Assembly: GCA_944391625.1 (NCBI GenBank)
Contig: CALXUG010000002.1
Location: 40,168 to 104,167 of the forward strand
DNA length: 64,000 bases
Origin: an uncultured Clostridia bacterium
GTDB taxonomy: Bacteria; Bacillota; Peptococcia; Peptococcales; Peptococcaceae
Direction of reading: 5' to 3'
The notes beneath the pieces were generated by a model. That model was given only the letters and a program-made list of their open reading frames with translations. It was not told where the DNA came from and searched no databases. The stretch's first letter is position 1. The number at the start of each line of letters is the position of its first letter. The position numbers were made by a program, and so were the translations under genes. This document shows, piece by piece, positions 1 to 64,000 of the stretch.

Positions 1-1
1 G

Positions 2-244
2 GATGAAATTTCTGTTCAACTTAGCGATGAAAACGAACATCTATCCGAAAGTGTTAAAAAGTTGCTTGAAGTCATGGAATACGATATTCCTTATACAAGC
101 AAAGCACTTATGGACAAGTTGGAACTAAAATCCAGAGAAGGTTTCCGTAAAAATTATCTACACCCTGCTATTAAGTTAAATCTTGTCAGAATGACAATTC
201 CTGATAAACCAAATAGCAGAAATCAAAGATATATGAAAACTTAA
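2..244 (+). CDS. C-terminal part of a winged-helix/Fic- or AlbA-type ATPase-like protein (partial)
   Basis: The frame is open from the left edge to a TAA at 242-244, so only the last 80 residues are visible. The tail has a small helical (winged-helix-like) pattern with LKSREGFRKNYLHPAI followed by a basic NSRNQRY end. This resembles the C-terminal DNA-binding tail of Fic-family proteins and of transcriptional regulators with an ATP-binding or AlbA-like domain; that assignment is from memory of the family and is uncertain. It is the only + strand gene in the first 36 kb, so it probably belongs to a separate unit beside the leftward conjugation genes. Confidence 0.5.
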   Translation, partial: DEISVQLSDENEHLSESVKKLLEVMEYDIPYTSKALMDKLELKSREGFRKNYLHPAIKLNLVRMTIPDKPNSRNQRYMKT

Positions 245-313
245 AATCGAAAAGTTATTTTTAACTTTACGATTGCTTTCTCTCTTTTAGCGGTATATGA
301 TATGAATAACAGA

Positions 314-351
314 ACCCGACACGCCTCTCAACGATGCGGACCATGTCGGGT
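314..351 (+). terminator. Inverted repeat after the partial gene
   Basis: An 8-bp perfect inverted repeat (ACCCGACA at 314-321, TGTCGGGT at 344-351) is followed by an AT-rich stretch. It lies 70 bp past the stop of the partial gene. The 22-nt loop is long and the T-run is interrupted, so it is a weak terminator candidate. Confidence 0.35.
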
Positions 352-365
352 CATTTAATTTTGCG

Positions 366-552
366 GAGAAAATTATGCGCACTCAGAAGAATCACAAAAC
401 CAGGAATGCAACTCCCCGCGCAACATTCCTGATTCCTTCAAGAAAATCATCACGGTCAACGGAACAAAAAATCCTGAAGCAATGATAACGGTTTTGGCAG
501 CAAGGGAATGAAATATTTTCTGCTGAACGCAGAGAGTCTGAAATTCTAAGCT
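366..552 (+). pseudogene. Decayed C-terminal remnant of a DUF4143-type AAA ATPase
   Basis: One frame reads IPDSFKKIITVNGTK and runs into a stop at about 510. An overlapping +1 frame then continues with MKYFLLNAESLKF and stops at about 552. Joined, they resemble the C-terminal FKKIxxV...FLL...SLxF tail of AAA+/DUF4143 ATPases. It has no start, is short and needs a frameshift, so it reads as a relic. The family call rests on this short tail only. Confidence 0.3.
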
Positions 553-565
553 AGTCTAATTTTTT

Positions 566-600
566 ACGGTCATTGTAATAAAATGACCGTTTTTATTTTG
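566..600 (+). terminator. Rho-independent terminator
   Basis: A perfect 8-bp stem (ACGGTCAT at 566-573, ATGACCGT at 583-590) is followed directly by a T-rich run. It closes the + strand region before the convergent leftward ICE genes begin. Confidence 0.6.
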
Positions 601-704
601 CCTTTTTATGAATCCCTTACTTTCTTCTCTGACTATAGTTTTATCTAAATTGGGAAGTTAACCTTCTCAGGTCACCATGAACCATACCATGGTCCAGCAA
701 ATGG

Positions 705-971
705 TCAGACTCCCCCCTGCCGCACCTGATATAATAGTGTGGACTTTCCCCCATTCTTGCGGTAACGCTGTGTTTTCGCCAGATAGCCGTGCTGCTCCAA
801 ATCTTGTATGGCTCGCTTCACCGTACTGCGAGAAATGCTCAAATCCCTGGCTATCGTATTGATGGCGGGATAACAATAGCCTTCCTTGTCTGCACGGTCA
901 AATAAGTAAAAATACACGGTCTTAGCCCTGCTTGGTAAGTCTGCTGCATAGATACTTGAAAAATAAGACAC
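705..971 (-). CDS. Small helix-turn-helix DNA-binding protein
   Basis: The 88-residue protein has a helix-turn-helix in its middle: a segment with INTIARDLSISRSTVKRAI (about residues 37-56) fits the HTH_36/GntR-like pattern used by replication-initiator and regulator proteins. The N-terminal RAKTVYFYLFDRAD is also typical of this family. It is the last gene of the leftward ICE run, 14 bp after the coupling-protein gene. It may regulate the element or be the DNA-binding part of a replication protein; no effector domain is present. Confidence 0.7.
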   Translation of the reverse strand: MSYFSSIYAADLPSRAKTVYFYLFDRADKEGYCYPAINTIARDLSISRSTVKRAIQDLEQHGYLAKTQRYRKNGGKSTLLYQVRQGGV

Positions 972-985
972 CTTCTTTCACCCCC

Positions 986-2740
986 TTAATCCACACGCAC
1001 CGCCTGTTTTCGTTTTTCACGCAGCTGTGCCAGAATGGGATCCAGATCGCCCTGCTCTTGTTCTGGCTCCTTCTGCGGGTATCGCTTCAGCAAGTTTTCT
1101 TCCAGTTCCTTTTTATCCGCATACTGCACCACACGATTGGCCTGCTCTGCCACCTCATAATCTTTTGTGGGTTCTATTCCCCATTTCAAAAACAGACGCA
1201 GCTCAGTCTGCATGGGATGACAACCAGTCTTGGCCAGTATAAAGTGACCCTTGGGCAGCAGCTTTAGCTCATCAGTTGTGATAAGCGGCCGCTGTATCAT
1301 CTGCAAGGACTGAGATGGATCGTTCTTTCCCTTACTGATAGAGCCGGACAGTACCGTCTGGTTGCCCAAATATCTTGACAATGTTTCCGCAGAGCTGCTG
1401 GTAGGTGCAAAGCCGCCAAAGAGGACCAGCTGGCAGTTGTCGGTAATAATATCTGCCCCTTCTTTGCCATAATTTTTCTCCAGCTGTGCAAAGGACTGAA
1501 TGATGGCCACAATAGAAACGCGTCTGGAACGGGAAGCGCTGAACATCATCTCCATATTCTGAATTTTCGGAATGGTACCGATTTCATCAAGAAACAGGAT
1601 AACCCGGTTATCCTGCTTCCCGCCTTTCTCATCGGCCACCGTCAGTATTTCCCGATAAAATTCCTGTAAGATTAACGAAATTAACGGATACTTGGTGCTG
1701 TCTTCCTCCGGCATAACCAGAAATATAGCAGACTTACGCTGGCAAAAGTCCTCTGCATCAATGGCAGTATCAAAACAAAGAATCTGCTCTAACTCAGAAT
1801 CCAGAAAAGCATTCAATCGAGATAATACGGTAGAAAGTACAGATGCCATTGCCTGATCAGACGTATACAGTGCTGCCCCTGCTAACCAACGTGCTTTGTG
1901 TTCCGCTGGCAGCTTTTCAATCAGCACCTGAAACTGGCTTTTCCCTTTGATGCCCGATGGTCCAATCAAGTCCTGCACAATTTTAAACACACTGATAATA
2001 TGCCGTTTTTCCGGCGGACACAATTCTGCAATTAATAAAATAGCAGCGGTCAACAAGCCTTCGGCAGCATCATAGAAAAAAGCATTTTGTCCATAGTCGG
2101 TATCTCCCCCCATAGAATTAATCACCGTCTTGGCAATAATCTTGGCATACTTTTCGGACTTTGCTTTATAGGCCAGATTCTCCGGTTCTGCTTTGTACAA
2201 ATCCATATATTTATTAACCAGATGCAGCAGATTATTTCCATGGCTTCTGGTTGGGTTTCGCAAATCAATCACTGCAATGTGGTAGCCATAATACTGCTCT
2301 GCTATGCTGCCATAGGTACGAAACAAATCGCCTTTGGTGTCTGTTGTGAGAAAACTCATCCCGGCTGCACAGGCATATTCCAGATTGGGATACAGAAAGT
2401 TAGCCGTTTTCCCTACCCCCGCAGCCCCGATCATCAGCATATGCACATCGCTCTCGTCAATATAAGCGGTCACTTTGTTCTTCTGCCAATAGCTGCCCAC
2501 CAATAACCCCTGCGCCGTTGGCATATGCTCTCCTTTGCGCCAGGCTTTTGCTTCATAGGGCAATGACACAAAGGTATTGCGAACTTCCTTTTCGGATGCA
2601 AAACGAGCGGTGCCGTACTGACCGTCCCCCACCTGTTTGGATTTGATGCGGTTTAAGGAATATTGATCGCCAAAGGCTAACATCGCCGCCAGAAAAGCAA
2701 AAAAACCGCCCACGGGCAGCAAAAATAAAAACTGTTCCAT
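986..2740 (-). CDS. VirD4/TraG-type coupling protein (type IV secretion ATPase)
   Basis: The 584-residue protein links the relaxosome to the secretion channel and pumps DNA. It has a hydrophobic N-terminal membrane segment (residues 3-23), a Walker A motif GAAGVGKT (about 105-112), a Walker B motif VILFLDEIGTIP near residue 370 and a downstream RSRRVSIVAIIQS segment typical of the TraG/TraD family. Length fits the Firmicutes ICE branch. SD-like AAGGAAGGTG precedes the ATG. It sits downstream of the TOPRIM and relaxase genes as the mobilisation module's last large gene, and looks intact. Confidence 0.93.
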   Translation of the reverse strand: MEQFLFLLPVGGFFAFLAAMLAFGDQYSLNRIKSKQVGDGQYGTARFASEKEVRNTFVSLPYEAKAWRKGEHMPTAQGLLVGSYWQKNKVTAYIDESDVHMLMIGAAGVGKTANFLYPNLEYACAAGMSFLTTDTKGDLFRTYGSIAEQYYGYHIAVIDLRNPTRSHGNNLLHLVNKYMDLYKAEPENLAYKAKSEKYAKIIAKTVINSMGGDTDYGQNAFFYDAAEGLLTAAILLIAELCPPEKRHIISVFKIVQDLIGPSGIKGKSQFQVLIEKLPAEHKARWLAGAALYTSDQAMASVLSTVLSRLNAFLDSELEQILCFDTAIDAEDFCQRKSAIFLVMPEEDSTKYPLISLILQEFYREILTVADEKGGKQDNRVILFLDEIGTIPKIQNMEMMFSASRSRRVSIVAIIQSFAQLEKNYGKEGADIITDNCQLVLFGGFAPTSSSAETLSRYLGNQTVLSGSISKGKNDPSQSLQMIQRPLITTDELKLLPKGHFILAKTGCHPMQTELRLFLKWGIEPTKDYEVAEQANRVVQYADKKELEENLLKRYPQKEPEQEQGDLDPILAQLREKRKQAVRVD

Positions 2741-2762
2741 ACTTCATTTCACCTTCCTTGTC

Positions 2763-3716
2763 TTACATCGCCATGCGAACCTCCACATTCTGTTCTGGCT
2801 CACTGATTGCCTGCAGATCCTCATTCCAGTCTTTTAAGATAGACTGCTCCACCTGTATCTGATAGTCCCGCGGCAAATTGGTTACCTGCTCAGCTAATCG
2901 CGCAATTGCTTTCTGTCCTGCCGGATCATTGTCCAAAGCAAATACAACCGTTGCAACATCTGGCCGCTCTTCTAAGAATTGCATTAATGCTTTGCCTCCC
3001 ACACCCATCAAGGCAATATAACTGTGCTGCTGCCATTTTTGCGGATACATGGAAAGATAGGATAATAGGTCCACAGGCGCTTCAAACACATACACTTTAT
3101 CGCTTTTGCCCCGGTACTGAAAACTGTAGGCTGGATTGTTGCCTTCCTGATTTCCTTTAAAATTTTTTCCGCCGGAGTACAGTCCCTTTTTATGAATGTG
3201 CTGGATCGTTCCTGCGGCATCCTTGCCAACAAAAATCGCATTATGATAAAACTTGCCGGTCTTTTTGCTCTGTTCACTGCTTTCATAGAGCAGCCCAATC
3301 CGCACAAAATGATTCACAATTTTCACATCCAGTTTTCGCTTTTTGATTAAATATGCATAAAGCCGCTTCATATCCCGGCTTTTTGGCGGTACCTCCAGCG
3401 GTTTCTTTTCTTTCTGCTCTGTTAGGGTGTCAACGGCTACCGCCGGAAGCACACCTTCTTCGGACAATAAAAAAGCCATCGCTTCAGAAAATGTTTTTCC
3501 ATAGTACATTTTCACAAAGTCGATGGCAAGTCCACCTTTTTCTTCTGCGTGATCATACCAGCAGTTCCCGCGAATGGTAATGCTGTGCTTGCTGCCCAAT
3601 CGTTTTTCCCGACCAGACGGCAGTAATTCTTCTCCGCTGCGTAATAATAACGCTTCTAAATTCACCCGATTGGCCCGTTCTTTTTCTTCCTGTGTATAAT
3701 GTACATACTTTCCCAT
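2763..3716 (-). CDS. TOPRIM/DUF3991 primase-like protein
   Basis: The 317-residue protein resembles the DUF3991-TOPRIM proteins of conjugative elements. The N-terminal half resembles a CHC2-type zinc-binding primase region but keeps few cysteines. The TOPRIM core is visible as VYVFEAPVDLLSYLSM (catalytic Glu, about 210-225) and VVFALDNDPAGQKA (Asp-x-Asp, about 262-275). A strong SD (AAAGGAGG) lies 7 nt before the ATG. It follows the relaxase gene and may prime the complementary strand after transfer, or nick DNA; no helicase domain is fused. Confidence 0.85.
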   Translation of the reverse strand: MGKYVHYTQEEKERANRVNLEALLLRSGEELLPSGREKRLGSKHSITIRGNCWYDHAEEKGGLAIDFVKMYYGKTFSEAMAFLLSEEGVLPAVAVDTLTEQKEKKPLEVPPKSRDMKRLYAYLIKKRKLDVKIVNHFVRIGLLYESSEQSKKTGKFYHNAIFVGKDAAGTIQHIHKKGLYSGGKNFKGNQEGNNPAYSFQYRGKSDKVYVFEAPVDLLSYLSMYPQKWQQHSYIALMGVGGKALMQFLEERPDVATVVFALDNDPAGQKAIARLAEQVTNLPRDYQIQVEQSILKDWNEDLQAISEPEQNVEVRMAM

Positions 3717-3734
3717 AGAAAAACCTCCTTTAAA

Positions 3735-3880
3735 TTATATCGTCTGTGATTCCATCGTATCATCTGTCTTTTGTCCAGCGGCTGCTCGTTTTTCCCGTAA
3801 TTTCTGCCGGCGCTTTTTATCTATGCCTGCTTGCTGCTTATGGTGAATCTCCCGAAGATTGGAGGAAAATAACTTTGAAA
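3735..3880 (-). pseudogene. Severed C-terminal tail of the relaxase gene
   Basis: Outside the left end of the IS3-family element the reading frame continues as a basic tail containing IDKKRRQKLREKRAAAG and ending DDTMESQTI. MobP-type relaxases of related ICEs end in a similar lysine-rich tail followed by acidic residues, and this piece follows the relaxase in the same direction. It therefore looks like the original relaxase 3' end, cut off by the insertion. An ATG that would start a longer 83-residue frame lies inside the IS and is fortuitous. Confidence 0.7.
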
Positions 3881-3921
3881 TTGTCAATAATGGTTTAGTC
3901 AATCCTTGCGAAAAATAATAT

Positions 3922-4815
3922 TCAACAAGCTGCCTCAAACTGTTCAAAATACATACGCCGATAAACAGCAGGAGGCCATCCGTCATTGGTACTATAAATA
4001 CGTCTCAAGTTATAGTAGTGAATGTATCTGTAAACAACACTCTTTACTTCAGCCTTGGTCATAGTTCCGGTATCCATCTGATACAGCTTTTCTTTTTTCA
4101 GGGTTGCAAAAAAACTTTCTATCCTGGCATTGTCATAACAACGTCCCACACCGCTCATACTTTGTACTGCACCATATTTAGCCAATACAGCTCGAAATTC
4201 TCTGCCGGTATATTGGCTGCCTCTATCGCTATGCAAGAGTATTCCGCGGCATCTTTCTTTCCGACATGCCTGTTCAAATGCATCAACGCATAACGATGCC
4301 TTCATGTGATCTGCCATTGAAAAGGCTACGATCATTCCGTCATAACAATCTAAGACAGGCGCTAAGTATACTTTCCCATCCTGACAGGGAATTTCGGTAA
4401 TATCGGTAAGCCATTTTTCATTTGGTTTGTCTGCCTGAAAGTTTTGTGCAATCAGGTTTTCTGACTTTTCTGCTGTCTTGTCTGCTCTTGTAATGCTTTT
4501 TGGATTTCGTTTTCTACGAATCAGTAAGTGATGCTCTTTACAAATACGATAAACTGTTCGGATGCTTCCTGTATAGCCATGATAATTCTTTAGTGATAGA
4601 TAAATGCGTTGTACACCGTAGTTGGCGTTCTCCGGTTCTTCCTGTATGATTTGATATATTTTTGCCGGAAGGGATTCTGTATTCTGCGGTTTTGCTTTCT
4701 GACGCAGATATTTGTAATATCCGGCTTCAGAAATCCGTAATACCTGACACATCTTTTTTACAGGCCATTGGCCTACAGTCTGCTCTATGAACTGTATTCT
4801 CTGATGCTTTGTCAT
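3922..4815 (-). CDS. IS3-family transposase, OrfB (DDE integrase domain)
   Basis: The 297-residue protein is the catalytic half of the transposase. It has an HTH_21-like N-terminus (NANYGVQRIYLSLK), then an rve integrase core with the three acidic positions visible in WLTDITEIP, LLHSDRGSQYTG and the segment ARIESFFATLKKEKL. No internal stop is present. Its ATG overlaps the OrfA stop (ATGA), which permits coupling, and the upstream frame is also open so that an OrfAB fusion could form by -1 slippage. The element could be active. Confidence 0.95.
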   Translation of the reverse strand: MTKHQRIQFIEQTVGQWPVKKMCQVLRISEAGYYKYLRQKAKPQNTESLPAKIYQIIQEEPENANYGVQRIYLSLKNYHGYTGSIRTVYRICKEHHLLIRRKRNPKSITRADKTAEKSENLIAQNFQADKPNEKWLTDITEIPCQDGKVYLAPVLDCYDGMIVAFSMADHMKASLCVDAFEQACRKERCRGILLHSDRGSQYTGREFRAVLAKYGAVQSMSGVGRCYDNARIESFFATLKKEKLYQMDTGTMTKAEVKSVVYRYIHYYNLRRIYSTNDGWPPAVYRRMYFEQFEAAC

Positions 4816-5099
4816 CCCTTCCGGCGTTTGGCAAAAAAACCTAAGGCTGCCTGCAGAATTTCGACTTCTTCATTTCGTTCTTTCAGTTGTTTTTGCAGCG
4901 CTAATACTTCTTCTCGCAATTCTTTTTCTGTTTTGGGGGTTGGATGTTCTGCTGTGATACCCTGTTTTCTTGCTTTGCTCTGCCAGTTATAGAGGGTGTT
5001 CAGATTGATATTCAGGCGTTGTGCTGTTGCTACCGGACCGATTTCATCTGCCAGTTTCAATGCTTCTAATCGTTCTTCTTTGCTGTAGGTGTTACTCAT
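4812..5099 (-). CDS. IS3-family transposase, OrfA (HTH and leucine zipper)
   Basis: The 95-residue protein binds the element ends. The N-terminal half is a HTH_8/Tnp_1 fold (KEERLEALKLADEIG...LYNWQSKARKQG). The C-terminal half is a coiled coil with regular leucines (EELREEVLALQKQLKE-type heptads). A run of seven T residues at 4833-4839 (as A on the + strand) forms T TTT TTT in the OrfA frame; a -1 slip there enters the OrfB frame without a stop, the usual way IS3 elements make OrfAB. Confidence 0.93.
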   Translation of the reverse strand: MSNTYSKEERLEALKLADEIGPVATAQRLNINLNTLYNWQSKARKQGITAEHPTPKTEKELREEVLALQKQLKERNEEVEILQAALGFFAKRRKG

Positions 5100-5138
5100 T
5101 TCCTTTACCTCTTTCTGCGGATTTTTTATTCTATTTTA

Positions 5139-7646
5139 TCATTTTTCCGCGAGGGTTGGCTCTACTTTTATTGTAACACTCCACTTCAATATATCTCGCA
5201 GCAATGCATTTGCCTGCCGCTTGGCGATCTGTTGAAAAGAATCATAAATGGCTTCCAAAAACCATGCGGCATACTGATTTCCCTGTGCTGCCGCTTGCTG
5301 CAGCCAAAACAATGCCTGTTTTTCATTATCTGCTTTTGTTCTCTCCTGCCAATAAAGCCGTCCCAGTTGATATTGGGCAAAATTGTTCCCAGCTTCTGCT
5401 TCCGGTAACAAAAAGGCTACCGCTTTATTAAAATCATAAAGATTTTCCTGTGGATCACCATAAATACGGCCCAACAAAATTCCGGCCCAGCTATACTTTT
5501 GCTCCGCTGCTTTTTGCAGCCACTTTAGCGCACGTTCACAATTATCTTCCTGCTGCCGCTTTTGCCAAAATAGTTTCCCTAGTAAATATTGTGCCGTCAC
5601 ATTCTCCTGTTCTGCTTCTGGCTGCAAATACCTGATGGCTTTTTCAAAATCATACAGCCCTTCTTCTGGATTGCTATAGATTCTCCCCAGCAATATTCGG
5701 GCAAAACCAATTTCTTTTTCTGCCGCCTTTTCTAACCAGTAGATGGCATGTTCTTTATCCTCCTCCGTATCACGTTCCTGCCAATAAAGTTTTCCTAACA
5801 GATATTGTACATACCCATTGGCTTGCTTTTGCTGGGCTTGGGGCAATAACGCTGCTATCGCATGCTGATATTCTTCCTTAGTTCCAGTGGAATAGCCCAG
5901 AATACGGTCCAAAAATAATCTGGCCCAGATATTTCTTTGCGCTGCGGATCGCTCCAGCCATTCTAACGCTAATTTTTTATTTTCCCCTTGCTCCTGTTCC
6001 TGCCAGAACAGTCTGCCCAGATAATATTGGGCAAAGCTGTTTCCCTGCTCCGCTGCTGGCAATAAATAAGTCATCGCTTTGTCATAATCATACAGAGATT
6101 CTTCCTCCCGGTTGCTGTGAATACGTCCCAGCAATATACGGGCCCAAAGATGTCCTTGTTCCGCTGCCTTTTGCAGCCATATAATTGCCTGTTCTTGATA
6201 ATCTGCCGTTTCTCGTTCCTGCCAGAAAAACTTTCCCAGATAATACTGGGCAAACTGATTGCCTGACTGTGCCTGCGGCAGAAAATACTGCAGCGCCTTT
6301 TCTGGCGCAAACAAGTCACTATCTTTATTTCCATAAATACGCCCCAGCAAAATTTCTGCCCGTTTATTGCCTCCAGCTGCAGCTTCTAATAAATAGCGCT
6401 CTGCCATTCTTTCATCCGACTCTACACCATTGCCATAAAAAAACTGGTATCCTTTTTGATAGGCTGTCCAGGCAGATTTTTCTGCAGCAGCTCCTGCCAA
6501 TTGGACCATCACACTATCATCCTCTGGGGTTACAAGAGAAGCCGTTTCCAGTTGCCGATCCAATGTCTGCGGCATAAGATTCAATGCAGAACGGATCACC
6601 ATATTTTTAATCACCTTCAGTTTCTTTTCTTCGGATAATTTTCGTTCTGAAGGATTTCCCAGACCATATACTTCACCAGCAGCCCGCTGCCACTCGGACC
6701 ATACTTGGTAGGCTTCTTTGATTTCATCGGTTTCTGCAAGCTGATCTACCAAATTGTTTACCAGCTGCTTTACATCTGCTTTCAAATAGCCATACACTTT
6801 TTTACCCTTACTGTGTTGAAGCCGTCCGGATAGCTCCAGCAGCTGCTCTCCAAAACCATCTGGCAGAGAAGAACATTTCTGCTGTTCTAACTGAAACAAT
6901 ACCTGCTCTGTTCTTTTCAGCAAGGCTTCCCGACTCTCTGCCTGTTCTTCATAAATTTGTAAAAACTCCTGCCGGAATATATCATGCGCTAATTCAGAGC
7001 GCATATTTTGAATTGCTTTTTTAGAGAGATATCCTTCTGACGGCTCCTTAGAATACACCATAATATGCACATGAGGATGATGAGAGGCATTGTGAAACGC
7101 TGCATACCAGTTTAGGTTTTTGCTGTCTATTTTCATTTCCCGACAAAACATGGCCCGTTTAGAACGCAGCAATGCCCGCCAAGCTTTTCCGTTGTCGTAC
7201 CCCAGTCGTACTGCATCTTCCCGCCTTAAACTCACTACATGAGTCCAGATCACTCCTTTATGCTCTGCAGCTTCTTTCTGCACATCCTCCAACACCACAG
7301 GTTTCCCCTGATCGGTAAACAATCCATGACTGCCCTGCCGCTCTGCACCAGGCCTGGTACCAATGTAATCTACATAGTTTTCCCGCTTTTCAGACAGTGC
7401 AGCGTAGATTTCCACGGTTTGTGCAATCAGTTGAGAAGCACGGCCTCGATCTGGATGAGACAAATAGTCTTCGTATTCCAATAGTTTTTTGCCATCTGGG
7501 AAATCTTTCAGCATCTGTTCAATAAACTGTTTTTGCCGTTTTGTTGCCGGAAGCAGTTTCTGACTGTCGTCAATCTTATCCACACCTTCTCTGGTGGCAA
7601 TATACTTCACGTAGTGTTTCAAATGTTCCGGCAGTTTCCCTTTCAT
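5139..7646 (-). CDS. MobP-type relaxase with Sel1-like repeats, 3' end replaced by IS sequence
   Basis: The protein nicks oriT and pilots the transferred strand. The N-terminal relaxase domain shows the HUH metal-binding motif HHPHVHIMVYSK (about residues 189-200). Residues about 395-800 hold some eleven Sel1/TPR-like units alternating ILLGRIYSN and QYYLGRLFWQE forms. The last 12 residues (from VTIKVEP) are encoded by the IS right end, so the native tail is lost. The annotated ATG at 7646 has no SD. Ten codons upstream, in frame, an AGAGGTG SD precedes ATC GCA AAA CTA, where homologues start Met-Ala-Lys/Arg-Leu; the true start seems to be position 7676 with an ATC codon. Confidence 0.88.
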   Translation of the reverse strand: MKGKLPEHLKHYVKYIATREGVDKIDDSQKLLPATKRQKQFIEQMLKDFPDGKKLLEYEDYLSHPDRGRASQLIAQTVEIYAALSEKRENYVDYIGTRPGAERQGSHGLFTDQGKPVVLEDVQKEAAEHKGVIWTHVVSLRREDAVRLGYDNGKAWRALLRSKRAMFCREMKIDSKNLNWYAAFHNASHHPHVHIMVYSKEPSEGYLSKKAIQNMRSELAHDIFRQEFLQIYEEQAESREALLKRTEQVLFQLEQQKCSSLPDGFGEQLLELSGRLQHSKGKKVYGYLKADVKQLVNNLVDQLAETDEIKEAYQVWSEWQRAAGEVYGLGNPSERKLSEEKKLKVIKNMVIRSALNLMPQTLDRQLETASLVTPEDDSVMVQLAGAAAEKSAWTAYQKGYQFFYGNGVESDERMAERYLLEAAAGGNKRAEILLGRIYGNKDSDLFAPEKALQYFLPQAQSGNQFAQYYLGKFFWQERETADYQEQAIIWLQKAAEQGHLWARILLGRIHSNREEESLYDYDKAMTYLLPAAEQGNSFAQYYLGRLFWQEQEQGENKKLALEWLERSAAQRNIWARLFLDRILGYSTGTKEEYQHAIAALLPQAQQKQANGYVQYLLGKLYWQERDTEEDKEHAIYWLEKAAEKEIGFARILLGRIYSNPEEGLYDFEKAIRYLQPEAEQENVTAQYLLGKLFWQKRQQEDNCERALKWLQKAAEQKYSWAGILLGRIYGDPQENLYDFNKAVAFLLPEAEAGNNFAQYQLGRLYWQERTKADNEKQALFWLQQAAAQGNQYAAWFLEAIYDSFQQIAKRQANALLRDILKWSVTIKVEPTLAEK

Positions 7647-7699
7647 GTACTGTGAAGTAAAAATTAGTTTTGCGATTTTATCACCTCTTTATTGGTAAA

Positions 7700-7740
7700 A
7701 GAAAAAGAGTATCCCAGTGGTCACTGAAATACTCTTAGAA
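7700..7740 (-). terminator. Rho-independent terminator of the AbiL-like pair
   Basis: On the minus strand, AAGAGTAT (7736-7729) pairs with ATACTCTT (7712-7705), with an inner CAGTG/CACTG stem, and is followed by TTTTTC. It lies 90 bp past the TOPRIM gene stop and just upstream of the relaxase SD, so it separates the defence pair from the relaxase transcript. Confidence 0.8.
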
Positions 7741-7828
7741 ATGTTATCTTTACTCTATTCTGTTAATATTTTTTCATTATGTTATATAACTCTTCATATA
7801 GATAACTATAATACTATACCTTTATTAT

Positions 7829-8470
7829 TTAACTTTCCAACTCATCATTTAATAAATCAATCCAGTTAACATCATCAGATTCTAACTTAGAAAGCAACCC
7901 ATCTAAATTGCTACTTCCACACTTATTGTCAGTACTAGGTAATTTCTTAAGCCGTTCTCTCATCGTCTCATAATTTTTTACTGTGATTGTATCAAAGAGT
8001 TTGTGTCTTTGATCTTCTTTCGCCTCATACCGCTTTATACCAGTATGTTTTTCGATTATTTTTGCATTTACACTTTTTTTGTGAGACGTTAATATTATTT
8101 CTCCCCAATGTAGAACTATAATCTGCATTGTACAAGGATTTCCGAAGAAAATTACTTTTGCAGCGATATCGTTATCTCCATGAAACTTGTTAATCTTATC
8201 TTTTATCGTTTCATATTGTTCATAAGGGTTTCCATCCGTATCACAAAATACAACTACTATTTCATATGAACCATTTTGATATTTATCTTGGTATATTGCT
8301 GGTATATTTCCGTTTCCTTCAGCATTGAACAAAATTACATCATATATGCTACTCCAAACATCTAAATCTTTCAATTTCATAAGATACTCATATTCTTCAT
8401 AACCCTCACATATAATACAAACTTTATGTTTTACTGGTTTATTAAGAAACGGAGGTATTCTAGTAGACAA
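7829..8470 (-). CDS. RloB/AbiLii-like TOPRIM protein (defence partner)
   Basis: The 213-residue protein is a small TOPRIM-type nuclease candidate. The conserved Glu motif is visible in VCIICEGYEEYEY (about residues 17-29), and VVVFCDTDGNPYEQ (about 73-86) supplies the Asp-x-Asp. This is the RloB (PF13707-like) pattern, as in AbiLii. The start is TTG at 8470, directly after the TAA of the ATPase gene, with AAAGGAG 9 nt before it, so translation is probably coupled. The pair is AT-richer than the relaxase and MobC genes around it, which suggests separate acquisition. Confidence 0.8.
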   Translation of the reverse strand: MSTRIPPFLNKPVKHKVCIICEGYEEYEYLMKLKDLDVWSSIYDVILFNAEGNGNIPAIYQDKYQNGSYEIVVVFCDTDGNPYEQYETIKDKINKFHGDNDIAAKVIFFGNPCTMQIIVLHWGEIILTSHKKSVNAKIIEKHTGIKRYEAKEDQRHKLFDTITVKNYETMRERLKKLPSTDNKCGSSNLDGLLSKLESDDVNWIDLLNDELES

Positions 8471-9739
8471 TTACATCATCTCCTTTTTGTTCCCCTTAAT
8501 ACTTAATAATGTATTAATCAACTCTGGCTCTGGAATAGCACCTAAAACTCCTTTACGATATTTCTCAAATATATCACTGGTATCTCGTACACCATCATTT
8601 GCCGTAAAATCTGCTAACGAATACAAATAAGTATTTTCCTTATCTTTATTTAAAAACCAAATCTGCTCCTTTCTAAACAACTTTTTGCAGTCCATTAAAC
8701 TAATATCATGTACCGTAAAAACCATCTGTGCATTTGTATTCAATTCATTATTAAACATAGCAACTATTGCTCGTGTTAATTTAAAATGTAAACTACTATC
8801 TAGTTCATCAATAATTAATATCCTTCCTTGTTCAATTGCCGCTACAATATAACTTGCCAAAGCTGCTATTTTTTTAGTTCCTGTTGAATCAAATAATAAA
8901 CTTGGTACTGGATGCCCATTGTATATTGATGTTAATCTGATTCTTTCTTCTATTTTCTTATCCAGTACTTTTTCATTCGGTTCTCCATCAGTCTCTTTGG
9001 AGGATACCTTAATACTTATTTCATCATCATTAAGATACCTGTAATCTTCTAAATTCACATCTGCATTTTTTATAAAATCTACAACTCGTTCTTGGATATC
9101 GTCCTTATTTTTCATAATACTTAATGTTTTCTCTATTGGAATATTGTTCATATCCACAATATCTATCTTTGAAGCAAACGATTGTAATATTCTCTTCATC
9201 TCGTCAACTTCTTTAAATGAATTTGAATCCAAAAGATAAATGAGAATATCGCTTTTAGATATTAAAGGCAACATTTTGGTTATCTCCGGATTTAAATCGC
9301 ATTCATAAACCCCTTTGATACCATCGCGTAAAAAATATTGCTTTATGCTTTCATTACCATAATTGTCTTTTTCAATTTTAGAAAAACATTCATAAGCATA
9401 CTCTCTTCGTTCTGTATCATACTTAACTTGATAATTATATTCTTTGTTTTGTTCTAAAAATTTAATTGCTAATTGACTTATGGCACTACGGGTAAAAAAA
9501 TTTTTCTTAATGTCAATCGGCTCATGTAATAATATATTACGGATATTCTTGATACATTTTAATAAGCAAGTCTTTCCTACATTATTAGGTCCATAGACTC
9601 CTGCTACTTTTAAAATATTAAAGTTATTCTCAGAATAAACATTTGATGCTAATTTTTTGGTTCGCATGTCAGCTACTAATGAAAATGTAACTTGGTTAGA
9701 AAAGATATAACAGTTACTTACCGTGACCTCCATAATCAT
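8471..9739 (-). CDS. RloA/AbiLi-like AAA ATPase (defence sensor)
   Basis: The 422-residue protein is an ABC/OLD-like ATPase (AAA_15/AAA_21). Walker A is GVYGPNNVGKTCLLK (about 47-61). Walker B with following signature is LIIDELDSSLHFKL (about 312-325), and a TVHDISLMD switch histidine follows. Together with the TOPRIM gene behind it this matches the AbiL / RloA-RloB layout, in which the ATPase is thought to sense infection and release or activate the TOPRIM effector. A GGAGG SD lies before the ATG at 9739. PARIS and Gabija have related layouts, but the effector here is too short for either. Confidence 0.85.
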   Translation of the reverse strand: MIMEVTVSNCYIFSNQVTFSLVADMRTKKLASNVYSENNFNILKVAGVYGPNNVGKTCLLKCIKNIRNILLHEPIDIKKNFFTRSAISQLAIKFLEQNKEYNYQVKYDTERREYAYECFSKIEKDNYGNESIKQYFLRDGIKGVYECDLNPEITKMLPLISKSDILIYLLDSNSFKEVDEMKRILQSFASKIDIVDMNNIPIEKTLSIMKNKDDIQERVVDFIKNADVNLEDYRYLNDDEISIKVSSKETDGEPNEKVLDKKIEERIRLTSIYNGHPVPSLLFDSTGTKKIAALASYIVAAIEQGRILIIDELDSSLHFKLTRAIVAMFNNELNTNAQMVFTVHDISLMDCKKLFRKEQIWFLNKDKENTYLYSLADFTANDGVRDTSDIFEKYRKGVLGAIPEPELINTLLSIKGNKKEMM

Positions 9740-9817
9740 AATGGCATTCCTCCTTTTAGTATAATATATATTATACCCGCATTTAATTTTTTATGCAATA
9801 TTTTTTCACAAAAAATA

Positions 9818-10216
9818 TCATTTTCTTTTCTGATAGCGATAAACATCTTCAAACCAAATTGCACCGTTGATCCGCTTTACTTCTTCCACACATTTTTGAT
9901 GCAGCTTCTTTAGAGTTTCCGCATCCACTTCATACACCGACGCCATAATATGACTGAGCTTTGCAATCTCTACAGCTAACTTAAAATCCATTCGGGCCAA
10001 ACGATTTTCAGTATCCTGAATGGTTCCGGAAATCATAGAAGACACAGACTGTAATTGGTAATCTTCTGCTTGATTGGTTTTCAAATAACCAAGATAAAAT
10101 TTTAATGCTTTGGAGATAAATTCATTTCTGGAACGGACATCCGCAGCCTCCAACATTTTATCACATTCTTCAATCAAGGCTTTCTCCAGATAAACGCCTT
10201 TTCGCACCCGTTCCAT
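9818..10216 (-). CDS. MobC-like relaxosome accessory protein (ribbon-helix-helix)
   Basis: The 132-residue protein starts RVRKGVYLEKALIEECDKM, a beta strand and helix as in ribbon-helix-helix DNA-binding proteins, followed by ADVRSRNEFISKALKFYL. The rest is helical. Small proteins of this kind bind oriT next to the relaxase gene. It lies directly downstream of the hairpins and DnaA-box-like repeats proposed here as oriT, and upstream of the relaxase, from which it is now separated by the AbiL-like pair. Confidence 0.75.
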   Translation of the reverse strand: MERVRKGVYLEKALIEECDKMLEAADVRSRNEFISKALKFYLGYLKTNQAEDYQLQSVSSMISGTIQDTENRLARMDFKLAVEIAKLSHIMASVYEVDAETLKKLHQKCVEEVKRINGAIWFEDVYRYQKRK

Positions 10217-10237
10217 TTATACACAACCTCCTTTGGG

Positions 10238-10290
10238 TTATCAACAAATTATTTCTCTTATCCACAAAGTTATCTACATCCTTATCCACA
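10238..10290 (+). repeat. Four DnaA-box-like 9-mers
   Basis: Four direct 9-mers start at 10238, 10258, 10270 and 10282: TTATCAACA, TTATCCACA, TTATCTACA and TTATCCACA. Two match the DnaA-box consensus exactly and two differ at one base. The last three are spaced 12 bp apart. They lie just upstream of the mobC-like gene. They could be a replication origin of the excised element, iterons for an element protein, or binding sites that regulate mobC. Confidence 0.55.
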
Positions 10291-10405
10291 GTTTTCTATT
10301 GTATTCAAACTTTTTGCTCTTTTTTCTGTTTCCTTCGGGAATTCTCATACATACAGATAACAACATATTGTAAAATCGGTTCCTTTGTATCCAAAACGGA
10401 ATCAG

Positions 10406-10464
10406 CCGGAGGGCTTTGCCCGCCGGGGTCAAGCTGGTTTATGCTGCCCAAAGCAGCATAAACC
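10406..10464. other. Candidate oriT: two adjacent hairpins
   Basis: Two strong inverted repeats lie side by side in a noncoding stretch upstream of mobC and the relaxase. The first is CCGGAGGGC-TTT-GCCCGCCGG (10406-10426, one mismatch). The second is a perfect 11-bp stem, GGTTTATGCTG (10436-10446) and CAGCATAAACC (10454-10464). Hairpins of the first kind are common near relaxase genes of Firmicutes ICEs. The nick site itself cannot be assigned from sequence alone. Confidence 0.5.
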
Positions 10465-10489
10465 CTTTAACCTGCACTCTTTTCGACCT

Positions 10490-10738
10490 TCATTCCTGAC
10501 CCCTGAATGCATGACAATTCTGCCTTTTTTTCTCCAATACTTCCTCTCGGTATCCCAGAGATACAACCTCATCTAACACCATCATGGAGTCAATTTCGTC
10601 CCGTTCCCAAAGCATCTCACGTACTAAAGCCCGAAAAAATGGATTGTCACCATAAACAATTCCCTGTTTTTTTACTGCCTCACATAAGTGAATCCGACTA
10701 ACCCCTTCTTTTTCATTCTCCAGCCCGTCCTCTATAAT
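10490..10738 (-). CDS. Small 82-codon frame without a standard start codon
   Basis: Directly after the TAA of the upstream DUF gene, an uninterrupted frame of 82 codons runs to a TGA at 10492-10490. It contains VSRIHLCEAVKKQG, NPFFRALVREML and EVVSLGYREEVLEKK, a normal helical composition. No ATG, GTG or TTG lies near its 5' end: the first codon after the stop is ATT, a CTG is the sixth codon, and an internal ATG would give about 40 residues. It may use a rare start coupled to the upstream gene, or be a broken gene. I do not recognise the family. Confidence 0.4.
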   Translation of the reverse strand: MIEDGLENEKEGVSRIHLCEAVKKQGIVYGDNPFFRALVREMLWERDEIDSMMVLDEVVSLGYREEVLEKKRQNCHAFRGQE

Positions 10739-11083
10739 TTAGTTTACCAAATCTATAAGTTGCTGATTGAATCTCTCTAACGTAGGATAAGCCAATGCTC
10801 TGGCATCTGGCACATAAGCAGCATATCTGGCATAAGCAAAACCTTCCGATTCCACTAGTATACCATCCCTATGACCCTGTCCCATCACCAGAATGCAGTG
10901 GTATGCCCCATCTGTACCCAAATGCATTTGTTCTATATTCTCAGAAATAAAATTTTGCTCCATCATCGGCCTTTGAAAAAATGCTTCATAGTCCTCACTC
11001 GATATATGAACCACCTTTTCAATTTTGATATTCCGACACCGAAATTGTGCTGGCTTACATTCAAATACCGCTTTTAACTCCAT
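10739..11083 (-). CDS. DUF6329-like ICE protein
   Basis: The 114-residue protein belongs, by its SSEDYEAFFQRP, NIEQMH, YHCILVMGQGHRDGILVES and AYARYAAYVPDAR segments, to a family of small ICE proteins that I recall as DUF6329. No catalytic motif is evident. It is one of a string of small genes (DUF3846, DUF6103, DUF6329) that recur together in Tn1549-like elements. The gene starts 16 bp after the preceding stop and is probably co-transcribed. Confidence 0.65.
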   Translation of the reverse strand: MELKAVFECKPAQFRCRNIKIEKVVHISSEDYEAFFQRPMMEQNFISENIEQMHLGTDGAYHCILVMGQGHRDGILVESEGFAYARYAAYVPDARALAYPTLERFNQQLIDLVN

Positions 11084-11099
11084 CTGCTTTTCCCACCTC

Positions 11100-11381
11100 T
11101 TACAGGTTTTTATTTTGTCCCGTTGCGTCCAGTTCCGACACGCCTTCTTTTACAACAGACTTTTTATTCTTTCGTTCTTTTCCAGTTTGCCTTTTCGCCT
11201 GCACTTTACTTTGTTTCTTAAACTCGATATACTCTCTGGCCTGTTCCGGTACTTCCTTTTCATACAATTCTTTCAGACTTTTTTCCAATTCTGCCTGTAA
11301 TGTTCTGCCCCCTCTCTCCAGATAAAAACGCAACGCTTCCAGTTCTTCCTGTTCCATTGTTAAGATAATATTTTTCATCAT
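11100..11381 (-). CDS. DUF6103-like small charged protein
   Basis: The 93-residue protein begins MMKNIILTMEQEELEALRFY and continues with a helical EKSLKELYEKEVPEQAREYIEF segment and a basic, disordered tail. This is the pattern of the DUF6103 family of conjugative elements. The start at 11381 is chosen because AAGGAG lies 6 nt before it; the frame is open further upstream only inside the neighbouring DUF3846 gene. Role unknown. Confidence 0.7.
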   Translation of the reverse strand: MMKNIILTMEQEELEALRFYLERGGRTLQAELEKSLKELYEKEVPEQAREYIEFKKQSKVQAKRQTGKERKNKKSVVKEGVSELDATGQNKNL

Positions 11382-11397
11382 GACATTCTCCTTTTTC

Positions 11398-11775
11398 TCA
11401 ATATGAATCAAACGAAAAAAAATGCATCCTGCAGGTAGCTTGTACTTCTTCAGCAGTAAAGGTTTCTGGGGTTTCAAACTGTTTTTCATATTGTTCCAAT
11501 TTTTCTTTTGGCAGTGATTGAAATGCTTCCCCATCATCGCCTGCAATAAAAAACGGGCCGGCGATAATGTCGCTGCCCAATCTGCGGTTGCCTTCCATCC
11601 CAATTAATTTTCCTTCATCATTACAAACTAAAATTGCTTCTTCATCTAATACAACACACTCAATCAAGCCGCCAACTTTCTGCTGCATAGCTTCCAGCGT
11701 ATTTTCTATCGTTGTCCTATATGGTCGTTTTCCCGGTTCCACCATTAGCACTTCTATTTGGGTTTCTCGCTTCAT
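11398..11775 (-). CDS. DUF3846 domain protein
   Basis: The 125-residue protein matches the DUF3846 pattern: an N-terminal strand-rich part (IEVLMVEPGKRPYRTTIENTL... with a following LEAMQQKVGGLIECV) and a conserved GMEGNRRLGSDIIAGPFFIAG segment. These are small proteins common in ICEs and phages of gut Firmicutes and their function is unknown. The gene is followed closely by the DUF6103-like gene, as in other elements. Confidence 0.75.
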   Translation of the reverse strand: MKRETQIEVLMVEPGKRPYRTTIENTLEAMQQKVGGLIECVVLDEEAILVCNDEGKLIGMEGNRRLGSDIIAGPFFIAGDDGEAFQSLPKEKLEQYEKQFETPETFTAEEVQATCRMHFFSFDSY

Positions 11776-11799
11776 ACAACCCCCTCTTTCTTCTGTTCT

Positions 11800-12561
11800 T
11801 TACGAGAATTGCTGCATACCATCCATATCTTCATCCAATACCTGAGACAATTCCGTATCTTCATCACCAAAAAGCCATGCTGCAAATTCTCTGGCGGCGG
11901 CAGTTCCTTCCTCTATCCAGGTTTCATCAAGCACAACACCAGCCCGGTACGTCTCCTCACCTAAATTATAACCATAATCTTCATCGGCCCATTGATGATG
12001 GAATTCAATTTCCGGATATTGTTCTGATAGTTTTTGTATCACCGGCTCCGGTTCACTCCAGGCTGTAAAAAATAAAAATTGGTTTTTCTCACAAACTCTG
12101 TTTCCACAACCACCGTAACTGTTCCATTTCGTCCCCCAATTTTGGATAGACCAATGATACCAGGTTGCAGCGCCATACTGCTGTTGATTCTCCACTGCCT
12201 GTTTTCCCAATTCTAAAAGAGATGGTATCTGTTCTTCGGAAATACGGGCTAAAAGCGCATCGTATGATGGAAATGGCTGTTTTCCATCCAATGCCTTTTG
12301 TAATTCTAAAAAATCTTTCTCAGCCATCTTATGGTTTGGATTTAACCATGTTATATTGGGATCCACTGCTGTTACATATAACCGAATTGCATTTGTTGTA
12401 TTGCTGCCTTCTTCTATTTCCAGACTCTTTGGCATAGGAATCAGCTTATTAAAATCAAGACTGCCCAACCCATCTTCCTGGTATCTCAATTGTTCCCGCA
12501 CTTCGGCAATTCGTTTTTCGTCTCCATGTAAGGTAATCAGATTGGCAATATGATTTGGCAT
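11800..12561 (-). CDS. Api92-like / DUF1281 ferredoxin-like fold protein
   Basis: The 253-residue protein starts MPNHIANLITLHGDEKRI and has the conserved WYHWSIQNWGTKWNSYG block followed by LFFTAWSEPEPVIQKLSEQYP. These are hallmarks of the DUF1281/Api92 family found in phages and conjugative elements. The tail is acidic. Its function is unknown; its position between the M23 peptidase and the small DUF genes makes it accessory to transfer or maintenance. Confidence 0.8.
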   Translation of the reverse strand: MPNHIANLITLHGDEKRIAEVREQLRYQEDGLGSLDFNKLIPMPKSLEIEEGSNTTNAIRLYVTAVDPNITWLNPNHKMAEKDFLELQKALDGKQPFPSYDALLARISEEQIPSLLELGKQAVENQQQYGAATWYHWSIQNWGTKWNSYGGCGNRVCEKNQFLFFTAWSEPEPVIQKLSEQYPEIEFHHQWADEDYGYNLGEETYRAGVVLDETWIEEGTAAAREFAAWLFGDEDTELSQVLDEDMDGMQQFS

Positions 12562-12592
12562 TCTAATCCATCTCCCTTCACCGCATATCTAT

Positions 12593-13555
12593 TTACGGCA
12601 AATATTTTCTTGGATTCTGTGATTCCCCATTCACCCGCACTTCAAAATGCAGATGTGGTCCAGTACTTTTTCCAGTATTTCCAGACAGCGCAATCACAGT
12701 TCCCTGTTTTATCTCTTGTCCTTGCCGCACCAACAGTTTTGAACAGTGTGCATATAAGGTCACCATCCCATTGCCATGCTCGATGATCACATGATAACCA
12801 TACCCGCTGGTACTATAGCGTACAGCTTGCACGCTGCCATCCAACACACAATGAACTTTCGTTCCGGTTGGAATCGCCAAGTCAATCCCGCTATGTCCTT
12901 TCGGTTTTCCGCTGATGGGATCACGGCGCATTCCAAATTCAGAGGATACCACCTGCCGCCAGTCTTTTATAATCGGTGAACATACACTGCCGCCAGAAAA
13001 CACAAACTCTCCAGAGGGTAATTGGTTCAGCCAATCATCAAACCCACTTCCATAAGACGGTGCTGAAACTCCATACTGCAAAAAATAATAAATCTCCGCA
13101 GCATTGGCAATCTCTGCTTCGGTAATTTCCCGTCCCAGTACAGCTTCCAGATTTTGATACACCACATCCAAGCTGGTTTCTGCCATGGCTTCCTTTTGAA
13201 AACATGCATAATAGCTTTCTATTGACACAACGCTTGACGTTTCGCCGAAAAACAGAGCATAAAAAATAGCCTGCATTTGTTTCAAATCAGGCTTGTTCTC
13301 TTCTTCCACGGCTTCATGGTAATCGGCCAACCGTTTTAGTTCTTCCTGCATCCACACCAACTGCACCCGGTATCCTTTTGGTATGGTTTCTGGAATGGAG
13401 TCTTCTGAAAAAACTAGTTCCACCACAGCCTGATTATGGGATACCGCCGCATACCCAACGGAAATACTGATTGTCAGTGCTGCAAGCAATAAGAGCATGC
13501 CCATCAAAAACAGGATGCCTGCTGGATGCTTTCGATTTTCTTCTACACCTGCCAT
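12593..13555 (-). CDS. Membrane-anchored M23 peptidoglycan endopeptidase of the transfer apparatus
   Basis: The 320-residue protein has an N-terminal membrane segment (about residues 13-37, FLMGMLLLLAALTISISVG), a helical linker and a C-terminal LytM/M23 domain. The zinc ligands are visible in GHSGIDLAIP (His, Asp), and the catalytic and binding histidines in YAH and GPHLHFEVRV near the end. It would open the cell wall locally for the conjugation channel, the role of VirB1/CwlT-type hydrolases. Confidence 0.88.
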   Translation of the reverse strand: MAGVEENRKHPAGILFLMGMLLLLAALTISISVGYAAVSHNQAVVELVFSEDSIPETIPKGYRVQLVWMQEELKRLADYHEAVEEENKPDLKQMQAIFYALFFGETSSVVSIESYYACFQKEAMAETSLDVVYQNLEAVLGREITEAEIANAAEIYYFLQYGVSAPSYGSGFDDWLNQLPSGEFVFSGGSVCSPIIKDWRQVVSSEFGMRRDPISGKPKGHSGIDLAIPTGTKVHCVLDGSVQAVRYSTSGYGYHVIIEHGNGMVTLYAHCSKLLVRQGQEIKQGTVIALSGNTGKSTGPHLHFEVRVNGESQNPRKYLP

Positions 13556-13571
13556 GCTGCATCATCCTTTC

Positions 13572-14054
13572 CTACAGCTGCTGTTCTATCTGATCGGCTT
13601 TTTGCATCTCTATTTGTTCTTCGCTCAAGCGCAGTGCTTCTTGTAATACAGCTACTGGCAACTCCAACGTCATATAGCCTTCCAGTATCGTATTGAAATA
13701 CCGTTCTGACGGCATCTGACAGGTCATCCCCGGCTGCATTTCATACACCATTGCATGATATATTGTTTTATCGATCTCGACTTCTACCATCTGTTTGCCG
13801 TAAAATAAAGGATACCCTTCATATTGATCTAACCGTTTTTCATCCCTATCGCTAATCTGCCAAAGCAAAACTGGTACCTGCTTTCCTGCTTTTTGCTCAA
13901 TTGTCGCAAAAGCGTTATCCTTTCTGCCGCGAAACTGCAGTTCATAATCTTCTAACAAACCGGTTCCCACCGTCTTTGCATCGGGACATCGTTTCGCCAT
14001 CTGCATGAGATTTAAATTACTTCCATATGCAATATAATATTTCCACTGTTTCAT
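13572..14054 (-). CDS. Gamma-glutamylcyclotransferase / AIG2-like protein
   Basis: The 160-residue protein starts MKQWKYYIAYGSNLNLMQM, with the diagnostic YGSNL substrate loop, and continues LLEDYELQFRGRKDNAF and RLDQYEGYPLFYGKQ, where the Glu in YEGYP is the usual catalytic acid. The start at 14054 has an SD (GAGGAGGC) just before it; a longer frame overlaps the upstream gene. It lies 10 bp behind the amidoligase gene. Such pairs are known in mobile elements, where the ligase adds and the cyclotransferase may remove a glutamyl-type modification. Confidence 0.85.
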   Translation of the reverse strand: MKQWKYYIAYGSNLNLMQMAKRCPDAKTVGTGLLEDYELQFRGRKDNAFATIEQKAGKQVPVLLWQISDRDEKRLDQYEGYPLFYGKQMVEVEIDKTIYHAMVYEMQPGMTCQMPSERYFNTILEGYMTLELPVAVLQEALRLSEEQIEMQKADQIEQQL

Positions 14055-14064
14055 AGCTGCCTCC

Positions 14065-15054
14065 TCACTGTAACATAAGCGGTTCCATTTCTTCTGTTTC
14101 CGCTTCTTCCGATTCTGTTGCTGCCGTGCTCCTTTCCTGTAACGCCGCCTCCCGCAGCCGCTCCCGCTGGGCAATGGCCTGCTCCGGCCTTCTCCAGGCG
14201 CCATTGCCTTCCAGATTTCTCAGCAAAAATTTTCTCGCAGTGGCAAATTCTTCACCAATCATTCCGAGACGTAAAAGCCATGTGCGGAAGGTGTATTTTT
14301 CATTATCACTTTGTGTCGGTTTCAGCTGTGTACTTTTCTGGCTGAGCGCCTGCGCTGTGATTGCCAATACAAACTGAATCGCAGTTTTTAATTCCCCGGC
14401 ATGTGTCGTACTGTTAAACACACGAAACTCTACCGTTCCTTTTTCAAAAAAACTGTGCAGATTCAAACAGCGATATCTGCTGTTATGATAATGTCCGTGT
14501 CTCTCCCAGTCATCCTGATACCAGATTTTTTTCAATTCGGTCAGGGTTTTTGGCTTTTTCTGATTCAGTTCTGCTAAAAAATGTGGATCTGTTTTTTGAC
14601 AATAGGAGTACGCCCTGCCATCTGCAACCGTTAGCGCCCGGTAAATCATATCTTCCTTATTGGCCACCAGATTTACCAAATTGCGTAAGGTACGGGCATC
14701 GAAGCGGGAACCATCCACATGGATATGAATCCCACAGGAGTCATTCACTTTCATCTTACCATCCGTTCTCAGTCTTCGCACCAGCCCCTGTATGAGCGGA
14801 ATGTCTTCATAATGACAAATCGGCGTCACCAGTTCTACTTTATAGTCCCTACCCGGTCTGCTTCCGCGAATACTGCCGTCAAAAACAAATTTCCAGGCTC
14901 GGTTCTGTTCATCTTTCACACTATAATTTCCTCCAGATTGTTCTACTTCACTTTCAAAACAGGCTGCACAAATTTGCGCAGCCCGTTCTCTGGTCATTCC
15001 GGTAAATTCAATCTCCACACCGAAGGGTAATTCCCGTAAGTCTGCTTTTATCAC
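14065..15054 (-). CDS. Amidoligase (ATP-grasp-like, Amidoligase_2 family)
   Basis: The 329-residue protein opens with LPFGVEIEFTGMTRERAA, the glutamate-rich strand of the COOH-NH2 ligase (glutamine-synthetase-like) fold. Further motifs are YKVELVTPICHYED, CGIHIHVDGSRFDA and EFRVFNSTTHAGELKTAIQF, which carry the metal-binding and phosphate-contacting residues of Amidoligase_2. It would form an amide or peptide bond on an unknown target. It lies between the adhesin gene and its partner cyclotransferase, 4-10 bp apart, in one operon. Confidence 0.85.
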   Translation of the reverse strand: MIKADLRELPFGVEIEFTGMTRERAAQICAACFESEVEQSGGNYSVKDEQNRAWKFVFDGSIRGSRPGRDYKVELVTPICHYEDIPLIQGLVRRLRTDGKMKVNDSCGIHIHVDGSRFDARTLRNLVNLVANKEDMIYRALTVADGRAYSYCQKTDPHFLAELNQKKPKTLTELKKIWYQDDWERHGHYHNSRYRCLNLHSFFEKGTVEFRVFNSTTHAGELKTAIQFVLAITAQALSQKSTQLKPTQSDNEKYTFRTWLLRLGMIGEEFATARKFLLRNLEGNGAWRRPEQAIAQRERLREAALQERSTAATESEEAETEEMEPLMLQ

Positions 15055-15057
15055 GGA

Positions 15058-18000
15058 TTAATACCCGGTTCTCGGTAATGTTACCGGCAGCGGCTGATAG
15101 ACTTTGGTTACCCAGCGGTCGACACCCTGTATCCATTCTCCTTGATACAACCCGCCGACTTCTGCCTGATTGACTACACCAACTGGACTTGAGATCCGAT
15201 TGTTCACCCGGACGGTCATCTGCGGTTCTTCCACCTGTGCAAATCCAGGCTGCACGGTGCCAAACACAAACATCACCTCGGTTACATATTCATTCTGCGC
15301 CAACCCAAGAGCCAGCGGAGATACATCATAAACACGATTGCGTGTGGTACTCAGATTATCTGCAATGGTTTTATAGCTGCTGCTCAAATTGGTGCGATAC
15401 ACAATCTTATAGGTTTGCTTTTTGTTATAGGTGCCGGTCACAATTTTCTGAATCCGCACATCCTTTGGCAGAACATCTTTCCAGTAGAAACTTTCCAATG
15501 CCACGGTAGAATGGTTGGCAATATCTGAGAAGGTATAGGTAATTTCACCACCTGCCATAACCTGATAATATCCCCGTTTTGTAATGGCTACTTCCGTTTC
15601 CAGCGGTTCATCCAACACTTCATAGCGCAGAATCTGGTTATTGAACTCAATGGTACAGTCAATCTCATTGGGATTGATGCCATAGTAGGCTGGCGCTTTT
15701 ACTTCCTTTACAACATAACGGCCCAATGGCAATGCTTTGGATACCGCTCTGCCGCTGCTGTCTGTTTTGATGGTATCCACCACATTCCCGCTCTTATAGG
15801 CACGGATCTCAAACACAGCACCGCTTAACAAGGTACCTTTGGGCAACCCATTTTGGCTGTTATCTGCCGCAGATTTCTTAATAATCTGAATCTGTCCTTT
15901 GATTGCCGTGTTTTTCCATTCAATTTCTGAGGTAGATCCATAACGCACATAAATGGTTTTCAGCGTGTCATCGACAAGATAACCATCGGCTGGTTTTAAT
16001 TCTCGCAGATAGTATTTACCATCTTCCAAGTCCTCACCAATATATACATAACCCTCCTGATCAGAAGTATATTCACCGATTGGATTTTTGTTTTTGTCAT
16101 ACAGTAAGAAGGTTGTGCCATAGATTCCTTCTCCGGTTGCCGCATCTACTTTATGAATCAAAATAGAAGCCGCTTTCTTGTTGGTTAATTCCAGGGTAGC
16201 GGTTTCCCCATCTTTCACTTCAATTTTCTGTGGCGTGCTATCCAACAGATACCCTTTGGCTGCTTTTAACTCGGTTACCGTGTACCAGCCTTTTTCTACA
16301 TCCGGCAGTTGAATCAAGCCGTTTCGGTCTGTAACATACTGCCCGATGACTTCTCCATTCATCTTCTGCACTTCAAATTTCACGCCTTCGATTCGCTTGC
16401 CTGTTTCTTCATCGGTTTTGATAATCGTCAACCCACCGGTTGGATAGTTGACAAAAGTCAGTGTCTGCGTGTCATGGGTATTTACTTTTACGGTCTGTGG
16501 TGTGGAATCCAATACATAACCTTCAATGGTTTTGGTTTCGGTTACCACATAGGTATCCGGTGGCAAATTCATAAGCACAATCTGCCCATTTTCATCAGTG
16601 GTGTATATTCCATTACTGGAAATAGCACCTTCCCCGTCCGGTACAAAAGTACCATCGGAAGTAATGACTTTGAACTCAACACCCTGTAATGGTTTTCCGG
16701 TTACCGCATCTTTTTTCACAATCACCAGCCCACCTTTTGGCTGATTGCGGAACTCTAAGGTCATGGTTTCATTGGCTTTGATTTTAATGCTCTGTGGCGT
16801 ATTGTCCAGCACATAACTATCTTTGGCTCTTGTTTCTTTGACGATCACCGTCATGCCCGGTTCTAAATTATCAATCCGAATGGTTCCAGCACTGTCGGTT
16901 ACATAGTTTCCGTTGGAGTTGCCAATAACACTGCCATCACTATCTGTCACCAGAAATTCAACATCAGAGATTGGCTCTCCGGTTACCGCATCTTTCTTCA
17001 CAATGAGCAGACTACCCATCTTATCATTACCAAAGGTAACCGTAATCACATCCTGATCTTTGCCGGATAGATATACAGTTTTCGCACTATCATGAATGAC
17101 ATATCCATCCGGGGCTGAAATTTCTTCCACCACATACGTACCTGCTTTCAATCCAGTCACTACGATTGTCCCATTGCTGCTGGTGCGATACTCGCCAATC
17201 ACGGTACCGCCCGTGCCGCTGGTACCGCCTAAATAGCTTAAGCGGAAGTAAGCACCTTCCAGTGGTTTTCCCGTGTCCGCATCCACTTTTTTAATTACGA
17301 TGGCACTCTTTGGCACATTCTCAAAGGTGATGGTCTGGTCTTCATCGGCTTTCAGAAATACATCTTTGCTGTCTGGACGGGCCAGTTCATAACCGGATGG
17401 TGCAGATACTTCCTGAATTCGATACCAACCCGGTTCTAATTTTTCTAGTTGAATCTGTCCATCTTCTCCGCTGGTAAAGGTACCTAACTCCTGTAGATTC
17501 CCAACGGTAGAGCCGTTTTCGGCATACCATACCTGGAACTTGGCTCCGCTTAACGCATCTTTTGTAATACTGTCCAGCTTTTCAATGGTCAGGTCTGGTT
17601 TTCTGCTGTTTTCATAGGTAACGGAAAGGGTTTCGCCTTTCTTCACATAAACATCTTTTGGCGTGGTGTCTAACATGACACCATCCGGTACTGCTTTTTC
17701 CATGATGGTGTACCAACCTTCCAGTAAGGTATCTAACACAATTTTCCCATCATTGTCCGTGGTGTAATCGCCAATCACCTTACCGCCTTTTTCTGCGATG
17801 GTATAGGTGACACCGGCCAATGGTTTCTGGCTTACTTTATCCACTTTGGTAATTTCTAAAATTGCTAATTTCTGATTATAGAAAACAAGCTGTATTTTTT
17901 CTCCTGCCTTTAGCTCCACCGATTTTGCATTGTTTTTATCTAATTCGTAACCCGGTGCTGCGATCGTTTCGGTAATCTGATAACTTCCTGGTACGAAATT

Positions 18001-19374
18001 GTCCAGCACAATCTTGCCGTCTTTGTCGGTCACAAAATCCTGATTGTAACTATTATCAATGCCACGGATGTTAAAAGTGGTCCCTGCCACTGGTTTCTGA
18101 CTGTCTTTGTCCAGCTTGGAGAGTTCCAACTCTGCTTTCTTCAAGTTTTCAAATACCAGCTGTACAGACATCTGACCAGGCGATAATTCTACTGTCTGCG
18201 GATTTTCTCCGCTTATCACATATCCTGCCGGTGCTGCCGTTTCGGTTACTTGATAGCTACCCGCTGGCAACTCTTCCACGGTAATCTTGCCGCGCTCGTC
18301 GGTCTGATATTCGCCGGAAAAATGATTGTCAATACCTTCAATTTTGAAAGTTGCACCAGCTAATGGCATATCATTGTTTGGGTCGTATTTATAAATGCTG
18401 ATACCCGGTTTATGGCTGTTGGTGCCATGATAGGTCACCGTTTTGTTGGCGCTCACCGTGATGGTTTCTTTTTTACTATCCAGTATATAATGCTCTGGTG
18501 CTTTGATTTCCTGCACACTATAACTGCCCGGTTTCAATTCGGTGAGGCTCGCCATCCCTGTGCCATCGGTAGTTACATCGGTCGTAAAACGATAAGTGTC
18601 ATTGGCACCCGGCAAATAGGTCACGCGGAACACCGCACCTTCTAAATGTTTGTTGGTATCTTTGTCGGTTTTTTCGATTAGCAATCCACCATACGGTTCA
18701 TTCACGAAAGTCACCTCATAGCTATCCTGCTGCAAACCACCTTCTCCATCGGCAATGGTGGTAATGGTCTGATTATGATCCTTACTCAGCAGATATCCAT
18801 ACGGTGCTTCTATTTCGATAATGCTGTAAGTATTAAAGGGTGCCCCATTTTCCAAAGGTTCATATTTTACAATCAGACTTCCGTCATGCGGATCTTTTAC
18901 TTCTGTTTTAATAAAGGTGTTAGCATCTACCGGAAATGAAAATTTCCCGCTGGAATCGGTACCATAGCTTCCGATTTCCGCACCATCTTTTAATACTTTG
19001 AATACCGCACCAGCTAATGGTTTGTCGTTGTTATCTTTCTTGTAAACAATGACTTTGCCATCTTCTACGACAGGTTTCTCCGGCTCTGTCGGTTCTTCTG
19101 GCTTGGTTGCACCATAAGTAAAGGTTGCATTGCTGACAGAAGTGTTAATTGGGTCGTAAGTGGCATAATAATCCTGACAGTCGGTCTGGACTGTTTTCGC
19201 ATAGTACACAGCGTTATCTTCTGCCTGCACATACAGCTGTACATCAAAGTTTGTGTTTGCTGCATCCGCTACTGGAACACGAACCTTAAAATCATCGCCA
19301 ACGGCAAAGCTGCTCTTTGGCTGGTTATTCTTATCTGTGATTTTTGCAGAAGTCGGAGCATTCTTCAGACTCAC
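15058..19374 (-). CDS. Cna-B (SpaA-like) repeat adhesin, main part after an amber stop
   Basis: About twelve Cna-B/SpaA domains follow one another, each opening with a form of IxKxDxxTGKPLxGAxF and closing with GxYxVxExxAPxGYxLD. The Lys and Asn/Glu needed for isopeptide bonds recur in most copies. The protein ends VTLPRTGY: an LPxTG-like sequence with no hydrophobic tail behind it. The listed start (GTG at 19374) is only the first possible one after an in-frame TAG at 19438-19440; the 21 codons between are open and in the same frame as the secreted N-terminal part. The native gene was therefore one frame of about 1,665 codons. Confidence 0.9.
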   Translation of the reverse strand: MSLKNAPTSAKITDKNNQPKSSFAVGDDFKVRVPVADAANTNFDVQLYVQAEDNAVYYAKTVQTDCQDYYATYDPINTSVSNATFTYGATKPEEPTEPEKPVVEDGKVIVYKKDNNDKPLAGAVFKVLKDGAEIGSYGTDSSGKFSFPVDANTFIKTEVKDPHDGSLIVKYEPLENGAPFNTYSIIEIEAPYGYLLSKDHNQTITTIADGEGGLQQDSYEVTFVNEPYGGLLIEKTDKDTNKHLEGAVFRVTYLPGANDTYRFTTDVTTDGTGMASLTELKPGSYSVQEIKAPEHYILDSKKETITVSANKTVTYHGTNSHKPGISIYKYDPNNDMPLAGATFKIEGIDNHFSGEYQTDERGKITVEELPAGSYQVTETAAPAGYVISGENPQTVELSPGQMSVQLVFENLKKAELELSKLDKDSQKPVAGTTFNIRGIDNSYNQDFVTDKDGKIVLDNFVPGSYQITETIAAPGYELDKNNAKSVELKAGEKIQLVFYNQKLAILEITKVDKVSQKPLAGVTYTIAEKGGKVIGDYTTDNDGKIVLDTLLEGWYTIMEKAVPDGVMLDTTPKDVYVKKGETLSVTYENSRKPDLTIEKLDSITKDALSGAKFQVWYAENGSTVGNLQELGTFTSGEDGQIQLEKLEPGWYRIQEVSAPSGYELARPDSKDVFLKADEDQTITFENVPKSAIVIKKVDADTGKPLEGAYFRLSYLGGTSGTGGTVIGEYRTSSNGTIVVTGLKAGTYVVEEISAPDGYVIHDSAKTVYLSGKDQDVITVTFGNDKMGSLLIVKKDAVTGEPISDVEFLVTDSDGSVIGNSNGNYVTDSAGTIRIDNLEPGMTVIVKETRAKDSYVLDNTPQSIKIKANETMTLEFRNQPKGGLVIVKKDAVTGKPLQGVEFKVITSDGTFVPDGEGAISSNGIYTTDENGQIVLMNLPPDTYVVTETKTIEGYVLDSTPQTVKVNTHDTQTLTFVNYPTGGLTIIKTDEETGKRIEGVKFEVQKMNGEVIGQYVTDRNGLIQLPDVEKGWYTVTELKAAKGYLLDSTPQKIEVKDGETATLELTNKKAASILIHKVDAATGEGIYGTTFLLYDKNKNPIGEYTSDQEGYVYIGEDLEDGKYYLRELKPADGYLVDDTLKTIYVRYGSTSEIEWKNTAIKGQIQIIKKSAADNSQNGLPKGTLLSGAVFEIRAYKSGNVVDTIKTDSSGRAVSKALPLGRYVVKEVKAPAYYGINPNEIDCTIEFNNQILRYEVLDEPLETEVAITKRGYYQVMAGGEITYTFSDIANHSTVALESFYWKDVLPKDVRIQKIVTGTYNKKQTYKIVYRTNLSSSYKTIADNLSTTRNRVYDVSPLALGLAQNEYVTEVMFVFGTVQPGFAQVEEPQMTVRVNNRISSPVGVVNQAEVGGLYQGEWIQGVDRWVTKVYQPLPVTLPRTGY

Positions 19375-19437
19375 GGTTACACTGTGGGTTGCATCATAAT
19401 TGGCGGTGATAGTGTACGTCTGCTCTACATAACCATC

Positions 19438-20055
19438 CTACTCCGTTGGGTTGCTGGATGCAGTCAGCTTACATTCCAGTTCTACCGGAATGCTCTGCCA
19501 GTTGGCACTGGCCTGATAGATTTTATCCATGGCTGCTTTTACCCGGTTCCCCTGTGCGGTACCGTCACTTTTCCATAAGGAATAATCCCAACTGCCTGCC
19601 AGTGTCCAAACCACATTTCGGGTGGCGTAATAGGCTTCTTTGTTCGTTTCTAACCCCAACGATTCCGGTGTATTGTAAGGATACCCATTCATAATAGCTC
19701 CATAAATACGAGGACTCTGCACAGTCTGCGTTAAATTGGCTTCCCGATCCCCTAAATTGTTGACCCCCAGTTGGTCAGGAATGACGCAATAGCAGGGATA
19801 ATTTGTGGTTACCCCATTGCGGTTTTTTCCTTGGAAATAGGCAAAGTAGCCGTTCTTGGCTTTTCCATTGTATAGCATACATTTGATTGGGGTTGCTTTA
19901 TCGCCGATAATATAAATATTGTTTTCCCGCAGCGCTTCTTCTGGGCTGGATGCAGCAAAGGCTGGTGCAGTGCCAGTTAAGAAAGTAACGCATAAAAAAA
20001 CGACCAGTAAAATAAGACTGGTCGTGCGTTGTATCGTTTTGTTTGTAAGATACAT
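19438..20055 (-). CDS. Secreted thioester-domain-like N-terminus of the adhesin, ended by TAG
   Basis: The 205-residue product has a signal peptide (hydrophobic core LILLVVFLCVTFLTG, cleavage near AFA-AS) and a thioester-domain-like fold: Cys in YPCYCVIP and a YYATRNVVWTLAG helix. In classical thioester domains the second motif is ATQ and gives the Gln of the Cys-Gln bond; here it is ATR, so the thioester may not form. The frame stops at TAG directly before DGYVEQTYTITANY, which continues into the Cna-B part. A one-base change (for example CAG to TAG) explains it. Confidence 0.85.
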   Translation of the reverse strand: MYLTNKTIQRTTSLILLVVFLCVTFLTGTAPAFAASSPEEALRENNIYIIGDKATPIKCMLYNGKAKNGYFAYFQGKNRNGVTTNYPCYCVIPDQLGVNNLGDREANLTQTVQSPRIYGAIMNGYPYNTPESLGLETNKEAYYATRNVVWTLAGSWDYSLWKSDGTAQGNRVKAAMDKIYQASANWQSIPVELECKLTASSNPTE

Positions 20056-20137
20056 AATTTACCCTCCTGATTCAATTTTTTAATAAAAAAGAAGCTGCTT
20101 ATTGGAATAAACAGCTCCCATGTTATTCCATCCTTTC

Positions 20138-21121
20138 TTATTTGGTTTGTCTGTCTTTCATAATTGCGCTATCGGAACTGATAACATCTGGATGGGTTGG
20201 TGTACAATTTTCCTGACAGATATATTTGGTACCCTGAAATACTCCATTGACATAAGTATCTACCGCATACACCAAATAATCAACATTCTTATCGTGAACG
20301 GTCTGTTCCACACAAGAATCCCGGTATGGATAAAAGAAATTGCCCTCAAATCCGGATGCCGTTAATCCAACCGCTACGGTGCAATTCAGTTTTCCGTTGG
20401 TATAACACTCTGGATGCTCCAAAAAGGTGCTGTAGAGTTCGTCAATGATTCGCTGTGTTTCTCTGGCGTTAAATACATACATGGTATAGGTATCTGATTT
20501 ATCAACGATTTCCATGCCCAAAAACACACTGGTTTGTCCAGCAAGTGTATGGGTATAACACGGGACTGGATTCGGCATCTTGATGCTATCGTAACTTTCA
20601 TCCCAGTTTGGATTGATTGGCTGTAAGGGTTCGACCGGAAACGGTGTCCCTTTCAGGTAATCTTTTATTTCCATATAACCATCGTACTCACTGGCAGCAT
20701 AAGGATTTTCGGATTTCGTAATATTTCCGGTACCATAAATACGCTCTCCAACGGCTACGTTATATGGCAGCGGTCTGCCGTCGCTTCCTTTCTGCACCGT
20801 TACATCCGCTACAGTATCATTGGGCGGACTGCTTTCTTTTGCTTCTTCCTGCCAGCCATAGGGCTGATTGGACTGAATTTGAATGCTGTTATCTGTTGTA
20901 TCAAAATTCACAGCTACATCCAGCATCTTTCCCATATCCCGTAATTTGAAGTAATTGTTATCCGCAATATTGTACCCTTTGACGTCCACCTCCTTTCCAT
21001 CTACAAACACACGCTGCACACTGGGCGTTGCCAAAATACCTGCCGCATAAGCACCTGTTGCTCCAAATATAATAGCCCCACATAAAAAGCCTGCAACAAA
21101 CTGTTTTCCATTCTGTTTCAT
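20138..21121 (-). CDS. Secreted stalk-domain (copper amine oxidase N-like) protein
   Basis: The protein has a signal peptide (FVAGFLCGAIIFGATGAYAAG) and a stalk domain (PF07833-like) containing VFVDGKEVDVKGYNI and NYFKLRDMGKML. The rest (about 200 residues) is a Cys-containing extracellular region (ECYTNGKLNCTVAVGLTASG) I do not recognise. The start at 21121 is preferred because GAGGAG lies 9 nt upstream; an ATG 33 bp earlier lacks an SD. It sits between the adhesin and sortase genes and probably belongs to the same surface module. Confidence 0.75.
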   Translation of the reverse strand: MKQNGKQFVAGFLCGAIIFGATGAYAAGILATPSVQRVFVDGKEVDVKGYNIADNNYFKLRDMGKMLDVAVNFDTTDNSIQIQSNQPYGWQEEAKESSPPNDTVADVTVQKGSDGRPLPYNVAVGERIYGTGNITKSENPYAASEYDGYMEIKDYLKGTPFPVEPLQPINPNWDESYDSIKMPNPVPCYTHTLAGQTSVFLGMEIVDKSDTYTMYVFNARETQRIIDELYSTFLEHPECYTNGKLNCTVAVGLTASGFEGNFFYPYRDSCVEQTVHDKNVDYLVYAVDTYVNGVFQGTKYICQENCTPTHPDVISSDSAIMKDRQTK

Positions 21122-21296
21122 ATTGCCTCGCTCCTCTCGTTGTTTTTTCACCATACACTATACCACATACGCAGAGCAAAGCAACTATAATGTTCCGCAA
21201 CAGAGTAACAATAGCCGGTTTTCTGCCATTTTTATTGTTTGGAAGCTGCGAACTGCGATAGAAACGATCGGTTGCCTGGTAAAACCATTTGCTTTT

Positions 21297-22115
21297 TCAC
21301 CCTTTTTCATGCACTTCTACTGCGGTAACACAATATCGATATGCACTTTCATTTCTCACACAGGTCACTAACGTCAATTGATTTTGCTCGGTACCATTTA
21401 AAACGCTGGTATCGGTTTCTAATATCTTATCCACCGATACGACCTGATAGGTACGAATACCCAACTTTGTGGTATAAATAATTTTATCTCCATAACGTAA
21501 TGTGTGAAGTTTGCCGAAATAATTACTGTTCCCGCGATTATGACCACATAATGCCACATTCCCATCCCACACACTGCTATCCCGCATATGGGCGATGCCT
21601 TTCTTCATGTTGGCGGCACTTTCTCCCTCATAAATCCGCACCGATAAATCCAGCTTTGGAATTTCTAAACGGCCAATATGGCCAGCTGTATAGTAAAGCG
21701 CATCGGTTACAGCAGTGATCCAGCTTTCTGACTTCCAGGCATAATGATCCGTAATGTCCGGGGCTGGCAGCAAGCTTTCTACAATCCCGTTCCCGGTTTG
21801 TGTGATTCCTGTCGTATCTTTATAGTCCCGCTCCGTCAACAGATTTGGGGTTAGCCGTTCTCCGGCATCTAAGGTATACGAAGTCCTGCTGCCAAAAGCC
21901 GGAGGGATATACGCTGCCGTTTTCCCGCGGTTATGATTCTGCGTGGCTTCCGTTTCTAAAACTTTTTCCTCGGTTGAAGTGGGAATCCCCAACTCTTCTG
22001 GAATACCGGAAAAAGTATAGGTCAAATCAGAGGCAAACACTGGCTGTGCGGTACACAACAACCATGCCAGCAACACCCCAACTGCACATTTTTTCTGTTT
22101 CATCATGCTCCCCAT
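21297..22115 (-). CDS. Sortase (class D/B-like) of the conjugation surface module
   Basis: The 272-residue protein has an N-terminal signal or anchor (VGVLLAWLLCTAQPVFA), a low-complexity linker, and a C-terminal sortase domain. The catalytic His is in NVALCGHNRGNSNYFG, the Cys in LTLVTCVRNESAYRYCV and the Arg shortly after. It would act on LPxTG-type proteins, here the LPRTG-ending adhesin. The start overlaps the end of the upstream gene by 13 nt; a second ATG pair 9 nt later is also possible. Confidence 0.9.
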   Translation of the reverse strand: MGSMMKQKKCAVGVLLAWLLCTAQPVFASDLTYTFSGIPEELGIPTSTEEKVLETEATQNHNRGKTAAYIPPAFGSRTSYTLDAGERLTPNLLTERDYKDTTGITQTGNGIVESLLPAPDITDHYAWKSESWITAVTDALYYTAGHIGRLEIPKLDLSVRIYEGESAANMKKGIAHMRDSSVWDGNVALCGHNRGNSNYFGKLHTLRYGDKIIYTTKLGIRTYQVVSVDKILETDTSVLNGTEQNQLTLVTCVRNESAYRYCVTAVEVHEKG

Positions 22116-23035
22116 CGCTCCTCTACTGTTTTTGTTTCTTCTCTGTTTTTACGAATCCGTTGTACGCCATAGACTCCCGCACCCAAAAGGAACAGGATCG
22201 CTGCTATGCTGCCAATCTGCTTGGCTGGCAGTGTTGTCCAGAAGGGTTCCCGTTCCCCTATAAAATGAAATCGGTATTTCATCCCTTCCACCTCCGTCTT
22301 TTCTACCCATCCGCGATAAACCGCTGTTACGGTGTATCCTTTGGCATATTTTTGGATCACACTGCCTTCATAAGTCACAACCGCAGTGTAACGATTGGGC
22401 ATTTCATACCCATCCATCAGAGCAACATTGGAAGTTTGCCAATCCACACCTTTCAACCGGTAGGTCACACCATCTTCTGTGATACTTTTGGGAATCCAGG
22501 ATAAATCTGCACCATCCAGGTTGGGAAACTGTCGTACTTTGGTCTTCATCACCTGCTTGCTGCCATAGCCCTGGGCAGTTGCCTGAATGCTATTGGTATC
22601 CAGATACACCATACCCGTATACCCATCTTCGGTGGTCACCTCCTTTTTGTCATCCAACATACCAAGCAAGACCTCCATCCGGTTTGACTTGCTCTCAAAG
22701 GTCACAGGATGCTCATATTCTTTTTTGCTGACTTTCTTCTGGGCTTCCTCCTCCTGTTTTAGAAATTTCCAGCGGATCCCGTCTTCCCGAAATGCTTCTC
22801 TTGGAATCTGATCTGGATCTTCATTCATATCCAACAAATATTCCTTTGTGTACACCAGCTGCCCATTTTCTTCTTTCCAGGAGGCCTCCATTGGCTGCAG
22901 CTCTTTCGTTTCAAAGGCCAGCTCCCGTTGTGGTGCATCCTGACTGCTATACCACTGGCATCCCAAAAAGCCCAGCAAAAATGCCAGCACAAAGAGCGCT
23001 GCCAGCATACCACCTTGTTTTTTGGTCATTTTCAT
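22103..23035 (-). CDS. Membrane protein of the surface module, unknown function
   Basis: The 310-residue protein has one membrane segment at each end (GGMLAALFVLAFLLGFLGCQW near residues 8-27, and IGSIAAILFLLGAGVYGV near 270-290) with a large soluble region between, so most of it probably lies outside the cell. Repeating acidic and Lys-rich stretches and strand-rich parts such as GYTGMVYLDTNSIQATAQ give no known family. It is translationally linked to the sortase gene and is likely part of the conjugation surface complex. Confidence 0.6.
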   Translation of the reverse strand: MKMTKKQGGMLAALFVLAFLLGFLGCQWYSSQDAPQRELAFETKELQPMEASWKEENGQLVYTKEYLLDMNEDPDQIPREAFREDGIRWKFLKQEEEAQKKVSKKEYEHPVTFESKSNRMEVLLGMLDDKKEVTTEDGYTGMVYLDTNSIQATAQGYGSKQVMKTKVRQFPNLDGADLSWIPKSITEDGVTYRLKGVDWQTSNVALMDGYEMPNRYTAVVTYEGSVIQKYAKGYTVTAVYRGWVEKTEVEGMKYRFHFIGEREPFWTTLPAKQIGSIAAILFLLGAGVYGVQRIRKNREETKTVEERWGA

Positions 23036-23046
23036 TCTCCTTTCAA

Positions 23047-23086
23047 TGCAAAAAGCGGAACGATTTTACTCGTCCCGCTTTTTGCA
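23047..23086. terminator. Bidirectional terminator hairpin after abiH
   Basis: TGCAAAAAGCGG (23047-23058) pairs with CCGCTTTTTGCA (23075-23086), giving a stem of about 16 bp with its own A- and T-runs. It lies between the abiH stop and the next gene start, so abiH appears to be a separate transcription unit inside the transfer operon. Confidence 0.8.
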
Positions 23087-23104
23087 TCTGATTCTTATTT
23101 TGTT

Positions 23105-24316
23105 TTACGCTTCCTGCTTGGATATGGTCTGCGGTATAAACTCAATGGTCTTATGTGCTCCACCAGTCCGCCGAATTAGTTCATCCTGTCCCATAATCAA
23201 CATTAAATTTTGTATTAATTTCCCCAGCACCTTTTTGTCATCCTCATCTTCACGATAGTAATAGATTTTTGTTTGCACATTATCGTTACAAATAAGCAAC
23301 TTTAACACATCTCTATCGGTAACATCTAAGGAATGACCAAAGATATACAACATATGCTGCGGACAAACATCTGACCGTTGTTTCTGATAGTCATCATAAC
23401 CGTCTTTGATTTCATCAACCCAATCCAAATATACATTATCAGTAGCCTTGTAAATTCGCTGATAGAATTTTTTGAATGTTAAAAACGTGACATCTTCATT
23501 TTTTCTATCGTCTTTTAAATATTCATCAATACCAAGAACCAGATTGCTGGATCTCTCGTTTTTGTTCATATCTGCTTTTCCATGAATATAGGCATACTTT
23601 ACTCTTTGACTTTGGTCATATATACGTTCATAAGTATCCGAATAATTAAATGACAAGACACAATCTGGATTCAGTTTTCCTATATCTATACTCCGTTTTT
23701 TTACGGAAATTTTACCTACAAAATCCGCAAGATAAATTTCTAAGGCTCGAATTAATCTATTTAATTCTGTATTCAAGTAATCAGTAAATTTATTGATTGA
23801 AGCAATATTTTCGAAATGTTCTTTCGGTATACCTTTTGAAGCATTCCCTATAGCAACTAAAACAGTATCATTGTTCCACCTAAAATCATTATTAGATACC
23901 TGCTTTCGTGCATTATCAAGTGCCTGAATCACTCTTGATATCTCTGACTCAAAATCAATCCAGTTTTCTCCTAATGAAGAACATTTGAAAAAATATTCTA
24001 TCCACGCATTATCCTTAATAAGCGTATGCAATTCATTGATTATTTCATCTGGTGTTTCTCGCTCATAATTAGTGGCTACATTCGCTTGCTCAACCTTTTT
24101 ATTTTTACGTTTATTAAAAGCTTCAAACATTCTATCTTTAATGCTCTCATCCATTTCCCACTTATCAAGATGAGTATCTTTATATCCTGACGCGTTTTTT
24201 GCATCATTCCATGTATAAATTATTTCTACTCTTTTGCAAAAATCCAGAAAATTCTTGTAGGTAGTTGGTAGACCATGCTCCAAATCAAAACCGTTCCCAA
24301 TTAATAATATTTCCAT
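23105..24316 (-). CDS. AbiH-family phage abortive-infection protein
   Basis: The 403-residue protein starts MEILLIGNGFDLEHGLPTT, the typical nucleotide-binding-like GNGFD motif of the AbiH family (PF14253). Later segments VLSFNYSDTYERIYD, AYIHGKAD and LYIFGHSLDVTDRDVL also fit the family. It is a single-gene phage-resistance factor. It is AT-rich compared with the transfer genes on both sides, has its own terminator, and lies between virB4 and the surface module, so it looks like an inserted cargo gene. Confidence 0.88.
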   Translation of the reverse strand: MEILLIGNGFDLEHGLPTTYKNFLDFCKRVEIIYTWNDAKNASGYKDTHLDKWEMDESIKDRMFEAFNKRKNKKVEQANVATNYERETPDEIINELHTLIKDNAWIEYFFKCSSLGENWIDFESEISRVIQALDNARKQVSNNDFRWNNDTVLVAIGNASKGIPKEHFENIASINKFTDYLNTELNRLIRALEIYLADFVGKISVKKRSIDIGKLNPDCVLSFNYSDTYERIYDQSQRVKYAYIHGKADMNKNERSSNLVLGIDEYLKDDRKNEDVTFLTFKKFYQRIYKATDNVYLDWVDEIKDGYDDYQKQRSDVCPQHMLYIFGHSLDVTDRDVLKLLICNDNVQTKIYYYREDEDDKKVLGKLIQNLMLIMGQDELIRRTGGAHKTIEFIPQTISKQEA

Positions 24317-24340
24317 CGAAATGCCTTCTTTCTGTATATG

Positions 24341-24390
24341 GATTCTAGCTAATATTATTAGATTCTAGCTAATATTATTAGATTCTGGCT
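24341..24390. repeat. 2.5-copy tandem repeat of a 20-mer upstream of abiH
   Basis: GATTCTAGCTAATATTATTA occurs at 24341-24360 and 24361-24380, followed by a partial third copy (GATTCTGGCT). It lies 24 bp upstream of the abiH start, and just past the end of the virB4 tail. It may mark the insertion junction of the abiH gene or be part of its promoter region. Confidence 0.75.
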
Positions 24391-24409
24391 TCATTCAGTA
24401 TTCTCCTTC

Positions 24410-24571
24410 CTACCGTCCTCCGGCACTGCCGAATAAAGATTCCCGGTACTTTGATGCAATTACCTTCAGGTTATATCGCTCATTCCCGCATTTATACAGA
24501 CAAACACCACGTTCCGGATAACGGATTAATTGATACTCACTTTCCTCCAGCTGCAGCATCTCCATAAAAAA
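24410..24571 (-). pseudogene. Out-of-frame C-terminal tail of virB4
   Basis: In the -1 frame relative to the main virB4 frame, the sequence reads on as FFMEMLQLEESEYQLIRYPE and later RGVCLYKCGNERY, stopping at TAG 24412-24410 after SLFGSAGGR. These are conserved C-terminal motifs of Firmicutes VirB4/TraE proteins, so this is the true end of the protein. The shift occurs at six T residues (24571-24566) where seven would keep the frame. Confidence 0.85.
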
Positions 24572-26244
24572 GCCGGATCAATGCTGCCCGGATAAAATAA
24601 AAACTGATGGGTGGGAATGGAGAACAACGGTCTGGTATACTCCCGAATCCCTTCCAGATTGTAATCCTCCAGGTTCTGACTGGCCAGAATCATCATGGAG
24701 TTTTTCTTCCGCACCCGCTTCATAAAGTTGCGTACATACTCTACCGTAGTTAAATTACTCAAAAAGAGATAAAATTCATCCAAACTTGCTACCGTATTTC
24801 CTTTGGTAAGCAGTGCATTACTCATAAAAGACAGCACATTAAACAGCATGGCATCTTTCAGTTTCCCTGATGTCTGCAGCAGCCCTTTTACCCCAAAGGT
24901 CAAAAACACATCATCGGTAATATTGGTATGCCCATTAAAGAATTTTGCTTCTGCGCCCCGCGCCATCGAGTACAGCCCCAATAGCAGATGCTGCAGCTGT
25001 TCTGCGGTATACAGCCGTTTTTCCCGTTCATCATACTGCTGATATTGTTCTTCCATATACCGATACAAATCAGAAAGAATCGGGTATTCCCCCGGCTGTA
25101 ATTTGTCAAACGCTGTTGTATTCTCAATTCCCCAGCTGTCATATAATCCGGTGAGCATGATCTCCAGCACTTCAATTTCCGCATCAGAAAAATCTCTGGC
25201 GGTGCGGAAAAAGTCTTTCAAAAATGCAATATGCTGGCTTAACAGCGACTGTTGCCGAAAAGCTTCCGGCGCTTCCAAATCATCCGGGCTTCCGCTTTCA
25301 TCCCAAATCTTTACCTCCAACGGATTCATAAAATACTTGCCAGCCATCAGATCAATAAAGCAGCCGCCAAGATTTTCGGTTAATTCCTGATACTCGTGTT
25401 CGGGATCCAGACAAAGGATGGCTTTGCCGCTTTCCCGCAACACAGATAACAGCAGCTTCATCAAATAGGATTTCCCCTGCCCGGAGTTCCCCAGAATTAA
25501 TACATTGGAATTGGTTTTATCCTCCTCCCGTTTTTCAAAATCTACAAAAATGCCGCTGCCGTATTTGTCTCTTCCTAAATAAAACCCCTCACCATCCAAC
25601 TTTCCAGAATAGTGAAAGGGATAAAGATTTGCTACCGAAGAGGCGGGAAGCACCCGTTCAAATTGTGTCCCAAAAGCCTGCCTGCCGCAGGGAAACACAC
25701 TCAAAAACCCTTCTTTTTGCTGTAATAGTAACTTATCCAGATTCATCCTGCCGCGGATCAGCTCTGTCTGCACATCCAGCTCCAACTCCTCCAGCCGTTC
25801 CATGCTATCTCCCATCATCTCCAGATAGACGGCAGTATGAAGCAGCGGCTCTCTGTTCCGATGGGTTTCACTGATTAACTTTGCCACATCGGCCAGATTG
25901 CTTTCTGCCAATACGGTTTCCTGCAAATTGTTGGTATTCGCCCGCACCATACGATTCTTATTGGTTGCGTTGGAAATAATCTTCTTCTCTTCCTGCGCAC
26001 TGACGGCCCTGGTGTAGATATGCACATTCACACCCTGTTTTTCACCGAGATGCTTTAACAGTGCCTGCTCTTCTGTTGTTGCAGGATAATCCCGGATTGC
26101 CCAAACCGCCCGATAGGTATTGCCGCAAATAAAATAATCCGGATAAAACCGAATCGCGGAAGGCAGCAGCATATCTAAAAATGTTTTTGTGTCATCGGCT
26201 GCCGATGGATCCATCGTTTGCTTGTGTTGTTTTCGTTTCTTCAT
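24526..26244 (-). CDS. VirB4-type conjugation ATPase, frameshifted near the C-terminus
   Basis: The main frame encodes 572 residues and powers channel assembly. Walker A is LILGNSGQGKSYLMK (about 249-263), with AILCLDPEHEYQEL downstream and VASLDEFYLFL as Walker B. The last residues after IDPAF (LWRCCSWRKVSIN) are frameshift product; family C-terminal motifs continue in the -1 frame to 24410. The shift point reads GC T TTT TTA T, a perfect X XXY YYZ slippery heptamer, so a one-base loss is the simple reading but -1 programmed frameshifting is possible. The 5' end overlaps the preceding gene by 53 bp. Confidence 0.9.
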   Translation of the reverse strand: MKKRKQHKQTMDPSAADDTKTFLDMLLPSAIRFYPDYFICGNTYRAVWAIRDYPATTEEQALLKHLGEKQGVNVHIYTRAVSAQEEKKIISNATNKNRMVRANTNNLQETVLAESNLADVAKLISETHRNREPLLHTAVYLEMMGDSMERLEELELDVQTELIRGRMNLDKLLLQQKEGFLSVFPCGRQAFGTQFERVLPASSVANLYPFHYSGKLDGEGFYLGRDKYGSGIFVDFEKREEDKTNSNVLILGNSGQGKSYLMKLLLSVLRESGKAILCLDPEHEYQELTENLGGCFIDLMAGKYFMNPLEVKIWDESGSPDDLEAPEAFRQQSLLSQHIAFLKDFFRTARDFSDAEIEVLEIMLTGLYDSWGIENTTAFDKLQPGEYPILSDLYRYMEEQYQQYDEREKRLYTAEQLQHLLLGLYSMARGAEAKFFNGHTNITDDVFLTFGVKGLLQTSGKLKDAMLFNVLSFMSNALLTKGNTVASLDEFYLFLSNLTTVEYVRNFMKRVRKKNSMMILASQNLEDYNLEGIREYTRPLFSIPTHQFLFYPGSIDPAFLWRCCSWRKVSIN

Positions 26245-26842
26245 CAGGTATCACCCACCGTTCTCCATCATAATCTTCTAAAAAGGTACCAGCCATCTGC
26301 TGTGCAAAATATACCGACAGGATTCGTTTCATATCTTCTTTGGCAGCTCGTTTTACCAAAATATCCTGCTCACGAAAGGCTTTTTCCACACGGCTTAATA
26401 CATTGGCCAGTTCTCTGGTATTTTCCTTTTTTAACCGCAGCAGCAGTAAAAACTCCCGTGCGCCTGTATTTCGCTGTTCCATTTGTTCTAAAAACTCTAA
26501 ATCATGCTGCAGCAGCTTTTGCACCTTCGGATTTTTTTCTTCTGCCATGCGCTTTTTCAGATATCGTTTGTTATCGGTAAAGTTTTCTTTGGAATTTACA
26601 CAGCATAATTCTAAATCGGTTAATCCTTTCAATACCGTCATCAGTCCATATACCTTTCGATTTAAACTGGCCTTTGAAAGTACTGATAAATTATCCGGTT
26701 CCAGTAAAAACACCACCAGCTCTTCTTCTGGATTTTTTCTGTATACACCGCTGCCAGTTACCGCAGTGATACCAATCAGTTCCTTTACACTTTTTCTCTG
26801 CTGCTTTTGCACCCATCTCTCCCAATAGGCTTTCATCTGCAT
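26192..26842 (-). CDS. VirB4-associated conjugal transfer protein
   Basis: The product (216 residues from the ATG at 26842) has no clear membrane segment and is rich in Lys, Glu and Leu. A strand-rich first part (ELIGITAVTGSGVYRKN, VVFLLEPDNLSVL) is followed by helices. Its place between the PrgI-like and VirB4 genes, and its length, suggest the detached N-terminal domain of a VirB4-type ATPase or a TcpC-like partner. The start is chosen because GGAGGG lies 6 nt upstream and the previous gene's TAA ends one base before it. Confidence 0.6.
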   Translation of the reverse strand: MQMKAYWERWVQKQQRKSVKELIGITAVTGSGVYRKNPEEELVVFLLEPDNLSVLSKASLNRKVYGLMTVLKGLTDLELCCVNSKENFTDNKRYLKKRMAEEKNPKVQKLLQHDLEFLEQMEQRNTGAREFLLLLRLKKENTRELANVLSRVEKAFREQDILVKRAAKEDMKRILSVYFAQQMAGTFLEDYDGERWVIPDEETKTTQANDGSIGSR

Positions 26843-26843
26843 C

Positions 26844-27098
26844 TTATTCCCTCCATCGATAGCACTGCTGCCCTGCAAAAAAACAAACAGCAGAGCCAAT
26901 AAAGTCTAAAATGCTGTAATCCTGAATCCGAATGGTCAGAATCGCAAATAAAACACTGACAATTAACGGCGCACTCCAGTGAAATGCTGAAAAACAGAGC
27001 AAAGAAAAAGCAAGCAGAATCCCTAATACCACCAAATCATTTAAATTCCAAAACCAGAGTGTTGCTCTGGCTTTCAAGTTTTCTGGATAGATATACAT
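26844..27098 (-). CDS. PrgI/VirB3-like small membrane protein
   Basis: The 84-residue protein starts MYIYPENLKARATLWFW and has two hydrophobic segments (DLVVLGILLAFSLLCFSA and LIVSVLFAILTIRI) with a third weaker one near the end. This size, topology and position directly before virB4 fit the PrgI/VirB3 family of the type IV secretion inner-membrane complex. The stop lies one base before the next gene's start. Confidence 0.7.
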   Translation of the reverse strand: MYIYPENLKARATLWFWNLNDLVVLGILLAFSLLCFSAFHWSAPLIVSVLFAILTIRIQDYSILDFIGSAVCFFAGQQCYRWRE

Positions 27099-27109
27099 CT
27101 TCTCTCTCC

Positions 27110-28450
27110 TTACAATCTGAGTTCTACTTCCTGCTGTTCTAACTGCTGTTCTAACCGCTGTTCAAATTCTTCCTCGGTATAAAGCAGATTTTCCTCGTCC
27201 ATTTCTGAAGCATAAAAATGAACAAACAACCTTTCCCCTTCTCCCCAGCCATCAGAGAACTGACCCTGCAAATACGCTTTTATCGCTTCCTGCTCAACTA
27301 TGCTCAGCGGACCAAAACTCTCAACCTTTGTCTTTGACCACAATGCCCCATTCTCTATGGCAACATCCGGTGAAATCTGATACACCTTTTCTTTTAAAAG
27401 TTCATTGTGCAAATAATGAGCCAGTCCCCTGCCCCGTTCTTCCGGCAGGACTTCCTTGGCAATCTGTTCTCTGATTTCATCTTCAAACTGCATTAATGCT
27501 GGATCCCCCCAGCACAAAAATACCATATCATCGCCATGAAAACGTCCGCTATCATATTCGGCACACACTCTGCCATAAATCCAACTGGTTACCAGCTCTG
27601 TTTCCAAAGGATGCAGCGGTGCTTCACCATTTAAATTTAAATATCCGAATTTCGTCTGTACACAACCCGGTACCTGCTCTTGAGACAAGGTATACTGATC
27701 CTTGCGTTCCAACACCCGGCAGGCTTCTTTTAAATTTTGAGGCTGCTGCACCAAAAGCGCCGCAGCACAGCACTCCTGTACCTTTACTTGCTTCAATTCC
27801 GGCTGCTGCAAAATATCTGCCAGCTGCTTGATTGTCTCTATGCTATGACCAGCATTGGGCAGATAGGCACCCAGGAGAGCCGGTTCTAAGCTCACCAGCT
27901 CTGCCCACTCTCCCGCCCAGTCAGATATGCCCAGCAGCTTTTTGATATGGGTTTCTTTTTCTTCTGTCATAGGAAAAAATAACCAACAGGCTTCCTCTTT
28001 TTTCCGAAAGAATGCTTTTACAGTATGCTCTGCTGTCCGTCCGATCGGCGGCAAGCTTCCATTGCTTTGGTACCGATAGGAAAACGCTTTTCTTTTCTCC
28101 AAACTCCCATCGGCACAAAACTGGAAGCAATCCAGATTGCAGATTCCTTCCACCGCTTCCTCCAGCGTATGGACGGTTGGTAAAAGCCGTTCAAACTTCT
28201 TTTGCTCACGTTCTGTCAGATAACGGGCCTGTCCATTCAAAAACCGCAATAAATTGATTGTGTTCCTATCTTCCAGATGAAACGACTTTCCCGCAATCAA
28301 ACGATTCAGATCATCCCAACCGTCCAATATTGCATCAATCTCTGCTTTGGGATACTTCCGCTGATAGGCGTAAAGTGCCTGATAATCCTCCAACGGACAG
28401 CGGACAATCAGAGATTCTACTTGTGTATCATGATGAAATTGTAACCGCAT
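27110..28450 (-). CDS. ArdA-like ICE protein (446 aa)
   Basis: The N-terminal segment (VESLIVRCPLEDYQALYAYQ, then LNRLIAGKSF, LNGQARYLTE and ICNLDCFQF) resembles the order of motifs in ArdA-type antirestriction proteins of gut Firmicutes (strand; LNxLA; LxxL; INLxxxDxY). The C-terminal part has IENGALWSKTK and LQGQFSDGWGEGE. The same pair of segments occurs, diverged, in the 645-residue protein at 33-35 kb. A DNA-mimic role against host restriction is an inference. It lies between the VirB6-like and PrgI-like genes, inside the secretion operon. Confidence 0.5.
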   Translation of the reverse strand: MRLQFHHDTQVESLIVRCPLEDYQALYAYQRKYPKAEIDAILDGWDDLNRLIAGKSFHLEDRNTINLLRFLNGQARYLTEREQKKFERLLPTVHTLEEAVEGICNLDCFQFCADGSLEKRKAFSYRYQSNGSLPPIGRTAEHTVKAFFRKKEEACWLFFPMTEEKETHIKKLLGISDWAGEWAELVSLEPALLGAYLPNAGHSIETIKQLADILQQPELKQVKVQECCAAALLVQQPQNLKEACRVLERKDQYTLSQEQVPGCVQTKFGYLNLNGEAPLHPLETELVTSWIYGRVCAEYDSGRFHGDDMVFLCWGDPALMQFEDEIREQIAKEVLPEERGRGLAHYLHNELLKEKVYQISPDVAIENGALWSKTKVESFGPLSIVEQEAIKAYLQGQFSDGWGEGERLFVHFYASEMDEENLLYTEEEFEQRLEQQLEQQEVELRL

Positions 28451-28466
28451 TATTTTCTCCTTTCCC

Positions 28467-29333
28467 TTATGGGCGAATCATCTGCCCAACTGTTCTTGTA
28501 AAGGTAATGGCATGCTGGGCTGCATAAAAACTGCCCATAATATTAGCCCTTGTATTGGTTTCCATCCCAAAATGTCCGGCAATTCTTGGAATCTCACCAG
28601 CAGAAAGCATCAATCCTAAACCAAGCAATAGTTCTTCCCGCAAAACCATCAGCCCCGCAATTAAAATGGCAGACTGCAAAAAAGTAGTCAGACAAAGTCC
28701 TATCACCTGTTTGCACCAACCGGTAAAGCCATCCAGATATCCTCTTGGAACACCAAAGAGATACAAACTTCCCACTGCAATCAAAATCAGAAGGATACCG
28801 CCCCGTTTTAAGTTGGAAAAAAACACTTTAAATACCGCATACCCCAGCATAATCAGGCAGAATACGCCTACCACAGCACTCAAAGCCAGGGACTGCATAT
28901 TTTCCAACGTACCCTGTGCAGCTTCCGCGATATTTTGATAGGGTTCCCGATACCCCATCCCTGCAATCGCCGCAGTCAAACTGCCTTCCAAACTTACCAC
29001 TTCCTGATAAAGTTTCACAGGCACAATACTGAACAAACTGACTGCAAAAAACCCCTTCACAGCATTGAAGCAGACATCTCTCAGGTTTCCCCGCCCGGAT
29101 TGATATTCAATGGCACACTCAAAGCAGGCTACAACCAGACCAACGGCATAGAGCATCCAGCCCAGATTGGAAAAAAACATAACGACCGCTTCCACCCAGG
29201 GTAAGTCAAACAGCTCTGCCCCCATCTTGTTCATCATGGCAAAAAACTCACTCAAAAATCCTACCAGCATGCCATAAAGCCAGTCCATAATCTGATCCAG
29301 TATGGAACCGGCTGCAAAATCCCAAATAAACAA
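28467..29333 (-). CDS. VirB6/TrbL-like polytopic channel protein
   Basis: The 288-residue protein has about six hydrophobic segments, e.g. WMLYAVGLVVACFECAIEY, ALSAVVGVFCLIMLGYAVF, GGILLILIAVGSLYLFG and LCLTTFLQSAILIAGLMVL, and ends with FYAAQHAITFTRTVGQMI. This matches the TrbL/VirB6-like (DUF6045-type) membrane protein of Tn1549-like elements. It would form the inner-membrane pore of the conjugation channel, next to the VirB2-like pilin gene. Confidence 0.85.
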   Translation of the reverse strand: MFIWDFAAGSILDQIMDWLYGMLVGFLSEFFAMMNKMGAELFDLPWVEAVVMFFSNLGWMLYAVGLVVACFECAIEYQSGRGNLRDVCFNAVKGFFAVSLFSIVPVKLYQEVVSLEGSLTAAIAGMGYREPYQNIAEAAQGTLENMQSLALSAVVGVFCLIMLGYAVFKVFFSNLKRGGILLILIAVGSLYLFGVPRGYLDGFTGWCKQVIGLCLTTFLQSAILIAGLMVLREELLLGLGLMLSAGEIPRIAGHFGMETNTRANIMGSFYAAQHAITFTRTVGQMIRP

Positions 29334-29351
29334 AAACGTTCACCTTCTTTC

Positions 29352-29690
29352 CTACACACCGACAATCTGCCAGATATATAACGGCGCAGTCAGGGAAAAC
29401 ACCAGACAGGCAAATAAGATGGCCGGACCGGTCCATTCAAACTGTCCGTGTTTTCGATAGTCAAAGTACACCATAGCCAATTTGGCAAAGAAAAATACAG
29501 CAAGAATCAAGTCAATGGCCGGAAAAATAACATTGTTGACTACGGTTTTAATCTGTGTTGCTGCACTCTTCCAGGTGCTTTCAATGGCGCCAGCCACATC
29601 GCCTCCGGCTGCGTAAGCGGTACTTGTCAGCAACAAGAAACACACCAACAGACACAATAGGCCTGCCATCGGTTTACGCACATTCCACAT
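29352..29690 (-). CDS. VirB2-like pilin / DUF3852 protein
   Basis: The 112-residue protein has a signal peptide (LLCLLVCFLLLTSTAYA-A) and two membrane segments around VNNVIFPAIDLILAVFFFAK and ILFACLVFSLTAPLYIW, joined by YFDYRKHGQFEW. This is the characteristic DUF3852 sequence from Tn1549-type transfer regions, and the size and topology fit a VirB2-type major pilin or channel subunit. It precedes the VirB6-like gene. Confidence 0.9.
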   Translation of the reverse strand: MWNVRKPMAGLLCLLVCFLLLTSTAYAAGGDVAGAIESTWKSAATQIKTVVNNVIFPAIDLILAVFFFAKLAMVYFDYRKHGQFEWTGPAILFACLVFSLTAPLYIWQIVGV

Positions 29691-29702
29691 TTTTTTGCCT
29701 CC

Positions 29703-30455
29703 TCATGATTCCAGTTCTTCTGCCAGCTGCTTCAATTCTTCTACATAAGCCCGACTTTGTTTCAATTTTAGATCCTGGAACAAATCGCCAACCAGCACTT
29801 GTTTCTCCAGCTCTGCTGTATAGGGCAGCGCAAAGGCAGTTTGCCGATACAGCTTTCCAGCCAGCGCTTCATCTTTCACATTAGAAAGCACCCGATAAAA
29901 GCGCCGATTTTTTTCTTTCTGTTTTTCTAAATACGGCATCTGGCTGGCATAATAGCTGATAGATTTGAGTTCACAGCTCATAAGCTGCACAATCTCATCG
30001 GCAGTTAACAATCCGGTCATCGTCAAAAGATTACCGTACAAATCAGAGCTGCAGTCTAAAATGACAATGGGATAGAGCAGACACAACGCCTGCAGTAATT
30101 CTTCTGCCTGCCGTCTGCTCACAGGCGGATAATCGGTCTGATGCTCACCTTTTAAGAAGCTGTACAAATGCAGCTTAGGCACCTGCTTTAACTGACATTG
30201 ATTGGCTTCCACCAAAGATGGGATAATGTGTTTTGCGGCAAAGATACTGCCCAAAGAGTGTTGTTCGCTTAACGCATCCTCACCAGTCAGGCAGGATAAG
30301 GTCGGACTTTGAACGTCACAAAACACAAGCGCAACGTCCTTTCCCCATGCTGCGTACTGCCAGGCCAGCTTGGCTGCCGTTACTGTCTTCCCTGCGCCAG
30401 GGCTGCCCCAAACGGCAAACAACTGATTTCCCTGCTTTCGCTGTTTCATATTCAT
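29703..30455 (-). CDS. ParA/MinD-like ATPase
   Basis: The 250-residue protein begins LFAVWGSPGAGKTVTAAKLA, a Walker A of the P-loop type used by MinD/CpaE-like ATPases, and has a Walker B-like YPIVILDCSSD (about residue 120-135). The rest lacks a second recognised domain. In this position, just before the pilin gene, it may position the transfer machinery at the membrane or act in element partition. The neighbouring YodL gene overlaps its start by 4 bp. Confidence 0.8.
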   Translation of the reverse strand: MNMKQRKQGNQLFAVWGSPGAGKTVTAAKLAWQYAAWGKDVALVFCDVQSPTLSCLTGEDALSEQHSLGSIFAAKHIIPSLVEANQCQLKQVPKLHLYSFLKGEHQTDYPPVSRRQAEELLQALCLLYPIVILDCSSDLYGNLLTMTGLLTADEIVQLMSCELKSISYYASQMPYLEKQKEKNRRFYRVLSNVKDEALAGKLYRQTAFALPYTAELEKQVLVGDLFQDLKLKQSRAYVEELKQLAEELES

Positions 30456-30982
30456 TCCTCCAATCGTCGTTCCAGCTTTTGAAAGCCCATTTCATCCACA
30501 TAAAAAAAAGAGCTGCCCGTTTTTTCATCGTACAGCTCCAACACATCCGACAGACTTAACGGATGGCCCGGAAAGCCTTCTGGCAATCTGGTATTAAATT
30601 TTTGATAGATGGCTTCCAGCACATCGGTTTCCACATAACCATCATAAACCACCTGATAGTCCCGAAAATCAACTGCACCATATTGCTGCAAAAATTTTTC
30701 ATAGGGCAGGAATTTCTTTTCTGCCCCCACTTCTTCCCGCCATTGCCAGATACGGCAAAACTGCACCCGACAGATTCCGCTTTCATCCATACAGTTACAG
30801 TGCAGCAGCCGCTCATACAAATCAGGCAGCTCTTTCAGATACAGTCCATACTCTTTTTTCAGCAGCTCTTTTAAATGTGTCGTGGTAAAGATGGTATCCA
30901 CATAGGCCAGTTCGTTTTTTTGATAACCAACCCGATTGCCGTAATAATAAATAAATCCATTTTCCAGATACATCTCACGCAT
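30452..30982 (-). CDS. YodL-domain protein
   Basis: The C-terminal half carries the YodL signature: YQVVYDGYVETDVLEAIYQ, then FNTRLPEGFPGHPLSLSDVL and SFFYVDEMGFQKLE. The N-terminal half is a unique helical part with LKELLKKEYGLYLKEL and several Cys (HCNCMDESG, RVQFC). YodL domains are common in ICEs and in larger polyvalent proteins; their function is unknown. It overlaps the ParA-like gene by 4 bp and is co-transcribed. Confidence 0.8.
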   Translation of the reverse strand: MREMYLENGFIYYYGNRVGYQKNELAYVDTIFTTTHLKELLKKEYGLYLKELPDLYERLLHCNCMDESGICRVQFCRIWQWREEVGAEKKFLPYEKFLQQYGAVDFRDYQVVYDGYVETDVLEAIYQKFNTRLPEGFPGHPLSLSDVLELYDEKTGSSFFYVDEMGFQKLERRLEE

Positions 30983-30995
30983 CCGTTTCCCTCCT

Positions 30996-31277
30996 TTATG
31001 ATTCTTTGATTTGCTCTAATAATTCTACCGCCAAAAGCAGTCTGCTGTCTTTCTCCATTCCTTTTACTGCAGCACGCACATAGCTTTCCACTGCTTCGGA
31101 AGAATGATCTCCCATTTCTATCATCGTAACTGCTTCCAGAATCAATTTTCCCGGCGCTGCTGTTATTTTTACAATCATCCCCTCCTCCAGCCCTGCTTTT
31201 TCTCTGAGTTCCCGAGGCAGATAAAGCCTGCCTTTTGCTCCAACCACTTTATATTGTTTCTGATCTGCTTCTTTCAA
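30996..31277 (-). CDS. AbrB/MazE-type DNA-binding protein
   Basis: The 93-residue protein has a swapped-hairpin AbrB domain: YKVVGAKGRLYLPRELREKA followed by GLEEGMIVKITAAPGKLILEA. The C-terminal half is helical and charged. It probably regulates the ICE genes or acts as an antitoxin; no toxin gene sits next to it. The gene directly follows the deoxyribosyltransferase-like gene. Confidence 0.85.
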   Translation of the reverse strand: MKEADQKQYKVVGAKGRLYLPRELREKAGLEEGMIVKITAAPGKLILEAVTMIEMGDHSSEAVESYVRAAVKGMEKDSRLLLAVELLEQIKES

Positions 31278-31643
31278 TCACGACAGGCCTCCTCTCATAA
31301 GCGGCGTCAGTTCTTCCATGGCTGTCTTTTGAATCTCCTGTTTTGGCACACAGCGAACCGGTATCTGCATCTCGCGTGCCAGCTCCCATTCAGCTTTCAT
31401 TCCTTCTGTAATCCGATCACCGCAAAGCCACAATTCATCACAGACAGTAAGAAGCGACTTTGCCAGAACAATTCCAATTGCCCGCTCTATCGGATCGTCA
31501 TCATCCAAAACCTGCGGATAAAGCAAATGGGGGGCAATAGGAACAACCTCCTGTTGTATGGCATAGCGCATCGCCATTTTGGCAAAGGCTTCGTTTTGCT
31601 GCCGATCTCCTCGATAAGGAGATGCAATATACACACACTTCAT
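31278..31643 (-). CDS. Nucleoside 2-deoxyribosyltransferase-like (DUF4406/DUF7768) protein
   Basis: The 121-residue protein starts MKCVYIASPYRGDRQQNEAF, the substrate-binding strand and loop of this fold, and has VVPIAPHLLYPQVLDDDD and CDELWLCGDRITEGMKAEWE, where the Glu near the end is the usual catalytic acid. It may handle nucleotides or a modified base. It is a common ICE and phage accessory gene and its stop is adjacent to the AbrB gene. Confidence 0.75.
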   Translation of the reverse strand: MKCVYIASPYRGDRQQNEAFAKMAMRYAIQQEVVPIAPHLLYPQVLDDDDPIERAIGIVLAKSLLTVCDELWLCGDRITEGMKAEWELAREMQIPVRCVPKQEIQKTAMEELTPLMRGGLS

Positions 31644-31831
31644 CGATACGCACCCCCCTGTTCAGCCAACGCCTGTAGCTTTTCCAGCAGCCATTGGATA
31701 TCTGAGACAGCGCCTCCATCTGCCAATAGAATCATACCAGGCACAGCCAGCACCAGATATTCTTCCGCCTCTTCCAAGTCTGCCTCTTGTAAAGCTGCTG
31801 CTTCTAAATAAAATCCACCGTCATCATTCAT
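31640..31831 (-). CDS. Small ICE protein, paralogue of the next upstream gene
   Basis: The 63-residue acidic protein contains EEYLVLAVPGMILLADGGAV and a helical LLEKLQALAEQ tail. The neighbouring 74-residue protein shares the same core, LTVVGPGMILILDGQDFV with FLEKFLSLRKQ. The two look like a diverged tandem duplication. No function can be assigned. Its stop overlaps the start of the next gene by 4 bp. Confidence 0.5.
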   Translation of the reverse strand: MNDDGGFYLEAAALQEADLEEAEEYLVLAVPGMILLADGGAVSDIQWLLEKLQALAEQGGAYR

Positions 31832-31867
31832 AAAATTCCTCCCAACTATTCCTACAGTGTCATTCTT

Positions 31868-32092
31868 TTATAAGGATTGATCGAACTGCGGCGCATCCTG
31901 CTTTCGCAACGATAAAAACTTTTCCAAAAATGCCTCATCCACCACAAAATCCTGTCCATCTAAAATTAAAATCATGCCTGGACCAACTACGGTCAGATAG
32001 AGATTGTTCTCGTCTAACCCTGCATCGCGCAGAGTCTCGGCTGCAATCTTGAGACCCTCCGCTTCCGCCATCGTCTCTTTTTGTTCTCTCAT
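31868..32092 (-). CDS. Small ICE protein, paralogue of the next downstream gene
   Basis: The 74-residue protein has an acidic helical N-terminus and the core LYLTVVGPGMILILDGQDFV that it shares with the adjacent smaller gene. The ATG at 32092 is preceded by AGGGAAG. Similar small acidic pairs occur in Firmicutes ICEs but I know no function. Confidence 0.5.
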   Translation of the reverse strand: MREQKETMAEAEGLKIAAETLRDAGLDENNLYLTVVGPGMILILDGQDFVVDEAFLEKFLSLRKQDAPQFDQSL

Positions 32093-32108
32093 CAACTTCC
32101 CTGCTTTC

Positions 32109-33065
32109 TTAACTGTCGAACAAATTCATCTGTTCCCGCCATTGAATACGACCTTCTATTTTCGGATTATAATTGGTAATCACCACCTCCGAATACTGCA
32201 TGCCGCCTTCATATCTCTGTGCCAGATTATTCAGTCGGCTGACACGCTCAATAAAATAGTCTTCATATAATTGACGGATAAAGGCACAGTCATTGTAGCT
32301 TACCATCCATTTGCCCTGCGTTTGGGCCAGGGTATCCCGCAGCCGCTTATGATCCGTTTGGCTAAATTTCACTGTATAATATCCTTCTGTTTCAAAATAG
32401 GGCGGATCACAGTAAAAGAAAGCGTCGGGACGGTCATAAAGCCCAATCAAGTCTTCAAAGTCTTTGTTCTCCACAATGGTATTGCTAAGCCGTCTGGAAG
32501 CTTCCCAAATGGTTTGAAAGCCCTTGCGGATATCTACACCTTTACAACAATACGACCGACACTCATTGCCATAGCTATAACGGATCAAACGATAAAAAGC
32601 GGCGGCTCTGCGAACATCCAGTTCTTCTGCTCGTTCCGTCATCAGCTTCTTCAATTCTTCCGCAGCAGGCGGCGGCAATTCTCTCTCCAATAACGCGATT
32701 TCTTCTGCCAGATAGTCTGCCTCAAATTCGTTTCTGTTTAAAAACTGCCGCAGTATTAAAAATTCACTGCGGGAATTTAACGGCAAAAAGCCCAATTCCT
32801 TAATGAGGGAAATGGGCTTATCTCTGGTACATAAAAATAAATTGGCCAAATCATTGTTGTAATCATTATACACTTCCATGCTGCAATGATCCTGCGGTTT
32901 CCCAAACAATACCCAACCACCGCCGCCAAACACTTCAATATATCGGCCATAGTTTTTGGGAAACAATCGATACAGCTCTTGCCGCAGGGCCTTTTTTCCT
33001 CCTACCCAGGAGATAAAGCTGTTTAAAATAAGGACCCCCTCCTCATTCTGTTTGTTCTGGTTCAT
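32109..33065 (-). CDS. Dam-type DNA adenine methylase (D12 class)
   Basis: The 318-residue protein has the SAM-binding motif SFISWVGGKKALRQELYRL and FGGGGWVLFGKP, the NDYNNDLANLF loop, and the catalytic DPPY in FFYCDPPYFETEGYYTVKF. These are the D12 class motifs in the usual order. No cognate endonuclease is nearby, so it looks like an orphan methylase that could protect the element from host restriction during transfer. It overlaps the upstream gene by 23 bp. Confidence 0.92.
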   Translation of the reverse strand: MNQNKQNEEGVLILNSFISWVGGKKALRQELYRLFPKNYGRYIEVFGGGGWVLFGKPQDHCSMEVYNDYNNDLANLFLCTRDKPISLIKELGFLPLNSRSEFLILRQFLNRNEFEADYLAEEIALLERELPPPAAEELKKLMTERAEELDVRRAAAFYRLIRYSYGNECRSYCCKGVDIRKGFQTIWEASRRLSNTIVENKDFEDLIGLYDRPDAFFYCDPPYFETEGYYTVKFSQTDHKRLRDTLAQTQGKWMVSYNDCAFIRQLYEDYFIERVSRLNNLAQRYEGGMQYSEVVITNYNPKIEGRIQWREQMNLFDS

Positions 33066-34980
33066 TTAGCCGTTTTGGGCAGATACAGCCATAAGAGGTT
33101 TGTATCCCGCCAAGCTGTACCAATTTGGCTTTCCCATATTTAGCAAAATCCACTGTCATGGTTTCTTCTTCTGTCAATTGTACATGGTGCGTCTGTTCAA
33201 ACATTTGGACTCCAAATGCATGATATCCCCAAACAGCGCTATAAAACTGGTACTGATCCAACAAATTAGCCTGATGAATGGCTTCGGCCAGGGTAGGACG
33301 CACCAATAATTCTAATACGGCTTTATATTTTACAAGCTTTTGGTTTTCTTCCAGACAAAGCAGCCACCAACTCAGCGTTTCAATCTGAGCAATCTCTTCT
33401 AATTCTTCATATATGGTTGGAATCAATGCTGGTACCCGGCAATCAATTTCTACGGTTTTCGCTTCCCGCACGTTCCTTTGCCACAGCTCCGGCTGACAAC
33501 ACGCCTCTTCCAAGTCTTTGGGTAAAAAAACCGTTTCCTGTTCTCCCCGCCCATTTTGCAAAACTATCTGAATCATGGTGTTCTTCTCTGTCTTTTGGTA
33601 CTCCGGCAATAATAACGCCTTATGATGGCAATGCCTATAGCAGCCTTCCTGTTCTTCACGCTGTTCAGTTTGTTTAACCTCCATATGGTTCAAATGCTGC
33701 CTGAGTTCCTGTAAAAGCCATTTAGAGTCCTGTAAACAGCAATCACCCGTTTCTGTTTGCTCCACCATAGCAATTCCTTTTTGCTCCAAACAATCTTTCA
33801 ACACCAGAGCAAACCAGGTTAGCTCCAAAATCGAAGGTACTTCTTCCATCTCGGACAGGATGGTCTGAAGCCCTTGCTGTGCAAACCCGTCCAACTGGGA
33901 TAAAACCCAGGCAAAACGGTTCCATTCCGAAAGACTTCCTATGGCTTTGCCCGTTTCCGTTTGCTGCCACAGCACTTCTTCTAACTCCGGCAGCAGGCTG
34001 CTGAAAAATGCAATAAACAGATGACTCTCTTCCTCTTCGCCCAACCGCTCCAACACATCCTGCATCCCCCAAGGTGAAAGGGGCAGAGAAACCACTTCAT
34101 CTACCTCCTCTTTTTTGAAGGTAACCTGTGGATACACATCCACAGTCAATACGCTTGGCCGCTGTACCAAAGCAGGACCAATGACCATCGGCTCTATCTC
34201 TTTCTCAATCATCCGAACCCCATTCTCGGCAAAGAATAATCGAATCCGTCCATTCTCCCATGCGATGCCTTCCTGTGTAAAGGGCTGACCCCAACCAAAG
34301 CTGCACTCCCGAATCAGAATATCCCGCAGCCGTATTCTTTCTTCCTGTATCAGCCGCTCTGTTATACGGCAAACCAGTTTCCCATATAAGGTTCCTTCTT
34401 CCAACACCAAATCTGGTTCAATAGAAAATACTTTCTGCTGCAATTCTTTGTCTGTCAGATAAAAAGCCAAACGCCGCAATCCTTCTTCCGGCTGTATGTG
34501 CATAGTAAACTGCGCTTGAAAAAATTCCAGGACCAATTCAATCTCTTCTTGATTCAGTCTTCTTACCAGCGGCTGCTTTTTGACAGATGTCTCTCCTTGT
34601 TCTATTCGCTGCATCCCGGCAGGAATCCAGATTTCCAACACCTGTAACGAAGCAGGGCGCTCCCATTCATCCAACAAACAAAATAATCTGCGAAAATCCA
34701 AACTTTTTTCTTTCTGACAAATACGATTTAAGGTTTCCAGCTGCCCTATCGTAAAGCGGCTTAAACGCATGGCCAACGTATTTAATAAATCCAGACGGGT
34801 ATCCTTTTCAATCAACGGCGCAATCCATTCCAGATAACACTGCGCTTTACCAATCTGCCAATCTGTTTTCCCGTTTCCACCTTGCTGCAATTTCTTCCGC
34901 AACAACTCCTGCGGCTGCGGAAGACAAATTACCATGCTGCATTCTGGTCTTTTTATCTGTTCCATCTGAAGTTCTATCAT
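33043..34980 (-). CDS. Large ArdA-like ICE protein (645 aa)
   Basis: The protein looks like two ArdA-like units. The first (residues 1-270) has LLNTLAMRLSRFTIGQLETL, IEPDLVLEEGTLYGK and ECSFGWGQPF, which correspond to segments of the 446-residue protein at 27-28 kb. The last part (from MIQIVLQNGRGEQETVFLP) has YEELEEIAQIETLSWWLLCL, ANLLDQYQFYSAVWGYHAFG and a final DFAKYGKAKLVQLGG, the layout of ArdA-type proteins. The middle is acidic and unrecognised. Role as anti-restriction DNA mimic is inferred from this resemblance. Confidence 0.55.
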   Translation of the reverse strand: MIELQMEQIKRPECSMVICLPQPQELLRKKLQQGGNGKTDWQIGKAQCYLEWIAPLIEKDTRLDLLNTLAMRLSRFTIGQLETLNRICQKEKSLDFRRLFCLLDEWERPASLQVLEIWIPAGMQRIEQGETSVKKQPLVRRLNQEEIELVLEFFQAQFTMHIQPEEGLRRLAFYLTDKELQQKVFSIEPDLVLEEGTLYGKLVCRITERLIQEERIRLRDILIRECSFGWGQPFTQEGIAWENGRIRLFFAENGVRMIEKEIEPMVIGPALVQRPSVLTVDVYPQVTFKKEEVDEVVSLPLSPWGMQDVLERLGEEEESHLFIAFFSSLLPELEEVLWQQTETGKAIGSLSEWNRFAWVLSQLDGFAQQGLQTILSEMEEVPSILELTWFALVLKDCLEQKGIAMVEQTETGDCCLQDSKWLLQELRQHLNHMEVKQTEQREEQEGCYRHCHHKALLLPEYQKTEKNTMIQIVLQNGRGEQETVFLPKDLEEACCQPELWQRNVREAKTVEIDCRVPALIPTIYEELEEIAQIETLSWWLLCLEENQKLVKYKAVLELLVRPTLAEAIHQANLLDQYQFYSAVWGYHAFGVQMFEQTHHVQLTEEETMTVDFAKYGKAKLVQLGGIQTSYGCICPKRLNEPEQTE

Positions 34981-35001
34981 AAATTCCTCCTGCTCTCTTC
35001 A

Positions 35002-36429
35002 CTACATTTTTAATTCTGCTTCCTGTTGTAACTCCTCCAACTGCTGCATATCAATTTTCTGCAAACCATCGTAAAGCATCTGGCTAACCAAAGTCATCTG
35101 CCGACTTTCTTTCAGCCAAAGCTGCTCAACATCCAGACTGTTTTCACTGCAATATCCAAAGCGAACGCAATCTAATGCATCCGCATCCTGCAAAATTTGA
35201 AACAACTCTCGTACAGTTTCCTGCTTTTCCACCGGAAGCTGCCCTAAATGCCATTCCAAATCTCTGTGATCTGCTTCATGAAATGAAATTAAGAATTCCA
35301 CATCTTTGACAGTGAGCGTTTTTTGATATTCAGACTGCATAACATTATCTGCAGATGCCCTACTATGAAACGCTCTGTTGGCATTTTTTCGGCTATTGTC
35401 ATGATAGATGCTGGCTATGGCCAATATCTGGTGATTCATCTGCAGTGTTTCACCAGGATGTCTGGCCTCATAAATCAGCTCACTTAACAGCATAGTGCGC
35501 ATGGCATGCATCATGTCATGCGCTTCTAACTCAAGGCCAATAAAATCTTCCCGGTATATTTCAAACAGCGGATAATATTTTGTTATCCCATTTTTTAAAA
35601 AGTTCTTATCATACAGCCAGTCTATTTCCAATACCTGAACATGTTCAGGTAAGAGCAATATTTCCTGCTCGCTTTCATGGCCCAAGCATAAAATATCTTC
35701 TTGATTGGCTTCTGCACTCAGAAAACGATTCCCCGTTTCGCCCAAACGTGTGGCATAAAAGGTTGCAATTTTAGGGTTTAAACTCCAGGAATAGGCTTTC
35801 TCATACGGGATACTTTCCTGCCCTTCCCCCCGATAAATACGGATACGCTCCGGTAATTGCTGTTTTACCTCTTCCAGCTTTTCCTTTTCTTCTGGCGGCA
35901 TTTTTGCTGCAATACGCAGTAAATTTTCTTTTTTTATTGCGGATGCACCAAAGTCTGCCCCAACAAAGGTACTGTGAAATAACGAATACACCTCTTTGAT
36001 TGGCTTGTTTTGGCTTAGAATATGGTTTAGGTACTCCATTTTCATCCGGCCATTCAGGCTCCAATGAATAAAGCGATAATCCCCCTCCTCCATGCTTTTT
36101 TTACAGACCTCCATTTCTTTTTCAACGGCACGTTCAACCTCTTCTCGCCCCTTTCCAAACTCTAATTCTACCGGCACTTTTAGCAGTATATTTTCAGCAG
36201 CATCCCAATAATAAATAGGGCTAAAACCACGATTGCAGTATATATGCTCTGGATTCAAATTGGGATAAGCAATCTGAAAACTTTTATAGCTGTATGGAAA
36301 GTAATAGTGTAACGATTGATAAGCCTCCTCATATTGTTTGCGCTCCAGTTCCGTTGGAATGTCTTTTAATGGGATAAAATACTCCATACTCTCGTTCTGC
36401 ACCAGTTCCATTAATTCTGATGTGTTCAT
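35002..36429 (-). CDS. ADP-ribosyltransferase-HD hydrolase fusion protein
   Basis: The 475-residue protein appears to join two domains. Around residues 195-270 it has the three motifs of an R-S-E type ADP-ribosyltransferase: RIRIYRGEG (Arg), AYSWSLNP (Ser-x-Ser) and SEQEILLLPEHV (Glu-x-Glu). From about 300 on, an HD phosphohydrolase pattern follows: EAHDMMHAM, IYHDNSRKN, FHEADH and LQDADALDCVRFG. The N-terminal 190 residues are helical and unrecognised. It is the first gene of the ICE operon, next to the tRNA. Which nucleotide or protein it acts on is unknown. Confidence 0.7.
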   Translation of the reverse strand: MNTSELMELVQNESMEYFIPLKDIPTELERKQYEEAYQSLHYYFPYSYKSFQIAYPNLNPEHIYCNRGFSPIYYWDAAENILLKVPVELEFGKGREEVERAVEKEMEVCKKSMEEGDYRFIHWSLNGRMKMEYLNHILSQNKPIKEVYSLFHSTFVGADFGASAIKKENLLRIAAKMPPEEKEKLEEVKQQLPERIRIYRGEGQESIPYEKAYSWSLNPKIATFYATRLGETGNRFLSAEANQEDILCLGHESEQEILLLPEHVQVLEIDWLYDKNFLKNGITKYYPLFEIYREDFIGLELEAHDMMHAMRTMLLSELIYEARHPGETLQMNHQILAIASIYHDNSRKNANRAFHSRASADNVMQSEYQKTLTVKDVEFLISFHEADHRDLEWHLGQLPVEKQETVRELFQILQDADALDCVRFGYCSENSLDVEQLWLKESRQMTLVSQMLYDGLQKIDMQQLEELQQEAELKM

Positions 36430-36501
36430 AAGACCTCCATATTAGCTGTTATTTCTCTGCTGTTTACCCACACATTCCCCCTTTCCATAAATTCAGGCAA
36501 C

Positions 36502-36540
36502 AAAAAAGAGCGCACCTGAATGTTCTTCAAATACGCTCTC
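36502..36540 (-). terminator. Hairpin with T-run upstream of the ART-HD gene
   Basis: Reading leftwards, a 13-bp stem with a 5-nt loop (some G-U pairs) ends in TTTTTT at 36507-36502. It closely resembles the hairpin after the tRNA at 36761-36799, with compensating changes in the stem. It lies between a predicted promoter and the ART-HD start and could act as an attenuator. Confidence 0.6.
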
Positions 36541-36547
36541 TTTTCCA

Positions 36548-36577
36548 GTATTAAATTCTACAGCTCTATTTTGTCAA
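36548..36577 (-). promoter_or_regulatory. Predicted sigma-70 promoter of the ICE operon
   Basis: On the minus strand, TTGACA (36577-36572) and TAATAC (36553-36548) are separated by 18 bp. Transcription would start near 36541, at the base of the terminator-like hairpin, and run into the ART-HD gene and the ICE genes behind it. Confidence 0.5.
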
Positions 36578-36760
36578 TTGGTGTAATGGAACACCCAAGT
36601 TCCTCTAAAAATAATTTATAGTTTAACTATATTTTTTTGATTGATTAATTCTTTCTTTTTTCCCGTTTTCTTGCTTTTTTCATAAAAAAATAATCTCTTA
36701 TCCATCTAATCATTAATGAAAAATAGAGCAATATGAGAATTTTTTCCAAATGCATCTACG

Positions 36761-36799
36761 AAAAAAGCGAGTATCTGAATCGCTCCAAATACCCGCTTT
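36761..36799 (-). terminator. Terminator after tRNA-Leu
   Basis: Reading leftwards, AAGCGGGTAT and ATACTCGCTT form the outer stem, UUGGA/UUCAG the inner stem, and GCGA a GNRA tetraloop; TTTTTT follows. It lies 55 bp past the tRNA 3' end and suits tRNA termination. Confidence 0.75.
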
Positions 36800-36854
36800 C
36801 CCTTGATACAACTGGCTTTGAGCCGATTGCATCTATTTCGTATTTAATGTAAAT

Positions 36855-36937
36855 GCGGGCGAGAGGACTTGAACCTCCACGAGATTGCTCCCACTAGAAC
36901 CTGAATCTAGCGCGTCTGCCAATTCCGCCACGCCCGC
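36855..36937 (-). tRNA. tRNA-Leu(CAG)
   Basis: The 83-nt minus-strand sequence folds as a class II tRNA: acceptor GCGGGCG paired with CGCCCGC, an anticodon arm CTAGA-TTCAGGT-TCTAG giving anticodon CAG (Leu), a variable arm, and a T arm with GGTTCAAGTCC. CCA is not encoded. Its 3' end faces the ICE, so it is a likely integration target for a tyrosine integrase. Confidence 0.95.
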
Positions 36938-37266
36938 TTGTCGCTGACGACTCTGATATAATAACACTTTTATCACAAATGGTCAACTATTTCTTTCAGA
37001 TTTGATAGTGTAAATTTACTGTAGGAAAGAAAAAAAGCAAACCAATCCTAAGGTACAATCAGTTTTTTATCAGCATATATCCTGGCTCCATTTACAATAG
37101 CATTTCTCATACGTACCAGGAGGGCAATCTCTTTGCAGAAAGTCCACCTCTGGATGGAGATTTCTGCTGACTGTCCAATCGTGGCAGACGTAGTCTGACT
37201 AAGATGGACAGGCTAAGAAATGTCCAGAGCAGCGTGTGGACGCTGCAACAGTTATTCCCCGACATA

Positions 37267-37332
37267 CTTTCCATCCTTGGAAATGCCGGCAGCTGTTCTG
37301 GCACGCACACCGCCCAAAGCTGACAAATCCTT
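37267..37332 (-). pseudogene. 66-bp fragment of a phosphodiester glycosidase gene
   Basis: The 66 bases match 40352-40417 in the same orientation with 3 differences. They correspond to the coding segment around LSALGGVRARTAAGISKDGK of the intact glycosidase gene. Sequences outside the 66 bases do not match. This is either a remnant of a second, lost glycosidase gene or a small duplication. Confidence 0.8.
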
Positions 37333-38273
37333 CTGTTATGTTCTTTACACGCAACGAATTTGTCTTATCGCAATTTTCTGCAAATGAAAGCAGTATCTTT
37401 CCCCTCCTGTTTTCTATTCTATCTTTACCCCATATTCTTTCTTTGCCCCAAAAGCAATAACCTTAAACCAAGTATATATTCAATATTACGTATATTTAAT
37501 CATATTTCGCATTATTTTTTACCGATTGCTGATTCTGTTGATCTCACTTTTCACTTCGGTTACTGAAATAAATAATTATTAAAATTACTGAGAAGCCGTA
37601 TTTTTATTTTTAAGCTATGGTTTTCTCCCCGATGGAATACCGATACCAGAGAGTGGTATTTCTGCTCTTAAAACAAATTGTGCCGCTTCTCAGATGGATA
37701 ACACTGCCGGTAGTACAGGTGCAAATCGGCAGATTTCTTTGCAAAACTTACAGAATTTATTTTTCAAAAGCGTCTGTAACGCTGTCTGTTACAGGCTTTA
37801 TTGCCATTGTATCGACAAGCTTGCTCTGCTTTTTCTTTTGCACTGCGTTATTTTTTTGTACCGCAGCTTTACTTTTTGCCTTTTCAGCTAGTGAACCTGA
37901 CAGCTTTTTTATTAATTTTTATTTTTTAACGGCACTGCCGTTTTTCTTGTTTTCCATGTTTGTTATGTTTATTTATGTTTATGGGTGTTTTATTTGTTTT
38001 TTGTTTTATACGGTTCTGATGTTTTTCAGTGTTTGTATGTTTTAATATTTTAGCATGTTTTATGTTTTTACAGTAGTATATATATTATATAAGCGTTTGT
38101 AGAATGAAAATAATAATTGCTCCGGTTCTGACAAAACCAGAACAACCAATACGATCATTCTGCTTTTCCCTGTTTGCGTTTCTGTCTGTGAATCACAGCA
38201 AATTCTGTTTAATTCCCTCTCTGGCAATATTCTTTACAACAGCCATCGATCAATCTTTTGCTGCACAAAAAAT

Positions 38274-38296
38274 AGGTGCAGCCTACAGACTACACC
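38274..38296. repeat. Hairpin repeat, copy A
   Basis: GGTGCAG (38275-38281) and CTACACC (38290-38296) form a stem with one mismatch, followed by CTTTTCC. Copy B at 38516-38544 has the same context (AATAGGTG...ACTACACC, then TTTTCC). A third, weaker form (CTACAGACGACACC, then TTTTT) is at 38659-38679. Confidence 0.45.
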
Positions 38297-38515
38297 CTTT
38301 TCCAATATCCTTGCACAAGGCTTTATATGGCGTTTTAACAGCCCAAAGCAGTTTCCTCATACTTCCTGCCATTGATTCCAACTTCACACCTTCTACGGCA
38401 AAATATATATAATATGGTTTCCCTGCATATCAGTGTCCCTTATCCAGCTCCTGTTATCATTCTCAATCATACTCTCTTTTACTCTCATTTTGGGCTGTAC
38501 AACGAACAAAGCAAT

Positions 38516-38544
38516 AGGTGTATTCTCCAAACTACACCTTTTTC
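38516..38544 (+). terminator. Hairpin repeat, copy B (terminator-like)
   Basis: AGGTGTA (38516-38522) and TACACCT (38533-38539) form a perfect 7-bp stem followed by TTTT. It would stop rightward transcription, but no rightward gene is seen upstream, so it may be a repeat element shared with copy A. Confidence 0.45.
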
Positions 38545-38784
38545 CTGATTATGCTGTAATCAGCTCTGCAAAGGGATTCTTAAGATTATAGCATGATGCA
38601 GTTGGCATTGGTTGCCTGTTGATATTTCCAACGAGCTAACTCCAAAATTACCTGCCGTCTACAGACGACACCTAATTTTTATTGCTGAAATCAAGTTTTT
38701 TTTCAAAGGCAGATATTGAATAATTATTCATTTCATTTTCTAATAAACAACATGCAAAAGCTTTACACTGTATTTCAAATTCCA

Positions 38785-38822
38785 CAAAAAATACAGGCAT
38801 TTTTTTCAAAACACCTGCATTT
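38785..38822 (-). terminator. Terminator of the small membrane protein gene
   Basis: Reading leftwards, ATGCAGG (38820-38814) pairs with CCTGTAT (38797-38791, one G-U pair) and TTTTT follows. It lies 13 bp past the gene's stop codon. Confidence 0.65.
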
Positions 38823-38834
38823 CTATTTGGAACC

Positions 38835-39188
38835 TTATTTCTTTTTTCCTGCTTGATTGCGTTTTGTTTGTTCTTTACGCTGTTCCATTTCTTTTCTCTT
38901 CTGCGCCTGTTTTTTACTATTGGCGGCAATGGCATCCGCTTCCCGCTTCCGATAATCGCGAAAATACATATAGCAAGCAAAGAAACAGGAGGCCAGTGTC
39001 AGCAGACGATAAAATAAAAAGAACGCTTCGCCAAAAGACTCTCCTTTAAAAATAGTACCCCATCCCTGATTTAAACCCAAAATCAACAGCAGGGGCAACA
39101 AAAACCACAAATGACCTGTGGCTTTTGTCTGTACATATTTTAACCCTAAAAATGCTGCAAAAAAAGCAATTACAATATAATCAAACAT
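38835..39188 (-). CDS. Small membrane protein with a basic C-terminus
   Basis: The 117-residue protein has three hydrophobic segments (MFDYIVIAFFAAFLGLKY, HLWFLLPLLLILGLNQ and AFFLFYRLLTLASCFFACYM) and a tail of alternating Lys, Arg, Glu and Gln. The family is not recognised. The start at 39188 is chosen because GGGGGA lies just upstream, 21 bp after the first possible TTG. It is transcribed behind the glycosidase gene and is probably in its operon. Confidence 0.7.
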   Translation of the reverse strand: MFDYIVIAFFAAFLGLKYVQTKATGHLWFLLPLLLILGLNQGWGTIFKGESFGEAFFLFYRLLTLASCFFACYMYFRDYRKREADAIAANSKKQAQKRKEMEQRKEQTKRNQAGKKK

Positions 39189-39211
39189 GAAATCCCCCAT
39201 TTTCTGCAAAC

Positions 39212-41281
39212 TTATGGCTGTGTAATGGTAATCACTCTGGTTGTGCTATCAAAGCTGACATCCAAACCCAGACCTTCTGCAACGGCCCGCAGCGGTATCA
39301 TGGTACGATCTGCAATAATCTGAGAAGGTGTATCAATGGTTTTGGTTTCTCCATTGACATGGATCGTGGTGGATTGGATAGGTACTTCTACCATATTGTT
39401 CTGATAAACAATATACGCCGTCTGGATATCTTCATGCCATTCTACCGTACCGCCCAAAGCTTCTGCAATAAAGCGAACCGGCACCATGGTGCGGTCATTT
39501 ACAATGGTAGGCGCTACATCCATCTGCGAGGCTTCGCCATTTTTAAGCAAAGTTTTGCTGTCAATAGTCAGCTGCACGTTTTCATCTTCGGTAAATTTCA
39601 GTTTCAATGTGGTTTCCATGCCATCGTAAGAAGCTTTTACATAACCCTCTTTGGTATCACCCAACTGACCGATGGTCAATTTCCCGGCAGCATCAATGGT
39701 ACCGTCAAAACCTTCTACACTCCACTGCAAGGCGCTGGCATTCACATCTTTTTTCGTACCGTCTTTCAGTGTCGCTTTTGCGCTGAGCTGATGGGTGCTG
39801 CCATCTGCATATTCCTTTTGGTCGATACTCAATTCCAGAGCGTTCAGACCATCCTTGCCAATCACAGTAATTGGTTTTGTAGCTTTACTGCTGCCGTTTA
39901 CAGCTATGATATTACCGGTGCCCGCCTGCAAAGCGGTAAACTTGTGTCCGTCAATTTTGCCCAAACCAGTATCTTCTGTCAATTCAATAACACTGGTATC
40001 CGTTACCGGATTATAATATTGGTCATAAGCCTTTAAACTATATTCAACAGTTTCCCCTATCAATAAGGTGTCGCTGCCATTCACAAAAATGCCTTTGATT
40101 AGTCCCTGCGGTGCTGTGGAGAATACACCAAGCCCTTCTACCACACTGCGCTCCGAACCGTTTCTTTCCGGGTTAATCACTCTGGTGCGTTCTGTTTCAC
40201 CTAGCGGACGGCTAACCAGCGTGGTGGAACCGCCGCCATCCAGATTAACTGCTTTCCACGCGCCCAGTTTGGTCATCAGCAAAGATAAATTGCCCAAGGT
40301 AATCCCTTTGCTGCTGGAGGTACGTCCTTCCACCGCTACAATGTACACTGTCTTTCCATCCTTGGAAATGCCGGCAGCAGTTCTGGCACGCACGCCGCCC
40401 AAAGCTGACAAATCTTTTGTATAAGGAACCATCTGTCCATTGTCTACCAACAGAGCATGTCCGCCGATTACCATCTGCCAATCCTGCTCCGGCTTATATT
40501 GGTAGTTAATCTGAATCATGTCGCCCACTTCAAAATTTTCTTTCAGAAAATCGGCAGCGCCGCCATCCCCATGAATAATGTAGCAGCCTTCCGGCACTGC
40601 GCTGTCAAAACCACCTTCAAAGGCAACTGCCGTTACCTGATTGTCTTTTACCATAATTTCAGCAGGAACGCCCACATAGGAATCCATACCTCTTTTTGTA
40701 CCGCCCCACAAATCATTATACAGATGCAGACGGCCGATATGGCTGTGCAGCCCTGTAGTTTCTTCCCAATAAAAAGTCTTATTCAAACCGGAAAGATTTC
40801 TTTTTTCCCCATTTTGCGCAGTGACACTGCCGCTGAAGGAAAATTGTTCAATGGCCGCTGTGCGGTCACTGGTAATCCCCAGGCAATACACATCATTTAA
40901 GAAGGACTGGGACGAAGCCAGTTCGCCATCTATTACAGTGGTTCCAATCGGTGCGCCCTCTGCCTTCATATTATAGAAATCGCCATTTACCATGGCAATT
41001 GCATCAGTACGGTCCGCCATGGCCGATACGGTGGAACGCTGGGTAAATTTTCCCTTCCCCGGAACAACTTCTAATTGCACATAAGGATCGTTCAAATCTA
41101 CTTCAATCACAGCCGCCTTCACATTGCCATCGGCAATATCCCAGGTATAATTCTTTAAAGTAGCCCCGGAAGTAATGGGTGAAGAACTGGTCATCGTCAA
41201 GGTATTGGTTGCCGCTGTCACAGGCATGCAGCTAAAAAACAACATAACCCCTGCCAACAACAAACTTATTACTTTTTTCAT
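39212..41281 (-). CDS. Secreted phosphodiester glycosidase with stalk domains
   Basis: The protein has a signal peptide (SLLLAGVMLFFSCMPVTA), a phosphodiester glycosidase (NAGPA/DUF2233) domain with AIAMVNGDFYNMKAEGAPIG and VNLDGGGSTTLV, a middle Ig-like region (NALELSIDQKEYADGSTHQL), and a C-terminal pair of stalk-domain repeats (TMVPVRFIAEALGGTVEW, TMIPLRAVAEGLGLDVSF). It probably trims sugar phosphodiesters on the cell surface. GAGGAG precedes the ATG at 41281. A 66-bp copy of its middle lies at 37.3 kb. Confidence 0.9.
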   Translation of the reverse strand: MKKVISLLLAGVMLFFSCMPVTAATNTLTMTSSSPITSGATLKNYTWDIADGNVKAAVIEVDLNDPYVQLEVVPGKGKFTQRSTVSAMADRTDAIAMVNGDFYNMKAEGAPIGTTVIDGELASSQSFLNDVYCLGITSDRTAAIEQFSFSGSVTAQNGEKRNLSGLNKTFYWEETTGLHSHIGRLHLYNDLWGGTKRGMDSYVGVPAEIMVKDNQVTAVAFEGGFDSAVPEGCYIIHGDGGAADFLKENFEVGDMIQINYQYKPEQDWQMVIGGHALLVDNGQMVPYTKDLSALGGVRARTAAGISKDGKTVYIVAVEGRTSSSKGITLGNLSLLMTKLGAWKAVNLDGGGSTTLVSRPLGETERTRVINPERNGSERSVVEGLGVFSTAPQGLIKGIFVNGSDTLLIGETVEYSLKAYDQYYNPVTDTSVIELTEDTGLGKIDGHKFTALQAGTGNIIAVNGSSKATKPITVIGKDGLNALELSIDQKEYADGSTHQLSAKATLKDGTKKDVNASALQWSVEGFDGTIDAAGKLTIGQLGDTKEGYVKASYDGMETTLKLKFTEDENVQLTIDSKTLLKNGEASQMDVAPTIVNDRTMVPVRFIAEALGGTVEWHEDIQTAYIVYQNNMVEVPIQSTTIHVNGETKTIDTPSQIIADRTMIPLRAVAEGLGLDVSFDSTTRVITITQP

Positions 41282-41459
41282 TTTTTCTGCTCCTCTCATC
41301 TGTCATTCTAAAACTGTCTTTCATTATAACACCAACCGGTGGAAATTTCCAACCCTCAGTTACTGGAAAAATTTCTTTTTGTAAAACGTCACCATATATT
41401 ACAGACCTGCATAAAATACGGGTAGATAAACACATTCCTTTTAGAAAGAGGTGCCTATT

Positions 41460-42296
41460 ATGTCTCTCACATCCGGACAGGGTGAATACCTGTTGGAACT
41501 ATTAAGCCATGAATATGTACTCACTGAAGAACAGCAGCCCGTTGTACGCCAGGCCATCTGTCAATATGCTACAACTGTTTATGACCGCTCCGAGTTAGAT
41601 TATTTAATATCCATGCCGCAAAGTCCTGCTGCCTGTTTGTACCTGCAATGTGGCAAACAGAATTTTGCCCGGCAGTATGGTCTTTGGTTAAACTGCTTAG
41701 AGCATAACATTTTCCAGGAAATAGACGGTCTGGAAGCCATTTTGCTGAATCCGGACCCTACCGGAAGTGAAAAAATTCTGGCTATCATACGACAAAACAC
41801 ATCCGAACTGACAATCACCCCCCTTCCGCAATTAAAATTCAGCAATCAAAAACCGATTGCCGGCTGCTCCCGCTGGACATTACAGGAAGCGCGCCAATCT
41901 ATGTATCAATTTTTGCAACACGCCCGCTGTAGCCACGCTGAAACTCCCCAAATAGAAACATCTACCTGGTCGGATCTATTGCAGCAGGCGCATCTGTTTG
42001 CCATTGTAAAAGACAGCTATCAATTTACCGAATACACCGCCGGCCTGCCTAAGCCAAGCAATTATCAGCAGCTGCAGCAAATAGCTGCGCCCAAGCGGCG
42101 CCCGCGGCAGCAAAAGCGCAGTTGGATGTATCAACCGCCGGCAAATCCTTTTGCAGCAGAACTAAAACTCATGCAGAATGTGAAAAAATCAATTTCCACT
42201 CGTCCTGTTAGTTCTTTTCACATGCCGTCATTTCCTGCACCACCGCAGCGTCCTGCTTTTTTTAACAAGAAACGGCCTGGCAAAAATAACCGATAA
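41460..42296 (+). CDS. Uncharacterised soluble protein
   Basis: The protein is about 278 residues, Gln-rich, with a helical N-terminal part (LTSGQGEYLLELLSHEYVL) and a basic, Pro-rich tail (PKRRPRQQKRSW, PAPPQRPAFFNKKRPGKNNR). There are no signal or membrane segments. I do not recognise the family. The ATG at 41460 has an AGAGGTG SD 6 nt upstream. It diverges from the glycosidase gene across about 180 bp that must hold both promoters. Confidence 0.7.
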   Translation: MSLTSGQGEYLLELLSHEYVLTEEQQPVVRQAICQYATTVYDRSELDYLISMPQSPAACLYLQCGKQNFARQYGLWLNCLEHNIFQEIDGLEAILLNPDPTGSEKILAIIRQNTSELTITPLPQLKFSNQKPIAGCSRWTLQEARQSMYQFLQHARCSHAETPQIETSTWSDLLQQAHLFAIVKDSYQFTEYTAGLPKPSNYQQLQQIAAPKRRPRQQKRSWMYQPPANPFAAELKLMQNVKKSISTRPVSSFHMPSFPAPPQRPAFFNKKRPGKNNR

Positions 42297-42362
42297 CTAA
42301 TTTTGTAGATGAAAAAAGGCAGAAAAAAGTTTCAAAATCTGCATAAAAATATATGATTCATA

Positions 42363-42424
42363 AAAAAGAGAAGGTACTGCCATCAATCTCATGCAAGATG
42401 ATACATGCAGCGCCCTCTCTTTTG
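42363..42424. terminator. Terminator hairpin
   Basis: AAAAGAGA (from 42364) pairs with TCTCTTTT (up to 42423) around a 42-nt loop with further pairing. It lies between the convergent + strand gene and the - strand DivIVA-like gene and can serve both. Confidence 0.6.
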
Positions 42425-42513
42425 GTTTTATCATTTCGTTCCCGTTATTGTTGCTGATTTTTATAAACAGACAGCAACATACTTTTTATCCAAATCATTC
42501 TGGATACGTTCAA

Positions 42514-43332
42514 CTAACGTCTTCTTTGCAGTCCTTTTCGCTCTAATTTTTCAATAATTGCAGAAATATCCCTTCGATCTTCCTGAATCACTTCCATTTG
42601 CTGCGTATAAATTGCTGTCACCAGATTTACCATTTCCTCAGTTTTATGTAATGTATCTGCATACAATTTTAAAGCATCCCTTGTCTTTTCTTCTAAGGTT
42701 TCCTGCGCAATCTGCTGTGCTTCTTTCAGCGATTCCTTCAGTTCGGCTTCACGGCTTTTGCGGTACAGTTCAATTTCCGCATCCAACTCTTTGCGCAAAT
42801 CCTCTGCCTCCTGCCGTACCGATTCTATGATCCTCTGCCCATCTTCTCTGGCTGCCTGCAAAATGGATTCCCTGCTGTTCTCCAGCTCTTTGCGGGCATC
42901 TTCCAGTTCCTGCCGCCGCTCGGTTAATGTCATACTGACAATTTCTTCTGCCTCTGCCTTTACTTTGCTGTCATAGGCTTTGGCATCTTTTAGAATTTTT
43001 TCTGCTTCCCGTTTTGCATCCTCCACTGCCGTTTCCAAAGCAGACGCCTGCACCACTTCTGCCTCCGCCACAATTTGCCGCGCCTGCCACAATGCGTTTT
43101 TCAGCATCTGCTCCTTTGTCATCTGCACAGTGCCGAAATCCAGCTCGCCATTTTCTTCTAACTGTTGATCGACACCATGAAAAGCCTTTAAGTCTGTAAT
43201 CAACGCCAACAGTTCCTCTTTATCCACCTGCACTTTATCCTTTTGCAATAAAGGGGATCTGCATGTTTCTTTGATATAGGTTTCATATTCGGTCAGCCGC
43301 TGATACATCTTTTTGCTGAATTCCGCTTCCAT
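42514..43332 (-). CDS. DivIVA-like coiled-coil protein
   Basis: The 272-residue protein is mostly alpha-helical. The first 80 residues include YETYIKETCRSPLLQKDKVQ, and the rest is long coiled-coil with repeating Glu/Ala/Lys (AEEIVSMTLTERRQELEDAR and similar). It resembles DivIVA or V/F-type ATPase subunit-like coiled coils, but the diagnostic DivIVA N-terminus is not clear. The start at 43332 is preferred because GGGAGG lies 7 nt before it. It follows holA. Confidence 0.6.
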   Translation of the reverse strand: MEAEFSKKMYQRLTEYETYIKETCRSPLLQKDKVQVDKEELLALITDLKAFHGVDQQLEENGELDFGTVQMTKEQMLKNALWQARQIVAEAEVVQASALETAVEDAKREAEKILKDAKAYDSKVKAEAEEIVSMTLTERRQELEDARKELENSRESILQAAREDGQRIIESVRQEAEDLRKELDAEIELYRKSREAELKESLKEAQQIAQETLEEKTRDALKLYADTLHKTEEMVNLVTAIYTQQMEVIQEDRRDISAIIEKLERKGLQRRR

Positions 43333-43350
43333 TTTTGTTCCTCCCATTAC

Positions 43351-44373
43351 TTACAAATAACATTGCTCTATCACAAATTGTTCCAGCAACTCCTCTCCAT
43401 TTACCGAAACAGATTTCAGTTCCACTTCTATCTGCAGCAATTGCTCCAATCCGGCAATGAGCTGCTGCATAGAAAATCGCTCTGCCTGCCGAATACTCTT
43501 TTTTATTACAAATGGATGCAATTTTGTTTTTTCTTTAATTTTGGCTTCATCATCCCCGTGCGCATAATAATCCTTGACGAGGATCAGATTTCTAAAATGC
43601 CGCTCTAAAAAACCAATTAATTTAAACGGAGACTCTCCTAAATAAAACATATTTTTTAATACCTGCAGCGCTTCAGCGCCGTTTCGGCTGCCGATACTGT
43701 CCGATAACGCAAAAATATTCGCTTCTATTGTCCGCGTTACAATCTGCTGCACCTGCGCCAGGGTAATTTTCTTTTGTTCCGCACAATAGGCCAGCAGCTT
43801 TTCTAACTCCTGCTCCATGATTTGTAAATCAAAACTGTTCATGGCGCTGAGATACTCTACTGCGTTCCGGTCTATTTGATAACCTGCCGCTGTAACATAG
43901 TCTGTTATCCACTTATCCAAATTTCTGCCTTTTAAGGCTGCAAACTCTACCTGTATTGCGCATTCCTGCAGCTTTTTATTGATACTGCCTGTTTTCCCCA
44001 AAGCGCTCTCACCACAAAATACCAAACAACACTGCGGATTGGGATGGTCTAAATATTCCAGCAAATACTGCAAACTGGCCTGTCCGCTTTTATCACTTTT
44101 GGGAATAGACAAAAATGGCAGCGGCCCTTGAATGATCAGCAGCCGTCTTTCTGCCATAAACGGCAAATTCATCGCAGTTTCTGCAATCTGTTTGGGGGAC
44201 ACACTGTCGCCGGATAATACATCTTTATTAAAATCCTCTAATCCTTCCGGCAGTATTTTTTGCTCCAGCGCTTTTAATGCCCGCTGCTGCAGTAACTTTT
44301 CTTCTCCGTAAAAGAAATAAATCTCATGGACCTCTCCATGATGCAATTGTTTAAGAAGAGTATAATAGTCCAT
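43351..44373 (-). CDS. holA: DNA polymerase III delta subunit
   Basis: The 340-residue protein is the clamp-loader delta subunit. It starts with the typical EIYFFYGEEKLLQQRALKAL (HolA N-terminal domain), contains FMAERRLLIIQGPLPFL, FDLQIMEQELEKLLAY and EANIFALSDSIGSRN, and ends with the collar helices (LLQIEVELKSVSVNGEELLE). The length is normal. It lies near the comEC gene with dacF between them, an arrangement with holA close to comEC that is common in Firmicutes. Confidence 0.92.
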   Translation of the reverse strand: MDYYTLLKQLHHGEVHEIYFFYGEEKLLQQRALKALEQKILPEGLEDFNKDVLSGDSVSPKQIAETAMNLPFMAERRLLIIQGPLPFLSIPKSDKSGQASLQYLLEYLDHPNPQCCLVFCGESALGKTGSINKKLQECAIQVEFAALKGRNLDKWITDYVTAAGYQIDRNAVEYLSAMNSFDLQIMEQELEKLLAYCAEQKKITLAQVQQIVTRTIEANIFALSDSIGSRNGAEALQVLKNMFYLGESPFKLIGFLERHFRNLILVKDYYAHGDDEAKIKEKTKLHPFVIKKSIRQAERFSMQQLIAGLEQLLQIEVELKSVSVNGEELLEQFVIEQCYL

Positions 44374-44427
44374 GAGATTTCCTTCCCAGCCTGAAACGAA
44401 ACGATTTCAATTTTATTGAAAACACAA

Positions 44428-45756
44428 TTATTTGCGATTTCGTTCCCGGCTACTTGTTAATGTTTTTTTGGCAGGCTGTTTTGGATGTTCTACAGAATTC
44501 ACCAAATTGTCATACTGATTTCTTTCCGAAACGGCCGATTTTGCCTTTACAGGACGGGCAGCTGCTTTTTTGCGCTGCTGCCTGCGAATATTGCTCACGA
44601 TTCGACTGATAATGGAAGCAATATACACAACAGACAATAAGATGGTTATCATAAAAATCCAATTGATCGGTTTTCGTACTTCATCCAATGCAACCAGCGG
44701 AACTTCATGCATGACAGTCCCATCTACCAATACTTCCAATACGCCAACCTGACTGTCCTTCTTAATGGGCAATTCTATATTGGTAAGCTTTCTCTGATAA
44801 CTGACAATGGACGCATTATCGGTAGACTGAATCACACTGTAATCTTCACCGGCTACCACACGCACCTGTTTATTCTCGCCATACTGCAATGTGGTTTCCA
44901 AGCTGTCCTTCTGGATAACAGGCACTACTTTTGTATGCTCAAAACCATAATCCAGAATTTTTTTCATACTCTGAAAAATGGATTCATCCGGCATGCCTAA
45001 AATAACGCCGATCAACTCACGATTTTCTTTTTGTGCAGAACCAACCAATGTGCGTTTTGCTTCATTGCTGTTCCCTGTTTTGATTCCGGTGGCTTCCGGC
45101 ATAATGCTGAACAGCTTATTGGTAGTAGGCAGCGGTTTTTCATAGCTGACGCCCTGCCAGTTTACCTGCTGCACCATGACCATCTGCCGAAATGTTTCAT
45201 TCTGCATGGCATAACGGGCCAATTTGGCCATATCCTCTGCCGTTACCAAATGACCGTCTTCATCTAAACCATGGGGATTTTTAAATGTGGTATTGCTCAT
45301 ACCCAATTCTTTTGCTTTTTCGTTCATTTGGTTTACAAATTTTTCAGCAGAACCGCCTACTGCATCGGCAATTACATAGGCTGCATCGTTGGCAGAAGCC
45401 ACCATCATCACTTCTACTAACGAACGCAGTGTGTATTTTTCCCCTTTTCCCAAATGAATGGTAACTGCGCCTGTTGTGCCAAAGTCCGGTATTTCCGGCA
45501 CTGTTATTTCGTTATCCAGCTTACCGCTTTCAATGGCCAACATGGCTGTCATAATTTTAGTGATACTGGCAGGCGCACATTGCTGCTGATAATTCTTCCC
45601 GAACAGAATCTCTCCTGTAGCACCGTCAATTACAATATAACTGGTCGCATTAATTTCCGGTACAGAACTTGTAATCACATCAGCTGTCGCTGCGCCCGGC
45701 AAAGCCGTAAATAACACTGCAAGTAATACAACTATGGCAATCCATTTTCTATGCAT
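44428..45756 (-). CDS. D-alanyl-D-alanine carboxypeptidase (PBP5/DacF-like)
   Basis: The 442-residue protein has a signal peptide (AIVVLLAVLFTALPGAATA), the peptidase S11 motifs CAPASITKIMTAM (Ser-x-x-Lys), VASANDAAYV (Ser-x-Asn) and GIKTGNSNEAK (Lys-Thr-Gly), and a C-terminal membrane segment (WIFMITILLSVVYIASII) with a basic tail. It trims the terminal D-Ala from peptidoglycan stem peptides. The C-terminal anchor is a normal DacF feature. Confidence 0.93.
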   Translation of the reverse strand: MHRKWIAIVVLLAVLFTALPGAATADVITSSVPEINATSYIVIDGATGEILFGKNYQQQCAPASITKIMTAMLAIESGKLDNEITVPEIPDFGTTGAVTIHLGKGEKYTLRSLVEVMMVASANDAAYVIADAVGGSAEKFVNQMNEKAKELGMSNTTFKNPHGLDEDGHLVTAEDMAKLARYAMQNETFRQMVMVQQVNWQGVSYEKPLPTTNKLFSIMPEATGIKTGNSNEAKRTLVGSAQKENRELIGVILGMPDESIFQSMKKILDYGFEHTKVVPVIQKDSLETTLQYGENKQVRVVAGEDYSVIQSTDNASIVSYQRKLTNIELPIKKDSQVGVLEVLVDGTVMHEVPLVALDEVRKPINWIFMITILLSVVYIASIISRIVSNIRRQQRKKAAARPVKAKSAVSERNQYDNLVNSVEHPKQPAKKTLTSSRERNRK

Positions 45757-45798
45757 AATATTCCACCTTTTCTAAAAACTCTTATTGAAACTATATAC

Positions 45799-45843
45799 TG
45801 CATCTTTCTGCATTTTTTCTGCATTTTTTCTGCTTTTTCTCTG
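45799..45843. repeat. Short tandem repeat upstream of the carboxypeptidase gene
   Basis: The 11-nt unit TGCATTTTTTC occurs twice with related flanking units (CTGCATCTTTC, CTGCTTTTTC). It is AT-rich and lies 43-87 bp upstream of the start codon, so it might affect promoter spacing. Confidence 0.4.
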
Positions 45844-45939
45844 TGAATACAGATATCAAGCTATATTATAGCATAGATATTACAAAATGGTAAAATTTTT
45901 TTCTGGAAATTTATACAAAGTTCTTTCTTCTTCTCCAGT

Positions 45940-48237
45940 CTATTTTCCTAGCCGCAAACAAAGGGCACCTTGCTGATCGGTACGATACACCACAATTTGC
46001 TGCTGCTGCAAAAAATTCAGCACTTCCTGATGGGGATGACCATAACGGTTATCGGTGCCAGCGCTGATAATTGCCTGCTTCACACCTTTTTGGCGCAGTT
46101 GGTGATATAATCGCTCATCCGCTGAATTTCGGCTGCCATGATGGGGCACTGTCCAAATTGTGATTTTTTTCTGATCTTCTACAAATTCCCGAACTTCAGC
46201 AATTGCCAAATCACCGGGAAATGCTGCAATCGCAGAAGCATTTTTTACAACTGCAGTCAGCTCCCGCCCGTTTGTTCCCGCAGCGTTATCTCCATAAACC
46301 TGTAATACAATCTGATTCTCTGCTAACTGCAACATGCCTGTTTCTGATATGGGTGCTAAAACGGTATTTCTATTCTTACACATCGTCAAAATATCCTCCA
46401 CTGTTTCCCGTTCCGCCTGTCCTTTTTCCATAAATAAATATCGTACAGGTATGGTTTCTAATACTTGTAAAATGCCCGAAATGTGATCAGTATCCCCATG
46501 GGAAATAATCATTGCATCTACATCATTTACCCCATACCAGGCCAAACAACTGACCAGTTCCCGCTGCTGCGTCCCTCCGTCAAAAATAACAGTTTCTCCG
46601 GCAGCAGTCCGCAAAACTGCACAACTGCCCTGCCCGGCGTCCAAATACAGCAGTTCATCGGTATCCGGCGGCGCAGGCAAACTAAAATGAATCATTGCAG
46701 CAAGCAGCACGATGGTTGCTGCATAAAATCCATTTGGATATCTATTCGGTTTATGCAGTAAATACCAAATGATTATTAAAAAACATACATATAAAATTAT
46801 TACTAAAATCGACGGACGTCCAATATACCAGTGACCGCTTCCCAGCAGATTGGACAACCCTGCGGTTCCCACCATCAGTAATTGTAAGAAGATATGGGCC
46901 GGCAGAACAAAGACCACTGCCCCTACAGGAAAAACAAACGTAGCAATAAAAAACAGAAACAGACATGGTACCAGCACGGAAACAATGGGAACCAGCAGCA
47001 AATTAAACAGCGGCGAAAAGAAAGATACGGTATAAAAATGCCAGGCAGATAATGGCAAGCTGCCCAAAAATGCAGCGATAGCCACCGCAATGCCGCTGCG
47101 CAGCCAGTTCCAGGGAATCCAGCGCAGTTTGGCCTGCAAGGGGCCTGCAAAGAATAACAGGGATAAGGTTACCCCAAAGGACAGCTGAAACCCTGCCGAC
47201 CACAACAAGAACGGATTGGCGCATAGCAGCAAAAGAGCCGCAGCAGCCAAAAAATCGACGCTAGAAACAGGACGATACAGACAAAGTCCCAGCGAAGCAA
47301 GCAAAATCATTACTGTAGCCCGAATTGCAGAAGGAAGCAGACCGGTTAACAGGCAATAACCGCTTAAACCAACCAACAAGCACAAAAATGCTAGCCAGGA
47401 ACGCTCCCAATTACAAAGCCGCAAGAAAAACAAAAGCATACCGCCTACAAATCCCACATGCAGACCGGACACTGCAAATATATGGGCAGTGCCCATCCGC
47501 TGTGTCAACCTGTAAAAAGCAGGAGCCAGCTGCTGCTTTTCTCCCAGCAAAAGCGCCATTGCTGTTCCTGCTTCCTGCGCCGGTAAGTATCCATACGCTG
47601 TTTGTTCTATATCATTTCGCAGCTGCATGACTTTTTTCCAAATGCCCGTTGGCTGTTGCTGTACTGTAATTTCTTCTGCCATCAATTTATAGGCAGCGCC
47701 TTTACTCTGCAACCACTGCGCTTCATCAAATCCGCCCGGATTGCGCTGGCCCCGCGGCAATACCACTTGCCCTTTTATCAGCAGCTGACTGCCCGGCGGA
47801 TACCATAACGCCGTATCGTCTTTCTCATGTTCTGCATCAAAAAATCGGGGCTGCATCACATAGATACAATCTGTTTTGATAAGCGCTTTGACATCACTCG
47901 CTGTTGCTTTGAGCCAAAAATACGGCTGTCCTTTTTGCCCTTCTGCTACAGTCCCTTGCACAGTTACCAGGTCCCCTTCTGCTGCAGATAACCCTTCTGT
48001 CTGCATGGCAGTTTCAGCCTGCATATAACCGCACCCCATCCCACACAATAAAAAAAATAACAGCAAACTTTTCAAATTTTTCTGTCTCCACAAAAAGATT
48101 GTGACAGCAAGCAGTAGCAAGAGGCCAAGTTTTGCCCAGATAAACCCTCTATACTGGATCAAAACCAAACCATTGGTAAATCCGGCAGCAGCCCAAAACA
48201 TTCTGTGCTCCTGGAAATAAAATCTATCAACAATCAT
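45940..48237 (-). CDS. comEC: ComEC/Rec2 DNA-uptake channel protein
   Basis: The 765-residue protein has the full ComEC layout: N-terminal membrane segments, an OB-like soluble part (VTVQGTVAEGQKGQPYFW), a competence domain with many membrane segments (AVSGLHVGFVGGMLLFF is the conserved signature), and a C-terminal metallo-beta-lactamase-like domain with MIISHGDTDHISGILQ and WTVPHHGSRNSADER. It imports single-stranded DNA. No comEA or pilin gene is beside it. Confidence 0.93.
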   Translation of the reverse strand: MIVDRFYFQEHRMFWAAAGFTNGLVLIQYRGFIWAKLGLLLLLAVTIFLWRQKNLKSLLLFFLLCGMGCGYMQAETAMQTEGLSAAEGDLVTVQGTVAEGQKGQPYFWLKATASDVKALIKTDCIYVMQPRFFDAEHEKDDTALWYPPGSQLLIKGQVVLPRGQRNPGGFDEAQWLQSKGAAYKLMAEEITVQQQPTGIWKKVMQLRNDIEQTAYGYLPAQEAGTAMALLLGEKQQLAPAFYRLTQRMGTAHIFAVSGLHVGFVGGMLLFFLRLCNWERSWLAFLCLLVGLSGYCLLTGLLPSAIRATVMILLASLGLCLYRPVSSVDFLAAAALLLLCANPFLLWSAGFQLSFGVTLSLLFFAGPLQAKLRWIPWNWLRSGIAVAIAAFLGSLPLSAWHFYTVSFFSPLFNLLLVPIVSVLVPCLFLFFIATFVFPVGAVVFVLPAHIFLQLLMVGTAGLSNLLGSGHWYIGRPSILVIILYVCFLIIIWYLLHKPNRYPNGFYAATIVLLAAMIHFSLPAPPDTDELLYLDAGQGSCAVLRTAAGETVIFDGGTQQRELVSCLAWYGVNDVDAMIISHGDTDHISGILQVLETIPVRYLFMEKGQAERETVEDILTMCKNRNTVLAPISETGMLQLAENQIVLQVYGDNAAGTNGRELTAVVKNASAIAAFPGDLAIAEVREFVEDQKKITIWTVPHHGSRNSADERLYHQLRQKGVKQAIISAGTDNRYGHPHQEVLNFLQQQQIVVYRTDQQGALCLRLGK

Positions 48238-48251
48238 TATCTACCACTCCT

Positions 48252-48280
48252 TTGACAAAAAAACAAAAACCATTTATACT
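48252..48280 (+). promoter_or_regulatory. Strong sigma-70 promoter before the hyd leader
   Basis: TTGACA (48252-48257) and TATACT (48275-48280) are separated by 17 bp, a near-consensus promoter. Transcription would start near 48287, over 300 nt before the first codon of the hyd operon. Confidence 0.75.
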
Positions 48281-48286
48281 GAAATC

Positions 48287-48482
48287 AATCTATTTGATTG
48301 GCTTGGGGGCGTAAGCAAACATGCTGATGAAACAGAGTTCAAATTATATTATGAGACCACACCTATACCAAGGGGATTCCTGAGGGACGGGGAACGGAAA
48401 ATAAAAAATCGTTTGCACTAAGAATGCAGCAACTAATAAGCAGATATACTGATGCCTTTAAAAGGTGATGCATCTGTTTTTA
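48287..48482 (+). ncRNA. Candidate leader or small RNA before hydE-hydG
   Basis: About 195 nt lie between the promoter and a first terminator-like hairpin (CAGAT..ATCTG with inner CCTTT/AAGG at 48441-48476, then TTTT). There is no ORF. Short possible pairings include GCTT/AAGC near the start, CTTGG (48303 on) with CCAAG (48367 on) and GCAAAC with GTTTGC. I could not match it to TPP, SAM, glycine, cobalamin, NiCo, 6S or other RNAs that I know. It could be a stand-alone RNA or a riboswitch-like leader. Confidence 0.45.
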
Positions 48483-48524
48483 TCGTATGTTATTCTCTGG
48501 TGATAACCTTTATTTGTTTGCTAT

Positions 48525-48561
48525 CTCCCCAGATTTCCAAAAGAATCTGGGGAGTTTTTTT
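48525..48561 (+). terminator. Intrinsic terminator just upstream of the hyd operon
   Basis: A perfect 11-bp stem (CTCCCCAGATT at 48525-48535, AATCTGGGGAG at 48544-48554) is followed by seven T residues. It ends 36 bp before the first start codon, so the operon needs readthrough or a promoter between, which suggests attenuation. Confidence 0.85.
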
Positions 48562-48597
48562 CGTTCCTGTTATTTTTTTGTAAAGGAGATGGAACTT

Positions 48598-48861
48598 ATG
48601 GAAAAACGAATTGGATTTATTGGCATCATCGTCAATGAAAAAAGCCATGTAAAAGAATTGAATGATTTGCTCAGCCAATATGGGCATCTGATTGTAGGAC
48701 GGATGGGAATCCCGCGTCATGGTGCAATCAATGTAATTGCATTGATCATTGAAGGAAATAATGATGAAATAGGCGCTTTAACCGGAAAATTGGGCAGTAT
48801 CAAAGGCATTATGGTGCGTTCAGCATTAAGCAATTATACAATCACGGACGAATGCCTATGA
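48598..48861 (+). CDS. TM1266-like iron-only hydrogenase system regulator
   Basis: The 87-residue ACT/NikR-C-like protein (MEKRIGFIGIIVNEKSHVKE and GHLIVGRMGIPRHGAINVIA and GNNDEIGALTGKLGSIKGIM) is the small protein commonly encoded with hydE and hydG and named as a putative hydrogenase regulator. The start at 48598 has an AAAGGAG SD 9 nt before it. Its stop overlaps the hydE start by 4 bp (ATGA), so the two are coupled. Confidence 0.88.
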   Translation: MEKRIGFIGIIVNEKSHVKELNDLLSQYGHLIVGRMGIPRHGAINVIALIIEGNNDEIGALTGKLGSIKGIMVRSALSNYTITDECL

Positions 48862-49910
48862 AACAGAACTTTTTTTCCGTTTTAGAAAAGGCAAAAGTTT
48901 CTTCTGCATTAACACCGGAAGATCTGGTGACGCTGCTTTCGGCAACAGAAGAACAGATTCCTCAGCTTATGGCCGCAGCAGACGCAGTACGGTTGCAAAC
49001 GGTAGGAAATCAGGTACATCTGCGGGGCATCATTGAATTCTCCAGCTATTGCAGCCAGCGCTGCTGTTATTGCGGTTTGCGGGCTGATAACAAACAAATT
49101 CAGCGTTACCGCTTAACACCAGAACAAATTCTGGATACTGCCCGGGCTGCTGTAGAAACAGGATACCGCACTTTAGTGCTGCAAAGCGGTGAGGATGCGC
49201 TTTTTTCAGAACAACACATTGCAGAACTTACTGCAGAAATAAAAAAAATGGGCGTTGCTGTAACCCTGTCTTGCGGAGAGCGCAGCTATGAAACCTATCA
49301 GCTCTGGCGAGAGGCCGGCGCCGACCGATATTTAATCAAACAGGAAACGGCAGACCCGGCTTTATACCGCTGTCTGCGTCCCGGTCACACATTGCAGCAG
49401 CGCCTGCAATGCCAGCACTGGCTAAAAGAACTGGGATATCAGGTCGGCTCCGGCTGTATGATCGGCTTGCCCGGGCAAACCGTGGAAACATTGGCTCGGG
49501 ATTTGCAGCTGATGAAAGAAATGCATATCGACATGAGTGGTATGGGGCCGTTTATCCCCCATCCCCAAACGCCATTGGGGCAAAATCATACCGGCAGTGT
49601 TTCTATGACAATCAAAATGCTGGCAACCGCGCGGCTGTTTATGCCCTGGCTATTACTACCGGCTACGACAGCCCTCGCCTCCCTGCATCCACAGGGACGG
49701 GAGCTTGCTCTGCGGGCCGGTGCTAATGTCATCATGCCCAATGTCAGTCCGGAAGCATTTCGAACGTTATATCAAATTTATCCGGGAAAATTAAATACCC
49801 GTAATTCCATGGCCGATTACCGCGCCGAAATTACAACTTTAATAGAAAAAGAAGGACGCTCTGTCGCACTTGATTTGGGCCACAGTATGCTTCCGGCTTT
49901 TCAATCATAG
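48858..49910 (+). CDS. hydE: [FeFe]-hydrogenase maturase HydE
   Basis: The product (350 residues) is a radical SAM enzyme of the BioB/ThiH-like group. The cluster motif CSQRCCYC (a CxxxCxxC) is at about residue 55-70, followed by GLRADN. Further HydE-like segments are TLVLQSGEDALF, KQETADPALYRCLRP and GCMIGLPGQTVETLA. It helps build the organometallic H-cluster. It overlaps the TM1266-like stop and is followed 12 bp later by hydG. Confidence 0.93.
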   Translation: MKQNFFSVLEKAKVSSALTPEDLVTLLSATEEQIPQLMAAADAVRLQTVGNQVHLRGIIEFSSYCSQRCCYCGLRADNKQIQRYRLTPEQILDTARAAVETGYRTLVLQSGEDALFSEQHIAELTAEIKKMGVAVTLSCGERSYETYQLWREAGADRYLIKQETADPALYRCLRPGHTLQQRLQCQHWLKELGYQVGSGCMIGLPGQTVETLARDLQLMKEMHIDMSGMGPFIPHPQTPLGQNHTGSVSMTIKMLATARLFMPWLLLPATTALASLHPQGRELALRAGANVIMPNVSPEAFRTLYQIYPGKLNTRNSMADYRAEITTLIEKEGRSVALDLGHSMLPAFQS

Positions 49911-49922
49911 GAGGAGTTCATT

Positions 49923-51338
49923 ATGTACAATCCAAAATCTACCGTTGCTACTGAATTTATTGATGACCAGGAAATTTTAGATTCCCTGGCTTATGCACAG
50001 GAAAATAAACATAATTATGAATTGATTGATTCTTTAATTCAGCGTGCTGCTGACTGCAAAGGCTTAAGCCACCGCGAAGCTGCCGTTTTGCTGGAATGTG
50101 ATATTCCGGAATTGAATGAAAAAATGTTCACACTGGCTAAAAAAATCAAACGTGAAATTTACGGCGACCGCATTGTACTGTTTGCGCCGCTTTATTTATC
50201 CAACTATTGTATCAACGGCTGTGTATACTGTCCTTACCACGGACCGAACAAACACATCACCCGTAAAAAACTGACTCAGGAAGAAATTGTAGCAGAAGTT
50301 ACTGCATTACAGGATATGGGTCACAAACGTCTGGCTCTGGAAGCCGGCGAAGACCCGGTCAACAACCCAATCGAATACATTCTGGAATGTATTGATACCA
50401 TCTACAGCATCAAACATAAAAACGGCGAAATCCGTCGTGTAAATGTCAACATTGCTGCCACCACTGTGGAAAACTATCGCAAATTAAAGGAAGCAGGCAT
50501 CGGCACCTATATTCTGTTCCAGGAGACTTACAACAAAAAAAGCTATGAAGAGCTGCATCCTTTCGGACCAAAATCTGACTATGCTTACCATACAGAAGCA
50601 ATGGACCGCGCTATGCAGGGTGGGATTGATGATGTGGGCTGCGGCGTATTGTTCGGACTGAATATGTATCGTTACGATTTTGTCGGCATTCTGATGCATG
50701 CAGAACATTTGGAAGCTGTTTACGGCGTAGGACCGCACACCATCAGCGTACCGAGAATCTGTCCTGCTGATGATATTGACCCCGGCACATTCAGCAATGC
50801 CATTGACGATGATACCTTCGCCAAAATTGTTGCTGTATTAAGAATTGCCGTACCATATACCGGTATGATCGTATCCACCCGCGAATCTCAAAAATCCAGA
50901 GAACGGGTGCTGGATCTGGGCATCTCTCAAATTTCCGGCGGTTCCCGCACCAGTGTCGGCGGCTACACCGAAGAAATTCGTCCGGAAGATACAACACAAT
51001 TTGATGTCAGCGATACCCGCTCTTTAGATGAAGTCATTCACTGGCTGTTAGACACCGGTTATGTTCCAAGCTTCTGCACTGCATGCTACCGGGCAGGCCG
51101 CACCGGCGACCGTTTTATGGAATTTGCCAAAACAGGAGAGATTCATAACTTCTGTCATCCAAATGCGTTAATGACATTAAAAGAATATCTGGAAGACTAC
51201 GCTTCTCCAGAAACCAAAGCAGTGGGCGAAAAAGTAATTGCAAATCAATTACCAAAAATTACAGACCCAACCAAACACAGAATTTGCGAAGAAAACCTGC
51301 ACAAAATTGAAGAAGGACAACGGGACTTCCGGTTCTGA
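49923..51338 (+). CDS. hydG: [FeFe]-hydrogenase maturase HydG
   Basis: The 471-residue radical SAM tyrosine lyase makes the CO and cyanide ligands of the H-cluster. The N-terminal cluster site is CINGCVYCPYHG (CxxxCxxC, about 95-105), and the C-terminal auxiliary cluster site is FCTACYRAGRTGDRFM with a later NFCHPNA. The length fits HydG. A strong SD (AGGAGG) lies before the ATG. The hydrogenase structural genes and hydF are not in the window. Confidence 0.95.
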   Translation: MYNPKSTVATEFIDDQEILDSLAYAQENKHNYELIDSLIQRAADCKGLSHREAAVLLECDIPELNEKMFTLAKKIKREIYGDRIVLFAPLYLSNYCINGCVYCPYHGPNKHITRKKLTQEEIVAEVTALQDMGHKRLALEAGEDPVNNPIEYILECIDTIYSIKHKNGEIRRVNVNIAATTVENYRKLKEAGIGTYILFQETYNKKSYEELHPFGPKSDYAYHTEAMDRAMQGGIDDVGCGVLFGLNMYRYDFVGILMHAEHLEAVYGVGPHTISVPRICPADDIDPGTFSNAIDDDTFAKIVAVLRIAVPYTGMIVSTRESQKSRERVLDLGISQISGGSRTSVGGYTEEIRPEDTTQFDVSDTRSLDEVIHWLLDTGYVPSFCTACYRAGRTGDRFMEFAKTGEIHNFCHPNALMTLKEYLEDYASPETKAVGEKVIANQLPKITDPTKHRICEENLHKIEEGQRDFRF

Positions 51339-51411
51339 TATTCTGTAAAAACCTGCTATTCACCATAATTCACCAATGAAACCATTGCAGTACGCATAAA
51401 TCAGCATAATC

Positions 51412-51455
51412 AAAAGAAAGGCTGCATCTTTCCCACAAAGGATGCGGCTTTTCTT
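51412..51455 (+). terminator. Terminator of the hyd operon
   Basis: AGAAAGGCTGCATC and GATGCGGCTTTTCT form a long hairpin with a T-rich 3' side, about 75 bp after the hydG stop. The 380 bp from here to the next gene are AT-rich and hold no gene that I can see; they must contain the transporter promoter. Confidence 0.75.
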
Positions 51456-51838
51456 TATTTCTGTTTTACTATATCACAATTTCCATAAATTTCAAGAAAC
51501 TTCTTCTTTTATAAAATCCTTTTACGCATACAATGCGCTAAAGACAGAAATTTTGTTCATCTTGTATAAAAAACTTGTCTATTGTCAGTTTTTCAGCTTA
51601 TTTTATTCAAAATTTTTTATAAAATCTGTCAAAAAATCCTACAAATTCGCTTTTATTTACACTTGTATTTTTTTTACAATCTGTTACCATTAATGATAGA
51701 TGAAATTAGCAGTGAAAGGCATATTCCGTATTATTTTGCATAAATCGCGCAATATCACGTACTGCAAAAAACCGCCGGAACTATTATAATCGTTTTTTCA
51801 TTGGCAGAACATGAATCCTAACAGGGAGGTGAGCGCCG

Positions 51839-52507
51839 TTGTTTCAAGAAATGTTCCAACTTTACCAGACACGGCAGGATTTTTTTCATAAACTGCTGAT
51901 TGAACACCTGCAGCTCTCTGCAATCTCCATCACATTTGCACTGATTATCGGGCTGGCGCTGGGAATTCTGATTGCGCAGCAAAACAAACTTTCCATTCCA
52001 GTTCTGGGAACTGTGAATTTTATCTATACCATCCCATCTATTGCCTTGTTTGGTTTTTTAATGCCGTTTACCGGCATCGGCGACCAGACAGCCATTATCG
52101 CCCTTACCGTATATGCGCTGCTGCCGGTTGTACGCAATACTTATGCAGGACTAACCAATATCGATCCTGTCATTTTGGAAGCAGGTACAGGCATGGGCAG
52201 CACCGCCTGGCAGCTTTTGTGGAAAATCAAATTGCCTTTGGCGCTGCCTGTGATTATGGCGGGCATCCGCAATATGGTCGTAATGGTAATTGCCACCTGC
52301 GGTATCGCTTCTTTCATTGGTGCCGGCGGCTTAGGCGTGGCTATTTACCGCGGTATTACCACCGTACAATGGCCTATGACCTATCTGGGCAGTTTCATGA
52401 TTGCCGCTATTGCGTTGTTGTGCGATATTTTACTGGGACAGGTAGAAAAACGTGTTACACTGCGCGTAAATGGAAAGTTACCTGTAAAAAATAAAAAAAG
52501 GAGTTAA
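51839..52507 (+). CDS. Osmoprotectant ABC transporter permease (OpuCB/ProW-like)
   Basis: The 222-residue protein has about five to six membrane segments and the binding-protein-dependent permease EAA-like loop, GTGMGSTAWQLLWKIKLPLALP. FIYTIPSIALFGFLMP is typical of glycine betaine/choline transporters. It starts with TTG at 51839, preceded by GGAGGTG at 7 nt. It is the first gene of a permease-binding protein-ATPase operon, with no second permease. Confidence 0.9.
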   Translation: MFQEMFQLYQTRQDFFHKLLIEHLQLSAISITFALIIGLALGILIAQQNKLSIPVLGTVNFIYTIPSIALFGFLMPFTGIGDQTAIIALTVYALLPVVRNTYAGLTNIDPVILEAGTGMGSTAWQLLWKIKLPLALPVIMAGIRNMVVMVIATCGIASFIGAGGLGVAIYRGITTVQWPMTYLGSFMIAAIALLCDILLGQVEKRVTLRVNGKLPVKNKKRS

Positions 52508-52511
52508 TATC

Positions 52512-53438
52512 ATGGTGTACAAACCTAACAAATTACAAAAAATCATTGCACTTTTGCTGCTTTGCTGTTTTGCCCTGACTGCATTTGCCGGTTGCGGCAA
52601 CAACAATCAGCAAGCCGACTCCCAGCCTATCCGTATCGGCTGCAAACCTGTTCCGGAACAGCTAATCCTGCAAGAAATCCTTGCCCAGCTCATTGAAGCT
52701 AAGACTGATTTGACCGTGGAACGGGTAGAAGCCACTGCCGGCGGCACCAGCAACATTCAGGTTGCTATGGAAAGCGGCGAAATGGATTTATATCCGGAGT
52801 ATACCGGTACCGGTTGGCTGATGGTTTTAAAAAATGAAGAAAATGACGATGCCGACTATGTATTTGAGGAACTAAATAAACAATACAATGAAAAATACGA
52901 CATGAGCTGGATTGGGCTCTATGGTTTTGAAAATACTTATACACTGGCATTGCGCGCTGAAACAGTAGAACAATATCAGTTAAAAACCATCTCTGATTTG
53001 GCAGCTGTCAGCGATCAGCTGGTATTTGGCGCTAACTTTGATTACTTTGAACGGGCGGATGGTTACAATGCTTTGTGCGCAGCCTATAATTTAAACTTTA
53101 AAGATACCGCTGAGGTAGACCAGGGATTAAAGTATCAAACCTTAACGGAAAAAAAATGCGATGTGCTCAATGCTTATACCACCGATTCCCAGATTGCTGA
53201 ATTTGGATTGCAGACACTGGAAGACGACCAGCACTTTTTTGCTGACTATCGCTGCTCTACTGTCATCCGCAATGAAGTATTGCAGGCCCATCCTGAATTA
53301 CAGGAAGTATTAGAGCTGATGAATGGCTTGATCAGCAACGAAGAAATGATGCAGATGAACTATCAATTAAATACAGAACATGCATTGGAAAGCGATATTG
53401 CTTCTCAATTTTTGCAATCCAAAGGACTGATTGAATAA
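52512..53438 (+). CDS. Osmoprotectant-binding lipoprotein (OpuAC family)
   Basis: The 308-residue protein has a lipoprotein signal (LLLLCCFALTAFAGC, lipobox FAGC) and the OpuAC domain with IRIGCKPVPEQLILQEILAQ and MDLYPEYTGTGWLMV, the ligand-binding region of choline or glycine betaine binding proteins. It delivers substrate to the adjacent permease. The start overlaps the end of the permease gene closely, and the TAATG at its end couples it to the ATPase gene. Confidence 0.9.
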   Translation: MVYKPNKLQKIIALLLLCCFALTAFAGCGNNNQQADSQPIRIGCKPVPEQLILQEILAQLIEAKTDLTVERVEATAGGTSNIQVAMESGEMDLYPEYTGTGWLMVLKNEENDDADYVFEELNKQYNEKYDMSWIGLYGFENTYTLALRAETVEQYQLKTISDLAAVSDQLVFGANFDYFERADGYNALCAAYNLNFKDTAEVDQGLKYQTLTEKKCDVLNAYTTDSQIAEFGLQTLEDDQHFFADYRCSTVIRNEVLQAHPELQEVLELMNGLISNEEMMQMNYQLNTEHALESDIASQFLQSKGLIE

Positions 53439-54154
53439 TGTCTGCACCTGTCATTCAATTTATCCAAACCAGCAAACAGTACGGAGATGCTTATGCATTG
53501 CAACCGCTGGATTTGAGCATTGCTGCCGGAGAATTTCTCAGCGTTGTCGGTTCTTCCGGCGGCGGAAAAACAACTTTGCTAAAGCTGATAAACGGTCTGC
53601 TGCTGCCCACCACAGGGCAAGTGCTGGTGTTGGGTCAAGATACCGCCAAAACAGATTTAATCGCATTACGGCGAAAAATAGGATATGTCATCCAGGGCGC
53701 TGCTTTATTCCCGCATTTATCAGTAGCAGCCAATATCGGTTATGTACCCGGGCTGTCTGGTCAGAAATTATCACAACAAAAACTGGAAGAGCTGATGAAC
53801 CTGGTGGATTTGCCCTTAGAACTATCAGAACGGTATCCCATCAGTCTCAGCGGCGGACAGCAGCAGCGGGTAGGCATCGCCAGAGCGCTGGCAACCCAAC
53901 CACAGATTATGCTGATGGATGAACCTTTTGGCGCAGTTGATGAAATCACCCGCACAATTTTGCAGGATAGTATTGAACAGCTGCATCATCAGTTAAATAC
54001 CACCATCGTATTTGTGACTCATAATATTCGGGAAGCATTGCGGTTGTCGGACAGGGTATTGATCATCAATCAGGGACAAGTACAGCAGTTGGATACCCCA
54101 ACCGCTATTCAAAACAATCCTGCCAATGAATATGTACAGCGTTTATTGCGATAG
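53438..54154 (+). CDS. Osmoprotectant ABC transporter ATP-binding protein
   Basis: The 238-residue ATPase has Walker A GSSGGGKTTLLKL, the ABC signature LSGGQQQRVGIAR, Walker B IMLMDEPFGAVDEI, and the switch His in FVTHNIREAL. It lacks the C-terminal CBS domains that sense ionic strength in OpuAA/OpuCA, so its regulation differs or it binds another quaternary amine. Its start shares one base with the upstream stop. Confidence 0.92.
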   Translation: MSAPVIQFIQTSKQYGDAYALQPLDLSIAAGEFLSVVGSSGGGKTTLLKLINGLLLPTTGQVLVLGQDTAKTDLIALRRKIGYVIQGAALFPHLSVAANIGYVPGLSGQKLSQQKLEELMNLVDLPLELSERYPISLSGGQQQRVGIARALATQPQIMLMDEPFGAVDEITRTILQDSIEQLHHQLNTTIVFVTHNIREALRLSDRVLIINQGQVQQLDTPTAIQNNPANEYVQRLLR

Positions 54155-54229
54155 TTGTTATCCTTATTCGCCGGTTTAAATCGCATCTATACAGTATCCA
54201 TATCAAGGAATCAATCATAAAAATCACAA

Positions 54230-54272
54230 AAGAGGCAGTAAAAAATGCATACACATTTTTTACTGCCTCTTA
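54230..54272. terminator. Bidirectional terminator
   Basis: AGAGGCAGTAAAAAATG pairs with CATTTTTTACTGCCTCT (17 bp, perfect) around a 6-nt loop, with A- and T-runs outside. It serves both the transporter operon (+) and prfB (-). Confidence 0.9.
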
Positions 54273-54300
54273 TTTCTGTTATCTTAAAGTTCTGTTTTTG

Positions 54301-55420
54301 TTACGCCTTCCGCACAGCCTTCGCCGCCTGTTGTTTTAAATATCCCTGAATGAAATCATCAATATCGCCATCCATAACCGCTTGGATATTTCCTTTTTCA
54401 ATATTGGTGCGGTGATCTTTTGCCATACTGTAAGGATGGAACACATAAGAACGAATCTGACTGCCCCAGCCAATTTCCTGCTGTTCTCCCTGCAAAGCAG
54501 CCATTTCTTTTTCATGCTCTTTCATTTTTACCTCTACCAGACGGCTGGTCAACATTTTCATACAGGTTGCTCTGTTTTGAATCTGAGACCGCTCGCTCTG
54601 ACATTGCACCACAATCCCCGTTGGCAAATGGGTAATCCGCACTGCAGAGTCAGTGGTATTGATATGCTGCCCACCGGCACCGGTAGAACGATAGGTATCC
54701 ACTTTCAAGTCTTTTTCATCAATTTGGATATCATTATCATGCTCTACTTCCGGCATCACTTCTACCGCAGTGAAGGATGTATGACGACGGCCTGCCGAGT
54801 CAAATGGAGAAATACGCACCAGACGATGTACCCCTTTTTCCGCTTTTAAATAACCAAACGCATTTTCACCTTTGATTAATAACGTAACACTCTTAATGCC
54901 AGCTTCTTCCCCGGCCAGATAGTCCAGCAATGTAATGGCAAAACCATGGCGTTCCGCCCAGCGCACATACATCCGATACAGCATATCCGCCCAATCCTGC
55001 GACTCGGTGCCGCCTGCACCGGGATGAATGGATATAATGGCATTGTTGCGGTCATATTTACCGTTTAACAGCGTTTCCAGCTCCATCTGCTCCAACGCCT
55101 GCATAGCTTTATCAGTAGCCTCGCCAGCCTCTGCCAGCAGTTCTTCATCGTCACCCATTTCCTTACACATTTCGTATAAGGTTTCTGCGTCTTCCACTAA
55201 AGTTTTTACACCATTAAACTGTTCTATTTTACTGCGCAAACCGGTAATCTTCTGCATCACCTGCTGCGCTTCATCAGGATTATCCCAAAAATTTGGTTCC
55301 GCTACCTGCTGTTCCAATTCTGCAATCTGCGCTTCACGGCCAGCAAAGTCAAAGAGACTCCCTCAAATCTTCGAGAATTTTTCTGGCTGCTTCCAGCTGT
55401 TTTTTAATTTCAAAATCCAC
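54301..55420 (-). CDS. prfB: Peptide chain release factor 2, with programmed +1 frameshift
   Basis: The full protein recognises TGA and TAA stops. The main frame (338 residues) has HPGAGGTESQDWADML with the GGQ motif in RSTGAGGQHINTTDSAVRI. A short upstream frame starts at GTG 55420 (VDFEIKKQLEAARKILEDLRESL) and stops at TGA, where CTT TGA C with AGGGAG just upstream drives the classic RF2 +1 shift into FAGREAQIAELEQQ. The annotated span covers both frames. Confidence 0.95.
55349..55363 (-). promoter_or_regulatory. prfB +1 frameshift site
   Basis: Reading leftwards, AGGGAG (55363-55358) lies three bases before CTT TGA (55354-55349), the canonical internal SD and shift codons of RF2. The in-frame stop is TGA, so low RF2 raises frameshifting and autoregulates the gene. 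Confidence 0.92.
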
Positions 55421-55462
55421 AAAAATCACATCCTTTAAGAATAATCTATCAAATAATCTATC

Positions 55463-55492
55463 AAAAACACAGGCACGCAATGCGCGCCTGTG
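55463..55492 (-). terminator. Terminator of secA
   Basis: Reading leftwards, CACAGGC and GCCTGTG flank a GC-rich loop with inner GCGC pairing and are followed by TTTTT (55467-55463). It lies about 100 bp after the secA stop. Confidence 0.85.
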
Positions 55493-55588
55493 CAATCATA
55501 GTAAAAATAACTTATATCCGTTTGCTGTAAAATGGTACGCAGCGCTGTCAGCTAAACAACAACGTCAGGCACAAAAAGACCAGCCATT

Positions 55589-58102
55589 TTATTTGCCGCA
55601 GCAATGCTTATACTTCTTCCCACTCCCACAAGGACACAAATCATTCCGTCCCACTTTCTCTTTGTTCACTTTCGGCTGCTTAACCGCAGCTTCTTCACCA
55701 TGGGATGCGTTTAAAATATCTGTCCGCTCTGTTGGTTCTTTTGGTTTTTCCACAATGGTCACACGATACATCAGACGGATGGTTTCATATTGAATTTCAG
55801 AAATCATCTGCTGAAACATATCAAAGGCTTCATTTTTATATTCGTCTACAGGATTGCGCTGTGCATAGGCCCGCAGATTGATACCTTGACGCAGCTGATC
55901 CATCGCATCCAGATGCTCCATCCATTTTAAGTCAACATTTTTCAGCAGAATAAGCCGCTCAATTTCATGGAATTGCTCAGAGCCCAGTTCGGCCTCCCGC
56001 TGCTGATACCGATTAAGAGCCAATTCCCGCAGATATGTTGCCACTTCATCCTTTTCCATTTTAAGAATGGCATCTCTATCCAAAGGTTCCGGCAGAGCGA
56101 ACGCTTCATTCATACGCTGCTGCAGCAAGTCCAAATCCCATTCTTCCGGATATTTACCGGCAGCAGCAATTTCTTCTAAAATATCAGAAGCGATGGATTC
56201 CACCATACCCTGAATGCTGGCGCTCATATTGTCACCCATCAGTACCTGCCGACGCTGACCATAGATAACTTCTCTCTGTTTATTCATTACATTGTCATAT
56301 TCCAGCACATTTTTCCGGATTTCAAAGTTACGCGCTTCCACCCGTTTTTGCGCCGTTTCAATGCTCTTAGAAATCATTTTATTTTCGATGGGCATATCAT
56401 CATCCATGCCGATTTTATCCATCAAACCTGTGATATTATCAGCACCAAAGCGACGCATCAAATCATCTTCCAGGGAGATATAAAACTGTGTAAAACCAGG
56501 GTCGCCCTGACGACCGCTACGGCCACGCAGCTGGTTATCAATCCGGCGTGCTTCATGCCGTTCTGTACCGATAATGTATAAACCGCCCAGTTCTTTCACG
56601 CCTTCACCCAACACAATGTCAGTACCACGGCCAGCCATATTGGTAGCAATGGTCACAGTTTTTAACTGACCGGCCTGCGCTACAATTTCAGCTTCTTTTT
56701 CATGATATTTGGCATTCAACACCTGATGAGGTACCCCGCGGCGTTTCAACAGTTCGCTGATCAATTCGGAAATCTGAATAGAAACTGTACCCACCAACAC
56801 AGGCTGTCCGGCTTCGTAGCGTTCCACCACTTTTTCCACAATGGCCTTATATTTACCCATCTGGGTACGGTAAACCACATCGGGACGGTCTTCACGAACA
56901 ACCGGTTTGTTGGTTGGAATAATAACCACATCCATACCATAGATACTGCGGAATTCATCTTCTTCTGTTTTTGCAGTACCCGTCATCCCGGCCAACTTGT
57001 TATACATACGAAAATAGTTCTGGAATGTGATGGTTGCCAAAGTCTGTGATTCTTTTTCGATTTTTACGCCTTCTTTGGCTTCAATTGCCTGATGCAGACC
57101 TTCGCTGTAACGGCGGCCAAACATCAACCGGCCGGTAAATTCATCAACGATGATAACCTGATCATCTTTTACTACATAATCTCTGTCCCGTTTCATGATG
57201 ACATGAGCACGCAAGCCCTGATTCACATGATGGGCCAATTCCATATTGGATTCATCCGCCAGATTTTCAATACCCAGCATCTGTTCCACATGGGTAACCC
57301 CTTCTTCGGTCAATACCACGTTTTTGGCTTTTTCATCCACAGTATAATCCTGTTCTGCACGCAGACGAGGAATAATTTTCGCCACCATTGTATAATAATC
57401 TTTTGGCTTATCCGCAGCACCGGAAATAATCAACGGTGTTCTGGCTTCGTCAATCAAGATACTGTCCACTTCGTCCACCAGCGCATAGTTCAATTCCCGT
57501 TGCACCATGTTTTCCGGACGCATAACCATGTTGTCACGCAGATAGTCAAAACCATATTCATTATTAGTACCATAGGTAATATCGGCATTATAAGCATCTT
57601 TTCTCTGATTAAAATCCAGACCATGGACAATCAGACCCACACTCAAGCCCAAAAAGTTGTACAGCTTGCCCATCTGCTCACTGTCACGGGTAGCCAGGTA
57701 ATCATTGACAGTGATAACATGTACCCCTTTGCCGGTCAGCGCATTCAGATAAACAGGCAAGGTTGCCACCAGGGTTTTCCCTTCCCCTGTTTTCATTTCT
57801 GCAATACGGCCCTGATGCAGAATAATGCCGCCCATCAGCTGTACATCAAAATGGCGCATACCCAGCACACGGGCAGATGCTTCCCGCACAACAGCATATG
57901 CTTCCGGCAGCAAATCATCCAAGGTTTCGCCTTTGGCCAGACGTCCTTTAAATTCATCAGTTTTTGCCTGCAGCTGTTCGTCAGACAATTTACCGATCGC
58001 TTCGGTAAAACCATTAATTTTGCTTACAACTTTTTCAAGCTTTTTTATATCCTTTTTTGTATCATTATTCTCAATATAACTTCTTAAAAATTCAAACGCC
58101 AC
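55589..58102 (-). CDS. secA: Preprotein translocase ATPase SecA
   Basis: The 837-residue protein drives protein export through SecYEG. It has Walker A ([17 protein letters not shown]), [16 protein letters not shown], the preprotein cross-linking region, the second ATPase motif [13 protein letters not shown] and the C-terminal zinc-binding tail [18 protein letters not shown]. The length is normal. It lies upstream of prfB in the same direction and diverges from hpf, the usual Firmicutes neighbourhood. Confidence 0.97.
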
Positions 58103-58375
58103 GAAATAAAACCTCCTCAGTTTTTTGTGGATTCTACGGACCAGTTCCGCAGAAAATATTTATTCTCACAGCATTCTATATTATATCATAATCCTCTCTT
58201 TCTTGAAACATTATTTTATACAAAATTTACCTATACTTCATACATGCGTATATTTTCTTAGTAAATTTAAAAAAACCATTTACAAAACGCAACTTATGGT
58301 TCATAATATAGTTATCAGATAAATATTTTTTATTTATTTTGATTTATCTTTTTAACCCGAGAGGAGCTGGCACCC

Positions 58376-58906
58376 ATGAAAATTTCTGTAAAAGCCAAAA
58401 ATACGCAAGTAACCGAACCATTAACTGATTATATCGAAAAACGTTTTTCTAAATTAGAAAAATATTTTGTGAACTCTGATTTAACCGGAACTGTTACTCT
58501 GGTTGTGGAAAAAGACTTACACCGCGTAGAAGCTACCATTCCACTGAATCGTTATATTTTACGTGCAGAAGACAGCAGCAATGATATGTACGCTTCCGTT
58601 GACGGCGTAGTAGACAAGCTGGAAAGACAGATTCGCAAATATAAAACAAAAATTAACCGGAAAGGTAAAGTTCAGACCTTTGCCGACCTGCCACCAGCAC
58701 AGGAAGCTGCAGCTGAAGAAGACGGCAAAGTAATCAAAACAAAAACCTTTGTGGTAAAACCAATGGACGAAGAAGAAGCCATCATGCAGATGGAACTGCT
58801 GGAACATGATTTCTTCGTTTTCCTGAATGCTGATACCAACGCCATCAATGTTGTTTACAAAAGAAAAGACAATCAGTATGGTTTGATTCAGCCAACATTG
58901 GACTAA
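58376..58906 (+). CDS. hpf: Long-form ribosome hibernation promoting factor
   Basis: The 176-residue protein has the S30EA domain (first 100 residues, MKISVKAKNTQVTEPLTDYI and EATIPLNRYILRAEDSSNDM) and a C-terminal dimerisation domain (VIKTKTFVVKPMDEEEAIMQ and FFVFLNADTNAINVVYKRKD) that forms 100S ribosome dimers. A GAGAGGAG SD precedes the ATG. The 270 bp between it and secA hold the divergent promoters. Confidence 0.95.
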   Translation: MKISVKAKNTQVTEPLTDYIEKRFSKLEKYFVNSDLTGTVTLVVEKDLHRVEATIPLNRYILRAEDSSNDMYASVDGVVDKLERQIRKYKTKINRKGKVQTFADLPPAQEAAAEEDGKVIKTKTFVVKPMDEEEAIMQMELLEHDFFVFLNADTNAINVVYKRKDNQYGLIQPTLD

Positions 58907-59034
58907 AATAAACCGTCTGAAATATTTTTCTGCTAATTGTTGAAAAGTCCTTGCCATTTATTAGAAAAGCTGTTATACTAAACAAAGTGGTTGTAAAGGT
59001 GCAGCTGCTTATCTATCTTGAAAGGATGATTCAC

Positions 59035-59232
59035 ATGCAGGGTAAAGTAAAATGGTTCAACGCAGAAAAAGGTTATGGTTTTATTGAAGGTCAGGACGGT
59101 AAAGATGTATTCGTACACTTTTCTGCAATCGAACAAGACGGTTTCAAAACCCTGGACGAAGGCCAGGAAGTTGAATTTGAAGTAGTTGAAGGCGCAAGAG
59201 GTCCTCAGGCTGCTAATGTTATCAAACTTTAA
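59035..59232 (+). CDS. Cold-shock protein (CspA family)
   Basis: The 65-residue protein starts [19 protein letters not shown] and has the RNP motifs KGYGFI and VFVHFSAI. It is an RNA chaperone. The start at 59035 is preferred because GAAAGGATG lies 9 nt upstream; an ATG 9 bp earlier overlaps the SD. It is a single gene, followed by its own terminator. Confidence 0.95.
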
Positions 59233-59277
59233 TTGTAAATTAATATCCTAGATTTTAATATATATATTAAAGAACAA

Positions 59278-59311
59278 AGAAAGGACTGCAAAAATTTGCA
59301 GTCCTTTTTCT
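59278..59311 (+). terminator. Terminator of the cold-shock gene
   Basis: AAGGACTGCAAA and TTTGCAGTCCTT form a perfect 12-bp stem followed by TTTC. The 290 bp from here to the LysR gene are AT-rich and hold no gene that I can see. Confidence 0.9.
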
Positions 59312-59606
59312 TATGCATTTTTTCTTAAATTTTAATCTATATTCCATTATATTCAACTTAACAACTACATCAAATCCATCACCACTGCCTCTGTATGCAT
59401 ACTAAAAGTTAAACAATCCCCACTATTTTTTATTTCAAAGACCAACAGATTTCCCCAAACATATTGCCAAACAAATTTATACCCGATAAACTAAATATAT
59501 ATGAAAACCCTATTTCATCACATAACAGCTGCCATATCGTGGCAATCATCGATTTATAGAGGTCACCCCCTCTAATTTGATACACAGCTTCAGAGGAGGC
59601 ATTTTT

Positions 59607-60539
59607 ATGCGACTATCCCAATTAGAATATTTCATCAAAGTTGCCCAATGCGGTTCTATCACCAAAGCAGCGCAAGAACTGTTTCTCAGCCAACCCAGTT
59701 TGACCAAAGCCATCGCCAGCCTGGAAACCGAATACCAGATTAAACTGTTTGACCGCACCCCTAAAGGAATTCAACTGACACCCCAGGGAAGGACCTTTTT
59801 GGAGTATGCCCAAGCAGCCGTTAATGCTTGCCAGACATTGGAAGATACCTTTGGCAATACAAAAAAGCAAACCATTCAACGCCTGTCTGTCGCCAGCCAG
59901 CAATTTGACTTTCTTTACGACTTGCTGCTGCAGGTGCAGCAAGGCTGTGGTGCAGAGCCATTTCAAATCGACTTGGAAGAAACCGACCGCGGCAGTATCA
60001 TCCATCGCTTGGAGCAACGGCAAGCTGACTTAGGGCTTTTGGTGTTGTCTCAGCGGGATAGAAAAAAACTGGAACGCGAACTGCAATACAAAGCATTAGA
60101 AGTTCACACACTGGACTATTCTCCCGTTTACGTCAGCATGGGCCGTCTTTCTCCCTTATATGACCAGCCCATTATCACTGCCGCACAAGCCGCAGAACAG
60201 CTTCATATTGTGTTGGACACAGAAAAAACACTGCGCCGCGATTTATTATTGCCTGCCAACGATGTCCATGTAGACCCTACCCGCCTGATTTTCTGCAATA
60301 CCATCAGCGCCTGCCTGCATTTTCTGGAAAAAACAGATGCTCTGCTTTATACACCCAAATGGGTATTGGGCATGTTAGCCGATCACCAGATTCATTCTGT
60401 TATCCTACGGGAAAACGATGGCAGCTATTTCGCAGACATAAATCGTCTGGTTTGGGTAAAACGGCAGGACGAACGCCTTACTCCTTTAGAACAAATCCTG
60501 ATTCAACAATTGCAGCAAAAATTTGCCACCGCAGAGTAG
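59607..60539 (+). CDS. LysR-family transcriptional regulator
   Basis: The 310-residue protein has the N-terminal LysR helix-turn-helix (LSQLEYFIKVAQCGSITKAA through LFLSQPSLTKAIASLE) and a C-terminal effector-binding region. It starts at 59607 with a GAGGAGGC SD; the upstream in-frame ATG lacks one. It lies in front of and in the same direction as the transketolase genes, and may regulate them through the repeats at 60629-60664. Confidence 0.92.
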   Translation: MRLSQLEYFIKVAQCGSITKAAQELFLSQPSLTKAIASLETEYQIKLFDRTPKGIQLTPQGRTFLEYAQAAVNACQTLEDTFGNTKKQTIQRLSVASQQFDFLYDLLLQVQQGCGAEPFQIDLEETDRGSIIHRLEQRQADLGLLVLSQRDRKKLERELQYKALEVHTLDYSPVYVSMGRLSPLYDQPIITAAQAAEQLHIVLDTEKTLRRDLLLPANDVHVDPTRLIFCNTISACLHFLEKTDALLYTPKWVLGMLADHQIHSVILRENDGSYFADINRLVWVKRQDERLTPLEQILIQQLQQKFATAE

Positions 60540-60628
60540 TCCTCTATTCCTTTTTGCTATGACTATGACATAGCTTTTTGTTATTTGAAATTCCCTACCC
60601 TGCATCTTACAATAGGAATACAGAATTG

Positions 60629-60664
60629 GTATCAATGATACAAACGACAACAAATTGATACAAA
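60629..60664. promoter_or_regulatory. Candidate regulator-binding site upstream of the transketolase genes
   Basis: GTATCAATGATAC (60629-60641) is a perfect palindrome with a 3-nt centre, and GATACAAA recurs at 60637-60644 and 60657-60664. LysR-type regulators bind such dyads upstream of their targets. It lies 30-65 bp before the transketolase start. Confidence 0.45.
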
Positions 60665-60693
60665 ATAACATTTATGATGAAAGGATGGCGACT

Positions 60694-61572
60694 ATGGCAA
60701 AAGTTAATTTGAAAGACGTTCCTGCATTAATCGAAAAAGCAGGAGACATTCGTAAAGGTATTTGCCGCAGTGCAAGATACGCCGGTAATGTACACATCGG
60801 CGGTCCTCTTTCCGCTACTGACATCACAGTAGCTCTGTACTACAAATATATGGGGTTTGACCCAGAAGACACCGAAAACCCGGAACGGGATATGTTTATC
60901 CTCAGCAAAGGACACAACGGCATTTTGCTGTACAGTATTTTTTGCGATATGGGCATGCATGACTGGCATGAGTTATGGGATAATTATAACAAAATCGGCC
61001 ATACCTTTGGCCCGCATCCTAACCGCAAACTGGTGCGCGGCATTGAAGTATCCACCGGTTCTCTGGGTCACGGCTTAAACTGGTGCGTTGGTTTCGCTCA
61101 CGCCAACCGCAACGAAGGCATCACCTCCCGCATTTACTGCTTATTGGGCGACGGTGAAATGGAAGAAGGCTCCAACTGGGAAGCCATTATGTACGCCGCT
61201 TCTCACAAACTGAATAACATTGTAGCCATTGTAGATAATAACCACTGCTCTGCTTCCTTCCTGAGCGGTGAGAACATTCAATGGAACTCCATGGCTGATT
61301 GCTGGCGCGCTTTTGGCTGGGACGTAAGAGAAATCGACGGCACTAATATGTATGAAATCGACAAAACATTGGCTGCTCTGCCTGCCGTTGACTTTGACAA
61401 CCCGGGCAAACCAGTCTGCATCATTTCCAATACCACCAAAGGGCAAGGGGTTTCCTATATGATGGAACGCTCTTACGCATGGCACATTGGCGGGCTGGAC
61501 GATGAAAAGCTGGCAGAAACAGAAGCGTTAATTGAAGCTTACACAGCCCAACAGCAGGAAAGGAAGGGTTAA
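60694..61572 (+). CDS. Transketolase, N-terminal (thiamine diphosphate-binding) subunit
   Basis: The product (292 residues) has the TPP-binding motif GDGEMEEGSNWEAIM and AGNVHIGGPLSATD, and FILSKGHNGILLYSI at the active site. It forms the first half of a split transketolase, which moves two-carbon units in the pentose phosphate pathway. The start at 60694 has an AAAGG SD. Its end overlaps the next gene's possible early start. Confidence 0.93.
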   Translation: MAKVNLKDVPALIEKAGDIRKGICRSARYAGNVHIGGPLSATDITVALYYKYMGFDPEDTENPERDMFILSKGHNGILLYSIFCDMGMHDWHELWDNYNKIGHTFGPHPNRKLVRGIEVSTGSLGHGLNWCVGFAHANRNEGITSRIYCLLGDGEMEEGSNWEAIMYAASHKLNNIVAIVDNNHCSASFLSGENIQWNSMADCWRAFGWDVREIDGTNMYEIDKTLAALPAVDFDNPGKPVCIISNTTKGQGVSYMMERSYAWHIGGLDDEKLAETEALIEAYTAQQQERKG

Positions 61573-61573
61573 T

Positions 61574-62539
61574 ATGGCAGGATTTACATTCAATATTACC
61601 GACATGGCGGCTATGATGAACGCCAAAGACGTGGTAACCAAAAAAATTGTAGAATTGGTAAAAGAAAACCCAAAAGTATGTTATATCAACTCTGACGGCA
61701 CCGGACACAGCGGTCCTATTCGTGATATCTACGAAGCCTATCCGGACAGAGTGCTGGATGTTGGTATCGCAGAAATGAACCTGGTTACAGTAGCTGCTGC
61801 TATGGCCAAAAAAGGCTACATTCCATTTGGACAAACCTTTGGCCCATTCCTGTGCGTGCGGGCATTGGACCAGATTCACAACGACCTGGCCTATAACGAC
61901 CTGCCAGTACGTCTGATTGGTACTCATGGCGGCCTGACCTCCGGTTATGGCCCTACCCACAACACCATTGTTGAATTCGGTATCATGAATTCTATTCCTA
62001 ATATGACTATGATTGCGCCCTGTGATGCCAACCAGTGTGTAAAAATGCTGGATGCGTCTTTAACCTATCCGGGTCCAATTTATATCCGCATTCCTCGCGG
62101 CGAAGAACCAGCGGTTTACAATACAGACTATGACTATCAGATCGGTAAAGCTATCGAAGTAAAAGCCGGTAAAGATGCCACCATCATTGCCACCGGCAGC
62201 GGCGTTTACAACAGCCTGCAGGCCGCACTGCTGCTGCAGGAACAAGGATTGGATGTGGCTGTTATCGACATGCACACCATCAAACCAATTGATAAAGATG
62301 CCATTGTCAAAGCAGCGCAAGCCACAGGCAACCTCATTACCGTAGAAGACCACAACATCTTGGGCGGCCTGGGAAGCATTGTGGCCGACGTATTAATGGA
62401 AGCCGGCGTACCGGCCCGCTTAAAGAAAATCGGTATTCCGGATACATTTATCTCCTTGGGCTATCCAGAAGAAATTTATCCATACTTAGGATTTGATGGC
62501 CCAGGCATTGCCAAAACAGTTTTGGAATTTTGCAAATAA
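61574..62539 (+). CDS. Transketolase, C-terminal (pyrimidine-binding) subunit
   Basis: The 321-residue product has the second transketolase domain, with VLDVGIAEMNLVTVAAAMAK (the conserved Glu of the cofactor-activation site), FGQTFGPFLCVRALDQI and THGGLTSGYGPTHNTIVE. It is translated directly after the N-terminal subunit, one base after its stop. The two subunits together form the enzyme, the common arrangement in Firmicutes and many archaea. Confidence 0.93.
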   Translation: MAGFTFNITDMAAMMNAKDVVTKKIVELVKENPKVCYINSDGTGHSGPIRDIYEAYPDRVLDVGIAEMNLVTVAAAMAKKGYIPFGQTFGPFLCVRALDQIHNDLAYNDLPVRLIGTHGGLTSGYGPTHNTIVEFGIMNSIPNMTMIAPCDANQCVKMLDASLTYPGPIYIRIPRGEEPAVYNTDYDYQIGKAIEVKAGKDATIIATGSGVYNSLQAALLLQEQGLDVAVIDMHTIKPIDKDAIVKAAQATGNLITVEDHNILGGLGSIVADVLMEAGVPARLKKIGIPDTFISLGYPEEIYPYLGFDGPGIAKTVLEFCK

Positions 62540-62576
62540 TACAGCAGTTGTAACTCTAAAAAATAATATTTTTTCT

Positions 62577-62627
62577 AAAATAAAACCGCCTCTGGATTAT
62601 AAGTAATTCCAAAGACGGTTTTATTTA
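62577..62627. terminator. Bidirectional terminator
   Basis: AAATAAAACCG (62578-62588) pairs with CGGTTTTATTT (62616-62626) and an inner TGGA/TCCA stem adds to it. It ends the transketolase operon and may also stop the leftward genes on the right. Confidence 0.8.
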
Positions 62628-62731
62628 CTTTACCTAATATTTTACAATGATAATTATCTATTTGCTTTCATCTAATTTATATACTCTAAAATCATTTAAA
62701 CAATTTTCATTATATACATTCAAAAAATATT

Positions 62732-63307
62732 TTAAGTAGTCGCTAATTGACAAAGAGAATAAATTTCCTGATTGATTTCATCTCGATAATATCTGTCTTG
62801 AAAATCCTTTACAAAAAGATAGATATTATCCACATAATCATCTAATGTTTTACTAGGTTCTATTAATTTCTCATAAAGAACTTCTAATCCACCTAATACG
62901 TAGTGCATAAATATCTTTTCACATTCTTTTTGCTTTTCTAAATCCCTATCATAACGAAATGCCCGATTAATTCTTTCTTCAATATCCAATGTTTCTCGAT
63001 CCTCTAATAACATGATCATTCTATAATTTAATTCAAGTTCTGGACGAACGCTATTAATTTGATCTAAAAACATTGTAACTTTATTTTCATTGCCTTCGCT
63101 ATCTTTCAAAGGTTCCAATTCCGCTTTTCTAGAAAAAATCTTTCCTACAACAGATGCCATTACTAATACATCTACTTGTCGATTAAAAATTCCCTGCTTC
63201 AAGTTTAAATCTGGTTTCGCGACTAACGCTTTCATATATTCAGAATGTTTTCCTGTTATTATTATATTTTTTTGAAATAGACCTTTTACTTCACTCATTT
63301 CATTCAT
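62732..63307 (-). CDS. Small partner of an SMC/DndD-like ATPase, unknown
   Basis: The 191-residue protein is mostly helical and acidic with no known motif; it contains NIIITGKHSEYMKALVAKP, GIFNRQVDVLVMASVVGKIF and LDDYVDNIYLFVKDFQDRYY. It overlaps the SMC-like gene by 4 bp and is AT-rich like it. Small subunits beside SMC-like ATPases occur in Lamassu- and Dnd-type defence systems, but I cannot match this one to either. Confidence 0.5.
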   Translation of the reverse strand: MNEMSEVKGLFQKNIIITGKHSEYMKALVAKPDLNLKQGIFNRQVDVLVMASVVGKIFSRKAELEPLKDSEGNENKVTMFLDQINSVRPELELNYRMIMLLEDRETLDIEERINRAFRYDRDLEKQKECEKIFMHYVLGGLEVLYEKLIEPSKTLDDYVDNIYLFVKDFQDRYYRDEINQEIYSLCQLATT

Positions 63308-64000
63308 CTCTTTTCAATTATAGATTCTGTTTTTGTTTTAGCTTTTAAGAGCCATCTCTCCCCTATTTTATCTCCCATATGTTCTTTGGCAATATTTCCG
63401 TCCGTATCTTTAATAAAAATAATAATCTGGTCTGCAATTTGAGGGAGCGTGTCACAGATATTTTTTATTCTTTTCGTATCAAATGCAGAAAGAGGTGCAT
63501 CCATCACTAACGGATAGTGATTTGCCACATTTGACATATCCTCATCCATAAACTCTTCATAACTTTTGCTTTTTTCTTTTGCCAATTTTATGATGCCCGA
63601 AATAAATGCGAAAACAATCGCATAATTTTGTGCAGTATTTCGTTCTAGTTCATCACCAGATACTGCTGAAGTGTCTGTAACAATTACTTTTAGATTATAT
63701 TTTTCATCTACAGACAATTTTATTCCACCATCATAAATATCTACAAAAATTTGATTGATTGTATCTTCTAATTTATGCCGTGTCTGTTTTTCTCTCCTTT
63801 TAAAGTCATTATCAATAAGTTCAAAAACATATTTCGCATATTCTCGTAAAATAATGTTATCTTTATTCTTTTTATCGACCAAAATTAGTTTTTCTCTTTT
63901 ACTTTCTAGTAGAGCAATATCACGATCCGCTCGTTCTATTTTTACCTTTAAATCTACCACTTCGTCATTTATTCTTTTGTTCTCGTCTTTATAGAGTTGC
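63304..64000 (-). CDS. C-terminal part of an SMC/DndD-like ATPase (partial)
   Basis: The frame is open to the right edge, so the N-terminal Walker A and most of the coiled coil are missing. Visible are the end of a coiled coil (KVKIERADRDIALLESKR), LERNTAQNYAIVFAFISGI as a signature-like segment, and YPLVMDAPLSAFDTKRI as Walker B with D-loop, followed by DQIIIFIKDTDGN. This is the layout of Rad50/SMC/DndD-type ATPases. With its small overlapping partner it is probably the end of a defence operon. Confidence 0.75.
   Translation of the reverse strand, partial: QLYKDENKRINDEVVDLKVKIERADRDIALLESKREKLILVDKKNKDNIILREYAKYVFELIDNDFKRREKQTRHKLEDTINQIFVDIYDGGIKLSVDEKYNLKVIVTDTSAVSGDELERNTAQNYAIVFAFISGIIKLAKEKSKSYEEFMDEDMSNVANHYPLVMDAPLSAFDTKRIKNICDTLPQIADQIIIFIKDTDGNIAKEHMGDKIGERWLLKAKTKTESIIEKR

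What the first reader, a model, noticed from the sequence alone, without database searches (positions are those of the whole stretch)
35002..36429. ADP-ribosyltransferase-HD hydrolase fusion at the head of the ICE
One protein holds the Arg, Ser-x-Ser and Glu-x-Glu motifs of R-S-E ADP-ribosyltransferases and, behind them, a complete HD pattern (HD, HD, H, D). This could be a modifier with a built-in hydrolase, for defence, anti-defence or control of the recipient. It is the strongest candidate in the window for an undescribed system.
Basis: inference. Interest (0 to 1): 0.65.

Follow-up and report, generated by a model that had tools for sequence, protein, structure and literature searches.

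The report
ADP-ribosyltransferase fused to HD phosphohydrolase
A gene at the edge of a mobile DNA element encodes one protein that should attach ADP-ribose to a target and then cut a phosphate bond, and its second half turns up joined to four different kinds of ADP-ribose enzyme, so it is probably an uncharacterised ADP-ribose-processing domain used by plasmids, phages and conjugative elements.

Summary
ORF 35002-36429 (- strand, 475 aa) is a real two-domain protein. Profiles built only from stand-alone phage/plasmid ARTs match residues 99-265 (67.5 bits; best of 1000 shuffles 10.8). Profiles from stand-alone HD proteins match 290-459 (76.6 bits; shuffles at most 4.6). AlphaFold2 gives pLDDT 90.8 with an ART-like core and an all-helical HD domain. 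One correction: the first 'HD' (H304-D305) is not a motif, because D305 is G or A in most relatives; the ligand set is H308, H343-D344, H355, H384, D415/D417. The gene heads a probable operon with an unknown 645-aa protein and a Dam-like methylase, conserved in a sister ICE. It is not unique: ART-HD fusions occur on Bacillota megaplasmids, phage contigs and chromosomes. The same HD family is also joined to a PARG macrodomain, to DarT beside a macrodomain gene, and, order reversed, to another predicted ART. Best mechanism (inferred): the ART writes ADP-ribose and the dinuclear HD cleaves ADP-ribose-type pyrophosphates, a SidE-like pairing. Some Syntrophomonas members lost ART residues while every HD residue is kept. 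No paper found describes the fusion.

The parts
35002..36429 (-). ART-HD fusion gene, 475 aa
   Evidence: family alignments; structure
36136..36429 (-). N-terminal region, residues 1-98, shared with family members and with phage/plasmid stand-alone ARTs L021 and L023
35635..36135 (-). R-S-E type ART module, residues 99-265
   Evidence: stand-alone ART profile 67.5 bits against at most 10.8 for shuffles; T4 ModA/ModB profile-profile E 3.5e-4 with motifs in register; fold match to TreTu/TreX ART toxins
35830..35832 (-). R200 codon (YRG)
   Evidence: 35/43 conserved
35782..35790 (-). S214-W215-S216 (S-x-S)
   Evidence: S214 29/43, W215 43/43, residue 216 S or T 39/43
35662..35670 (-). E254-Q-E256 (ExE)
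   Evidence: E256 36/43; first position E 25, D 4
35053..35562 (-). HD phosphohydrolase domain, residues 290-459
   Evidence: stand-alone HD profile 76.6 bits against at most 4.6 for shuffles; fold matches to PDEs, PPX HD region and YedJ
35506..35520 (-). H304 to H308 (HxxxH, followed by R311); H308 is the predicted first metal ligand
   Evidence: both His 43/43
35398..35403 (-). H343-D344, the HD dyad
   Evidence: 43/43
35365..35367 (-). H355, predicted second-metal ligand
   Evidence: 43/43
35278..35280 (-). H384, predicted second-metal ligand
   Evidence: 43/43
35179..35187 (-). D415-A-D417, terminal Asp ligand region
   Evidence: 42/42 where present
33043..34980 (-). 645-aa protein of unknown family, next gene of the probable operon; homologue in the sister ICE
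   Evidence: start 22 bp after ART-HD; no Pfam hit; homologue in L119/L069
32109..33065 (-). Dam-like adenine DNA methyltransferase, overlapping the preceding ORF
   Evidence: PF02086 2e-29; same order in L119
36854..36937 (-). tRNA-Leu(cag) just beyond the gene, possible element boundary
   Evidence: no second att copy found in C2:1-40000 plus the window

Best explanation
The protein is a bifunctional ADP-ribose enzyme of mobile elements. The N-terminal ModA/ModB-like R-S-E ART (residues about 1-265) takes ADP-ribose from NAD+ and puts it on a host macromolecule; the ExE motif is the kind associated with arginine targets (general knowledge of ART families). The C-terminal HD domain (290-459), with a predicted dinuclear metal centre, hydrolyses a phosphoanhydride in the ADP-ribose unit, either on the modified target (leaving phosphoribosyl-target plus AMP) or on ADP-ribose released from it. 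This would resemble the mART plus HD-derived PDE pair of Legionella SidE enzymes, but with metal ligands intact and hydrolysis, not transfer, as default. Expressed as first gene of an ICE operon with a methylase, it would reprogramme the new host or protect the element there. Shown here: the two domains, their conservation, the fold predictions, the gene order, and the repeated fusion of this HD family to ADP-ribose enzymes. Inferred: both activities, the HD substrate, the target and the role in transfer.
For: Both domains recovered by independent profiles and supported by fold. The ART profile aligns with T4 ModA/ModB at E 3.5e-4 with YRG, SxS and AxxFA in register, against 0.059 for the HD control. 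The HD family is linked to distinct ADP-ribose enzymes: R-S-E ART; PARG macrodomain TIGR02452 (L003, 1.8e-46); DarT within an 1838-aa protein on a viral contig whose next gene is a Macro-domain protein (L115); and a C-terminal predicted ART in reversed order (L088 model matches pertussis S1 and TreX). HD and ART occur as neighbouring genes in viral contig L114. In an even sample of 399 Bacillota genomes, 10 of 12 strong family members carry an ART or PARG domain. The motif H..HD..H..H..D matches dinuclear HD enzymes such as YqeK, a diphosphatase acting on Ap4A (PMC8177086). SidE chemistry and the HD-like nature of its PDE: PMC8605245 and PMC6941232. The HD profile weakly lists DupA (6ryb), lpg1496 and SdeD among its PDB hits (E 0.06-0.4).
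Against: Many relatives of the HD domain are not fused to a recognised ADP-ribose domain (40 of 69 non-identical rows in the genome scan), and at least one is fused to a HAD hydrolase (L092), so the ADP-ribose link is not exclusive. Where ART residues have decayed, the HD stays intact, so the HD cannot only serve its own ART. Hits to SidE-type PDE structures are not significant, and the stronger PDB hits are an unassigned HD hydrolase, an HD-GYP and a cGAMP phosphodiesterase. No activity was measured. The PARG-HD fusion is seen once (1 of 9 TIGR02452 loci sampled).
Confidence: 0.45

Rival explanations
1. Eraser in cis: the HD removes the whole modification or limits its lifetime, making a self-limiting or self-immune toxin (toxin and antitoxin in one chain).
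For: Fusion of writer and hydrolase; DarT/macro and PARG associations; HD phosphatases coupled to ADP-ribosylglycohydrolases are reported in PMC9503650.
Against: HD domains are mostly phosphohydrolases and the ADP-ribose-target bond is N- or O-glycosidic, so full removal would be new chemistry; HD invariance continues after ART decay.
Confidence: 0.15
2. The HD is the main effector on ordinary nucleotides (dNTPs, (p)ppGpp, cyclic dinucleotides) and the ART region is a sensor or a separate activity joined by chance.
For: PDB profile hits to HD-GYP 4mcw, 3',3'-cGAMP PDE 5z7c and YedJ-like proteins; HD proteins without an ADP-ribose domain are frequent; ART decays while HD is kept.
Against: Four different ADP-ribose enzymes joined to one HD family, and 10 of 12 members in an even sample, is hard to explain by chance; in most mobile-element members the ART motifs are intact.
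Confidence: 0.25
3. Phage-type host-takeover ART: the ART does the work, as T4 ModA/ModB do on RNA polymerase or ribosomal proteins, and the HD only tidies free ADP-ribose or NAD breakdown products.
For: Stand-alone relatives of the ART in phages and ModA/B similarity; an ART-HD is carried by a 153-kb viral contig.
Against: HD is more conserved than ART in the groups compared, only slightly so in plasmid and phage members.
Confidence: 0.15

Closest known systems
SidE family (mART plus HD-derived PDE, Legionella)
   Same: R-S-E mART and an HD-like phosphodiesterase in one chain; SidE PDEs are described as resembling classical HD domains (PMC6941232).
   Different: Domain order reversed (PDE before mART in SidE); here the metal ligands H308, H343-D344, H355, H384, D415/417 are intact whereas SidE uses a His-Glu-His triad and a phospho-His intermediate (PMC8605245); ubiquitin is not expected in the bacterial host; sequence match to SidE-type PDEs is not significant.
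T4 ModA/ModB ADP-ribosyltransferases
   Same: R-S-E motifs, YRG and AxxFA blocks in register, phage-type small ART.
   Different: No HD domain; distant (E 3.5e-4 by profile only, probability 37%).
YedJ/YpgQ/YqeK-type HD phosphohydrolases (PF01966)
   Same: HxxxHxxR, HD, H, H, DAD pattern; fold and profile hits to YedJ-like structures.
   Different: Own conserved signature (HGxxHxxRV ... HDIGR ... KDADGLDRVR ... LR) and fusion to ADP-ribose enzymes.
DarTG
   Same: L115 joins DarT to the same HD family, with a Macro-domain gene next to it.
   Different: Window ART is R-S-E, not DarT, and no macrodomain antitoxin was identified beside it.
ARG-centred counter-ADP-ribosylation loci
   Same: HD phosphatase reported as partner of ADP-ribosylglycohydrolase (PMC9503650).
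   Different: There no ART is linked; here ART and HD are one protein.

Membership tests
R-S-E clade ADP-ribosyltransferase | Arg, S-x-S and [E/Q]-x-E motifs in order | tested here: met
   R200, S214-W-S216, E254-Q-E256; conserved across active members
R-S-E clade ADP-ribosyltransferase | ART fold | tested here: met
   AF2 strands 195-202, 214-216, 235-242, 256-258, 265-271; Foldseek matches to TreTu/TreX, prob 0.80-0.94 but E 0.2-0.3
R-S-E clade ADP-ribosyltransferase | Detectable homology to a known ART family | tested here: inconclusive
   hhalign to ModA/ModB E 3.5e-4 at probability 37%; Pfam ADPrib_exo_Tox 0.0059 in one of 12 members
R-S-E clade ADP-ribosyltransferase | NAD+-dependent transferase activity | not testable with these tools
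   needs assay
HD superfamily phosphohydrolase | H...HD...D metal motif and all-helical fold | tested here: met
   relatives reach PF01966 above cut-off
HD superfamily phosphohydrolase | Extra H..H between HD and D (dinuclear type) | tested here: met
   H355 and H384 43/43; criterion from PMC8177086
SidE-type PR-ubiquitin ligase | mART plus HD-like PDE in one chain | tested here: met
SidE-type PR-ubiquitin ligase | PDE homologous to SidE/Dup PDE with His-Glu-His triad | tested here: not met
   only non-significant hits (E 0.06-0.4); metal-ligand type HD instead; residue-level comparison not made
Known anti-phage defence system (PADLOC) | Match to a defence model | tested here: not met
   no hit
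DarTG toxin-antitoxin | DarT domain plus macrodomain antitoxin | tested here: not met
   no DarT hit in the protein; no Macro hit in the neighbouring genes scanned

The most novel reading that the evidence does not exclude
A prokaryotic counterpart of SidE chemistry: mobile elements make phosphoribosyl-modified (or phosphoribosyl-bridged) host macromolecules in two steps within one protein, ART then HD, and the HD family is a general ADP-ribose pyrophosphatase module found with at least four kinds of partner: two kinds of ART, DarT and PARG.
Probability: 0.2. Interest if true: 0.85.

Novelty: new variant of a known kind. Interest (0 to 1): 0.55.

Why it matters
If the HD cleaves ADP-ribose on targets, macrodomains and glycohydrolases could no longer undo the mark in the usual way, giving mobile elements an irreversible or recoded ADP-ribosylation. 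The HD family also gives a handle for finding unannotated ADP-ribose systems: its partners exposed an ART family missed by Pfam, a DarT-HD protein beside a macrodomain gene, and a PARG-HD fusion.

Tried and rejected
Single-sequence Pfam, NCBIfam, PADLOC and PDB searches: no hits. Viral-contig scan with the single sequence: none. Same-order and same-class genome searches: only two relatives besides self. Conserved operon partners outside the genus: neighbours of chromosomal members are mostly housekeeping genes and differ between lineages, so neighbourhood gives no target. att repeat for tRNA-Leu: none of 13 bp or more in C2:1-40000 plus the window (167 bases between them were not read). PDB profile search with the ART part alone: only chance hits. 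HD, or the C-terminal ART of L088, against ModA/B: no match. Papers for an ART-HD fusion: none found in the open library; subscription papers are not held.

Full report
OBSERVATION. The ORF at 35002-36429 (minus strand) is 475 aa. It is preceded by GGAGG, and the next gene (645 aa, 33043-34980) starts 22 bp after its stop behind AGGAGG; that gene overlaps the Dam-like methylase 32109-33065. So ART-HD is the first gene of a probable three-gene operon. The rest of the left half is a conjugative element: coupling protein (986-2740), MobL relaxase (5139-7646), TrbL, TrbC-like and TraG/VirB4-like proteins, sortase, SpaA pilin, M23 peptidase and AbiH. tRNA-Leu lies at 36854-36937. I found no att repeat, so the boundary is inferred.

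Direct searches with the single protein gave nothing in Pfam, NCBIfam, PADLOC or PDB; PHROG 4776 (unknown function) matched residues 186-267 at 8.9e-10. Relatives solved this. A sister species has a 46% identical full-length protein in a similar ICE, with the same order methylase, unknown protein, ART-HD plus one extra small ORF. Megaplasmids of Pontibacillus, Alkaliphilus, Jeotgalibacillus, Paenibacillus, Brevibacillus and Aneurinibacillus carry it, as do Syntrophomonas-type chromosomes and two near-identical 153-kb viral contigs. Stand-alone ART relatives occur in Lysinibacillus and Mycobacterium phages and Bacillus plasmids.

CHANCE. Profiles built without any ART-HD protein recover both halves: four stand-alone ARTs match residues 99-265 with 67.5 bits (best of 1000 shuffles 10.8), and 36 stand-alone HD proteins match 290-459 with 76.6 bits (best shuffle 4.6). 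AlphaFold2 on 32 sequences gave pLDDT 90.8, pTM 0.86, with strands at 195-271 and helices from 275. Foldseek found cyclic-nucleotide PDEs, the HD region of exopolyphosphatase, YedJ, and the ART toxins TreTu/TreX. E-values were 0.08-0.4 with high match probabilities; with a two-domain query I treat this as support, not proof. The ART profile aligned to T4 ModA/ModB at E 3.5e-4 (probability 37%) with YRG, SxS and AxxFA in register; the HD control gave 0.059.

D305 is not conserved, so the motif list 'HD, HD, H, D' is wrong at its first item. The set invariant or nearly so in 43 proteins is H304, H308, R311, H343, D344, R347, H355, H384, D415, D417, D420, R423. H308, H343-D344, H355, H384 and a terminal Asp form the extended H..HD..H..H..D pattern said to diagnose dinuclear HD sites (PMC8177086). 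The first residue of ExE varies.

WHAT THE HD FAMILY KEEPS COMPANY WITH. (a) R-S-E ART at its N-terminus: the window type. (b) A PARG-like macrodomain, TIGR02452, E 1.8e-46 (L003). (c) DarT within an 1838-aa protein on a viral contig, preceded by a helicase-like ORF and followed by a Macro-domain gene (L115). (d) A C-terminal domain in L088 and relatives with conserved H, S and E; its model (pLDDT 77.5) matched pertussis toxin S1 and TreX besides HD proteins, so it is a predicted ART in reversed order. (e) Neighbouring HD and ART genes in viral contig L114. In an even sample of 399 phylum genomes, 12 strong HD-family hits occurred; 9 are ART-HD (one with a decayed ART), one PARG-HD and two stand-alone. 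In the genome-contig scan, forms without a recognised ADP-ribose domain are more common, and one HD is fused to a HAD hydrolase (L092) and others to unassigned domains. The association is strong but not exclusive. An HD phosphatase coupled to ADP-ribosylglycohydrolase has been reported (PMC9503650), which fits.

ART DECAY. In a Syntrophomonas group the ART residues are lost (R200 absent in 8 of 43, E256 absent in 7 of 43 overall), while the HD ligands are 43/43 (D415/417 42/42). Mean pairwise identity in that group is 0.37 for ART, 0.46 for the N-terminus and 0.60 for HD; in active relatives it is 0.48, 0.50 and 0.57. The HD therefore seems to have a job that does not need ART catalysis. A tree of 100 HD domains needs at least 3 changes for the decayed state and 13 for all architectures. 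Many forks are weakly supported, so independent recruitment of each partner is likely but not proved. PARG-HD groups with the window pair at SH-aLRT 92, below the 95 mark.

MECHANISM. Inference: the shared factor among ART, DarT and PARG is the ADP-ribose unit, and the bond in it that suits an HD phosphohydrolase is the pyrophosphate. Known HD diphosphatases act on Ap4A (YqeK), dNTPs (YpgQ) and (p)ppGpp (SpoT) (PMC8177086). SidE enzymes join an R-S-E mART to an HD-like PDE: the mART makes ADP-ribosyl-ubiquitin, and the PDE attacks the beta phosphate and releases AMP (PMC8605245; PMC6941232). I propose the same two steps here with a metal-dependent HD and water as default acceptor. In the HD profile search of PDB, DupA, lpg1496 and SdeD appear at E 0.06-0.4, which is not significant. 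I did not fetch SidE sequences for a residue comparison (see referred steps). Rivals: eraser in cis, HD acting on ordinary nucleotides, and ART as sole effector.

VERDICT. A real, conserved, undescribed (in the open literature searched) fusion family, present well beyond this ICE. Works like: SidE-style ART plus phosphodiesterase, inferred. Is a member of: the HD superfamily (met), an R-S-E ART (motif and predicted fold met, homology weak); not SidE, DarTG or a PADLOC system. Interest 0.55.

Noticed in passing
L115:2009-7522 and 7582-8298: 1838-aa protein on a viral contig with DarT and an HD domain, followed by a Macro-domain gene and preceded by a helicase-like ORF: a DarTG-like locus with an HD module.
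   Followed up: partly
L003:592-2007: TIGR02452 PARG-like macrodomain fused to the same HD family in a member of the window's own family; 1 of 9 TIGR02452 loci sampled.
   Followed up: partly
L088:8899-10374, also L082, L096, L099, L100: HD domain followed by a C-terminal predicted ART missed by Pfam (conserved H225, S269, E327 in L088).
   Followed up: partly
L018, L019, L022: ART-HD sits divergently beside NAD-dependent DNA ligase LigA, with a 3'-5' exonuclease downstream, in three Paenibacillaceae megaplasmids.
   Followed up: no
L036-L047: Syntrophomonas ART-HD proteins with lost ART catalytic residues but intact HD: possible pseudo-ART sensors.
   Followed up: partly
window 33043-34980: 645-aa ICE protein with no family match, conserved in the sister ICE between ART-HD and the methylase.
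   Followed up: no
window 5139-7646: MobL relaxase carrying Sel1 repeats and a TPR-like stretch in one 835-aa protein.
   Followed up: no
window 23105-24316 and 8471-9739: AbiH and an AAA_21 (AbiEii-like) ATPase among the ICE genes: likely defence cargo.
   Followed up: no
L062:8422-9795: ART-HD in a contig titled Methanocorpusculum sp. (goat cecum); transfer to an archaeon or mis-binning, not resolved.
   Followed up: no
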